From Actinomycetes bacterium (GTDB taxonomy: Bacteria; Actinomycetota; Actinomycetes; Streptosporangiales; Streptosporangiaceae), in the NCBI GenBank assembly GCA_021792405.1, contig JAJYUU010000031.1:1-38909 (forward strand): a stretch of DNA of 38,909 nucleotides, given 5' to 3'. Made by a program: the position numbers and the translations under genes. The notes under the pieces are model-generated. The model saw only the letters and a list, made by a program, of their open reading frames with translations, did no database searches and was not told where the DNA came from. This document shows, one piece after another, positions 1 through 38,909 of this stretch (position 1 is the first letter of the stretch; each line of letters opens with the position of its first letter).

Positions 1-123
1 CGGTCTTGCGTCAGGGCTCAAGCCCAGGGCGGATCAGGGTGCTCACCTGCCGGCTGCTACCGGTCGCAAGTCTCCCGCACCAGGCATCACGCCCGCCGCA
101 GGTGACCCGCTAGTTCCCATTAG
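1..123. other. Unassigned sequence left of the kdpA break
   Basis: None of the three forward frames encodes the expected upstream part of KdpA. The frame that becomes KdpA has a TAG at 121-123, and KdpA similarity begins right after it. I recognise no gene, transposon end or repeat here. It is either foreign DNA joined by a rearrangement or an assembly join. Confidence 0.5.
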
Positions 124-216
124 GGCGCTAAGGACATCGGGAACTTCTGGGTCGACCTGGTCCGCGGCACCATCTACATCCTGCTGCCGATCGCCTTCGT
201 CGCGGCCATCGTCTTC

Positions 217-1347
217 ATGGCGCAGGGCGCGCTGCAGACCCTGGGCGGGCCGGTGCACATCCATGACGCGCTCAACGGCGTGAGCCAGGTCATCCCCCGC
301 GGCCCGGTCGCCTCTCAGGAAGCCATCAAGCAACTGGGCACGAACGGCGGCGGGTACTTCAACGCCAACGGCGCGGACCCGTTCGAGAACCCGACAGGGC
401 TGACTAATTTCCTGTCGATCGTGCTCATCCTGTGCATCCCAGTGGGGCTCACCTACACCTTCGGCACGATGGTCGGCAGCGTCCGCCAGGGCGCCGCGAT
501 CCTCGGCGTGATGGCGATCCTGTTCGGCGGCTGGCTGACCATCGCATCGGTCGCCGAGCACCAGTCCAACCCCGCGGTCGCCGCGGCCGGGATGACGCAC
601 CAGCCGACCGGAAACATGGAGGGCAAGGAAGTCCGGTTTGGCGACACGTCGTCGGCGCTGTACGCGACTGCGTCGACGCAGACATCGACGGGCAGTGTCA
701 ACTCGGCGGAGGACTCCTACACGCCGATGGGCGGGTTCGCCGTCCTCACCGGCATGATGCTCGGCGAGGTATCGCCCGGCGGCGTCGGCAGCGGCCTGTA
801 CACGATCTTGCTGTTCGCCATCATCACGGTGTTCATCGGCGGCCTGATGGTCGGCCGGACACCGGAGTACCTGGGCAAGAAGATCCAGGCCAGAGAGGTC
901 AAGCTGGCTGCACTCGGCGTGCTCGTCATGCCCGTCGTCGTGCTGATCCTCACCGCGATCGCCGTGTCGGTGCACGCGGGCCGGATCGGGACGCTGAACG
1001 CCGGCCCGCATGCCTTCAGCGAGATCCTCTATGCCTTCACCTCGGTGACGAACAACAACGGCTCGGCGTTCGCCGGCCTTAGCGCGAACACGCCGTTCTA
1101 CAACGTGATCGAGACCTTCGGCCTGCTGCTCGGCCGGTTCGCGATCATGGTGCCGGTGCTCGCGCTGGCCGGCGCGCTGGCGGCCAAGCAGACGGTGGCC
1201 GCGTCGGCGGGAACGTTCCGCACCGACCAGCCGATGTTCGTCGGCCTGCTGGTCGGCGTGGTGCTGATCGTCGGCGCGCTGACATTCTTCCCGGCCGTCT
1301 CGCTCGGCCCGATCGTCGAGCAGCTCTCGCACGGGAAGTTCTTCTGA
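217..1347 (+). CDS. kdpA: Potassium-transporting ATPase subunit KdpA, N-terminally truncated
   Basis: KdpA is the membrane subunit that selects and translocates K+ in the KdpFABC ATPase. KdpA-like sequence begins at about 124 (GNFWVDLVRGTIYILLP), immediately after an in-frame TAG. The first usable start is ATG 217, giving 376 residues against roughly 550-560 for the family. Three selectivity-filter loops are visible: TNGGGYFNANGADPFENPTG, EVSPGGVGSGLY and TNNNGSAFAGL. The first filter loop and the first transmembrane segments are absent, and no kdpF is seen. The gene is followed by a 1-base stop/start overlap at 1347 and then by kdpB and kdpC. As it stands the product is probably not a working channel subunit. 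The identification is certain; whether the break is biological or an assembly join is not. Confidence 0.85.
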   Translation: MAQGALQTLGGPVHIHDALNGVSQVIPRGPVASQEAIKQLGTNGGGYFNANGADPFENPTGLTNFLSIVLILCIPVGLTYTFGTMVGSVRQGAAILGVMAILFGGWLTIASVAEHQSNPAVAAAGMTHQPTGNMEGKEVRFGDTSSALYATASTQTSTGSVNSAEDSYTPMGGFAVLTGMMLGEVSPGGVGSGLYTILLFAIITVFIGGLMVGRTPEYLGKKIQAREVKLAALGVLVMPVVVLILTAIAVSVHAGRIGTLNAGPHAFSEILYAFTSVTNNNGSAFAGLSANTPFYNVIETFGLLLGRFAIMVPVLALAGALAAKQTVAASAGTFRTDQPMFVGLLVGVVLIVGALTFFPAVSLGPIVEQLSHGKFF

Positions 1348-1755
1348 TGCCGCCGGCCGCGAGCCTGCCGGACAGCCCGGCCATGCCGCTGACCGATGGC
1401 GGCGGGAGTTCCCGGCGACGGATCCTCGTCCCGGTCGATTCCGTTGGCCACTGCGCCAGCGCGCTCGCGCTGGGCGCCTGGTTCGGGTGCGCCACCGGCG
1501 GCGAACTTCGCGTCGTGCATGTCCGAGCGTTCGATCCGCCGATGCGCGGACACGGCCGGTTCTACACCGAGTCCAGCTCGCAAGCCACCGCCGTGATCGA
1601 TCAAGGCCCGCCGGCCCCGGCGGGCGCCCGGCATCCTCCTGCTTGGCAGTGTCGCTCATCAGGTCATGCGGCTCGCCCGCGGCCCGGTCCTCGTGGTGCG
1701 CCCGCTGCCGCCGGCAACGGTGCAGCGGCAGCCCATCGGAACAGATCAGCCATGG
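1347..1755 (+). pseudogene. Universal stress protein (UspA family) remnant inside the kdp operon
   Basis: An ATG overlapping the kdpA stop opens a frame with a UspA-type first strand (RRILVPVDS) and a second strand (GELRVVHV), readable to about 1605. The family's C-terminal phosphate-binding stretch then appears in a different frame at 1630-1722 ([19 protein letters not shown], then LVVRP). Between them roughly 50 residues of the fold are missing and the frame shifts. A UspA domain is about 140 residues, so this is an internally deleted, frameshifted relic. The shifted frame happens to continue without a stop into kdpB. A Usp gene here is notable because full-length KdpD proteins carry a Usp-like domain and the KdpD of this operon does not. 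Confidence 0.7.
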
Positions 1756-1791
1756 CGCAGTCCTCAGGTCACTCATCGGAGGTTGTCTCGC

Positions 1792-3876
1792 ATGTCAGTC
1801 GTTGACGGCGTCCGGTCGGCGCACAGCGGCATGCCGGACGGCGCGCTGCCGCCGGGCGGTCCGCGCCGCGGCCGCAGCCTGCTCGACCGCGACATCCTGG
1901 GCCATGCCATCGTGGCAGCGTTCCGCAAGCTCGACCCCAGAGTGCAGATCCGCAATCCGGTCATGTTCGTCGTTCTGATCGGCACGGTCGTCACCCTGGT
2001 CGAGTCGTTCGCGCACCCGAGCGTCTTCACCTGGTCCATCACCGGGTGGCTGGCGCTGACGGTGCTGTTCGCGAACTTCGCCGAGGCGGTCGCGGAGGGC
2101 CGGGGCAAGGCGCAGGCCGACACACTGCGCAAGATGCGGTCGGATACTCAGGCTCGCAGGGTGCTGCCCGGTTCCGGCGGGCAGGACGTCGTGGCGGCGT
2201 CCGCGCTCGCCAAGGGCGACCTGGTGGTCTGCGAGGCCGGCGACATCATCCCGTCGGACGGCGAGATCATCGAGGGCCTGGCGTCCATCGACGAGTCGGC
2301 CATCACCGGCGAGTCCGCGCCGGTCATTCGCGAGTCCGGCGGTGACCGTTCCGCTGTCACCGGCGGGACGAAGGTTCTCTCCGACCGGATCGTCGTCCGG
2401 ATCACCGCCGAGCGCGGGCACACGTTCCTCGACCAGATGATCGCTCTGGTGGAGGGCGCGGATCGGAAGAAGACTCCGAACGAGATCGCGCTGACGATCC
2501 TGCTCGCGGCGCTGACGATCGTCTTCGTCCCGGTGGTGGTGACGCTGGAGCCGTACAGCATCTTCGCCCACGGCACCGTCTCGGTGGTGGTGCTGGTCGC
2601 GCTGCTGGTCTGCCTCATCCCCACCACTATCGGGGCGCTGCTGTCGGCGATCGGGATCGCGGGCATGGACCGGCTGGTGCAGCGCAACGTGCTCGCCATG
2701 TCCGGCCGCGCGGTGGAGGCAGCCGGCGACGTGCAGACGCTGCTGCTGGACAAGACCGGCACGATCACCCTGGGCAACCGGATGGCGACGTCGTTCCGCC
2801 CGGTCAACGGGCACAGCGAGATGGACGTGGCGAGTGCGGCCCAGCTTGCCTCGCTGTCCGACGAGACCCCGGAAGGCCGCTCGATCGTGGTGCTGGCCAA
2901 GGAGCGGTTCGGCATCCGGCAGCGCGAGCTTGGCGAGGGGCACGTGTTCGTGCCGTTCAGCGCGCAGACCCGGATGTCGGGGCTAGACGTCGACGGCCGG
3001 CAGATCCGCAAGGGGGCCGCCGAGGCTGTCCGCCGGTGGGTAGTGGAGCAGGGCGGCGCGACCTCGGCGGAGCTCGACAGCATCGTGGACAAGATCGCCA
3101 GGTCCGGCGCGACCCCGCTGGCCGTCGCCGACGGCCCGGACCTGCTCGGCGTCATCGAGCTCAAGGACGTGGTCAAGCAGGGCATCCGCGAGCGGTTCGC
3201 CGAACTGCGCGCGGCGGGCATCCGGACCGTAATGATCACCGGCGACAATCCGCTGACCGCGGCCGCTATCGCCCAGGAGGCCGGCGTGGACGATTACCTG
3301 GCCGAGGCCACCCCCGAAGCCAAGATGAACCTGATCAAGACAGAGCAGGAGGGCGGGAAGCTGGTCGCGATGACCGGGGACGGCACCAACGACGCCCCCG
3401 CACTCGCCCAGGCCGACGTCGGCGTGCCCATGAACACCGGGACGACCGCCGCGAAGGAGGCCGGGAACATGGTCGACCTGGACTCCAACCCCACCAAGCT
3501 CATCGACATCGTGGAGATCGGCAAGCAGCTCCTCATCACGCGCGGGGCGCTGACGACCTTCTCCATAGCCAACGACGTGGCCAAGTACTTCGCGATTATC
3601 CCGGCCATGTTCGCGGTGACCTACCCGCAGCTGAATGCGCTCAACATCATGGGCCTGCACAGCCCGCAGTCGGCCGTGCTGTCGGCGGTGATCTTCAATG
3701 CGCTGATCATCGTCGCGCTGATCCCGCTGGCCCTGCGCGGCGTGCGGTTCCGCCCGTCCGGCGCGGCCGCGATCCTGCGCCGGAACGTCTTCATCTACGG
3801 CGTCGGCGGGATCATCGCGCCGTTCATCTTCATCAAGATCATCGACATGATTCTCACTGTGACGGGAGCGTACTGA
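1792..3876 (+). CDS. kdpB: Potassium-transporting P-type ATPase subunit KdpB
   Basis: KdpB is the ATP-hydrolysing P-type subunit of the Kdp complex. The product has 694 residues, close to the usual 680. It shows the actuator loop TGES at residues 172-175, the phosphorylation motif DKTGT with the acceptor Asp at residue 320, the hinge motif [17 protein letters not shown], and several transmembrane segments. ATG 1792 is chosen because GGAGG at 1778-1782 lies nine bases upstream and conserved KdpB sequence begins soon after; a longer in-frame extension to 1666 consists of the Usp remnant. The stop overlaps the kdpC start by one base, so the genes are translationally coupled. Confidence 0.96.
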
Positions 3877-4406
3877 TGCTCAGTAACCTGCGCCCCGCGA
3901 TCGGCGCCTGCGCCGTGTTCTTCATCCTGCTGGGCCTGGGCTACCCGGTTGCGGAGACGGCGATCGGACAGGGATTCTTCAGCCACCAGGCCAACGGATC
4001 GCTGACCGCATACGGGTCGACCCTGGTGGGGCAGAAGTGGACAAGCCCGCGCTGGTTCGTCGGCCGCCCGGATGCCGACAACCCGATGGCCACCGGCGGC
4101 ACCAACCTCGGGCCGCGGTCAAAGGTACTGGTCACGGATGTGGCAGCGCAGATCGCGCAACTACGGAGGGAAGGCATCACGCCAACACCTGACCTGGTCA
4201 CCACGTCCGGTAGCGGAATCGACCCCGACATAGCGCCGGTCGACGCCTATGCGCAGGTCGCTGCCGTGGCGCGGGCCCGCGGCCTGCCGCCAGCGGAGAT
4301 CACGCGCCTGGTGAAAGCCCAGATCCACCAGCCGGAGTTCGGCTTCCTTGGTGCCTCCTACATCGACGTCCTGCAGCTTAACGAGGCCCTTGCGAGGCTG
4401 CGGTGA
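3876..4406 (+). CDS. kdpC: Potassium-transporting ATPase subunit KdpC
   Basis: KdpC is the single-span accessory subunit of the Kdp ATPase. The 176-residue product begins with a hydrophobic segment (IGACAVFFILLGLGYPVAET) followed by a soluble domain with the family signatures QKWTSPRWFVGRP, NLGPRS, SGSGIDPDI and QLNEAL. Length is normal. The start overlaps the kdpB stop as ATGA, and the end overlaps the next gene as GTGA, so it sits within one tightly packed transcription unit. Confidence 0.95.
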   Translation: MLSNLRPAIGACAVFFILLGLGYPVAETAIGQGFFSHQANGSLTAYGSTLVGQKWTSPRWFVGRPDADNPMATGGTNLGPRSKVLVTDVAAQIAQLRREGITPTPDLVTTSGSGIDPDIAPVDAYAQVAAVARARGLPPAEITRLVKAQIHQPEFGFLGASYIDVLQLNEALARLR

Positions 4407-4828
4407 CCGAGCCGGGAGCGCAGCCGTACCGGGCGGCCGGGCAGGTCCGGCCGATCGGGCAGGTCCGGCCGATCGGGCAGGTCCGGCCGATCGGCCAGGT
4501 CCGGCCGCAAGAGCGAGTCGTGGTCAGCGGCGAGATCCGGTCCAGCACCGCGATGGCCCTGCGCGGCTGCCCGGCCTGCCGGTACACGCTGGCCGACGAC
4601 ACCGGCGAGCTGGACCTGATGTTCCTCGGCCGGGTGGAAATACTTGGCATGAACAAGGGACGGCGCTGCACGGCCAGGGGCACGGCAGCCAGCCGGGATG
4701 ACCGCATCGTGCTGTGGAACCCGCGCTACGAGCTGGAACCAGCCGCTGAGCAGGACAGTGACGGGCCTGGTCAGGCGGCGCTCCGGCCCGCCGCACCGGA
4801 TTCGGCCACGGCACCTGCGAGCGGATAG
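4403..4828 (+). CDS. OB-fold nucleic-acid-binding-like protein with GQVRPI repeats
   Basis: The 141-residue product starts at a GTG overlapping the kdpC stop. Residues about 13-35 are four near-identical GQVRPI repeats. They are followed by a compact domain of about 70 residues (VVVSGEIRSSTAMALRGCPA, LADDTGELDLMFLGR, CTARGTAA, IVLWNPRYEL) that looks like the actinobacterial OB-fold proteins. A comparable OB-fold gene lies next to the Trk potassium genes ceoB/ceoC in Mycobacterium (from memory), so a link to K+ transport recurs. Two cysteines lie near the start of the domain. The low-complexity C-terminus has no clear function. Its role in the Kdp system is unknown; the OB-fold call is moderate and rests on pattern only. 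Confidence 0.7.
   Translation: MTEPGAQPYRAAGQVRPIGQVRPIGQVRPIGQVRPQERVVVSGEIRSSTAMALRGCPACRYTLADDTGELDLMFLGRVEILGMNKGRRCTARGTAASRDDRIVLWNPRYELEPAAEQDSDGPGQAALRPAAPDSATAPASG
4439..4510 (+). repeat. 18-bp tandem repeat, about four copies, in frame
   Basis: The unit GGGCAGGTCCGGCCGATC occurs at 4439, 4457 and 4475 without change. A fourth copy at 4493 has one early substitution and a divergent last four bases. Eighteen bases equals six codons, so copy-number change adds or removes GQVRPI units without breaking the frame. The near-perfect identity suggests recent expansion. Confidence 0.95.
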
Positions 4829-4843
4829 GCTGCCAGCAACACG

Positions 4844-6397
4844 ATGAAGCGCAGCGCGATCGGGACCATCGCGGCGCTCGCCAGCATGGCGGTGCTTACG
4901 AGCGCGATGATCCCGCTACGCCCAAGCCTGAGCATCGCGACGACGGCACTCGTCCTGGTTATCCCCGTTGTCATCGGCGTGGTGACCGGCGGCTTCATCG
5001 CCGGGGTGCTCAGTGTCGTCGCCGGCTTCGTGGTTTACGACTTCTTCTTCATTCCGCCCTACCTGACCCTGTGGGTCGGCAGGGCGCAGAACTGGGCGGC
5101 GCTGGTGGTGTATGTCGCCGTCATGCTGCCGGTCGCGCGGGTGGTCGCCGGGCTGAACGTCGCCCGTGCGAAGGAACGCCGCCAGGGCACCGAACTGCGT
5201 GAGCTGTTCCAGCTGTCTGGCCTGCTGCTCGCCGAACGGCCCCTGGACGAGCTGCTCACGGCCGTGGTGATGGCCGTCGCCGAGGTGTTCGGCGCCCGGC
5301 AGGTCGCCCTCTTGCTGCCGTCAGACGGCAATCTGCAGATCGCCGCTGCCGCGGGCGAGCCGCTGAGCGAGGACCAGCTCCACCGGGTCCTTCCGTCGCC
5401 AGGTGAGCTGGCCAGGCTCGGCGGGCCGCCCGGCATCCACGGCGACGTGTTCGTGCACGCGCTCACGGCTGCGGGCCGCCCGGTCGGGCTGCTCGTACTG
5501 TCCGCCGAGGCTGCGGCTGGACCCGAGCGCGAGCCGCTGACGCTGTTCGCGAACCAGATCGCGCTGGCAGTCGAGCGCGCGCAGCTTCGCGAGCAGGCGC
5601 TGCGGACCCGGCTCACCGAGGAAATGGCCAGGCTCGCCAAGACGCTCGTGGCGGCGGTCTCGCACGACCTGCGGGCGCCGCTGGCCCGGATCAAGGCATC
5701 CTCGTCCACGCTGGCCGACGACGGCCTCGACATCGGTCCTGACGCGCGGCGCGAGCTGGCCCGGCTCATTGACGGTCAGGCTGACCGGCTGGCTGACCTG
5801 GTGCAGAACCTGCTCGACATGAGCCGGATCCAGGCCGGCGCGCTCCGGCCGCGCTGCGTGGTCAGTTCGCTGCCCGAGCTCATCGCCAGCGTGACCAGCG
5901 ACCTGGCGCCTGCGCTGCGAGGCTACGAGGTGCGCTTTGATGTGCCCGGCACGCTCCCGCTCGTCGACGTGGACCGGACGCTGATCGCACGGGTGCTGAC
6001 GAACCTGCTGGAGAACGCCATCCGGCACGCGCCCAGGGGAACGCCGATCTCTGTCGCTGCGGCGCGCCAGTCGGCCGACACCGTGCTGGTGACGGTTGCC
6101 GATCACGGCTCCGGGGTCAGCCCGGACCGGCGCGAGGAGGTGTTCGGCATGCTGGCCCGGCGAGACGCCGACGCGGGCGCTGGCCTCGGGCTGACTATCG
6201 CCAGGACCTTCGTCGAGGCGCACGGCCAGCGCATCTGGGTGCAGGACGCGCCAGGCGGCGGCGCGCTGTTCGGCTTCACGCTGCCGGTGGCGATACGGGC
6301 CGGCGCGTTCGGCCCGCCGGGCCCGGCGGCAGCGGACTGCGAACCACACGATCTAACGGAGTGGGTGGATGGGGTTGCCGCGCGTTCTCATCGTTGA
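4844..6397 (+). CDS. kdpD: KdpD-like sensor histidine kinase lacking the N-terminal KdpD/Usp domains
   Basis: This is the sensor kinase of a two-component system, placed directly before its response regulator. The 517-residue product has four hydrophobic segments at about residues 8-105 (DUF4118-like KdpD membrane domain, with FVVYDFFFIPPY), a GAF-like region at about 120-245, a HisKA domain with the phosphoacceptor H-box VSHDLRAPL (His274), and an HATPase domain with N-box NLLENAIRHAP and glycine boxes DHGSGV and GAGLGLTIAR. Canonical KdpD is near 900 residues and starts with a P-loop KdpD domain plus a Usp-like domain; both are absent. No strong ribosome binding site precedes ATG 4844, so the start is uncertain. 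It overlaps the next gene by 29 bases. Confidence 0.9.
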   Translation: MKRSAIGTIAALASMAVLTSAMIPLRPSLSIATTALVLVIPVVIGVVTGGFIAGVLSVVAGFVVYDFFFIPPYLTLWVGRAQNWAALVVYVAVMLPVARVVAGLNVARAKERRQGTELRELFQLSGLLLAERPLDELLTAVVMAVAEVFGARQVALLLPSDGNLQIAAAAGEPLSEDQLHRVLPSPGELARLGGPPGIHGDVFVHALTAAGRPVGLLVLSAEAAAGPEREPLTLFANQIALAVERAQLREQALRTRLTEEMARLAKTLVAAVSHDLRAPLARIKASSSTLADDGLDIGPDARRELARLIDGQADRLADLVQNLLDMSRIQAGALRPRCVVSSLPELIASVTSDLAPALRGYEVRFDVPGTLPLVDVDRTLIARVLTNLLENAIRHAPRGTPISVAAARQSADTVLVTVADHGSGVSPDRREEVFGMLARRDADAGAGLGLTIARTFVEAHGQRIWVQDAPGGGALFGFTLPVAIRAGAFGPPGPAAADCEPHDLTEWVDGVAARSHR

Positions 6398-7064
6398 CGA
6401 CGACCCCGACCTGCTGAACGTCTGCACCGTCGGGCTGACCGCTCTCGGCCACGAGGTCCAGACCGCGGAGACCGGCAAGGACGCGATCACCGCTGCTGCC
6501 GTCGGCCGGCCAGACGTGATCGTGCTCGATCTCGGTTTGCCCGACGTCGACGGCATGGAGGTCTGCAAGCGGGTCAGGACATGGAGCGGCGTTCCCGTCG
6601 TGGTGCTGTCCGCGGACAGCACCGAGGACCGCAAGGTCGAGGCGCTGGAGGGGGGCGCAGACGACTACATCACTAAGCCGTTCGGGATGCGGGAACTGAG
6701 TGCCCGGCTCCGCGTCGCGCTGCGGCACCATGCGAGCGCCGACAGCGGGAGCAAGCCTTCGGAGCTTGAGGTGGGCGCGCTGCATCTCGATTTGGTGCAC
6801 TACCAGGCGACGTTCGCGGGTCAGCAGGTGGACCTCACGGCGCGGGAATTCGAGTTCCTCGCCTTCCTGGCGCTGCACGCCGGCAAGGTCTGCACGCGGC
6901 GGATGATCCTGGAGAGCGTCTGGGGTGCCGGCTACGGCAGCGAGGTGAACTACCTCAAGGTCTACGCCTATCGGATCAGGCGCAAGCTCGGCGACGACGG
7001 CGGGCACTTCCTGCAGAGCGACCCGTCGGTGGGCTACCGCCTGGCCTTGAACGGCGAGAGCTGA
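6369..7064 (+). CDS. kdpE: OmpR-family response regulator KdpE
   Basis: The 231-residue product has a receiver domain (acidic pocket VDDD, phosphoacceptor Asp54 in VLDLGLPD, conserved Lys in YITKPFG) and a C-terminal winged-helix DNA-binding domain (LTAREFEFLAFLALHAGKV, then EVNYLKVYAYRIRRKLG). It would be phosphorylated by the preceding kinase and activate kdp transcription. The start lies inside the kinase gene, so the pair is coupled. The gene ends 17 bases before the convergent arsR-arsC fusion, with the small palindrome CTGACCGGTCAG over its stop. Confidence 0.93.
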   Translation: MGLPRVLIVDDDPDLLNVCTVGLTALGHEVQTAETGKDAITAAAVGRPDVIVLDLGLPDVDGMEVCKRVRTWSGVPVVVLSADSTEDRKVEALEGGADDYITKPFGMRELSARLRVALRHHASADSGSKPSELEVGALHLDLVHYQATFAGQQVDLTAREFEFLAFLALHAGKVCTRRMILESVWGAGYGSEVNYLKVYAYRIRRKLGDDGGHFLQSDPSVGYRLALNGES

Positions 7065-7080
7065 CCGGTCAGGCGGCCGG

Positions 7081-7866
7081 CTACGCCGTGGCCGCCGCCA
7101 GCACCGGGAGCAGGAAACGGATGCGGCTGTCCAGCTCGTCGGCAGTGCGCTCGAACGCGACATGTCCCGCCAGGCCATCCTCGCCAGCCGCCGGATCAGG
7201 CAGGCTCCAGTGGATCCGGGCCGGGCGCCCGGCGAACTCCGGGAGTGCCTCGCGGGCCTTGTCACACAGGCTGACCACGTAGTCGAATGGCTGCGCGCCA
7301 GCAGCGCCGGCCTGAGCAGGACGGTGCCGGCTGATGTCGATGCGGTACCGATCCCGCATCACCGCGACCGCGTCCGGGTGCACGGGCTTGGGCCGGATAC
7401 CCGCGCTCGCTGCCCGCACCTGCCCGGCCGCGCGGTAGCGCAGCAGCGCCTCGGCCATCGGCGACCGGCTGCTGTTCCCGGTGCAGACGAACAGCACCGC
7501 CCGTCGCTCCCGCCGTACGGCGGTGCCCGGGTCCGCGGCAGCGCCAGCCACCGGACTGCCGGGCACGAGGACGAGTGCCGGGTGCAGGGCAGATGCGGCG
7601 TCCGCCAGCGCCCGCGAGCATCCGCTCAAATCCAGGCTGTAGTACATGTGCCGGGCGTCGAAACTACTGCGCCGCGCCCTCACCAGGCCACTCTCGCGCA
7701 GCTGGCGCAGATGATAGGAGACCAGATTCTGCGGCTGCCCGGTCGCGGTGACGAGCTCGCGGACCCGCCGGTCGCCGCCGGCCAGCTCCCGCACCAGCCA
7801 CCACCGCACCGGGTCCGCCAGCAGCCTTACTACTGGCGGAACCAGGCCCGGCGCAGACGCTGCCAC
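7081..7866 (-). CDS. ArsR-type HTH fused to low-molecular-weight phosphatase-type arsenate reductase
   Basis: Residues about 10-95 form an ArsR-like winged helix (LADPVRWWLVREL, QPQNLVSYHLRQLRESGLV, ARHMYYSL). Residues about 120-258 form an arsenate reductase of the LMW protein tyrosine phosphatase fold: P-loop CTGNSSRSPM with Cys128 and Arg134, and the DP loop at Asp224. A second Cys (Cys201, in VVSLCDK) sits where thioredoxin-linked ArsC has a redox Cys, but the third Cys of that triad is missing, which suggests a mycothiol- or mycoredoxin-dependent enzyme. The start is taken as GTG 7866, with weak GGAAG upstream. The gene lies downstream of the ArsR-rhodanese gene on the same strand, separated by a strong hairpin. 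Fusion of regulator and enzyme suggests local control of arsenate detoxification. Confidence 0.88.
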   Translation of the reverse strand: MAASAPGLVPPVVRLLADPVRWWLVRELAGGDRRVRELVTATGQPQNLVSYHLRQLRESGLVRARRSSFDARHMYYSLDLSGCSRALADAASALHPALVLVPGSPVAGAAADPGTAVRRERRAVLFVCTGNSSRSPMAEALLRYRAAGQVRAASAGIRPKPVHPDAVAVMRDRYRIDISRHRPAQAGAAGAQPFDYVVSLCDKAREALPEFAGRPARIHWSLPDPAAGEDGLAGHVAFERTADELDSRIRFLLPVLAAATA

Positions 7867-7955
7867 ACGCGCATGATACTTCCAGCGTGACTGATGCGAA
7901 TCTCCGCCGGGAGCGATCTCACCCGATGAGCTGACGGGCCCCAGCGCGGTCGGCG

Positions 7956-7979
7956 GACCGCGGTCGACGGACCGCGGTC
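7956..7979 (-). terminator. Strong GC hairpin downstream of the ArsR-rhodanese gene
   Basis: The self-complementary 10-mer GACCGCGGTC occurs at 7956-7965 and again at 7970-7979, separated by GACG. The two copies can pair as a 10-bp GC-rich stem with a four-base loop. It lies about ten bases beyond the stop of the minus-strand gene at 7990. There is no U-tract, which is usual for actinobacterial terminators. It could instead attenuate read-through into the arsR-arsC fusion. Confidence 0.6.
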
Positions 7980-7989
7980 ACGGTCGCGG

Positions 7990-8670
7990 TCAGGCGCTCG
8001 CCTGAGCGGTAACGGGCAATCCGGCGTGCCGCCAGTCGGGCAGCCCGCCCGCCAGCGGCCAGGCGGAGAAGCCGCGTGCCCGCAGCTGCCGTACCGCGTC
8101 GGGGGCGAAGACGCAGTACCGGCCACGGCAGTAGGCAACGATGTCGGCTCCGCCCGGGAGCTCGGCAAGCCGGGCGGCGAGCTGGTCATGCGGCACGTTC
8201 ACCGCGCCGGGAATGTGCCCTGCGGCATACTCGGCCTCGGGTCGCACGTCCAGCACCAGGACCTGCCCGTCATTCAGCCGCCGGACTAGCTCGTCTGGCG
8301 CAACCGGTTCCAGCGCTGCCACATCGCCCAGGTAGCTGCGGGCCGCTTGCTCGGCATCCGCGAGCCGGGACGTCGCGAAGTCCTGCACCCGGCCGGTGAA
8401 CGCGCTGACATTCTGGTCAGCGAGCCGGTAGTAGATCCGCACCCCGTCGCGGCGGGATGCAACCAGCCCGGCCCCGGCCAGCACCCGCAACTGCGCCGAG
8501 GTGTTCGACACCCTCAGGCCAGCCGCTGCCGCTAGTTCCTCGACGCTGCGCTCGCCCTGGGCCAGCAGGTCGAGCAGCTCCAGCCGGGCCGGGTTGGCCA
8601 GCGCCTTGCCCACCCGCGCGAACTGCTCGTAAAGGGCTGTCTTGCGCGCGCGCTCATCCGCCCGCATCAC
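7990..8670 (-). CDS. ArsR-family regulator fused to a rhodanese domain
   Basis: The 226-residue protein has an ArsR winged helix at residues about 15-85 (ALANPARLELLDLLAQGE, RVSNTSAQLRVLAGAGLV, RIYYRL) and a rhodanese domain at about 120-220 (VLDVRPEAEYAAGHIPGAVN; active loop CRGRYC with Cys181 and Cys186; LAGGLPDW). The HTH has no obvious metal-binding cysteines, so the likely signal is persulfide or another sulfane-sulfur species formed on the rhodanese Cys. It begins with two ATGs in a row. It is divergent from an MFS transporter across about 100 bases containing an AT-rich dyad, the usual arrangement for a repressor and its target. Confidence 0.92.
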   Translation of the reverse strand: MMRADERARKTALYEQFARVGKALANPARLELLDLLAQGERSVEELAAAAGLRVSNTSAQLRVLAGAGLVASRRDGVRIYYRLADQNVSAFTGRVQDFATSRLADAEQAARSYLGDVAALEPVAPDELVRRLNDGQVLVLDVRPEAEYAAGHIPGAVNVPHDQLAARLAELPGGADIVAYCRGRYCVFAPDAVRQLRARGFSAWPLAGGLPDWRHAGLPVTAQASA

Positions 8671-8680
8671 CGCTCCAACC

Positions 8681-8702
8681 TATTCTAATATATTTTGGAA
8701 TA
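8681..8702. promoter_or_regulatory. AT-rich inverted repeat, probable operator of the ArsR-rhodanese repressor
   Basis: TATTC at 8681-8685 and GAATA at 8698-8702 are perfect inverted arms, and nine of eleven base pairs across the 22-bp site match. It is a sharp AT-rich island in a GC-rich background. It sits eleven bases upstream of the ArsR-rhodanese start and inside the promoter region of the divergent transporter, so one site could control both. Confidence 0.7.
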
Positions 8703-8769
8703 TTGTATCTACTGCTGGAAGGCCGGTGAACTTCACCTGCGACCATCTGATCCCGCTCGCCGCGCGGTC

Positions 8770-10092
8770 ATGACCGAGATCAGCGCGGTGGCCCAGCCGG
8801 AGCTGGGGCTGCGCCAGAACTGGTGGCAGTTCTCCCTGTTCACCCTCATCACGCTGCTGGTCGGGATGACCATCGGGGTCGAGCGCGTCGCGCTGCCGCC
8901 GCTGGCAAAGGACGCCTTCAAAGTCACCTCGATCCTCTACACGATCTCGTTCATCGCCGCCTTCGGCGCGGTGAAGGCGGTGCTGAACCTGGTGTCGGGC
9001 CGACTGTCCGACCACCACGGACGCAAGACCCTGCTGCTGACGGGCTGGGCGTTCGGCATACCGTTCGCGCTGCTGATCATCTTCGCCCAGGCGTGGTGGT
9101 GGGTCGTGGTCGCCAACCTGTTCCTCGGCGTCAACCAGGCGCTCACCTGGACGATGTCGGTGACCGCCAAGATCGACCTGGTCGGTCCGGTCAACCGCGG
9201 CCTCGCGGTCGGCATCGACGAATCCGCCGGCTATGTCGGCACCGGACTCGGCGGCTTCGCCGCCGGGCTGCTCGTCGCCGCGTTTGGCCTGCGGCCCGCG
9301 CCCTACCTGCTCGCCCTCGGCGTGATCGCTATCGGCGCACTGGTCACCTTCGGCCCGGCAGCCGAGACCCTGCCGTGGGCACGGGCCGAAGCGGGCAGCC
9401 ATGCCAGCGCCACCCTGGCCGCCGGCACCTCCGCTACCCCGGCGCCTGCGCCCGCACTCGGCCGCCTGGCCGCCTACATGAGCTGGCAGGACAAGAGCAT
9501 GCTCGCGGTCTGCCAGGCCGGCCTGGTCAACAAGTTCACCGACGGCATGGTCGCCGCCATCTTCCCGATCTATTTCCTGCACAAGGGCCTGTCCCTGCCG
9601 CTGATCGGCCTCCTGACCGGCGTCTACGCCTGGGTCTGGGGGTTCGGCCAGGTCGCCAGCGGGGCGCTCGCCGACCGGATCGGCCGCAAGCCGCCGATCA
9701 CCGCCGGTACCTTCTTCATCGGCGGCGGCATCGCCATCATCGCCGCCGCCAGCGCCAGGCCGGCCTGGTTCGCCGGCGCCGCCGTGATGGGCGCCGGGAT
9801 GGCGCTGGCCTACCCCAACCTGATCACCGCGGTCGGCGACACCGCCCACCCGGCCTGGCGGGGCGGCGCGCTTGGCGTCTACCGCCTGTGGCGCGATGCC
9901 GGCTACGCGGTCGGCCCCCTGATCCTCGGGATCGTGGCCACGCTGGCCGGCCTGACGGCCGCGCTATGGGCCTGCTCCGCCCTCATGGCCGCCTCCGGCC
10001 TGATCCTGCTGCTGCTCCTGCACGAGACCAACCCGCAGCGCCGCACCCGCAAACCCGCCTGGCAACGCGACCCCCGCCTCTTGCAGCCGTAA
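8770..10092 (+). CDS. Major facilitator superfamily transporter
   Basis: The 440-residue product has about twelve hydrophobic segments and the MFS loop 2-3 signature in both halves (GRLSDHHGRKTLLL and GALADRIGRKPP), with a short cytoplasmic linker rich in Ala and Pro between the halves. A longer frame opens at TTG 8695, but that lies inside the operator, so ATG 8770 (MTEISAVAQPELG) is preferred. Its substrate cannot be read from sequence. Divergence from a rhodanese-type repressor suggests export of a sulfur compound or other thiol-reactive stressor. A GC hairpin follows the stop. Confidence 0.88.
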   Translation: MTEISAVAQPELGLRQNWWQFSLFTLITLLVGMTIGVERVALPPLAKDAFKVTSILYTISFIAAFGAVKAVLNLVSGRLSDHHGRKTLLLTGWAFGIPFALLIIFAQAWWWVVVANLFLGVNQALTWTMSVTAKIDLVGPVNRGLAVGIDESAGYVGTGLGGFAAGLLVAAFGLRPAPYLLALGVIAIGALVTFGPAAETLPWARAEAGSHASATLAAGTSATPAPAPALGRLAAYMSWQDKSMLAVCQAGLVNKFTDGMVAAIFPIYFLHKGLSLPLIGLLTGVYAWVWGFGQVASGALADRIGRKPPITAGTFFIGGGIAIIAAASARPAWFAGAAVMGAGMALAYPNLITAVGDTAHPAWRGGALGVYRLWRDAGYAVGPLILGIVATLAGLTAALWACSALMAASGLILLLLLHETNPQRRTRKPAWQRDPRLLQP

Positions 10093-10098
10093 CGGGCG

Positions 10099-10114
10099 GC
10101 GCCGTCGGCGGCGC
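10099..10114 (+). terminator. Hairpin after the MFS gene
   Basis: GCGCCG at 10099-10104 and CGGCGC at 10109-10114 form a 6-bp stem closing a TCGG loop, seven bases after the transporter stop codon. There is no U-tract. Confidence 0.45.
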
Positions 10115-10201
10115 GGTGCGCAGGCGGGAACCCGCTCGCTATGCTTTGCGAAGGCGACGGCCGTCAGCCCCGAGCGGGGATCGCTCCCAGGCCTGAAGCG
10201 G

Positions 10202-10486
10202 TCAGGACCTCGTTCCAGACCTCGCCGTGCCCGCGCCGCGGCCCGACTCGATCAAGTCGCGAAGCCGCCGGTACTCCTCGGCGTCGATCTCGCCGCGGGC
10301 GAGCCGCTCGTCGAGGATGCGCCCGGCATTACTGCCCTGCTCCCCGTCCCCCGGTCTGCGGGCAGTGCTCCTGACCAGCGCATATATTCCCCAAATCAGC
10401 AGGCCAAGGAGCACGATCAGGCCGACCCACCCCAGGGCCGCCTGCCACCACATCCAATTGCCGCCATACCAGAACATCATGGTCAC
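10202..10486 (-). CDS. Small membrane protein with SHOCT domain
   Basis: The 94-residue product has an aromatic start (MMFWYGGNWMWWQ), one hydrophobic span (VGLIVLLGLLIWGIYALV), a linker, and a C-terminal SHOCT motif (ILDERLARGEIDAEEYRRLR). The start may be GTG 10486 or one of the ATGs at 10480 and 10477; a purine-rich GGAGG precedes them all. SHOCT proteins are membrane-tethered accessory proteins of unknown mechanism. The next minus-strand gene upstream is a copper-chaperone homologue, 260 bases away, and I see nothing coding in that gap. Confidence 0.85.
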   Translation of the reverse strand: MTMMFWYGGNWMWWQAALGWVGLIVLLGLLIWGIYALVRSTARRPGDGEQGSNAGRILDERLARGEIDAEEYRRLRDLIESGRGAGTARSGTRS

Positions 10487-10748
10487 CGCCCCCTCCGCGG
10501 CCGACTCCGATATCCGCTGCTGGTTCCATCACTACTGGGCAGTTCTACGGAACGGCAGGGGCCTCGGTCCTGCGGTGCGCTGACTCAGGACCCGGCTACG
10601 ACGTCATAGTGCCCCGCAGTTGCCAGCACGGCCAGCACGCGAGGCGGGTGCTCATGCTCGCCTGCCCCCTCCGCTGCGCCATCGGCCAGGCCATCGGCAC
10701 TTCCGGATGCTCGGACCACAGCCCCGCCGCGCCCGGCGCGCCCCAGGC

Positions 10749-10970
10749 TCAGCTTCCGGCCAGCCGGTAGTCGCCGGCCTCATCCAGTGCCGCGCTGATT
10801 GCCTCCTGCGACAGCGGCGTCTCGCTGGTCACAGTGACCGACGACGCCCCGCCGGCGACCAGTTCGACGTTGACCTCGGTGACGCCGCCGAGCCTGGACA
10901 GCTCCTCGGTGACCGCGTGCACGCAGTGCTCGCACGTCATCCCGGTCACCGAGTAGGTCGTGACGGTCAT
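10749..10970 (-). CDS. copZ: Heavy-metal-associated (HMA) domain copper chaperone, CopZ-like
   Basis: The 73-residue product is a single HMA domain with the copper-binding motif GMTCEHC (Cys13 and Cys16) and the ferredoxin-like pattern (VTEELSRLGGVTEVNVEL, then SQEAISAALDEAGD). ATG 10970 is preferred over an upstream start at 10997 because GGAG lies eight bases before it. It likely binds Cu(I) in the cytosol and delivers it to an exporter; no CopA or CsoR gene lies in the window. A palindrome about 50 bases upstream resembles CsoR-type sites. Confidence 0.9.
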   Translation of the reverse strand: MTVTTYSVTGMTCEHCVHAVTEELSRLGGVTEVNVELVAGGASSVTVTSETPLSQEAISAALDEAGDYRLAGS

Positions 10971-11020
10971 CGCGGTTCTCCTCGTGTCTTGCTGCAAGCG
11001 GATCAGGAACGCACCGTACT

Positions 11021-11037
11021 ATACCCCGGCACGGTAT
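11021..11037. promoter_or_regulatory. CsoR-like palindrome upstream of the CopZ gene
   Basis: ATACC at 11021-11025 and GGTAT at 11033-11037 are perfect inverted arms around seven bases (CCGGCAC). ATACC/GGTAT arms with a C/G-rich centre resemble sites bound by copper-responsive CsoR repressors. It lies 51-67 bases before the CopZ start, where an operator would be expected. Confidence 0.45.
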
Positions 11038-11101
11038 CCGTGCCTGGTGCGCGCCATTCGCCCGCGCGGCGGGCAGCATCCTGACGGCGCGGCCCTGCCC
11101 G

Positions 11102-11941
11102 TCAAGGCCGGTGGTGCTGTTCGCAGCCGTCCCCGTCGCTGCGGTCGTCGGCATGCTCGCCCTCGGAGCGCTGGTCCTCCTCGTGGCGATTCTGCTCGCC
11201 ATGCTGGCCCGCGGCACCGATATTCCGCTCGGCTTCGGTCGCCGACATGACGGCGGCGCGGCGCCGAACTGGGGGCGAAGGCAGCCGCGAGCCGCGGCCG
11301 CCACCAGTGCGAGGCGTTTCTCCCAGCGGGCCTGGGTAGGCGGCCTCGGCGCGGACCGCGAGACGGTCCGCCTGCCGGCGCAGCAGGAGCACCACGGCGG
11401 CGATCACGATAACCGCCGCGCCCGCGAGCACCCAGGTGATGGTCGATGAGACACGCTGCAGCGCTGCGCCGGCTAGGTAGGACGCCAGCGTGTACGCGCC
11501 GGCCCAGACGATCCCGCCGAGCGCGTTGGCCGGAAGGAACAGCCGCCACCGCATCTTGCTTGTCCCGGCGAGGAACGCAGCGTAGGTGCGCAGCACGGAC
11601 ACGAACCGGCCGAAGAACACCACCATGGCGCCATGCCGGTCGAACAGGTAGCGGGCGATCTTCAGCTTCCGCTCATCCAGCCGGACCTTGTGGCCGTACC
11701 GGCGGGCGAGCGCATACCCGCCCTTGTCACCGATCCAGTACCCGATGTTGTCACCGACGATCGCTGCCGCCGCGGCGACGGCGAAGATGGCCCACGGGTT
11801 CAGGTGGTGGGTGGTGCCGGCAAAGGTGCCTGCGATGACCAGCGCCGTCTCGCCCGGCAACGGCACGCCGAGGCTCTCGATGGCGACCAGCAGGAACAGC
11901 GCCCAGTAGCCGCTGGCGAGAATCAGATGGCTGATGTTCAC
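11102..11941 (-). CDS. DedA/SNARE-associated family membrane protein
   Basis: The 279-residue product has the DedA core: an N-terminal re-entrant region (GVPLPGETALVIAG), AIVGDNIGYWIGDKGG, and the conserved block FFGRFVSVLRTYAAFLAGTS, with several membrane spans to about residue 205. DedA proteins are linked to lipid scrambling and membrane homeostasis. The last 55 or so residues are hydrophilic, rich in His, Glu, Gln and Asp, with no family counterpart; on the other strand the same DNA encodes a strongly hydrophobic stretch. The tail may therefore be acquired or non-functional. The promoter faces that of the HAD-GH65 gene across about 250 bases. Confidence 0.9.
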   Translation of the reverse strand: MNISHLILASGYWALFLLVAIESLGVPLPGETALVIAGTFAGTTHHLNPWAIFAVAAAAAIVGDNIGYWIGDKGGYALARRYGHKVRLDERKLKIARYLFDRHGAMVVFFGRFVSVLRTYAAFLAGTSKMRWRLFLPANALGGIVWAGAYTLASYLAGAALQRVSSTITWVLAGAAVIVIAAVVLLLRRQADRLAVRAEAAYPGPLGETPRTGGGRGSRLPSPPVRRRAAVMSATEAERNIGAAGQHGEQNRHEEDQRSEGEHADDRSDGDGCEQHHRP

Positions 11942-12044
11942 CCGGCACCCTCGGCCTCGCGGGCCCGCTGCGCCTGGTCAGCGGACGACACCGCCTCACC
12001 TCCCGCCGGCGCAGCGGTGCGGCCGCCCGCGCTCTTGAACCCGG

Positions 12045-12075
12045 ATCTAAAGTGCTGATCTACAGTGCTGTAGAT
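12045..12075. promoter_or_regulatory. Direct repeat merging into an 18-bp palindrome between divergent genes
   Basis: ATCTAAAGTGCTG at 12045-12057 is followed immediately by ATCTACAGTGCTG at 12058-12070, differing at one base. The second copy runs into ATCTACAGTGCTGTAGAT (12058-12075), with 8-bp perfect arms around TG. The TACA/TGTA core resembles BlaI/CopY-type operators. It lies between the divergent DedA and HAD-GH65 genes, about 115 bases from each start. I found no other gene in 11942-12188. Confidence 0.6.
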
Positions 12076-12172
12076 GCTGACAAGAGTAGCCGTGACCGAG
12101 ACCGCCTGTGCCCGGCCCTCGGCACTGACCGGGGCAAGACGCATGTCCCAGAGATGATGGCGGCCCGGCGGC

Positions 12173-12189
12173 TGGGAAGGCTATTCCCA
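12173..12189 (+). promoter_or_regulatory. Hairpin covering the ribosome binding site and start of the HAD-GH65 gene
   Basis: TGGGAA at 12173-12178 and TTCCCA at 12184-12189 are perfect inverted arms around GGCTA. The left arm and loop hold the Shine-Dalgarno-like GGGAAGG, and the right arm ends on the A of the ATG. In mRNA this would form a 6-bp stem occluding initiation, which suggests translational control. A second ATG at 12201 lies outside the stem. Confidence 0.4.
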
Positions 12190-15100
12190 TGGCGACGCCG
12201 ATGTCATTCCAGGGCGCGATCTTCGATGTGGATGGCGTGCTCGTGGACTCACCCCATGCCCGCGCCTGGCAAGAGGCCCTTCGCGAACTGATGTCGGGCG
12301 AATGGCGAGAAATCCGGCCGCAGACAAGTTACGCCCCTGAGCGGTTCACCCAGGCTGTGTACCAGCAACTGCAGGCGGGCAAACCGCGGCTGGCGGGCGC
12401 CAGGGCCGCGCTGGAGTACTTCGGCGTGCCGGACTCCGGCCGTCTCGCCGAGCGCTATGCCGACGTCAAGCAGGAGCACGTGGTCAGGCTCATCGATGAT
12501 GGCCAGTTCACCGCGTTTCCTGACGCGCTGCGCTTCATCCTTGCCGTCAAGGGCGCGGGAATCCCGGTCGCGGCGGCCTCGTCGTCGAAGAACGCGAAGC
12601 TGTTCCTGCGCCAGATCCGGCTGGACACCTTTGCCGCCGAGCAGCGGCTGGACTACCCGTTCCTGCACCAGGGCATGACGCTGCTCGAGCTGTTCGACGC
12701 GGACACCTCCGGGCAGGACATACCGCGCGGCAAACCGGACCCGCTCATCTTCCTGACCGCGGCTAACGAACTCGGCGTCCCCCCGAGCCGGTGCTTCGTC
12801 GTAGAGGACGCCGCAAGCGGGGTCCAGGCGGCCAAGGCGGGCGGGATGTCCGCCCTCGGCGTCGCACGCCTCGGTGACGAGGATCTGCTCGTCAAGGCCG
12901 GCGCTGACCTGGTCGTCAGCTCGCTCGACCACGTCCTGACGGCGGCGCTGGCCGATGGCCGGCTGGAACCGCGCGGTTTCGCGGCGGAACTCACGCGGCG
13001 GGAGCGGGAGCGGCCGCCGAGTGCCTGGACGCTGGTCTACGACGGGTTCGAGGCTGAGCACCAGGGGCTGCGCGAGGCGCTGTGCGCGCTGGGGAACGGG
13101 TATTTCGTGACCCGCGGCGCGCTGCCCGAGGCGCGGGCTGACCGGATCCATTACCCGGGCACGTATGTGGCGGGCCTGTACAACCGCCTGCAGACGCGGG
13201 TCGCCGGCCGGGTGGTCGAGCACGAGGATCTGGTCAACGTGCCGAACTGGCTGCCACTGTCGTTCCGGGTAGCCGGCGGGTCGTGGTTCGACATGCGGGA
13301 CGACCAGGTCCTGGAGCACCGGCTTGAGCTTGACGTCCGCCGCGGCATTCTCACCAGGAGCATGCGCTTCCAGGACGCCGGCGGCCGCCGCACCAGCCTG
13401 GTCCAGCGCCGCCTGGTCAGCATGAAGGACCCCCACCTCGCGGCCCTGGAAACGGTGTTCACCGCCGAGAACTGGGCGGGGACGCTCGAGGTCAGGTCCG
13501 GCCTGGACGGGCGGGTCGCCAACTCCGGGGTCAGGCGCTACCGCGAGCTGAACGGCCAGCACCTGTCGGTCCTGCACGCCGCGCAGGCCGATAGCGACAC
13601 CATCGAGTTGCAGGCCGAGACTAACCAGTCGCACGTCCGGATTGCGCTGGCAGCGCGGACCAGGGTGTTCGCCGACGGCAGGCCGGTTACCCCGGACCGC
13701 CGGCTCGTCACCGAGCCCGGCTTCGTCGCCCATGCGCTGGCCCTGAATCTCGGCCAGCAGCAGCCGGTCAGGGTGGAGAAGGTCGTAGCCCTCTATACCT
13801 CGCGGGACCGGGCCATCTCCGAGAGCCTGCTGTCAGCGCGCCTTGCCGCGCAGGCAGCGCCTGGCTTCGGCAGGCTGGCGCGATGGCACGCGGACGCGTG
13901 GGACACGCTGTGGGATCGGTTCGACGTAGAGATCGACAGCGCCAACGCGTGGGTGGAGACGGTGCTGCACCTGCACGTGTTCCATCTGCTGCAAACCGTG
14001 TCACCCCATTCCAGCTACCTGGACGTCGGCGTGCCCGCCCGCGGCTGGCACGGCGAGGCATATCGCGGCCACGTCTTCTGGGACGAGATGTTCGTCTTCC
14101 CGTTCCTCAACCTCCAGCGGCCATGGCTGGCAAGTGCTCTGCTTGACTATCGCCGGGAGCGCCTTGGCGCGGCCAGGGCAGCGGCAACTGCGGCGGGATA
14201 CGACGGTGCGATGTTCCCGTGGCAGAGCGGCAGCGACGGGCGCGAGGAGGCGCAGCGCTGGCACCTGAATCCGGTATCCGGCCGGTGGCTGCCTGACTAC
14301 TCGTACCTGCAGCGGCACGTCAATATCGCGGTGGCGTACAACGTGTGGCAGTACTACATGATCACCGGCAGCATCCAGTACCTGCGGTTCCAGGGTGCCG
14401 AGATGCTGATCGAGATCGCACGGCTGTGGGCCAGCATCGCGACCTACAATCGCCGGCTGGACCGGTACGAGATTCTCGGCGTCATCGGACCTGACGAGTA
14501 CCACGACGCCTACCCCGGCAGCCAGACGCCCGGCGTGAACAACAACACCTATACCAACCTGATGGCAGTCTGGGTGCTATTGCGCGCGCTGCAGGCGCTG
14601 GACGAGCTGCCGCCGCACTACCGCCACGAGGTGCTCAGCGAGCTCGGGCTCAGCGCAGGCGAGCTGGACCGATGGCGCGAGATCACGACGAAGATGCGCA
14701 TCGTATTCACCCGGGACGGCATGCTGGCCCAGTTCGAGGGCTACGACCAGCTCGAGGAGTTCGACTTCGCCGGCTACCGCGCCCGATATGGCAACATCCG
14801 GCGGCTGGACCGGCTGCTCGAGGCCGAGGGTGACAGCGCCAACCGATACCAGATCTCCAAGCAGGCCGACGTCCTGATGCTGCGGTACCTGCTGCCCAGC
14901 GACGAACTGCACGACCTGCTCCGCGGGCTCGGCTACGACGTGACAGCAGAGCAGCTAGCGCAAACCGTCGATTACTATCTCGCCCGGACCGTCGACGGCT
15001 CGACGCTGAGCGGCGTGGTGACCTCCTGGGTGCTGGCCCGGAAGAACCCGGCTGAGGCGTGGCGCTGCCTGCTGGCGGCGCTGAACAGCGATGTCGCGGA

Positions 15101-15410
15101 TGTCCAGGGGGGAACGACCGCCGAGGGCATCCACCTGGGCGCGATGGCAGGCACGATCGATATCGTCCTGCGCTGCCTGACCGGCATGCTGGCTCGCGCC
15201 GACATGCTCCGATTCGACCCGATGCTCCCGGCTGAGGTCAAGCAACTCCGGTTCAGCGTCCACTACCGCGGCAACCGGCTCGACATCAGCCTTGCCCCAG
15301 ACCACATGTCGGTCGCCTGCCGGCCTGGCCGCGCAGCGCCCGTTACCGTCATGGTCAGGGAGGAAACGACGAGGCTCGGGCCAGGCGAGAGCGCGGAGTT
15401 TCCGCTCTAG
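12189..15410 (+). CDS. HAD beta-phosphoglucomutase-like / GH65 glycoside phosphorylase fusion
   Basis: Residues 1 to about 245 are an HAD phosphatase/mutase of the beta-phosphoglucomutase type (IFDVDGVLVDS with Asp13 and Asp15, AAASSSKNA, GKPDPLIF, VVEDAASGVQAAKAGG). Residues about 270-1060 are a glycoside hydrolase family 65 enzyme (trehalose, maltose or kojibiose phosphorylase type): RGWHGEAYRGHVFWDEMF, the general acid Glu770 in GPDEYHD, NNNTYTN, and KQADVLM. GH65 phosphorylases release beta-glucose-1-phosphate and the HAD half would turn it into glucose-6-phosphate, so the fusion joins two consecutive steps. Mycobacterial OtsB1 (Rv2006) carries a similar HAD-GH65 block (from memory). An initiation hairpin and a divergent palindrome lie upstream. 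The exact disaccharide cannot be assigned. Confidence 0.93.
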   Translation: MATPMSFQGAIFDVDGVLVDSPHARAWQEALRELMSGEWREIRPQTSYAPERFTQAVYQQLQAGKPRLAGARAALEYFGVPDSGRLAERYADVKQEHVVRLIDDGQFTAFPDALRFILAVKGAGIPVAAASSSKNAKLFLRQIRLDTFAAEQRLDYPFLHQGMTLLELFDADTSGQDIPRGKPDPLIFLTAANELGVPPSRCFVVEDAASGVQAAKAGGMSALGVARLGDEDLLVKAGADLVVSSLDHVLTAALADGRLEPRGFAAELTRRERERPPSAWTLVYDGFEAEHQGLREALCALGNGYFVTRGALPEARADRIHYPGTYVAGLYNRLQTRVAGRVVEHEDLVNVPNWLPLSFRVAGGSWFDMRDDQVLEHRLELDVRRGILTRSMRFQDAGGRRTSLVQRRLVSMKDPHLAALETVFTAENWAGTLEVRSGLDGRVANSGVRRYRELNGQHLSVLHAAQADSDTIELQAETNQSHVRIALAARTRVFADGRPVTPDRRLVTEPGFVAHALALNLGQQQPVRVEKVVALYTSRDRAISESLLSARLAAQAAPGFGRLARWHADAWDTLWDRFDVEIDSANAWVETVLHLHVFHLLQTVSPHSSYLDVGVPARGWHGEAYRGHVFWDEMFVFPFLNLQRPWLASALLDYRRERLGAARAAATAAGYDGAMFPWQSGSDGREEAQRWHLNPVSGRWLPDYSYLQRHVNIAVAYNVWQYYMITGSIQYLRFQGAEMLIEIARLWASIATYNRRLDRYEILGVIGPDEYHDAYPGSQTPGVNNNTYTNLMAVWVLLRALQALDELPPHYRHEVLSELGLSAGELDRWREITTKMRIVFTRDGMLAQFEGYDQLEEFDFAGYRARYGNIRRLDRLLEAEGDSANRYQISKQADVLMLRYLLPSDELHDLLRGLGYDVTAEQLAQTVDYYLARTVDGSTLSGVVTSWVLARKNPAEAWRCLLAALNSDVADVQGGTTAEGIHLGAMAGTIDIVLRCLTGMLARADMLRFDPMLPAEVKQLRFSVHYRGNRLDISLAPDHMSVACRPGRAAPVTVMVREETTRLGPGESAEFPL

Positions 15411-15568
15411 CGGGGCCCGTGGGCCGATAGGTGCGCAGGCGGGTCAAACGCGCCGCGGGCGCGGTCCGACGGTCGCACGTGCGGTCCGGACCTTCGCCCC
15501 TGGCCGGGCCCGCCCGGCTGGCGGAGTATTGCTGGCGGAGCACTGATTGCGGAGAGCGGAGCATAGTC

Positions 15569-15775
15569 ATGCAAGCTGCAGTGGGCGACACCCTGACAGT
15601 CAAGGCAGTCCACCAGGGCGAGGCAGACCGGCACGGCAAGATCATCGAAGTGCACGGCCAGCACGGGGAACCGCCCTACCTGGTGCGGTGGCAGGACGAC
15701 CACGAGAGCCTGTTCTTCCCCTCGTCCGGCACCATGGTCGAGCATCACCCGGCGCGCGCGCATGCCGCACGCTAG
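15569..15775 (+). CDS. DUF1918 domain protein
   Basis: The 68-residue product matches the small actinobacterial DUF1918 family: GDTLTVKAVHQGEADRHGKI, EVHGQHGEPPYLVRWQDD, and a conserved ending on FFPSSGT. The fold is probably an SH3-like barrel of unknown function, often found among stress genes. ATG 15569 is preceded by GGAG about eight bases upstream; a longer frame to 15431 has no family similarity. It lies between the HAD-GH65 fusion and the APH/kinase fusion, all on the same strand. Confidence 0.88.
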   Translation: MQAAVGDTLTVKAVHQGEADRHGKIIEVHGQHGEPPYLVRWQDDHESLFFPSSGTMVEHHPARAHAAR

Positions 15776-15866
15776 CTGGCCTGGCCCGCGGTAACCAGCG
15801 TTCGCGCCGCGGGCGCGGGAAGGATGACCGAGTGGCCGGCCGCCATCAGAGGGTAACGGGGCAGGC

Positions 15867-17369
15867 ATGACGGAGCCGTTTGCCGCCGTGGCGGAGACGC
15901 ACTCGGCAGTGGTGTACTTTGCCGGGAACCGGGCGTTCAAGCTGAAGAAACCGGTGAAGCTGCCGTTCCTGGATTTCAGCACGCCGCAGGATCGCGCCGC
16001 AGCCTGCGCCCGCGAGACCGAGCTCAACCGCCGGTTCGCGCCGGATGTGTACCTGGGCGTAGCGGAGGTGCGTGACCCGGACGGTGAAGTCTGCGATCAC
16101 CTCGTGGTGATGCGTCGGATGCCGGCCAGCCGCCGGCTGTCCGCGCTCATCGAGGCGGGTGAGCCGGTAGACCACGCGGTACGCCACGTCGCGCGGATCC
16201 TCGCGGGCCAGCACGCGGCGGCCGCCCGCAGCGCGCAGATCAGCCGGCAGGGCAGCCGCGACGCGACCCGGCGGCGCTGGCACGACAACATCGGCGAGTT
16301 CAGCGCGGTCGCCCGCGACGACCTGGTCCCCGAAGCCGGGATCGGCGAGGCGGGACGGCTCGCCGACAGGTTCCTGGCCGGCCGCCGACCGCTGTTCGAC
16401 GCACGGATCCGCGATGGCCGTGTCCTGGATGGTCACGGCGACCTGCTGGCCGGGGACATCTTCTGCCTCGACGACGGCCCCAGGATCCTGGACTGCCTGG
16501 ACTTCGACGACCGGCTTCGCTGGCTGGATGGCCTGGACGACGCCGCGTTCCTGGCCATGGACCTGGAACAGCGCGGCGCACCGGGCCTGGCCGAGAAGTT
16601 CATCCACTGGTACAGCGAGTACTCCGGCGACCCGGCTCCGGCCGCGCTGCGCCACCACTACGTCGCTTACCGCGCTGTCGTTCGCGCCAAGGTCTCCTGC
16701 ATCCGTGCCCGCCAGGGCGACGGTACCGCCGCCGGCCAGGCCCGGCATCTGCTTGCCGCTGCCCTCCGGCACCTGCGCGCGGGCGCTGTCACCCTGGTGC
16801 TGGTCGGCGGCCCGCCCGGCACCGGCAAGTCCACCCTGGCCGGTGCCATCGCTGACCGACTCGGGTTCACCGTCCTCAGTAGCGACCGGATCCGCAAGGA
16901 ACTAGCCGGGATCGACCCGGGCCGGCACGTCACCGCCGACTTCGGCGCCGGCATCTACGCAGCCTCATGGACCGAGCGGACGTACGCCGAGCTGATCAGG
17001 CGCGCCGCCGGGCTGCTCAGCCTGGGCGAGTCGGTCGTCCTTGACGCTACCTGGACGACCGCGCGCCACCGGCAGGCAGCAGCGGCCGCGGCCGGGCGGG
17101 CGGCCGCCGACCTCGTTCAGCTGCGCTGCTCCGCGCCGCCGAGGGTGACCACCGGGCGGATCGCCGGCCGGACGGCAGGCGTCTCCGACGCGACGCCGGC
17201 GATCGCCGAGCGACTGACCGCCGACTCGCAGCCATGGCCCGGGGCGCAGATCATCGACACCGCCAGCCAGCCGGAGCCCGCGGACGACCCCACGCGCGAT
17301 CCGGTCCGGCTGGCGCTTCAGGTCATCCGCCCGGACGGGCCCGAGCACGTCTGTCAGGCTGGCAGGTAG
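15867..17369 (+). CDS. APH-like phosphotransferase fused to P-loop kinase (Rv2004c-like)
   Basis: The 500-residue protein has an N-terminal aminoglycoside-phosphotransferase-like domain (VVYFAGNRAFKLKKPVKLPF, VMRRMP, catalytic-type LDGHGDLLAGDIF, LDCLDFDDRLRW) and a C-terminal AAA/zeta-like kinase with Walker A GGPPGTGKST at about residue 312, SSDRIRKELAG and VVLDATW. This two-domain layout is that of Rv2004c, a member of the mycobacterial DosR dormancy regulon (from memory). The substrate is unknown. No strong ribosome binding site is seen, but ATG 15867 fits the conserved N-terminus. A methyltransferase gene follows 41 bases later on the same strand. Confidence 0.87.
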   Translation: MTEPFAAVAETHSAVVYFAGNRAFKLKKPVKLPFLDFSTPQDRAAACARETELNRRFAPDVYLGVAEVRDPDGEVCDHLVVMRRMPASRRLSALIEAGEPVDHAVRHVARILAGQHAAAARSAQISRQGSRDATRRRWHDNIGEFSAVARDDLVPEAGIGEAGRLADRFLAGRRPLFDARIRDGRVLDGHGDLLAGDIFCLDDGPRILDCLDFDDRLRWLDGLDDAAFLAMDLEQRGAPGLAEKFIHWYSEYSGDPAPAALRHHYVAYRAVVRAKVSCIRARQGDGTAAGQARHLLAAALRHLRAGAVTLVLVGGPPGTGKSTLAGAIADRLGFTVLSSDRIRKELAGIDPGRHVTADFGAGIYAASWTERTYAELIRRAAGLLSLGESVVLDATWTTARHRQAAAAAAGRAAADLVQLRCSAPPRVTTGRIAGRTAGVSDATPAIAERLTADSQPWPGAQIIDTASQPEPADDPTRDPVRLALQVIRPDGPEHVCQAGR

Positions 17370-17410
17370 CGTCATGATGCGGCAGAAAGCGTCTCGATGA
17401 GGAGCGGACG

Positions 17411-18043
17411 ATGGCTGGTGATCTGGGCGAGGAGTTCTGGAACGAGCGGTACAGCGGCCAGGCCAGGGTATGGAGCGACAGCCCCAACAGGTACCTGGTC
17501 AGCGAGACGGCGGAACTCACGCCGGGCCGAGCCCTGGACGCGGGCAGCGGTGAGGGGGCCGATGCAATCTGGCTGGCCGAGCACGGCTGGCTGGTCACCG
17601 CCGTCGACTTCGCCAGCGCCGCTTTGCAGCGAGCGGCCGAGCATGCCCGCGAGCGCGGCCCCGCCGTGGCAGCACGCATCACCTGGGCCCGTCACGATCT
17701 CACCGACTTCGACCCTGGCCCACTGGGCTACGACCTGGTCACCGCCCAGTACGTGCACCTGCCATCGGCAGTTCGCCCGGCCGCGTTCGGGCGGCTCGCG
17801 GCGGCCGTCGCTCCGGGCGGCACGCTGCTGATCGTCGGCCACCACGTCAGCGACCTGCAGACGACCATTCCGCGGCCGCAAGACCCGGACCGCTACTTCA
17901 CTGGCGACGAGCTGGTCACGGTACTCGAACCCGGCGAATGGCAGGTGGTAACCAACTCCGTTCCCGAGCGGTTCAGCACGGACTCCGACGGTCGCCCCGT
18001 GGGCGTGCACGACGTGGTTTTCCGCGCCCGCCGCGGCGGCTAG
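17411..18043 (+). CDS. Class I SAM-dependent methyltransferase
   Basis: The 210-residue product begins FWNERYSGQARVWSDSPNRY, a hallmark of the TehB/thiopurine-methyltransferase-like group, followed by SAM-binding motif I (ALDAGSGEGADAIWLAEHG), the acidic end of strand 2 (VTAVDFAS), motif II (YDLVTAQYVHLP) and motif III (LAAAVAPGGTLLIVGHH). GAGGAG lies about seven bases before ATG 17411. The acceptor is unknown; detoxification of small molecules or thiols is possible. It ends 50 bases before the convergent GntR gene, with a hairpin between. Confidence 0.9.
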   Translation: MAGDLGEEFWNERYSGQARVWSDSPNRYLVSETAELTPGRALDAGSGEGADAIWLAEHGWLVTAVDFASAALQRAAEHARERGPAVAARITWARHDLTDFDPGPLGYDLVTAQYVHLPSAVRPAAFGRLAAAVAPGGTLLIVGHHVSDLQTTIPRPQDPDRYFTGDELVTVLEPGEWQVVTNSVPERFSTDSDGRPVGVHDVVFRARRGG

Positions 18044-18051
18044 CCACCGCA

Positions 18052-18076
18052 CGGGCAGGTTTCATGCGGCTGCCCG
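18052..18076. terminator. Hairpin between convergent methyltransferase and GntR genes
   Basis: CGGGCAG at 18052-18058 pairs with CTGCCCG at 18070-18076, a perfect 7-bp stem with an 11-base loop. It lies in the 49-base gap between two convergent stop codons, where a two-way terminator is expected. There is no clear U-tract. Confidence 0.5.
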
Positions 18077-18092
18077 CCAGCGACGACTGAAC

Positions 18093-18932
18093 TCATGCCA
18101 CTGACGTGGCACCCGCCGATTGCCGGGACGCAGGGCGCGTCCCGGCCCCGAAACGGGCGTCCGGCGCGAGCCGGTACCCAGTGCGCGCGGAGAACTCCGC
18201 GAGCAGGCAGAACCGGTCGCCGCGGATCAGGGTCGTCCGCCACTCGACCAGCCTGCCCGCGGCGTACCCGAGCCGGCTGATCGCCAGCGCGCCGGTGGAC
18301 GCGCCGATGCCGAGGAGACGCTGCTCCGCCTTCGTCGGCACCACTCCGGTGACCTGCTCTCGCCCGCCGTCGATCCGGAGGCCGGTCCTGGCCTCGAGTT
18401 CGTCGTAGAGCGCGGCATGGGTGAAACTTGCCTCCAGCAGGGCGGCTCCCACGTCACCGGGCAGCCACACGGTATCCAGCGCGAGCGGCTCGTCGCCAGC
18501 CAGCCTCAGCCGCTCGAGCCGGAACAGCGGAGTCGACGCCTCCAGCCCGAGCCGGTCGGCAACCACTCCGTCGGCACGCAGTCCGACGGACCTGACCACG
18601 CTGGTCTGCCGCAGCCCAGCCGCCTCGACGGAGTTGAACAGCGAGTACACGGTGCCGAGCGGCTGGGCGATCTGGCCGGCGAGCCGCGGACGCCGTCCCC
18701 GTTCGGCCAGCACCACGCCATCCGTCCGTAGTTCGGCGAGGGCAGCCCGGACCGTCTGCCGGCTGACGCGGTAGTCCGCCACCAGTGCCATTTCGCCGGG
18801 AAAGTCCAGGTCGAACGCACCTGCCTGCAACCGCCTCAGCAGGTCGGCGCGAAGCTGCGCCCACAGCGGCGTCGGGCTGCGGCGATCCAGCGGCCTGGCC
18901 GCGGTCACCGGGCTGGCACTGTCAGGGGTCAT
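18093..18932 (-). CDS. GntR-family (HutC/UTRA) transcriptional regulator
   Basis: The 279-residue product has an N-terminal GntR winged helix (PLWAQLRADLLRRLQAGAF, DYRVSRQTVRAALAELRTDG, LAERGRRPRL) and a C-terminal UTRA ligand-binding domain (PLFRLERLRLAGDEPLALDT, VWLP, LYDELEARTGLRIDGGREQV, TTLIRGDRF). ATG 18932 is preferred over 19022 because a GGGAGG box lies just upstream and the extra 30 residues are not family-like. It is divergent from the sulfur-oxidation genes with a perfect 16-bp palindrome between them, so it probably regulates them. The effector is unknown. Confidence 0.92.
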   Translation of the reverse strand: MTPDSASPVTAARPLDRRSPTPLWAQLRADLLRRLQAGAFDLDFPGEMALVADYRVSRQTVRAALAELRTDGVVLAERGRRPRLAGQIAQPLGTVYSLFNSVEAAGLRQTSVVRSVGLRADGVVADRLGLEASTPLFRLERLRLAGDEPLALDTVWLPGDVGAALLEASFTHAALYDELEARTGLRIDGGREQVTGVVPTKAEQRLLGIGASTGALAISRLGYAAGRLVEWRTTLIRGDRFCLLAEFSARTGYRLAPDARFGAGTRPASRQSAGATSVA

Positions 18933-19004
18933 CCCTGTCCTCCCTCCCGTTCGCTGCCGCTGGCCGGCGCAGCCGTGCTGAGGTAAGAGAAGCCTTGCCT
19001 TGCC

Positions 19005-19020
19005 GTACGAATGATCGTAC
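19005..19020. promoter_or_regulatory. 16-bp palindrome, likely GntR operator
   Basis: GTACGA at 19005-19010 and TCGTAC at 19015-19020 are perfect inverted arms around ATGA. The site lies between the divergent GntR gene (start 18932) and the metallo-beta-lactamase/rhodanese gene (start 19064), at the expected position of a shared operator. A related sequence recurs at 21701. Confidence 0.7.
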
Positions 19021-19063
19021 ATTTGACCGATCGAGCAGCCTAGCCCTCGGGAGGATATCGGCC

Positions 19064-20452
19064 ATGGTCGAAGTGATCCCGATTGAGACGCCGACTCTCG
19101 GTGACCGCAGTTACCTGGTGCATGACGGCAACGTGGCCGTCGTCATCGACCCGCAGCGCGACACCGACCGGATAACGGCGCTGGCCGACACGGCAGGCGC
19201 ACGCATCACGCACGTCGCCGAGACTCACATCCACAACGATTACGTCAGCGGCGGCCTCGCACTGTCCCGCCAGGCTGGTGCCGCCTACCTGGTCAATGCG
19301 GCCGACCCGGTGCGCTTCGAGCGCACCCGCGTCAGGGACGGCGAGATCATCGAGATCAGCCCCCACATGCGGCTGCACGTGCTGGCCACGCCCGGCCATA
19401 CCTTCAACCACCTGAGCTACGCGCTGGAATCGGCCGGGTCGCTGGGCGCGGTGTTCACCGGCGGATCTCTGCTCTTCGGCTCGACCGGCCGTCCCGACCT
19501 TCTCGGGCCGGACAACACCAGGCCGCTGGCGCACGCGCAGTACGCATCCGCCCACCGGCTGGCGCGGGAACTGCCGGATACCGCACAGATCTACCCGACG
19601 CACGGATTCGGCAGCTTCTGCGCAGCGACCCAGGCTCAGGCAGCCTGGTCCACCATCGGCAGGGAGCAGCAGGTCAACCCGGTGCTGACGATGGCCGAGC
19701 ACGCCTATGTCGACGCCCTGCTGGCGGGGCTGGACGCCTACCCCACGTACTACGCGCACATGGGGCCGGTCAACCTCGCCGGACCCGGCGCTGCCGATCT
19801 CACCCCGCCCCGGCCGGCCGACCCGGCAGAGATCCGCCGCCGTATCGACGCCGGAGAGTGGGTCGTCGACCTGCGCAACCGCATCGCGTTCGCGGCCGGA
19901 TTCCTGCCCGGATCATTCTCCTTCTCACTCGATGGCAGCTTCGCCAGCTATCTCGGCTGGGCGATGCCGTGGGGCACGCCGCTGACGCTGCTCGGCGGGA
20001 CAGCCGAGGAGGTCGCGCAGGCCCAGCGCGAACTGGTTCGGATCGGGATCGACCGTCCGGTCGCAGCGGCCTCGGGCGGGCCGCAGGCCTGGGCAGCCGG
20101 GCAGGATCTCGCCACGATCCGGCTGGCAAAGTTCGGTGATCTGGCCGCCGCGATGGGGTCGGGCGGTCAGGAGAGCGTCCTCGTGCTCGACGTTCGCCGT
20201 CGGCTGGAGTGGCAGGACGGGCACGTCGCGGGCGCGATGCATATCCCGTTCAGCCAGCTGCCCGGCCGGGTTGAGGAGATCCCGGCCGGGGACGTATGGA
20301 TTTACTGCCACACCGGCTACCGCGCGGTCGTTGCCGCTTCGATGCTGGCGGCCGGCGGCCGCCGGGTGATCAGTGTCGATGACGATTTCGCCAATGCCGA
20401 GGGGGCGGGGCTACCTATCTTGCGCAGTCAGCCGAAGGAGTTAACGCGATGA
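19064..20452 (+). CDS. Metallo-beta-lactamase / rhodanese protein (persulfide dioxygenase-like, CstB-like layout)
   Basis: The 462-residue product has an N-terminal metallo-beta-lactamase domain of the ETHE1/persulfide-dioxygenase type (ETHIHNDYVSGG with His55, His57 and Asp59; TPGHTFNHLSY with His112; GSTGRPDLLG; YPTHGFGSFC) and two C-terminal rhodanese-like domains. The first lacks a catalytic Cys (DLRNRIAFAAGFLPGSFSF); the second has it (VWIYCHTGYRAVVAA). This is the layout of staphylococcal CstB. Two metal-site positions differ from ETHE1: Tyr60 replaces the His after Asp59, and Gly replaces the ligand Asp (TGGSLLFG instead of TGD). GGGAGG precedes ATG 19064. The stop overlaps the next gene. 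The role is probably persulfide oxidation or transfer, with dioxygenase activity uncertain. Confidence 0.9.
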   Translation: MVEVIPIETPTLGDRSYLVHDGNVAVVIDPQRDTDRITALADTAGARITHVAETHIHNDYVSGGLALSRQAGAAYLVNAADPVRFERTRVRDGEIIEISPHMRLHVLATPGHTFNHLSYALESAGSLGAVFTGGSLLFGSTGRPDLLGPDNTRPLAHAQYASAHRLARELPDTAQIYPTHGFGSFCAATQAQAAWSTIGREQQVNPVLTMAEHAYVDALLAGLDAYPTYYAHMGPVNLAGPGAADLTPPRPADPAEIRRRIDAGEWVVDLRNRIAFAAGFLPGSFSFSLDGSFASYLGWAMPWGTPLTLLGGTAEEVAQAQRELVRIGIDRPVAAASGGPQAWAAGQDLATIRLAKFGDLAAAMGSGGQESVLVLDVRRRLEWQDGHVAGAMHIPFSQLPGRVEEIPAGDVWIYCHTGYRAVVAASMLAAGGRRVISVDDDFANAEGAGLPILRSQPKELTR

Positions 20453-21657
20453 GCGCAGCGGGCACGGAGCACTACAAGATCCTTATTATCGGCGGCGGTA
20501 CCGCCGGGATCACCACGGCTGCGAGGCTGTTGCGGGCCGGCCAGCCGGACATCGCCGTCATCGAGCCCTCTAGCCAGCATTACTACCAGCCGTTGTTCAC
20601 ACTCGTCGGCGGCGGTTGCGCGCCGCAGTCTGCGACAGTCCGCCCGGAGGCCGCGGTCATGCCCAAAGGGCTGCGGTGGATCACCGAGGCCGCGACCGCG
20701 ATCGATCCGGGCGGTCAGACGGTTACCACCGACGGCGGTCGCACCGTGGGCTACGACTACCTAGTCGTGGCGCCCGGCATCCAGCTGGACTACGACAAGG
20801 TGCCCGGGCTCACCGAGGCGCTCGGCCGTAACGGTGTGTCCAGCAACTACCGCTTCGACCTGACCCCGCGTACCTGGGAATTCATTCGGGACATGCGGGG
20901 TGGCACAGCCGTGTTCACCATGCCGGCCGGGCCGATCAAGTGCGCCGGCGCACCGCAGAAGATCGCCTACCTGGCCGCCGACTGGTGGCGCAGCCAGGGC
21001 GTGCTCGACAAGACCAGGATCATCCTGGTACTGCCCACGGCCGCGATGTTCAGCCAGCCCGACTGGGCGAAGGTGCTGGAGGGCATCGCCGCTGGGTACG
21101 GCATCGAGGTACGGAAGGAGTCCCAGCTAACCGAGGTGGACGGCGACGCCAGGCGGGCGGTCATCCTCGACACCAAAGCGGGCACCAAGGAGGCGATCGA
21201 CTACGACTTCCTGCATGCCACTCCGCCGCAAAGCGCCCCGGACTGGGTAAAGGCCAGCCCGCTGGCCGATCCGGCCAGCCCGTTCGGCTACGTCAACGTG
21301 GACAAATACACGCTGCAGCATGTCGAGTGGCCGAACGTGTTCGCGATCGGCGACGCATCGAACCTGCCGACCTCCAAGACCGGCGCCGCCATCCGCAAGC
21401 AAGCCCCGGTGCTGGTCGCGAACCTGCTGGCGGCGCTGAGCGGCCAGCCGGCCGCGCAGCGCTACGACGGCTACACCTCGTGCCCCCTGGTGACCAGCCG
21501 GAACCGCATGCTGCTCGCCGAGTTCGATTACGACCTGAAGCGGCGGCCGACCATCCCGCTGATCAACACCCTGAAGCCGCGCTATGACATGTGGCTGCTC
21601 AAGCGGTACGGCCTGCCGGCCCTGTACTGGAACCTCATGATGCGCGGTCTCGCCTGA
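20449..21657 (+). CDS. sqr: Sulfide:quinone oxidoreductase (SQR), FAD-dependent
   Basis: SQR oxidises sulfide to persulfide or polysulfide and passes the electrons to membrane quinone. The 402-residue product has an N-terminal FAD-binding motif (ILIIGGGTAGITTAARLL), the SQR signature MPAGPIKCAGAPQKI with Cys165, a second redox Cys (Cys345, in GYTSCPLVTS), and the FAD-contacting VFAIGDASNLPTSKTGAA. A pair of catalytic cysteines fits the type II (eukaryote/mitochondria-like) SQR group. There is no transmembrane span; the C-terminus (MWLLKRYGLPALYWNLMMRG) is amphipathic, as expected for monotopic membrane attachment. The ATGA overlap couples it to the preceding persulfide gene. Confidence 0.92.
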   Translation: MSAAGTEHYKILIIGGGTAGITTAARLLRAGQPDIAVIEPSSQHYYQPLFTLVGGGCAPQSATVRPEAAVMPKGLRWITEAATAIDPGGQTVTTDGGRTVGYDYLVVAPGIQLDYDKVPGLTEALGRNGVSSNYRFDLTPRTWEFIRDMRGGTAVFTMPAGPIKCAGAPQKIAYLAADWWRSQGVLDKTRIILVLPTAAMFSQPDWAKVLEGIAAGYGIEVRKESQLTEVDGDARRAVILDTKAGTKEAIDYDFLHATPPQSAPDWVKASPLADPASPFGYVNVDKYTLQHVEWPNVFAIGDASNLPTSKTGAAIRKQAPVLVANLLAALSGQPAAQRYDGYTSCPLVTSRNRMLLAEFDYDLKRRPTIPLINTLKPRYDMWLLKRYGLPALYWNLMMRGLA

Positions 21658-21700
21658 CCCCCAGTGAGGGACCCGCGCGACGGGCTGGGCCGACCTTCAG

Positions 21701-21716
21701 TTACAAATGATCGTTG
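21701..21716. promoter_or_regulatory. Degenerate second copy of the GntR-type site
   Basis: TTACAAATGATCGTTG matches the 19005-19020 palindrome at 12 of 16 positions, including an identical AATGATCGT core. It lies 44 bases after the SQR stop and upstream of the ferredoxin-NrfD gene. An operator here would favour a downstream start for that gene. The right arm is poorly conserved, so the assignment is tentative. Confidence 0.35.
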
Positions 21717-21775
21717 TGGGGGATACAAACGATTCCCGGCTGCCGCCGAACTTGCGCAGTACATACGGTCGCCAT

Positions 21776-23317
21776 ATGGCCGTAACCGACTTGCCCGCGC
21801 CGCGCTGGGTGAAACTGCTCGACCAGAGCCGGTGCATCGGGTGCCACGCCTGCACAACCGCATGCAAGAGCGAGAACGAGGTACCCGTCGGGGTAACGCG
21901 CACGTACGTCAAGTCGGTAGATGCCGGAACCTTCCCGGACGTCCGGCGAGCCTTCCAGGTCACCAGGTGCAACCAGTGCGAAGACGCGCCGTGCGTGAGC
22001 GCCTGCCCGACCGCGGCGATGTACAAGCGGGACGACGGCATCGTCGACTTCGACAAGTCGGTCTGCATCGGCTGCAAGGCCTGCATGGCCGCATGCCCGT
22101 ACGACGCCATCTTCATCAACCCCGAGGATCACTCGGCGGAGAAATGCAACATGTGCGCGCACCGGCTCGACGTGGGCCTCGAGCCCGCGTGCGTGACGGT
22201 GTGCCCGGTTGAGGCGATCATAGTCGGCGACCTGAACGACCCGGACTCGCAGGTCGCGCGGGTCATCGGGCGCGAGCCCGTGCAGGTGCGGCGGCCCGAA
22301 AAGGAAACCCGGCCCGGCGTCTTCTACAAGGGAGCGCACCAGGCCACCCTGGACCCGCTGGCGGCGCGGCGGCCCGAGGGCGGCTTGCTCGCGTGGGCAA
22401 CCCAGGGCGCGGCAGGACCGCAGTCGGTGAACTCTGGCCACCCCGGCCGGCCTGCCTCGTCGGCTGCCGCGCTGCTGTCCTACGACGTGCCGCACACCGC
22501 GCCGTGGGGCTGGCGGGTCAGCCTCTACACCTGGACCAAGAGTATCGCGGCGGGCGGTTTCGCCGTGCCGGTCCTGCTCGCCCTCACCGGCGTGCTGCGC
22601 TGGAGCAACCCGGCGGTGCGCTGGGCCGCTCCGGCCTTCGCACTGGCCTTCCTCGCGGTCACCGGGGTGCTGCTGATCATCGACCTCAAGCACCCGGCGC
22701 GGTTCTACCTCATCTTCACCCGGCACCAGTGGCGAAGCTGGCTGGTGCGCGGCAGCCTGATCATCGGCGGCTACGGCGCGGCAGCCACCGGGTACCTGCT
22801 GCTTGCGCTGGCCGGGAACGCGGCCGGCTTCCTGACCGCACGCCAGGCATTCGCCTGGGCAGGGTTGCCCCTCGCCCTCGGCACGGCGATCTACACTGCC
22901 TGGCTGTTCGGCCAGGCCAAGGCACGTGACCTATGGCAGAGCCCGCTGCTCGCACCGCACCTGGCAGTCCAGGCCGCGCTGGCAGGCACTGCGGCGACCC
23001 TGCCGGTACTGAGCTGGCTCGCGCCCGCGCACGCTGTCAGCGCCGGCGAGATGGCGCTCGCGCTGGCAGCCGGGCTGGACCTGCTGCTGGTGGCCGCTGA
23101 GATAACGATGCCGCACGTGACGGCGCACGCACACCTGGCCACCCGGAACATGACGCGCGGGCAGTTCGCCTGGTTCTTCTGGCCCGGCCTGGTCGGCGTC
23201 GCTGTCGCGGTGGCGGCGCCATGGATCGGCGTGGCTGCGGTGCCGTTCGCCCTTGCCGGGCTGCTCAGCCAGGAACACGCCTACGTCCAAGCCGGCCAGT
23301 CAGTCCCGCTGGCCTAG
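21776..23317 (+). CDS. Fused 4x[4Fe-4S] ferredoxin / NrfD-type membrane subunit (SoeB-SoeC or PsrB-PsrC like)
   Basis: The 513-residue product joins two subunits normally encoded separately. The N-terminal part (about 1-190) has four complete cysteine clusters: CIGCHACTTAC, CNQCEDAPCVSAC, CIGCKACMAAC, and CNMC with PACVTVC. The C-terminal part (about 235-510) is an NrfD/PsrC quinone-interacting protein with about eight hydrophobic segments, including LIIDLKHPARFYLIFTRHQW. There is no Tat or Sec signal, so the clusters should face the cytoplasm. It would carry electrons between the catalytic subunit that follows and membrane quinone. ATG 21776 is chosen; an in-frame ATG at 21707 lies inside the GntR-like site, and neither start has a clear ribosome binding site. 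The next gene begins 15 bases after the stop. Confidence 0.9.
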   Translation: MAVTDLPAPRWVKLLDQSRCIGCHACTTACKSENEVPVGVTRTYVKSVDAGTFPDVRRAFQVTRCNQCEDAPCVSACPTAAMYKRDDGIVDFDKSVCIGCKACMAACPYDAIFINPEDHSAEKCNMCAHRLDVGLEPACVTVCPVEAIIVGDLNDPDSQVARVIGREPVQVRRPEKETRPGVFYKGAHQATLDPLAARRPEGGLLAWATQGAAGPQSVNSGHPGRPASSAAALLSYDVPHTAPWGWRVSLYTWTKSIAAGGFAVPVLLALTGVLRWSNPAVRWAAPAFALAFLAVTGVLLIIDLKHPARFYLIFTRHQWRSWLVRGSLIIGGYGAAATGYLLLALAGNAAGFLTARQAFAWAGLPLALGTAIYTAWLFGQAKARDLWQSPLLAPHLAVQAALAGTAATLPVLSWLAPAHAVSAGEMALALAAGLDLLLVAAEITMPHVTAHAHLATRNMTRGQFAWFFWPGLVGVAVAVAAPWIGVAAVPFALAGLLSQEHAYVQAGQSVPLA

Positions 23318-23331
23318 CAGGAGAGTCCCAG

Positions 23332-26301
23332 ATGCCACGAAACCACCCCGGCACCCCGTCAGCCGACCGCCCGGCCGACCCTGGCCTGGCAACGCTGAAC
23401 GCCCGGCTGTCCGCGGCGCGCGCTGCGACGCAAGCCCGCGGCGAGACCTTTTACCAGGGTCCGAGCCGGGTGCACCTGGCAGCCTTCCCGCCGAAGGAAC
23501 GGTGGGATGACTGGGCCGAGCTGTCATCCAGAGCCTGGCCGCGCCGCGAGGAGCGGCACTACATGCTGGTGCCGACCACGTGCTTCAACTGCGAGTCCGC
23601 CTGCGGGCTGCTGGCCTACGTTGACCGCGAGAGCGGGCAGGTTCGCAAGTTCGAGGGCAACCCCGAGCACCCGGGCTCGCGCGGCCGGAACTGCGCCAAG
23701 GGCCCGGCCACGCTCAACCAGGTCACCGACCCGGACCGGATCCTGTACCCGCTGCGCCGCAGCGGGCCACGTGGCTCCGGCAGCTGGGAGCGGGTGAGCT
23801 GGGATGAGGCACTCGATGTGCTGGCCGCCCGCATCCGCGCCGCGCTGACCGAGGGCCGCCAGAACGAGATCATGGTGCACCTCGGCCGACCCGGCGAGGA
23901 CGGGTTCACCGAGCGGGTACTCGCCAGCTGGGGGGTGGACGGCCATAACTCGCACACCAACGTGTGCTCGAGCGGTGGCCGGACCGGCTTCCAGTTCTGG
24001 ATGGGCATCGACCGGCCTAGCCCGGATCACGCGCACGCGAAGGTTATCTACCTGATCAGCGCTCACCTGGAGTCCGGGCATTACTTCAACCCGCACGCGC
24101 AGCGGATCACGGAGGCCAGGGAGAACGGCGCGAAAGTGATCGTGCTGGACACCAGGCTGTCCAACACCGCCAGCCACGCCGATTACTGGCTGTCTCCGCA
24201 GCCCGGCAGCGAGGCAGCGATCAACCTGGCCATCGCCAACCACCTCATCCAGACCAAGCGCTACGATCGCGACTTCGTCCGGCGCTGGTGGAACTGGCGG
24301 GAATACCTCGCCGCATGTCATCCCGGCGAGCCGCCGACCTTCGAGGCCTTCGAGGCCATCCTGGCGCAGCTGTACACCGAATTCACCTTCGACTACGCGG
24401 CCGCCGAGTCGGGCATCGACGCTGCCGTGCTCGCCGAGGTCGCCGAGGTGGTGGCCGGGGCCGGCCATCAGTTCGCCTGTCACTCCTGGCGGTCGGCGGC
24501 CGCCGCCAATCTCGGCGGCTGGCAGGTGTCCAGGACCGTGTTCCTAATCAGCGCGCTGCTCGGCGCGGTAGCCACGCCGGGCGGCACGTTCCCGAACGCG
24601 TGGAACAAGTTCATCCCCCGGCCCATTCACGTCCCGCCGCACCCCGGCGTCTGGCAGGACCTGTCCTGGCCGACTGAGTACCCGCTGGCGCAGAACGAGC
24701 TGAGCTTCCTGCTCCCCCACTTCCTGGCTGACGGGCGGGGCCGCCTCGACACCTATTTCATCCGCGTCTACAACCCGGTCTGGACGAACCCGGACGGGCT
24801 GTCCTGGATGGAGGCGCTGACCGACGAGAACAAGGTGGGCTGCTTCGTCGCGCTGACGCCGACCTGGAGCGAATCGGCCTACTTCGCCGATTACGTGCTG
24901 CCGATGGGGCACAGCCCGGAACGGCACGACACGCACTCCTACGAGCAGTACGACGGCCAGTGGATCGGCTTCAGGCAGCCGGTGCTGCGCGCAGCGCGCG
25001 AGCGGCTGGGCGAGACAATCACCGACTCGCGCGAGGTCAACCCGGGCGAGGTGTGGGAGGAGAACGAGTTCTGGACCGAGTTGTCCTGGCGGATCGACCC
25101 GGACGGCTCGCTCGGCATCCGGCAGTACCACGAGTCGCGCGCCAGGCCCGGCGAGAAGCTGAGCGTGGACGAGTATTACGGCTGGATGTTCGAGCACTCG
25201 GTACCGGGGCTGCCCGAGCGCGCGGCGAGCGAGGGCCTGACGCCGCTGCAGTGGATGCGCCGTTACGGGGCATTCGAGATCTCCCGCGGGAACGGGCCCC
25301 TGCACGAGCAGCCGGTGCCTGACGGCGAACTCGACGACGTGGTCGTCACCGATACGGGCCGGGTCTACAGCGCAGCCGCCCGGCCTCCGGGTGCGAACAT
25401 CGTGCCGACCGGAGCCCCGGAAGCGGACCCGAACGGCCGCACGCCTGCCGGTGTCGTCGTGGACGGGCAGGTCCTGCGCGGCTTCCCCACCCCGTCGGGC
25501 CGACTCGAGTTCTGGTCGTCGACGCTGGCCGGCTGGGGCTGGCCCGAGCACGCGCTGCCCGGCTACATCAAGAGCCACGTGCATCCGGAGCGGCTGGAGC
25601 CCGGCCAGGTCGTGCTGCTGTCCACCTTCCGGCTGCCGACCCAGATCCACACCCGCTCGGCGAACGCCAAGTGGCTCAACGAACTCGCGCACACCAACCC
25701 GGTATGGGTTCATCCACGGGATGCGGGCCGGTTCGGCATCGCCAAGACCGGCGATCTGGTCCGGGTCGAGACCGAGATCGGCTACTTCGTCGCGAAGGCA
25801 TGGATCACCGAGGGCATCCGGCCAGGCGTGGTGGCCTGCAGCCATCACATGGGCCGGTGGCGCCTGCAGGGCGACCCACGCGGCGGCGGTCCGATGCCCG
25901 TCGTCAGCCTCGAACACGGCGATGACGGCTGGCGGATGCAGCAGCGCAAGCCGGCCGGCCCGTACGATTCGGCCGATCCGGACACCAGGCGCATCTGGTG
26001 GAGCGACACCGGCGTCCACCAGAACCTGACCTTCGGGGTGCATCCCGACCCCATCTCCGGCATGCACTGCTGGCACCAGGCCGTCCGGGTCGGGCCCGCC
26101 AGGCCCGGCGACCGGCACGGTGACATCCACGTCGACACCGACCGAGCCCGTGAGATCTACCGGCAGTGGCTCACCCTCGCCCGCCCTGCCGGGCAGGTAT
26201 CGCCCGATGGCTTGCGACGGCCACGCTGGCTGATGCGCCCCCTCAAGCCGACCGTTGCCGCCTACGCCCTGCCCGGCCGGGCGGCGGAGCGCCGCGAATG
26301 A
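23332..26301 (+). CDS. Molybdopterin oxidoreductase catalytic subunit (SoeA/PsrA/PhsA group)
   Basis: The 989-residue product belongs to the DMSO reductase superfamily. A [4Fe-4S] motif at Cys84, Cys87, Cys91 and Cys121 precedes the molybdopterin domains; the probable Mo ligand is Cys212 in NVCSSGGRTGF, as in the PsrA/PhsA/SoeA branch, and the C-terminal dinucleotide-binding domain is complete. No twin-arginine signal is seen at the N-terminus, so the enzyme is predicted to be cytoplasmic. That favours a sulfite-oxidising SoeA role over the exported polysulfide/thiosulfate reductases, which carry Tat signals. AGGAGA lies about seven bases before ATG 23332. Neighbours (SQR, persulfide gene, TorD chaperone) support sulfur metabolism. 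The substrate is inferred, not proven. Confidence 0.9.
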   Translation: MPRNHPGTPSADRPADPGLATLNARLSAARAATQARGETFYQGPSRVHLAAFPPKERWDDWAELSSRAWPRREERHYMLVPTTCFNCESACGLLAYVDRESGQVRKFEGNPEHPGSRGRNCAKGPATLNQVTDPDRILYPLRRSGPRGSGSWERVSWDEALDVLAARIRAALTEGRQNEIMVHLGRPGEDGFTERVLASWGVDGHNSHTNVCSSGGRTGFQFWMGIDRPSPDHAHAKVIYLISAHLESGHYFNPHAQRITEARENGAKVIVLDTRLSNTASHADYWLSPQPGSEAAINLAIANHLIQTKRYDRDFVRRWWNWREYLAACHPGEPPTFEAFEAILAQLYTEFTFDYAAAESGIDAAVLAEVAEVVAGAGHQFACHSWRSAAAANLGGWQVSRTVFLISALLGAVATPGGTFPNAWNKFIPRPIHVPPHPGVWQDLSWPTEYPLAQNELSFLLPHFLADGRGRLDTYFIRVYNPVWTNPDGLSWMEALTDENKVGCFVALTPTWSESAYFADYVLPMGHSPERHDTHSYEQYDGQWIGFRQPVLRAARERLGETITDSREVNPGEVWEENEFWTELSWRIDPDGSLGIRQYHESRARPGEKLSVDEYYGWMFEHSVPGLPERAASEGLTPLQWMRRYGAFEISRGNGPLHEQPVPDGELDDVVVTDTGRVYSAAARPPGANIVPTGAPEADPNGRTPAGVVVDGQVLRGFPTPSGRLEFWSSTLAGWGWPEHALPGYIKSHVHPERLEPGQVVLLSTFRLPTQIHTRSANAKWLNELAHTNPVWVHPRDAGRFGIAKTGDLVRVETEIGYFVAKAWITEGIRPGVVACSHHMGRWRLQGDPRGGGPMPVVSLEHGDDGWRMQQRKPAGPYDSADPDTRRIWWSDTGVHQNLTFGVHPDPISGMHCWHQAVRVGPARPGDRHGDIHVDTDRAREIYRQWLTLARPAGQVSPDGLRRPRWLMRPLKPTVAAYALPGRAAERRE

Positions 26302-27284
26302 CTGCCGCAAGCTTCGAGTTGCTCCGCGCGGCCGGCGCCGTCGCCGACAATCCGGGCGACGCCGCGGCCGTCGGCCACGCGCTCGGCATTCCCTGCCTGA
26401 GCCCGTACGAGCACACCGAAGTCTTCATGCTCAACTGCCCGCCTTACGCGTCGGTGTTCCTCGGACCGGACGGGGCACTCGGCGGCGAGGGCGCCGACCG
26501 GGTGGCTGGCTTCTGGCGCGCTATCGGCCTCAGCGCGCCAGCCGAACCCGACCACCTGACCGCCCTGCTCAGCCTGTACGCCGGCCTCGGCGAGGCAGCG
26601 GCGCAGGTACGCCGCCCGGCCACCGCGACGATGCTTGCGCGCGCCAGGGCCGCCCTGTTCTGGGAGCACCTGTGGCCCTGGCTGCCGGCCTACCTCGACG
26701 CGGTCACCGATCTCGCCATCTCCGCTGCTTCCGCGTGGGCGGCGCTCACCGGTGCCGCGATCACCGCTGAAGCGGCCCGCTACCGGGCACCCGCGACGCT
26801 GCCGCTCGCGCAGCGTGCAGCGCCAGAGGCTCCATCTGCCGGTGATCCTGGCGGGCTGGTCACGGCGCTGCTGATGCCGGTCCGCAGCGGCATCATCCTG
26901 ACCCGTAGGCGGCTGGCCGCCGCGGCCGGCGACACCGGCACCGGTTACCGCATCGGCGAGCGCCGGTACGCGCTGCAGGCAATGCTGGCCCAGGATCCGG
27001 CGCAGACCCTGCAGTGGCTCGCCCGGGAGTCGGAGCAGTGGGCCATCAGGCACGCCGGACGCGCGGATCCCGGCCCTGCCAGCGAGTGGTGGAGCCACCG
27101 GGCCGGACGGACCGCGCGGCTGCTCACCGAACTAGCCGGACAGGCAGCCGCCGATCAGGCAGGCGCCGATCAGGCACCGGTCAGTGCGCCGCTGCCCGCC
27201 GTCACGACGACAAGCCAGCCGATGCCAAAGCCGAGCGCGATGGCAGCGCCTGGCCCGATGAGCCAGCCTCGCAGCACACCGTAG
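26298..27284 (+). CDS. TorD/DmsD-like molybdoenzyme maturation chaperone
   Basis: The product has 328 residues and starts in an ATGA overlap with the molybdoenzyme gene. It is mostly alpha-helical and contains features of the TorD/NarJ family: CLSPYEHTEVFMLNCPPYAS, DHLTALLSLYAGLGEAA, and FWEHLWPWLPAYLDAV. Such chaperones help insert the molybdenum cofactor into the adjacent enzyme. The last 38 or so residues, rich in Pro, Ser and Thr, are antisense to the end of the convergent PiT gene and look unconserved. A 12-base direct repeat (GCCGATCAGGCA at 27150 and 27165) near the end of the helical part encodes ADQAGADQA. Confidence 0.82.
   Translation: MTAASFELLRAAGAVADNPGDAAAVGHALGIPCLSPYEHTEVFMLNCPPYASVFLGPDGALGGEGADRVAGFWRAIGLSAPAEPDHLTALLSLYAGLGEAAAQVRRPATATMLARARAALFWEHLWPWLPAYLDAVTDLAISAASAWAALTGAAITAEAARYRAPATLPLAQRAAPEAPSAGDPGGLVTALLMPVRSGIILTRRRLAAAAGDTGTGYRIGERRYALQAMLAQDPAQTLQWLARESEQWAIRHAGRADPGPASEWWSHRAGRTARLLTELAGQAAADQAGADQAPVSAPLPAVTTTSQPMPKPSAMAAPGPMSQPRSTP
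27150..27176 (+). repeat. Short direct repeat at the torD / PiT convergent overlap
   Basis: GCCGATCAGGCA occurs at 27150-27161 and 27165-27176, a 15-base period equal to five codons of the chaperone frame. The second copy overlaps the stop of the minus-strand PiT gene. Confidence 0.8.
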
Positions 27285-28183
27285 AGCGCGCTGGCGTGGA
27301 CGGTACGCCGGCCGCGCGCGGCGGCGGCACCGGTCATGGCGCCGATGAGCGCCTGGTTCATCGACGTGAAGAACCCGAATGCGACGGCTGCTAGGACGAC
27401 ACCGGCCTGGACGAGCTGGGCCGCGGTGGCCATGGGCCGGTCGACAGTGACGATGTCGAAGGCCACCTTGCGCAGCAGCGGGCGGCCCCAGGTGAGCACG
27501 CCGGCTGCCAGCCCGGCACCGCCGATCAGGCCGGCCGTCAGCGGGCTGAAGGTCCCGGTGCCCACCAGCGAGCCGGTCGCGTTGGCCACGTCGTTGCTGC
27601 CCATCGTGAACGAGGCCAGCGCGCCGACGACAATCAGCCCGGCCGCCAGCGGCCCGCCAGCCGTCCGGATATCCGCCTTCCCGGCCACCGCATCCCCCGT
27701 GACCTGCGCCTGTCCCCGGGTGGCCGGCACGAGGTCCAGGGTCCTGGTCAGTGCATAGCCCAGCAGCCCGGCAACCACGGGCGCAGTTACCCAGATGACG
27801 GCCAATGTGCCGATGATTGCCCAGTGCACTCCGGCTCCGGCGGCCAGGCCGACTCCGACCACCGCGAACACCAGGATCTGGATTGTCGACGTCGGCACCC
27901 GCACCAGGTTGAACAAGCTGGTCAGCCCGAAGGCGACGCCGAGCACGATCACCAGGCCGGACACCGACAGCCCCGGTCCGGTCAGCAGGTCATGGCCGAC
28001 GGTGCGCTCCACCGCGTGCGAGGCCAGGGCGGCTCCCGCCAGCGTCAGCGGAGCCATCACCAGCAGGGCGTTCCGCGCGCTGATCGCCCGCAGCGCATGC
28101 GGCATGCCCATGCACGCCCCGGTGTAATGCGCGCCCATGCTGTAGGCGAACCCGACCGCGAGCACCACCAGCAGCGCGGTCAC
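27170..28183 (-). CDS. PiT-family anion permease (phosphate or CysP-type sulfate transporter)
   Basis: The 337-residue product is a polytopic membrane protein with the two inverted PiT signatures: an N-terminal copy around GAHYTGACMGMPHALRAIS and a central MGSNDVANATGSLVG, plus STNQ-like SMNQALIGAMTGA near the C-terminus. PiT proteins move phosphate with H+ or Na+; the related CysP branch moves sulfate. GTG 28183 is preferred over 28228 because GGAG lies about nine bases upstream and the membrane domain starts there. It is the last gene of a minus-strand run behind a TetR gene and overlaps the sulfur operon's last gene tail-to-tail by 115 bases. The substrate is unresolved. Confidence 0.82.
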   Translation of the reverse strand: MTALLVVLAVGFAYSMGAHYTGACMGMPHALRAISARNALLVMAPLTLAGAALASHAVERTVGHDLLTGPGLSVSGLVIVLGVAFGLTSLFNLVRVPTSTIQILVFAVVGVGLAAGAGVHWAIIGTLAVIWVTAPVVAGLLGYALTRTLDLVPATRGQAQVTGDAVAGKADIRTAGGPLAAGLIVVGALASFTMGSNDVANATGSLVGTGTFSPLTAGLIGGAGLAAGVLTWGRPLLRKVAFDIVTVDRPMATAAQLVQAGVVLAAVAFGFFTSMNQALIGAMTGAAAARGRRTVHASALYGVLRGWLIGPGAAIALGFGIGWLVVVTAGSGALTGA

Positions 28184-28219
28184 GCCAGCATGCTCCGTGT
28201 CGGCATCCTGGCATCGTAC

Positions 28220-28235
28220 ATCAATCACAATTGAT
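28220..28235. promoter_or_regulatory. 16-bp AT-rich palindrome between TetR and PiT genes
   Basis: ATCAAT at 28220-28225 and ATTGAT at 28230-28235 are perfect inverted arms around CACA. It starts just beyond the TetR stop codon and lies 37-52 bases upstream of the preferred PiT start, suggesting a separate regulated promoter for the transporter. Confidence 0.5.
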
Positions 28236-28238
28236 AAA

Positions 28239-28904
28239 TTAGGCCTGCTGGATGCCGTGCAGCGTCATTTCGACCACCTCTTGAATGAACTGGTCTGTCA
28301 CCGGCGCGTGGCCGTGCAGCAGCCGGTGATAGAGCGCACCGTAGAGGAGGTCGAGCGCTACTTCGACGTTGGTGCCAGCCGGGATCTCGCCACGGGCGGT
28401 GGCGAGCTGGAAGATGGCACGGGCCTGGCTTCGGCGTGGCTCAACCAGGTGCTCGTGGTACTGCGCAGCGAATGCCGGGTCGCTGTGCGCCTCGGTGAGC
28501 AGTGCGGCGACCACCCGGGCATACGGGCGGCTAGTTGCCAGGCGGGCCCAGGGACACAGCAGGGAGAGCAGGTCACCGCGCAGGGAGCCGGTGTCGCGGG
28601 GCCCAGGGCTGGCCGCGGCCCACTCTGTGAACAGGGCATCAAGGGCGAGGGTTTCTTTAGTGGGCCACCAGCGGTAGATGGTGGCCTTGCTCACCCCGGC
28701 CCGCTGCGCGACTGCATCCATGCTGACCGCGGACAGGCCGCGGGCCAGCAGCAGTTCCGCGGCTGCCTCGAGAATGGCACGGTGAGCCTTCTCGCTGCGC
28801 GGCCGACCGCGCTGCCTGGCCTGCCCGACGACCTCACCGCCGGGCGCCGGAGCCTGGCTGCCAGTGCCGCATTGCCGGACCGGCGCGGTCATGTCGCTGG
28901 TCAT
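28239..28904 (-). CDS. TetR-family transcriptional regulator
   Basis: The 221-residue product has a TetR DNA-binding domain (RAILEAAAELLLARGLSAVS, MDAVAQRAGVSKATIYRWWP, TKETLALDALF) and a helical ligand-binding domain ending in DLLYGALYHRLLHGHAPVTD, the TetR_C pattern of AcrR-like members. Its start overlaps the stop of the upstream dehydrogenase (ATGA). It probably represses its own operon, with palindromes at 28220 and 30805 as candidate sites. The effector is unknown; neighbouring oxidoreductases suggest an aldehyde or related metabolite. Confidence 0.92.
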   Translation of the reverse strand: MTSDMTAPVRQCGTGSQAPAPGGEVVGQARQRGRPRSEKAHRAILEAAAELLLARGLSAVSMDAVAQRAGVSKATIYRWWPTKETLALDALFTEWAAASPGPRDTGSLRGDLLSLLCPWARLATSRPYARVVAALLTEAHSDPAFAAQYHEHLVEPRRSQARAIFQLATARGEIPAGTNVEVALDLLYGALYHRLLHGHAPVTDQFIQEVVEMTLHGIQQA

Positions 28905-29803
28905 GCTGCTCTCGGCCTGGCGTCAGCTGCGGCGTTCGCCGGGATCCGGGCCAGCACCTGGCGCAGGCCGGCAATGTCACGGTGCCCGTAGCCCAAGTCC
29001 TCCGCCTGGCTCAGCGCGGCCTCAGCAGCCGAGGCTGCGGGCAGCGGAACGCCGGACTCACGGGCCGCCTCCAGCGCCAGGCGGATGTCCTTGTGCATCA
29101 GGCGCATCTCGAACCAGGCCTGCTCGGGCAGGTCGAGGACGAGCGGCGCGCGGGCTAGCAGCATCGGCGAGCCGACCGCAGAGGCGGTCATCGCACGGGC
29201 GGCCAGCCCAGGGTCGATTCCGCCGCGCTCGGCCAGGAGCATCCCCTCGCTGAAGGCCAGCATCTGCGTGGCAAGGCTGATGTTGATAGCCAGTTTGAGC
29301 AGCAGCCCCTGCCCGTTCCCGCCGACATGGGTCACGTTGCTGCCCAGTTGGTGCAGGAGCGGCGCGGCGGCCTGGAACGCGGCCTCGGGGCCGCCCACCA
29401 TGATCGCGAGCGTGCCGGTCTCGGCTGCCGGCACGCTCCCGGAAACGGGAGCATCGATCATGGTGGCGCCGGCCGCGAGCACCTGGCTGGCGAGGTCCCT
29501 GCTGGCCGCCGGACTGACGGTGCTCATGTCGATATACAGGGCTCCTGGCTGCAGGCCGGCCAGGATGCCGTCCGGGCCGGACGTGATCGCGGCTAGCGCA
29601 GCGTCGTCGGTGACCATGCTGAAGACCACCTGCGCGGCGGCGGCGACCTCGCGGGGGGTATCCCGCCAGCGCAGGCCCCGCTCGATCAGCGCGCTTGCCT
29701 TGGCCCTGGTGCGGTTAGTTCCGTACAGCTGATTGCCCTGCAGCAGGCGGCCGGCGATGGGTGCGCCCATCGCGCCGAGGCCCGCGAATCCGATTGTCGT
29801 CAT
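28901..29803 (-). CDS. 3-hydroxyisobutyrate dehydrogenase-family NAD(P)-dependent oxidoreductase
   Basis: The 300-residue product has the N-terminal Rossmann motif IGFAGLGAMGAPIAGRLL, the substrate-binding signature DAPVSGSVPAAETGTLAIMV, and the catalytic Lys region GNGQGLLLKLAINI. Members reduce or oxidise beta-hydroxyacids such as 3-hydroxyisobutyrate or tartronate semialdehyde. ATG 29803 is chosen over 29845 because GGAGG lies just upstream and the family N-terminus starts there. It lies 14 bases after the aldo/keto reductase and overlaps the TetR gene. Confidence 0.9.
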   Translation of the reverse strand: MTTIGFAGLGAMGAPIAGRLLQGNQLYGTNRTRAKASALIERGLRWRDTPREVAAAAQVVFSMVTDDAALAAITSGPDGILAGLQPGALYIDMSTVSPAASRDLASQVLAAGATMIDAPVSGSVPAAETGTLAIMVGGPEAAFQAAAPLLHQLGSNVTHVGGNGQGLLLKLAINISLATQMLAFSEGMLLAERGGIDPGLAARAMTASAVGSPMLLARAPLVLDLPEQAWFEMRLMHKDIRLALEAARESGVPLPAASAAEAALSQAEDLGYGHRDIAGLRQVLARIPANAAADARPRAA

Positions 29804-29816
29804 AGCTGGTGCCTCC

Positions 29817-30776
29817 TCAGTTCGCAGCTTCGATCTCGGCGACATCCCGGTCGGTCAACTCGAGGCCTGCCGCAGCCACGATCGGCTCGACCTGGGCCGG
29901 GCGGCGGAAGCCGGTGATGGCGCCGCTGACCGCGGGATTCCGCAGCGTCCAGGCGACGGCGACTGCCCCCGGCGTCACCCCGTGGCGATCGGCGACGGCG
30001 CGCAGCCGGGCGACGAGGGCGAGGTGGCGGGACAGTTGCGGCTCGGCGAACTGCGGGTCGGTCTTGCGCCAGTCGTCCTCGGGCATTGCCGCGATCCGCT
30101 CCCTGGTAATTCCGCCAGCCAGCAAGCCCGAGCCCATCGGGGAGTAGACGATCACGCCGATCCGCTCCCGCTGCGCCAGCGGCAGGACGTCCGCCTCGGC
30201 TGCCCGGTCGATCAGCGAATACGGCGGCTGGATCGTCTCCACCGGCGCGATCTGCTGGATGCGGCGAAGCTGGCTGGCGCTGAAGTTGGACACGCCGATG
30301 TGCCGGACCAGGCCCTGCTCTTTCAACTCGGCCATCGCCGACCAGCCTTCCTCGATGTCCTCGGCGGGGATCGGCCAGTGGATCTGGTACAAGTCGATCG
30401 CGTCGACGCCGAGCCGACGCAGGCTTGCCTCCGCCTCCCGCAGGATCGAGCCTCGCTTGAGGCTGTGGCGGACGTGCCGGGAGCCGTCGTCCAGCAAGGA
30501 TGCCTTGGTGAACACATAGGGACGCTCGGACAGGCCGGCCAGCGCCTGGCCGACGATCTCCTCGGACCGGCCGAAGCCGTAGGCCGCGGCGGTGTCGATC
30601 CAGTTGACGCCGAGATCTAGCGCCCGGTGGATCGCGGCGACGGACTCGTCATCGGCCTGCGGTCCCCAGCCGAACTCCCAGCCACCGCCGCCGATGGCCC
30701 ATGCGCCGAAGCCGACGCGGGTGATCTCCAGGCCGCTGGCGCCGAGCGGTCTGGTCGCAAGCTGTGTCTTCTGCAT
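29817..30776 (-). CDS. Aldo/keto reductase
   Basis: The 319-residue product is a TIM-barrel NADPH-dependent aldo/keto reductase of the YhdN/AKR11-13 type: GFGAWAIGGGGWEFGWG, the tetrad Asp and Tyr in WIDTAAAYGFGRSE, the Lys in FTKASL, the His in YQIHWP, then HIGVSNFS and VIVYSPMGSGLLAG. ATG 30776 follows GGGAGG by about six bases and is preferred to 30806. It is the first gene of the minus-strand operon with the dehydrogenase, TetR and PiT genes, and an AT-rich dyad lies just upstream. Confidence 0.93.
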   Translation of the reverse strand: MQKTQLATRPLGASGLEITRVGFGAWAIGGGGWEFGWGPQADDESVAAIHRALDLGVNWIDTAAAYGFGRSEEIVGQALAGLSERPYVFTKASLLDDGSRHVRHSLKRGSILREAEASLRRLGVDAIDLYQIHWPIPAEDIEEGWSAMAELKEQGLVRHIGVSNFSASQLRRIQQIAPVETIQPPYSLIDRAAEADVLPLAQRERIGVIVYSPMGSGLLAGGITRERIAAMPEDDWRKTDPQFAEPQLSRHLALVARLRAVADRHGVTPGAVAVAWTLRNPAVSGAITGFRRPAQVEPIVAAAGLELTDRDVAEIEAAN

Positions 30777-30804
30777 GACTGCCTCCCATCCTCGCGCTAT
30801 AAAC

Positions 30805-30824
30805 AAAACGATACCATCAGTTTT
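30805..30824. promoter_or_regulatory. Imperfect AT-rich dyad upstream of the aldo/keto reductase operon
   Basis: AAAAC at 30805-30809 and GTTTT at 30820-30824 are inverted arms; inside them GAT and ATC form a second inverted pair one base out of register. It lies 29-48 bases before the operon's first start codon. A TetR-type operator is the likeliest reading. Confidence 0.5.
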
Positions 30825-31193
30825 GATTAATAGTCCAGCCGGTAATGCGCGAGAGATACCTGGGAAGGGTGTATTGCCATGCTCAGGACCGGAGGATCTT
30901 CCCGGCGCGACCGCCTGGACGCAGCCCGCACGCGCTTGTCATCGGCGCTGCCCACCGTAGAGCACCGTGCGGGTGCCTTACCGCCCGCGGCAGACTCCCC
31001 TGGAGCGTCCGGTACGGTTAGGCCGGGTTAGGAGATGCAGACAGGCCGGGTGCTGAGCGGCAGATGCACGTCAGCGCGGCGGCTGACCGTACCCGCCTGT
31101 CGCGCGAGGTCGGCCTCGTTGCGCCATCGGCGGACTTCGCCGAATACCTGCGCACGGCCTGGCACCCGGCGGCGCGAAGGAGAAGTACCGCAA
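30825..31193. other. Intergenic region upstream of prfC
   Basis: About 370 bases between divergent genes. AT-rich promoter-like sequence occupies the left end, next to the operator dyad. I see no convincing gene; a 54-codon frame at 31064-31228 has no ribosome binding site or recognisable similarity and overlaps the prfC start. AAGGAG at 31177-31182 serves prfC. Confidence 0.5.
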
Positions 31194-32813
31194 GTGACGC
31201 AAGGCGCAATGTCGGCGCGGCAGGCTGACGGCGACGCTGACGTGCTGGCCGAGGCACGACGCCGACGGACGTTCGCGGTCATCAGTCACCCCGACGCGGG
31301 CAAGTCGACGCTCACCGAGGCCCTCGCGCTGCACGCGTCAGCTATCAGCCAGGCCGGAGCCGTGCACGGCAAGGCGGGCCGGCGCGGGGTTACGTCGGAC
31401 TGGATGGCGATGGAACGCGACCGGGGCATCTCGGTCACCTCGGCGACGCTGCGGTTCTCCTACCGAGACGCGGTGCTGAACCTGCTCGACACCCCTGGCC
31501 ACGCGGACTTCTCCGAGGACACCTACCGGGTCCTTGAGGCGGTGGACTGCGCGATCATGCTGCTGGACTCGGCCAAGGGCCTGGAGACGCAAACGCTGAA
31601 GCTGTTTGAGGTGTGCCGGGCCCGGCGCATCCCGGTGATCACGTTCGTGAATAAATGGGACCGGCCGGGGCGCGAGCCGCTGGAGTTGCTCGATGAGATC
31701 GAGCAGCGGATCAGGCTGCGGCCTACCCCGGTGAACTGGCCAGTCGGCATAGCCGGTGACTTCCGCGGGCTGATCGAGCGGAGCACTGGCGCGTTCACCG
31801 CCTTCACCCGGACTCCGGGCGGCGCCGGGCCCGCGGCCGAGGAGCGACTGACTGCCGCCCGCGCCGCGCAGCGTGCCGGGCAGGCATACCAGGTGGCGAC
31901 CGAGGAGCTTGCGCTGCTGGACGAGATCGGCTCGACGGTGGACCTGAGCTCGTTCCTCGCCGGTGATTCCTCGCCGGTGCTGTTCGGTGCCGCGCTCCCC
32001 AACTTCGGCGTCCGCCGCCTGCTGGACGCCCTGCGCGAACTGGCGCCTGCCCCGGCCTTGCGCCTCGACGCCGCCGGCCAGCCTCGACCGCTGCATGCAC
32101 CCTTCTCCGGCCTGGTGTTCAAGGTCCAGGCCAACATGAACCAGGCTCACCGTGACCGGGTCGCTTTCGTCCGGGTGTGCTCGGGCCGGTTCGAGCGCGG
32201 GATGGTACTCACTCACGCCGCGACCGGGCGCCCGTTCGCCACCAAATATGCCCAGGCCATGTTCGGGCAGGACCGGCAAACCCTGGATGTTGCCTACCCT
32301 GGAGACGTGATCGGCCTGGTCAACGCCACCGCCCTGCGGCCCGGCGACACCCTTTACGACCAGGTGCCGGTAGAGTTCCCGCCCATCCCCAGCTTCACGC
32401 CCGAGCATTTCGCGGTCGCGCGCTGCAAGGACTCCGGGAAGCACAAGCAGTTCCGCAAGGGAATCAGCCAGCTCGACACCGAGGGCGTCATCCAGGTCCT
32501 GTCGTCTGAGTTGCGCGGTGACCAGGCGCCGGTGCTGGCCGCGGTCGGCCCCCTGCAGTTCGACGTCGCGGTGAACAGGCTAGAAGCCGAATACGGCGTA
32601 CGTGCCGCACTGGAGCACCTGGACTATACGATTGCCCGCCGCACCGACGCCGCCGGCGCGGGCGTGCTCGCCAGGGAGCGCGGCGCGGAGGTCCTGACCC
32701 GCCGCCTTGACGGGACACTGCTTGCCCTGTTCACCGACAGGTGGAAGCTGGCCGTCACGAAGCGCGACCATCCCGATCTCCGGCTGGAAGCCCTGCTGGC
32801 CGACGCCGAGTAG
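31194..32813 (+). CDS. prfC: Peptide chain release factor 3 (RF3)
   Basis: RF3 is a translational GTPase that recycles RF1/RF2 from the ribosome after termination. The 539-residue product has G1 SHPDAGKSTLTEAL, the switch region RRGVTSDWMAMERDRGISVT, G3 DTPGHADFSEDTYR, G4 VNKWDR, then the domain II-III sequences RVCSGRFERGM and GPLQFDVAVNRLEAEYGV. Length is usual for PrfC. The start may be GTG 31194, eleven bases after AAGGAG, or ATG 31209, which is too far from that box; the GTG is preferred. It is the only translation gene in the window and has no functional link to its neighbours. Confidence 0.95.
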   Translation: MTQGAMSARQADGDADVLAEARRRRTFAVISHPDAGKSTLTEALALHASAISQAGAVHGKAGRRGVTSDWMAMERDRGISVTSATLRFSYRDAVLNLLDTPGHADFSEDTYRVLEAVDCAIMLLDSAKGLETQTLKLFEVCRARRIPVITFVNKWDRPGREPLELLDEIEQRIRLRPTPVNWPVGIAGDFRGLIERSTGAFTAFTRTPGGAGPAAEERLTAARAAQRAGQAYQVATEELALLDEIGSTVDLSSFLAGDSSPVLFGAALPNFGVRRLLDALRELAPAPALRLDAAGQPRPLHAPFSGLVFKVQANMNQAHRDRVAFVRVCSGRFERGMVLTHAATGRPFATKYAQAMFGQDRQTLDVAYPGDVIGLVNATALRPGDTLYDQVPVEFPPIPSFTPEHFAVARCKDSGKHKQFRKGISQLDTEGVIQVLSSELRGDQAPVLAAVGPLQFDVAVNRLEAEYGVRAALEHLDYTIARRTDAAGAGVLARERGAEVLTRRLDGTLLALFTDRWKLAVTKRDHPDLRLEALLADAE

Positions 32814-32860
32814 GCCCCAGCCGCACCGAACCGGGCTGCGTGCGCCGCCGCGCCGGGTCC

Positions 32861-33301
32861 TCACCGGCGGGTGTGGCAGATGACCGTCACCGGGCAGGGA
32901 GCGTGGTGGACGCAGTAGGACGCCACCGACCCCAGGTGCATTCCTGGCAGCTCACCCCGGCCGTGGCAGCCGACGACCAGCAACTCGGCGTCCTCAGCCT
33001 CCCTAGTCAGCGCAGTCGCCGGACGGTCCTGGATTAGCAGGGTGATGACCGGGGCGGCCGGGTCCGGGCCGAGCGCGTCGGCCACCGCCTTAGCCAGCAT
33101 CTCAGCCGCGTCCCGCTCGTAGTCGGCCTCGGTGTAACTGGGTGCCAGGTAGATCCGCCACGGAACCTGCCAGGCGGTCACCGCACGCACCGTGCCGCCG
33201 GTCAGCGATGCCTGGCGCACTGCCCACCGCAGCGCCGTCTTGCTGTCCTCAGACCCGTCGACCCCGGCCACGATCACCGGCCGGGACGCGTTATCTGGCA
33301 T
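32861..33301 (-). CDS. Universal stress protein (UspA family)
   Basis: The 146-residue product is a single Usp domain: VIVAGVDGSEDSKTALRWAV, VRAVTAWQVP, and the ATP-binding C-terminal motif LLVVGCHGRGELPGMHLGSV, with G-x2-G-x9-G(S) spacing. It is probably an ATP-binding dimer induced by hypoxia or starvation. ATG 33301 is preceded by GGGAGG; a longer frame to 33745 reads antisense to cydA and is not family-like. It ends 47 bases from the convergent prfC stop. Confidence 0.92.
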   Translation of the reverse strand: MPDNASRPVIVAGVDGSEDSKTALRWAVRQASLTGGTVRAVTAWQVPWRIYLAPSYTEADYERDAAEMLAKAVADALGPDPAAPVITLLIQDRPATALTREAEDAELLVVGCHGRGELPGMHLGSVASYCVHHAPCPVTVICHTRR

Positions 33302-33366
33302 TAGCGCTCGCACCTCCCGGAAGTTGACATTCCCCGCAGCGCGGTCACCCGGAGCACGCCAAGCCG

Positions 33367-33558
33367 TCAGCCGGGCGGTTGCCGGCTGCTGACGAACCGG
33401 ATGAGGTACTCGCCGGCCAGGACAGCCACGCCGACGCCGCCGGCGAAGAGGATCAGCACGCCGACGGCGTACAGGTCGGCCGCAACGAGCCCGAGCGTGC
33501 CGACGACCAGCCCGAGCGCGATGACCAGGGCAACCGCTCCCGCGCCTCTGCCGGTCAT
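33367..33558 (-). CDS. Small two-span membrane protein
   Basis: The 63-residue product has two hydrophobic segments (VALVIALGLVVGTLGLVAA and AVGVLILFAGGVGVAVLAG) and a short basic end. A GGGGG-rich stretch lies before the ATG. It sits upstream of the Usp gene on the same strand, 65 bases away. I do not recognise a family; the composition argues for a real gene, but the assignment rests on length and hydropathy alone. Confidence 0.5.
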   Translation of the reverse strand: MTGRGAGAVALVIALGLVVGTLGLVAADLYAVGVLILFAGGVGVAVLAGEYLIRFVSSRQPPG

Positions 33559-33681
33559 AGCCGATGCCCCCTGCGCCGCTCGTTACGGATCTTCGCACGT
33601 GTACCCGCAGTGCTGTGGCGGTACACATAGCGCGACGGCTTAGCGGCCGCGATGCGGGAACGCGGCGAACGGGGGCAGGCG

Positions 33682-35109
33682 ATGGGCGCAGTGACGCACG
33701 TTCTGGCGGTGAATCCGATCCCGGCCAGGTCGCAGATGGGGTCATCGCTGGGATTCCACATCATCCTCGCGTGCTTCGGCATCGCGTTCGCGGCCGTCAC
33801 CATGACCGCGGAGTGGATCGGCATCAAGCGCGGCGACGCCGCGGCGCTGCTGCTGGCACGCCGCTGGTCGAAGGTCATGGCGGTGCTGGTGGCAGTCGGC
33901 GCGGTGTCGGGGACCGTGCTGTCGTATGAGATGGGCCTGCTCTGGCCGGGCCTGATGGGCCGGTTCGGGGCGGCAGTCGACCTCCCGTTCTCCGTGGAGG
34001 GAATCTTCTTCTTCCTGGAAGCGATCTTCGTCGGGGTCTACCTGTACGGGTGGCAGCGGCTGTCGCCGTGGGCGCACTGGTGGAGCGGCATGCCGATCGT
34101 GGTATCCGGACTGCTGGGCGCCTTGTCGGTCGTCGCGGCGAATTCATGGATGAACTCGCCGGCCGGGTACACGCTCCGGCATGGCAAGATCACCAGCATC
34201 GATCCGGTGTCGGTGTTCTTCAACGCCTCGACGCCGTACGAGACCGCGCACATGGTGCTCGCCGCGTACATGGTAACGGGCTTCCTGGTGGCCGGAGTGT
34301 ACGCGGTGGGACTGCTGCGCGGCCGGCGGGACCGCTACCACCGGCTGGGCTTCGCAGTCCCGTTCACGATCGCCGGGATGGCGGCCCCGTTGCAGGTAAT
34401 GATGGGCGACATCATCGCCCGTTTCATCGCGCACAACCAGCCGGTCAAGTTCGCCGCGATGGAGTACGTCTCCGCAACCACGCGTGACGCGCCCGAATGG
34501 CTCGGCGGGATCTTCATCAACGGCCATGTGTACCTTGGCGCTGCCATCCCGGCCTTCGACTCGATCCTGGTCGGGTTCTCGCCGCATACCCGGGTCATCG
34601 GCTGGGATAGCGTCCCCCCGGCACAGCGGCCGCCGCTCGTCACACTCATCCACCTGAGTTTCGACCTGATGGTCGGCCTCGGCTTCTTCCTGTTCGCGCT
34701 GGCGGCATGGCAGGCCTGGTGGTGGTGGTTCCGCCGGCGGCTGCTGATGACGGCGTGGTTCCTGGTGCCGGCCGCGCTCAGCGGCGTTGCCGCCGTGGCT
34801 GCGATGGAGGCAGGCTGGATCGTCACCGAGGTCGGCCGCCAGCCGTGGATCGTCTACCGGGTGCTGCTGGTCAGCAACGCCGTCACCCCGGCTACCGGGG
34901 TGACCGTCACGCTGGGGGCCATCCTGGCCCTCTATGCCATCTTGACGGTCGTCTCGATCGGCGTGCCGATGATCATGTCTCGGCGGTGGCGGCAGGGGAC
35001 GCCCGCCGAGGAAGCAGCCGAGAAGGTGCCCTACGGCCCGCCGCAGGCGACGCCGGGGCCCGCAGCCAGGCCGCTGGCGCCGCCGGCCGGGCGGCCCGAG
35101 GCGCGATGA
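33682..35109 (+). CDS. cydA: Cytochrome bd quinol oxidase subunit I
   Basis: CydA binds the hemes and oxidises quinol while reducing O2 to water. The 475-residue product has about nine membrane spans, the N-terminal heme-ligand region SQMGSSLGFHIILACFG, the Glu-containing segment FSVEGIFFFLEAIFVGVYLY, and GRQPW near the C-terminal half. The Q-loop is short (cyanide-insensitive CIO type) but keeps the Lys-x4-Glu of the quinol site in QPVKFAAMEY. ATG 33682 is chosen over 33652 because a G-rich box precedes it and the membrane domain follows. The stop overlaps cydB as ATGA. No cydDC is present nearby. Confidence 0.95.
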   Translation: MGAVTHVLAVNPIPARSQMGSSLGFHIILACFGIAFAAVTMTAEWIGIKRGDAAALLLARRWSKVMAVLVAVGAVSGTVLSYEMGLLWPGLMGRFGAAVDLPFSVEGIFFFLEAIFVGVYLYGWQRLSPWAHWWSGMPIVVSGLLGALSVVAANSWMNSPAGYTLRHGKITSIDPVSVFFNASTPYETAHMVLAAYMVTGFLVAGVYAVGLLRGRRDRYHRLGFAVPFTIAGMAAPLQVMMGDIIARFIAHNQPVKFAAMEYVSATTRDAPEWLGGIFINGHVYLGAAIPAFDSILVGFSPHTRVIGWDSVPPAQRPPLVTLIHLSFDLMVGLGFFLFALAAWQAWWWWFRRRLLMTAWFLVPAALSGVAAVAAMEAGWIVTEVGRQPWIVYRVLLVSNAVTPATGVTVTLGAILALYAILTVVSIGVPMIMSRRWRQGTPAEEAAEKVPYGPPQATPGPAARPLAPPAGRPEAR

Positions 35110-36305
35110 GCCCCTCACCGGAGGCGATCGCTGTCGCCGCGATCCTGTTCGGGATCATCGCCGCGTACGCGCTGTTCGGCGGAGCCGACCTCGGCGGCGG
35201 CATCTGGGACCTGCTGGCCGGCAGCGCCGAACGCGGCGCGGCTCCGCGTGACCTCATCGACGAGGCCATCACTCCCGTCTGGGAGGCCAATCACGTCTGG
35301 CTGGTCTTCATCCTGGTGGTGCTGGGGACCGCCTTCCCGCCCGCGTTCGCGGCTATCATGACCGCGCTGTTCGTCCCGCTCAGCCTGTCGCTACTGGGAA
35401 TCGTCCTGCGCGGGGTCGGGTTCGCGTTCCGGCACACCGCACAGCGGCTGCGGATGCGGCAGCTCACCGGGGCGCTGTTCGCGGCCTCATCGCTGATCAC
35501 GCCGTTCTTCCTGGGCACCGCAGTCGGGGCCGTTGCCACCGGTCAGGTTCCCGTACACCCATCCGGCAACGTCCTGGCCGCCTGGACGTCGCCTACTGCC
35601 GTCCTCACCGGGTTCCTGTTCGTCGCCGCTTGCGCCTATGTCAGCGCGGTGTTCCTGATCCCGGAGGCCCGCCAGCGGGGGCATCAGGACCTGATGCGCT
35701 ACTTCGTGCTCCGGGCCACCGCGGCCGGGATACTCACCGGCGTGCTGGCTGGCGGAACGCTCGCCGAGCTGTCGGTGAGCGCGCCGCGCTTGTTCTCCCG
35801 CCTCATGAGCAGCGCGCTGCCGCTGGTGGCGATCTCCGTCGCCGCCGGGATCGCGGTCCTGGTCATGCTGTGGCTGCGCTGGTACTACAGCGTCGGCCTG
35901 CGGGTGGCAGCCGCTGTCGCAGTGACGGCCGTGGTGTGGGGCTGGGGCCTGGCCCAGTACCCTTACCTGTTCCCCACCTCGCTGTCGCTGGCCGCCGGAA
36001 GCGCGCCCGCCGGTTCGCTGGTGGCGGAACTCGTCGTCGCGGGCCTGGCGGTCCTGCTCGTGGCGCCTGGCTTCGCCCTGCTCTACGTCCTGCAGCAACG
36101 GCGCATGCTGACCGCGGCCGAGTCCGACGCCGACCTGCGGCTGGCGGCCCAGCCTGGGCCGGCCGTTTCGGGCCAGCCTGCGCTGGGCCGGCCCGGCGCA
36201 CCCGCTGCGGCGCCTGTCGCGGTCCGGATGACCACGGCACTGGTGCTGGCCATCCTGGCCATCAGGGCGATCAGGGATGTGTTCTCGCCGCCCGGTGGCC
36301 GGTGA
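35106..36305 (+). CDS. cydB: Cytochrome bd quinol oxidase subunit II
   Basis: CydB is the structural partner of CydA. The 399-residue product has about nine hydrophobic segments with the family motifs YALFGGADLGGGIWDLLAGS, ITPVWEANHVWLVFILV and FLGTAVGAVATGQVP. The proline- and alanine-rich stretch at about 345-375 precedes a final hydrophobic end. The start overlaps the cydA stop, and the gene ends 10 bases before the convergent cadI gene. Confidence 0.95.
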   Translation: MSPSPEAIAVAAILFGIIAAYALFGGADLGGGIWDLLAGSAERGAAPRDLIDEAITPVWEANHVWLVFILVVLGTAFPPAFAAIMTALFVPLSLSLLGIVLRGVGFAFRHTAQRLRMRQLTGALFAASSLITPFFLGTAVGAVATGQVPVHPSGNVLAAWTSPTAVLTGFLFVAACAYVSAVFLIPEARQRGHQDLMRYFVLRATAAGILTGVLAGGTLAELSVSAPRLFSRLMSSALPLVAISVAAGIAVLVMLWLRWYYSVGLRVAAAVAVTAVVWGWGLAQYPYLFPTSLSLAAGSAPAGSLVAELVVAGLAVLLVAPGFALLYVLQQRRMLTAAESDADLRLAAQPGPAVSGQPALGRPGAPAAAPVAVRMTTALVLAILAIRAIRDVFSPPGGR

Positions 36306-36315
36306 CGGGGGTCGC

Positions 36316-36843
36316 TCAGCCGCAGCACGCCGTCGTTGCGGGCGACTCGGTGAGCTGCTCGCCCAGCCCGGCGTCTCCGCAGCATGCCCCGGTGCCCGCG
36401 GCCGGCTCGCTGGCCTCTGGCGTTGCCCTGGCCGCGTCGAGGCTCTTGCTGCCGCCCTCGCCCCAGAATTCCTGGCTGTCAGCCAGAACGGTATAGATTT
36501 CCCAGCGCTCCCCGTTGGGCGCGCCCTGTACCCAGAACTTGTCCTGGCGGGCGTAGCAGCAGGTGGTGTCGCGCTCGTCGATTGAGGCAAGGCCGACACC
36601 GGCGAGGCGCAACTGCTCGGCATCGACCGCGGCGGTGTCGGGAACCTCGACGCCCAGGTGGTTGATGCTGCCGCCGTGGCCGGGGTTCTCCATCAGGATG
36701 AGCTTGAGCGGCGGGTCCGCGATCGCGAAGTTGGCGTAACCAGGCCGGACCTTCGCCGGCTCGGCGCCGAAGAGCTTGCTGTAGAACCCGATTGACTCCG
36801 CCAGGTCGTCGACGTTGATCGCGAGCTGTACGCGGCCGGTCAT
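36316..36843 (-). CDS. cadI: ArsI/CadI-family dioxygenase-like protein
   Basis: The 175-residue vicinal-oxygen-chelate protein closely follows mycobacterial CadI: RVQLAINVDDLAESIGFYSK, VRPGYANFAIADPPLKLIL, NHLGVEV, and the arsenical-binding cysteine pair Cys95-Cys96 in TTCCYARQDKFW, then ERWEIYTVLADS. Compared with C-As lyase ArsI, two metal ligands are present (His62 and Glu115), but the first is Gln6 instead of His. A Cys-rich tail carries two further CC pairs (ACCGD and TACCG). It may cleave or bind organoarsenicals or be metal-inducible like CadI. It is divergent from an arsR gene. Confidence 0.9.
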   Translation of the reverse strand: MTGRVQLAINVDDLAESIGFYSKLFGAEPAKVRPGYANFAIADPPLKLILMENPGHGGSINHLGVEVPDTAAVDAEQLRLAGVGLASIDERDTTCCYARQDKFWVQGAPNGERWEIYTVLADSQEFWGEGGSKSLDAARATPEASEPAAGTGACCGDAGLGEQLTESPATTACCG

Positions 36844-36870
36844 GGGGAAACCTCCAGATATCGACTATCA

Positions 36871-36925
36871 TCTATGTCTTGACGGCTCGAGATTGCCACA
36901 ACACATAGGCGCCTGTCAATATAGA
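36871..36925. promoter_or_regulatory. Divergent cadI / arsR promoter region with inverted TCTAT...TTGAC elements
   Basis: TCTAT-GTC-TTGAC at 36871-36883 is mirrored by GTCAATATAGA at 36915-36925, whose complement reads TCTAT-A-TTGAC. The two sit symmetrically between the divergent starts at 36843 and 36929. Each TTGAC could serve as a -35 box pointing at its own gene, and the flanking TCTAT could be part of the ArsR site. An 8-bp palindrome, AGGCGCCT, lies at 36907. Confidence 0.4.
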
Positions 36926-36928
36926 AGC

Positions 36929-37294
36929 ATGTCGAAGTCTCCGATCATGCTGGACCCGGTCGGCGCGGCCGCGTGCTGCCCTCCGCTGACGGCCCGGCCG
37001 CTGTCCCAGGCCCAGGCCGATCAGATCGCGCCGCTACTGAAGGCACTTGCGGACCCGGTGCGCTTGCGGCTGATGTCCCTGGTCGCCTCCCACCGGGGCG
37101 GCGAGGCCTGCGTCTGCGACCTGAACGACGCCTTCGACCTGTCCCAGCCCACGATCAGCCACCACCTGAAGGTCCTGCACGATGCCGGGCTGCTCGACCG
37201 CGACAAGCGCGGCGTCTGGGTGTACTACCGGGTCAGGTCCGCCGCGCTGGCCAGCATCGCCGCCATGATCGCCGGCACGCCTGCCATCGGCTGA
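36929..37294 (+). CDS. arsR: ArsR-family metalloregulator with CC and CVC cysteine motifs
   Basis: The 121-residue repressor has an ArsR winged helix (LLKALADPVRLRLMSLVASH, LNDAFDLSQPTISHHLKVLH, RGVWVYYRV). Candidate As(III)/metal ligands are Cys16-Cys17 in AACCPP and Cys61-Cys63 in EACVCDL, as in the Rv2642-like group. It would repress the divergent cadI and its own gene until arsenite or cadmium binds. ATG 36929 is chosen because the frame upstream to 36815 runs into cadI. A second, distinct arsR lies 150 bases downstream. Confidence 0.92.
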   Translation: MSKSPIMLDPVGAAACCPPLTARPLSQAQADQIAPLLKALADPVRLRLMSLVASHRGGEACVCDLNDAFDLSQPTISHHLKVLHDAGLLDRDKRGVWVYYRVRSAALASIAAMIAGTPAIG

Positions 37295-37338
37295 CCAACT
37301 CCCCCCGGCCACCTCCGGTTGACCGGCTGACGCCATTT

Positions 37339-37372
37339 CCCCCGGTCGCCACCGGCCGCCCCCCGGTCGCCA
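37339..37372 (+). repeat. Short direct repeats between the two arsR genes
   Basis: CCCCCGGTCGCCA occurs at 37339-37351 and 37360-37372. Flanking them, CGGCTGACGCCAT (near 37325) and CGGCTGGCGCCAT (near 37374) form an outer repeated pair. The 37295-37418 gap thus seems to be a partly duplicated non-coding segment with no gene. Confidence 0.6.
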
Positions 37373-37418
37373 TCGGCTGGCGCCATCTTTCCCGTTTCCG
37401 TGGCCTTGCGGACTTTGA

Positions 37419-37451
37419 CATTCATCGTTTATCGTCGATCAACGATGAATG
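37419..37451. promoter_or_regulatory. ArsR operator: perfect 10-bp inverted arms over the start of the second arsR
   Basis: CATTCATCGT at 37419-37428 and ACGATGAATG at 37442-37451 are perfect inverted arms, and the 13-base spacer itself holds ATCG-T-CGAT. A TTGACA -35-like box at 37415-37420 abuts the left arm, and the right arm covers the ATG at 37445. Binding would block the promoter completely. The layout implies a leaderless or nearly leaderless transcript. Confidence 0.8.
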
Positions 37452-37792
37452 CTCACGAGCAACGGCCACTCGACCGCGCGACGGCGGCCGAGTTCGCCGG
37501 CTGGTTCAAGGCGCTCGCGGATGCCAGCCGGATCCAGATCGTTTCCCTGCTAGCCCGCCGCGGCACCCCGATGAGCGTCGGCGAGATCGTCGCCGCGGTC
37601 GACGTCGGCCAGTCCACCGTCTCGGCGCACCTGAAGGTCCTGGCTGACGTGCGGTTCGTGCTCGCCGATCACCGGGGCACCGCCACCTATTACCGGATCA
37701 ACGAGGCCTGCGTCGGCTGCTTCCCGACGGCCGCAGACATCGTGATGGGCAAGCCAGCCCCAGTTGCGCCGCTACCAGCCACATCCGCATAG
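37445..37792 (+). CDS. ArsR-family regulator, second type (C-terminal CxxC)
   Basis: The 115-residue product has an ArsR winged helix (GWFKALADASRIQIVSLLAR, AVDVGQSTVSAHLKVLADVR, GTATYYRINEAC) and a C-terminal Cys89-x2-Cys92 in ACVGCFPTAADIVMG, a signature of ArsR proteins linked with arsenite methyltransferase genes. ATG 37445 has no ribosome binding site and lies inside the operator arm, so leaderless initiation is likely. The arsM gene begins ten bases after its stop with a good AGGGAG box, forming an autoregulated pair. Confidence 0.92.
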   Translation: MNAHEQRPLDRATAAEFAGWFKALADASRIQIVSLLARRGTPMSVGEIVAAVDVGQSTVSAHLKVLADVRFVLADHRGTATYYRINEACVGCFPTAADIVMGKPAPVAPLPATSA

Positions 37793-37801
37793 GGAGACTG
37801 C

Positions 37802-38578
37802 ATGACAGCCGACGGCGACGACCCGATTATCAGCAAGTACGCGCGGCTCGCCGTGGCCGCGCTGAGCGGCGACGACATCAGCGACTGCGATGCAGGTGCC
37901 GCCGGGGAGTGCGGCTTCAGCGCCGCCGCCTACGCCGATCGCGACCAGGCGCCGGAAGCCGCTTTCCGCGCGAGCCTGGGCTGCGGAAACCCGTTGATGG
38001 TCGCCAGGCTCAGGCCTGGGGACACTGTCCTGGACCTTGGCTCCGGCGGGGGCCTCGATGTGCTGCTATCCGCCCGCAGAGTCGCACCGGACGGCATCGC
38101 TTACGGCCTGGACGCCAGCGCCGACATGCTCGCCCTCGCCCGCGCGAACGCTGACCTGGCGCAGATTACCAACGCCCGGTTCCTGCACGGCCGCATCGAG
38201 AACATCCCCCTGCCGGATAACCACGTCGACGTCGTCATCTCCAACTGCGTCATCAACCTGTCCGGTGACAAGCGCGCCGTTCTGGCCGAAGCGTTCCGCG
38301 TCCTCAAGCCCGGCGGACGACTCGGCATCAGTGACATCACTGCCGACGAGGACGCCGACCCGGCACAACTCGCCCGCAGCGAACAGGACGTCGGCTGTCT
38401 CGCCGGAGCGATCACGCAGCCGGAATACCAGCGCCTGCTGACTGCGGCCGGCTTCTCCGGCATCACCATCACCAGCACCAGCCCGGCGGCCGACGGCCTG
38501 CACTCGGCCATCATCCAGGCCATCAGGCCGCCACATGGCCAGGCCGGATCCGCGCCGCCGCCACCCGGACCGGGCTGA
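37802..38578 (+). CDS. arsM: Arsenite S-adenosylmethionine methyltransferase ArsM
   Basis: ArsM methylates As(III) to methyl and dimethyl arsenicals. The 258-residue product has the family start SKYARLA, the conserved cysteines Cys61 (SLGCGNP), Cys149 (ISNCVINLS) and Cys199 (VGCLAGA), SAM motif I DTVLDLGSGGGLDVLLSA, and FRVLKPGGRLGISDI. AGGGAG lies just upstream of ATG 37802. The last 14 or so residues (HGQAGSAPPPPGPG) are atypical and overlap a transposase remnant in another frame, so the native C-terminus may have been replaced. It is controlled by the adjoining ArsR. Confidence 0.94.
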   Translation: MTADGDDPIISKYARLAVAALSGDDISDCDAGAAGECGFSAAAYADRDQAPEAAFRASLGCGNPLMVARLRPGDTVLDLGSGGGLDVLLSARRVAPDGIAYGLDASADMLALARANADLAQITNARFLHGRIENIPLPDNHVDVVISNCVINLSGDKRAVLAEAFRVLKPGGRLGISDITADEDADPAQLARSEQDVGCLAGAITQPEYQRLLTAAGFSGITITSTSPAADGLHSAIIQAIRPPHGQAGSAPPPPGPG

Positions 38579-38754
38579 AGGTGGTGGCCGACCTGTACAC
38601 CGGGAGCTACCCGACCGGCCGCAAGGTCACCAGCAAGCAGGCGACGAACCTGACGGCCCTGGTCATCACCGCGCACGAGTTCCACCCGGACTGGAACTAC
38701 ACCATCGCGGCCGGCTACCCCGGCCTTGATCACGACACGCCCGGCGTCACATAG
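38563..38754 (+). pseudogene. ISAzo13-family transposase C-terminal remnant
   Basis: Frame 38563-38754 encodes TRTGLKVVADLYTGSYPTGR, then KVTSKQ, ITAHEFHPDWNYTI and a TAG stop. This resembles the conserved C-terminus of ISAzo13-type transposases (TRTGL, YPTG, HxFHxxWNYT). It has no start and no catalytic domain; the upstream part is missing and the arsM 3' end overlaps it. It marks an old insertion or recombination event beside the arsenic genes. Confidence 0.75.
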
Positions 38755-38909
38755 TCCATCTTCCGGGAGAGTCCTCAGGCCGCGGCTAGCTCAGGCGGCT
38801 GGGTGGTGCGGTGGCCGGGCGGGTGGCGGGTGCCCGGCTGTCTCGGGGACTGGTTTGCCGGATCGGTAGACCGTTCCGGGCCGCCAGCCTGGCGGCGGGG
38901 GGATCGAGG
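38755..38909. other. Window end, no gene assigned
   Basis: The final 155 bases are GC-rich with no forward gene. On the minus strand a frame reads ARLAARNGLPIRQTSPRDS and continues to a stop near 38787, possibly the tail of a gene entering from the right. It is too short to identify. Confidence 0.4.

Follow-up and report, generated by a model that had tools for sequence, protein, structure and literature searches.

The window, the 38,909 nucleotides of actinomycete DNA that were analysed, carries a gene in which an ArsR-type DNA-binding domain is fused to a rhodanese domain, and this gene lies back-to-back with an MFS transporter gene. In this study, the locus was read as encoding a sulfane-sulfur-responsive autorepressor of a cst-like detoxification module in which the MFS carrier replaces TauE, and the probability of this reading was put at about 0.7. 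The domain make-up of the regulator, its operator, its partnership with the MFS gene, the sulfur-gene context and the invariance of both cysteines of the rhodanese loop are backed by computation. Because the fusion regulator stands back-to-back with a transporter and shares with it an operator conserved across several phyla, it is very probably a sensor and switch in one protein for sulfur detoxification genes.

The regulator gene (7990-8670, minus strand) encodes a protein of 226 amino acids with matches to the Pfam families HTH_5 (2.3e-11) and Rhodanese (5e-19). The ATG at 8667 is probably the start rather than the GTG at 8670, and the cysteine pair described below would then be Cys180/Cys185. 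The winged-helix DNA-binding domain comprises residues 26-71 (8458-8595, minus strand), with Ser55 close to the start of the recognition helix, and the Pfam rhodanese domain comprises residues 125-215 (8026-8298, minus strand). In the family-model search, NF033788 scored the regulator at 82.1 bits against a cut-off of 55. The AlphaFold2 model, built on 39 homologues, had a pLDDT of 94.5 and a pTM of 0.88, and in the fold comparison its HTH was best matched by 3gw2 and 2kko (a fragment of Mb0332, residues 1-100) and its rhodanese by 3tp9; none of the PDB matches listed spanned both domains. Rv0324/Mb0332 of the M. tuberculosis complex, whose structures cover residues 1-100 only, has an HTH fold 53% identical to that of the regulator, and no ligand or operator for it was found in the literature searched. 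Full-length homologues (42-88% identity), in which the ArsR HTH is followed by a C-terminal rhodanese with CRGxxC, occur in Actinomycetota, Chloroflexota, Pseudomonadota and others, and within the host genus the family is patchy (one of eight other genomes). The fusion family was defined in the present analysis by an HTH and a rhodanese with invariant CRGxxC and by a 22-bp operator upstream; the window regulator has both the invariant pair and an upstream operator of the form TATTCxA-N8-TxGAATA.

The sequence-only reading had stated that the ArsR domain lacks metal cysteines, and this was borne out, as residues 1-110 of the window regulator are free of Cys, like those of 70 of the 81 homologues. 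The same reading had described the fused rhodanese, with its CRGRYC loop, as active-looking. The rhodanese fold and the nucleophilic Cys stood up to closer inspection, but the residue at the loop end did not. In 13 of 13 surveyed structures, this residue is Arg, Thr or Ser, which is required for the uptake of sulfur from thiosulfate (PMC8533005), and another rhodanese of the host genome aligns Arg there (CASGNR). Every regulator homologue has Cys at this position and retains the nucleophilic Cys. An active thiosulfate sulfurtransferase would combine the nucleophilic Cys with the loop-end Arg, Thr or Ser, and the loop of the regulator ends in Cys instead. The loop (8113-8130, minus strand) holds Cys181 and Cys186, is of the short six-residue type and aligns without gaps to ordinary rhodaneses. 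Both cysteines were invariant in 81 of 81 homologues of the first set and in 58 of 58 of the second; the latter, which came from a whole-protein search, is the cleaner test, since one retrieval peptide of the first set included Cys186. As an invariant Cys replaces the loop-end Arg, Thr or Ser, the domain looks, from its sequence, more like a rhodanese-derived CX4C dithiol sensor than an ordinary thiosulfate sulfurtransferase, and the loop is proposed as the sensor site. A second protein of the host genome (contig C22, 10210-10554) has a two-Cys rhodanese-like loop, CWGPSC.

The 22-bp dyad that had been reported between the regulator and MFS genes was found at 8681-8702 (TATTCTAATATATTTTGGAATA; on the regulator strand, TATTCCAA-N6-TTAGAATA), with pairing at 9 of 11 positions. 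The class TATTCxA-N8-TxGAATA is kept at one main spacing upstream of regulators from several phyla. In a first set of 81 regulator upstream regions (80 homologues and the window), controlled by 200 dinucleotide shuffles, exact ATTC-N12-GAAT was present in 26 regions against a shuffle mean of 0.3 and a maximum of 2. Other spacings of ATTC and GAAT mostly occurred 0-2 times, except for spacing 4 (10 loci) and spacing 20 (6 loci), an excess that fits overlapping or tandem half-sites. In a second set of 58 independent loci, an even sample of the phylum with random stretches from the same loci as the control, ATTC-N12-GAAT was present in 12 loci against 0.54 in the random stretches, and TTCAA-N8-TTGAA in 22, every other spacing giving 0 save for 2 at N16. 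Moreover, across the 5.39-Mb host genome, TATTCNA-N8-TNGAATA has a single exact match, which is the dyad at 8681-8702. Chance falls far short of explaining the dyad, given that its architecture recurs at one main spacing and that the genome holds no other exact match. Imperfect dyads are common in AT-rich promoters, and two of the 11 pairs between the arms are mismatched; nevertheless, the fixed spacing across phyla, the uniqueness in the genome and the fit to the recognition helix make it scarcely credible that this is an AT-rich palindrome that arose by chance in a GC-rich genome and regulates nothing. The earlier proposal that the dyad serves as an operator is thus upheld by its conserved spacing and by the recognition-helix/half-site match, and these comparisons support 8681-8702 as the predicted operator of the regulator. 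A candidate regulator promoter, TTCACC-17-TACAAT (8702-8730, minus strand), is a consensus match only; its -10 abuts the operator, the promoter ending at base 8702, the first base of the operator. In the promoter region, ACAATATTCC is kept among near homologues. At two other loci (L028 and L048), half-sites TATTCTATAATTCTATAGAATA overlap and are followed by GGAATA, a layout that suggests tandem dimer binding.

The fit between regulator and operator was followed by classing the best sites according to half-site bases 6-7 and comparing them with regulator residues 1-105. The HTH residue that discriminated best was 55, which lies early in the recognition helix (53-65 in the model, i.e., 54-66 in the 226-residue numbering). 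Where both half-sites agreed, Ala55 accompanied TTCAA in 77 of 77 cases and Ser or Thr55 accompanied TTCCA in 18 of 18, so that 95 of 95 were concordant and none discordant. When the recognition-helix columns were left out of the tree, the residue and the operator changed 4-5 times, with 2 independent pairs on well-supported branches and 4 on all branches; all of these changes agree with the match, and the sign test was not significant because there are too few independent changes (2-4). In the window, residue 55 of the regulator is Ser and the site is a mixed one, CA/TA.

The divergent MFS gene of the sequence-only reading was recovered at 8770-10092 (plus strand; 440 amino acids; Pfam MFS_1, 8e-44), and 67 bp separate its start from the dyad. 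Across 396 genomes from the host phylum, with both families called at E<=1e-40, the MFS family was present in 57, the regulator in 56 and both in 46 (raw counts that ignore relatedness). Of 59 MFS copies, 46 lie within 6 kb of a regulator, 26 co-directional and 20 divergent, and the linked pairs are spread over about 16 families of the phylum. This linkage supports the MFS gene as the partner of the regulator. The nearest matches of the MFS protein in the family search were generic drug-efflux models, and PDB similarity gave weak drug-carrier hits only; neither search returned a characterised relative closer than generic drug-efflux carriers.

The usual third partner of the regulator and the MFS gene is a CstB-like MBL-rhodanese, i.e., a persulfide dioxygenase (PDO)-rhodanese, often lying between them and present in 56 of 92 MFS-positive homologue loci. 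Where the MFS gene is missing, FCSD/SQR-like flavoproteins, DsrE, rhodanese and, at one locus, TauE are among the proteins encoded nearby. The same-genus homologue L152 (88% identity) has a PDO-rhodanese in the divergent slot with a TATTCCAA-type operator ahead of it. In four Gammaproteobacteria loci (L038, L042, L044 and L070), the place of MFS and PDO opposite the regulator is taken by a divergent fatty-acid-hydroxylase-like gene and a DedA-rhodanese fusion. The sulfur link drawn earlier from the sequence is supported, as to the wider setting of the regulator, by the PDO-rhodanese, SQR/FCSD-like, DsrE and rhodanese neighbours, which point to sulfane-sulfur metabolism.

In the window, the CstB-like PDO-rhodanese (19064-20452, plus strand) is about 10 kb from the regulator and matches 3tp9 (4.9e-58) and 3r2u (8.1e-41), the latter presumably S. 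aureus CstB, along its full length. It is followed by a type III sulfide:quinone reductase-like gene (20449-21657, plus strand; NF049943, 3.6e-71, under the curated cut-off). The two open a sulfur-oxidation cluster (19064-26301) with an FeS-NrfD fusion and a molybdopterin oxidoreductase (Soe/Psr-like). A second operator copy at this cluster was considered and rejected: the exact pattern has no copy in the cluster promoter, its one match in the 5.39-Mb genome being the dyad at 8681-8702, and the promoter adjoins a GntR-type gene with its own dyad. This GntR/UTRA-type regulator (18120-18932, minus strand), named from its translation, is divergent from the PDO-rhodanese, and the palindrome GTACGAATGATCGTAC lies between them at 19005-19020; the pair is a candidate for separate control of the PDO/SQR cluster. 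Because the PDO, SQR, FeS-NrfD and molybdopterin genes at 19.1-26.3 kb have no operator and stand beside the GntR-type gene, the regulon in the host genome may be limited to the regulator and the MFS gene.

These neighbourhoods bear on three other readings. The first accepts a persulfide sensor and has the MFS protein import a sulfur compound, such as thiosulfate or a sulfonate, for use. The direction of an MFS carrier cannot be read from its sequence, and linkage to importers of the YeeE type is also documented for ArsR-type sulfur sensors (PMC12423496); the usual partner of the regulator, however, is a PDO-rhodanese, as in the detoxification circuits with the exporter TauE (PMC7533328), which leaves import a minority reading of some weight. 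Somewhat less likely is that the same regulator and operator form a general thiol redox switch, in which the CX4C answers peroxide, disulfide stress or hypoxia and the MFS protein is a multidrug exporter. A plain disulfide is possible for CX4C, drug-efflux models are the best MFS matches, and the nearest studied HTH relative, Rv0324, has been assigned to a hypoxia co-expression module (PMC4916473). Yet the genes that neighbour the regulator across phyla serve sulfur oxidation and sulfur transfer, not the handling of peroxide or drugs, and the sensor is housed in a rhodanese, a fold that normally works by persulfidation of Cys. Finally, the regulator might be a metalloid switch that senses arsenite or arsenate, with the MFS protein as the arsenic exporter. 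An ArsR protein fused to a low-molecular-weight phosphatase (LMWPc)/ArsC-like domain adjoins at 7081-7866, an arsM-like arsenite methyltransferase gene follows two further ArsR genes at 36815-38578, and ArsM-like methyltransferases lie near some regulator homologues. Against this, no more than one of the 138 regulator homologues has an ArsR-LMWPc gene nearby, and that match is partial; the loop has the short six-residue length and the gap-free alignment to ordinary rhodaneses noted above; and an ars regulator would have arsenic-binding Cys in the HTH and an arsenic transporter as partner, whereas the HTH here has no metal-binding Cys and the family-model search gave no arsenic-transporter match for the MFS protein. 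The arsenic switch, very improbable, was rejected on the gene neighbourhoods and the absence of metal Cys in the HTH.

Among known systems, SqrR, BigR, SoxR and HlyU (SSN cluster 4) sense through two Cys inside the HTH (helices 2 and 5), which form polysulfide bridges (PMC12423496, PMC10509353, PMC10451225). They share with the window locus the ArsR winged helix and, as predicted for the latter, autorepression by an ArsR dimer, and they are likewise linked to PDO, rhodanese and sulfur-transport genes. In the window regulator, by contrast, the HTH is Cys-free, the helix 2/5 pair is absent and the Cys pair is in the fused rhodanese; the BigR model NF040642 gave 50.2 bits, under its cut-off of 155. 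In S. coelicolor, a ScCsoR-PDO-TauE-rhodanese circuit has a repressor that is released by sulfane sulfur, and this circuit and the S. aureus cst operon resemble the module proposed here in joining a thiol-based autoregulating repressor with a type III persulfide dioxygenase, a rhodanese and an anion exporter (PMC7533328). They differ in having a CsoR-family regulator and TauE where the window locus has an ArsR-rhodanese and an MFS protein. The CstB-type family (PDB 3r2u, 3tp9) is the one most often beside the regulator, and this cst-type linkage is seen at many homologous loci, but in the host genome the gene is non-adjacent and has no operator. By this comparison, the window locus would resemble the SqrR-type and ScCsoR circuits in its working and belong to neither by their defining features.

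On the preferred reading of a sulfane-sulfur-responsive autorepressor, we infer the inducer, the chemistry, the direction of the switch, and the substrate and direction of transport as follows. As an ArsR-fold one-component repressor, the regulator would bind the operator at 8681-8702, which would lie between the regulator and MFS promoters, and would repress both genes. When levels of sulfane sulfur (polysulfide or low-molecular-weight persulfide) go up, the loop residue Cys181 of the rhodanese would be persulfidated and would be joined to Cys186, five positions further along, by a disulfide or polysulfide bridge. The bridge may alter the dimer such that DNA is released and MFS protein is made. 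The carrier would most likely export sulfite, thiosulfate or a related anion formed when sulfane sulfur is oxidised or transferred, and so may fill the role of TauE in the Staphylococcus and Streptomyces circuits of the cst type.

In the literature searched, no ArsR-rhodanese fusion was found described as a sulfur sensor. The main survey and network of ArsR sensors excluded proteins of more than 150 residues, which left two-domain ArsR-rhodanese regulators unplaced (PMC10509353). It seems somewhat better than an even bet that these proteins form a widespread class of reactive-sulfur sensors, in which a rhodanese loop turned CX4C senses for an ArsR repressor and controls a dedicated family of sulfur-anion MFS carriers. 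If true, a distinct way of sensing sulfur would be added for Actinomycetota, Chloroflexota, Pseudomonadota and others, together with a defined operator and, at position 55, a recognition residue open to testing. Furthermore, this would give a likely role in sulfur transport to an MFS family labelled so far merely as drug-efflux-like carriers, and would suggest an inducer for the Rv0324-like regulators of mycobacteria.
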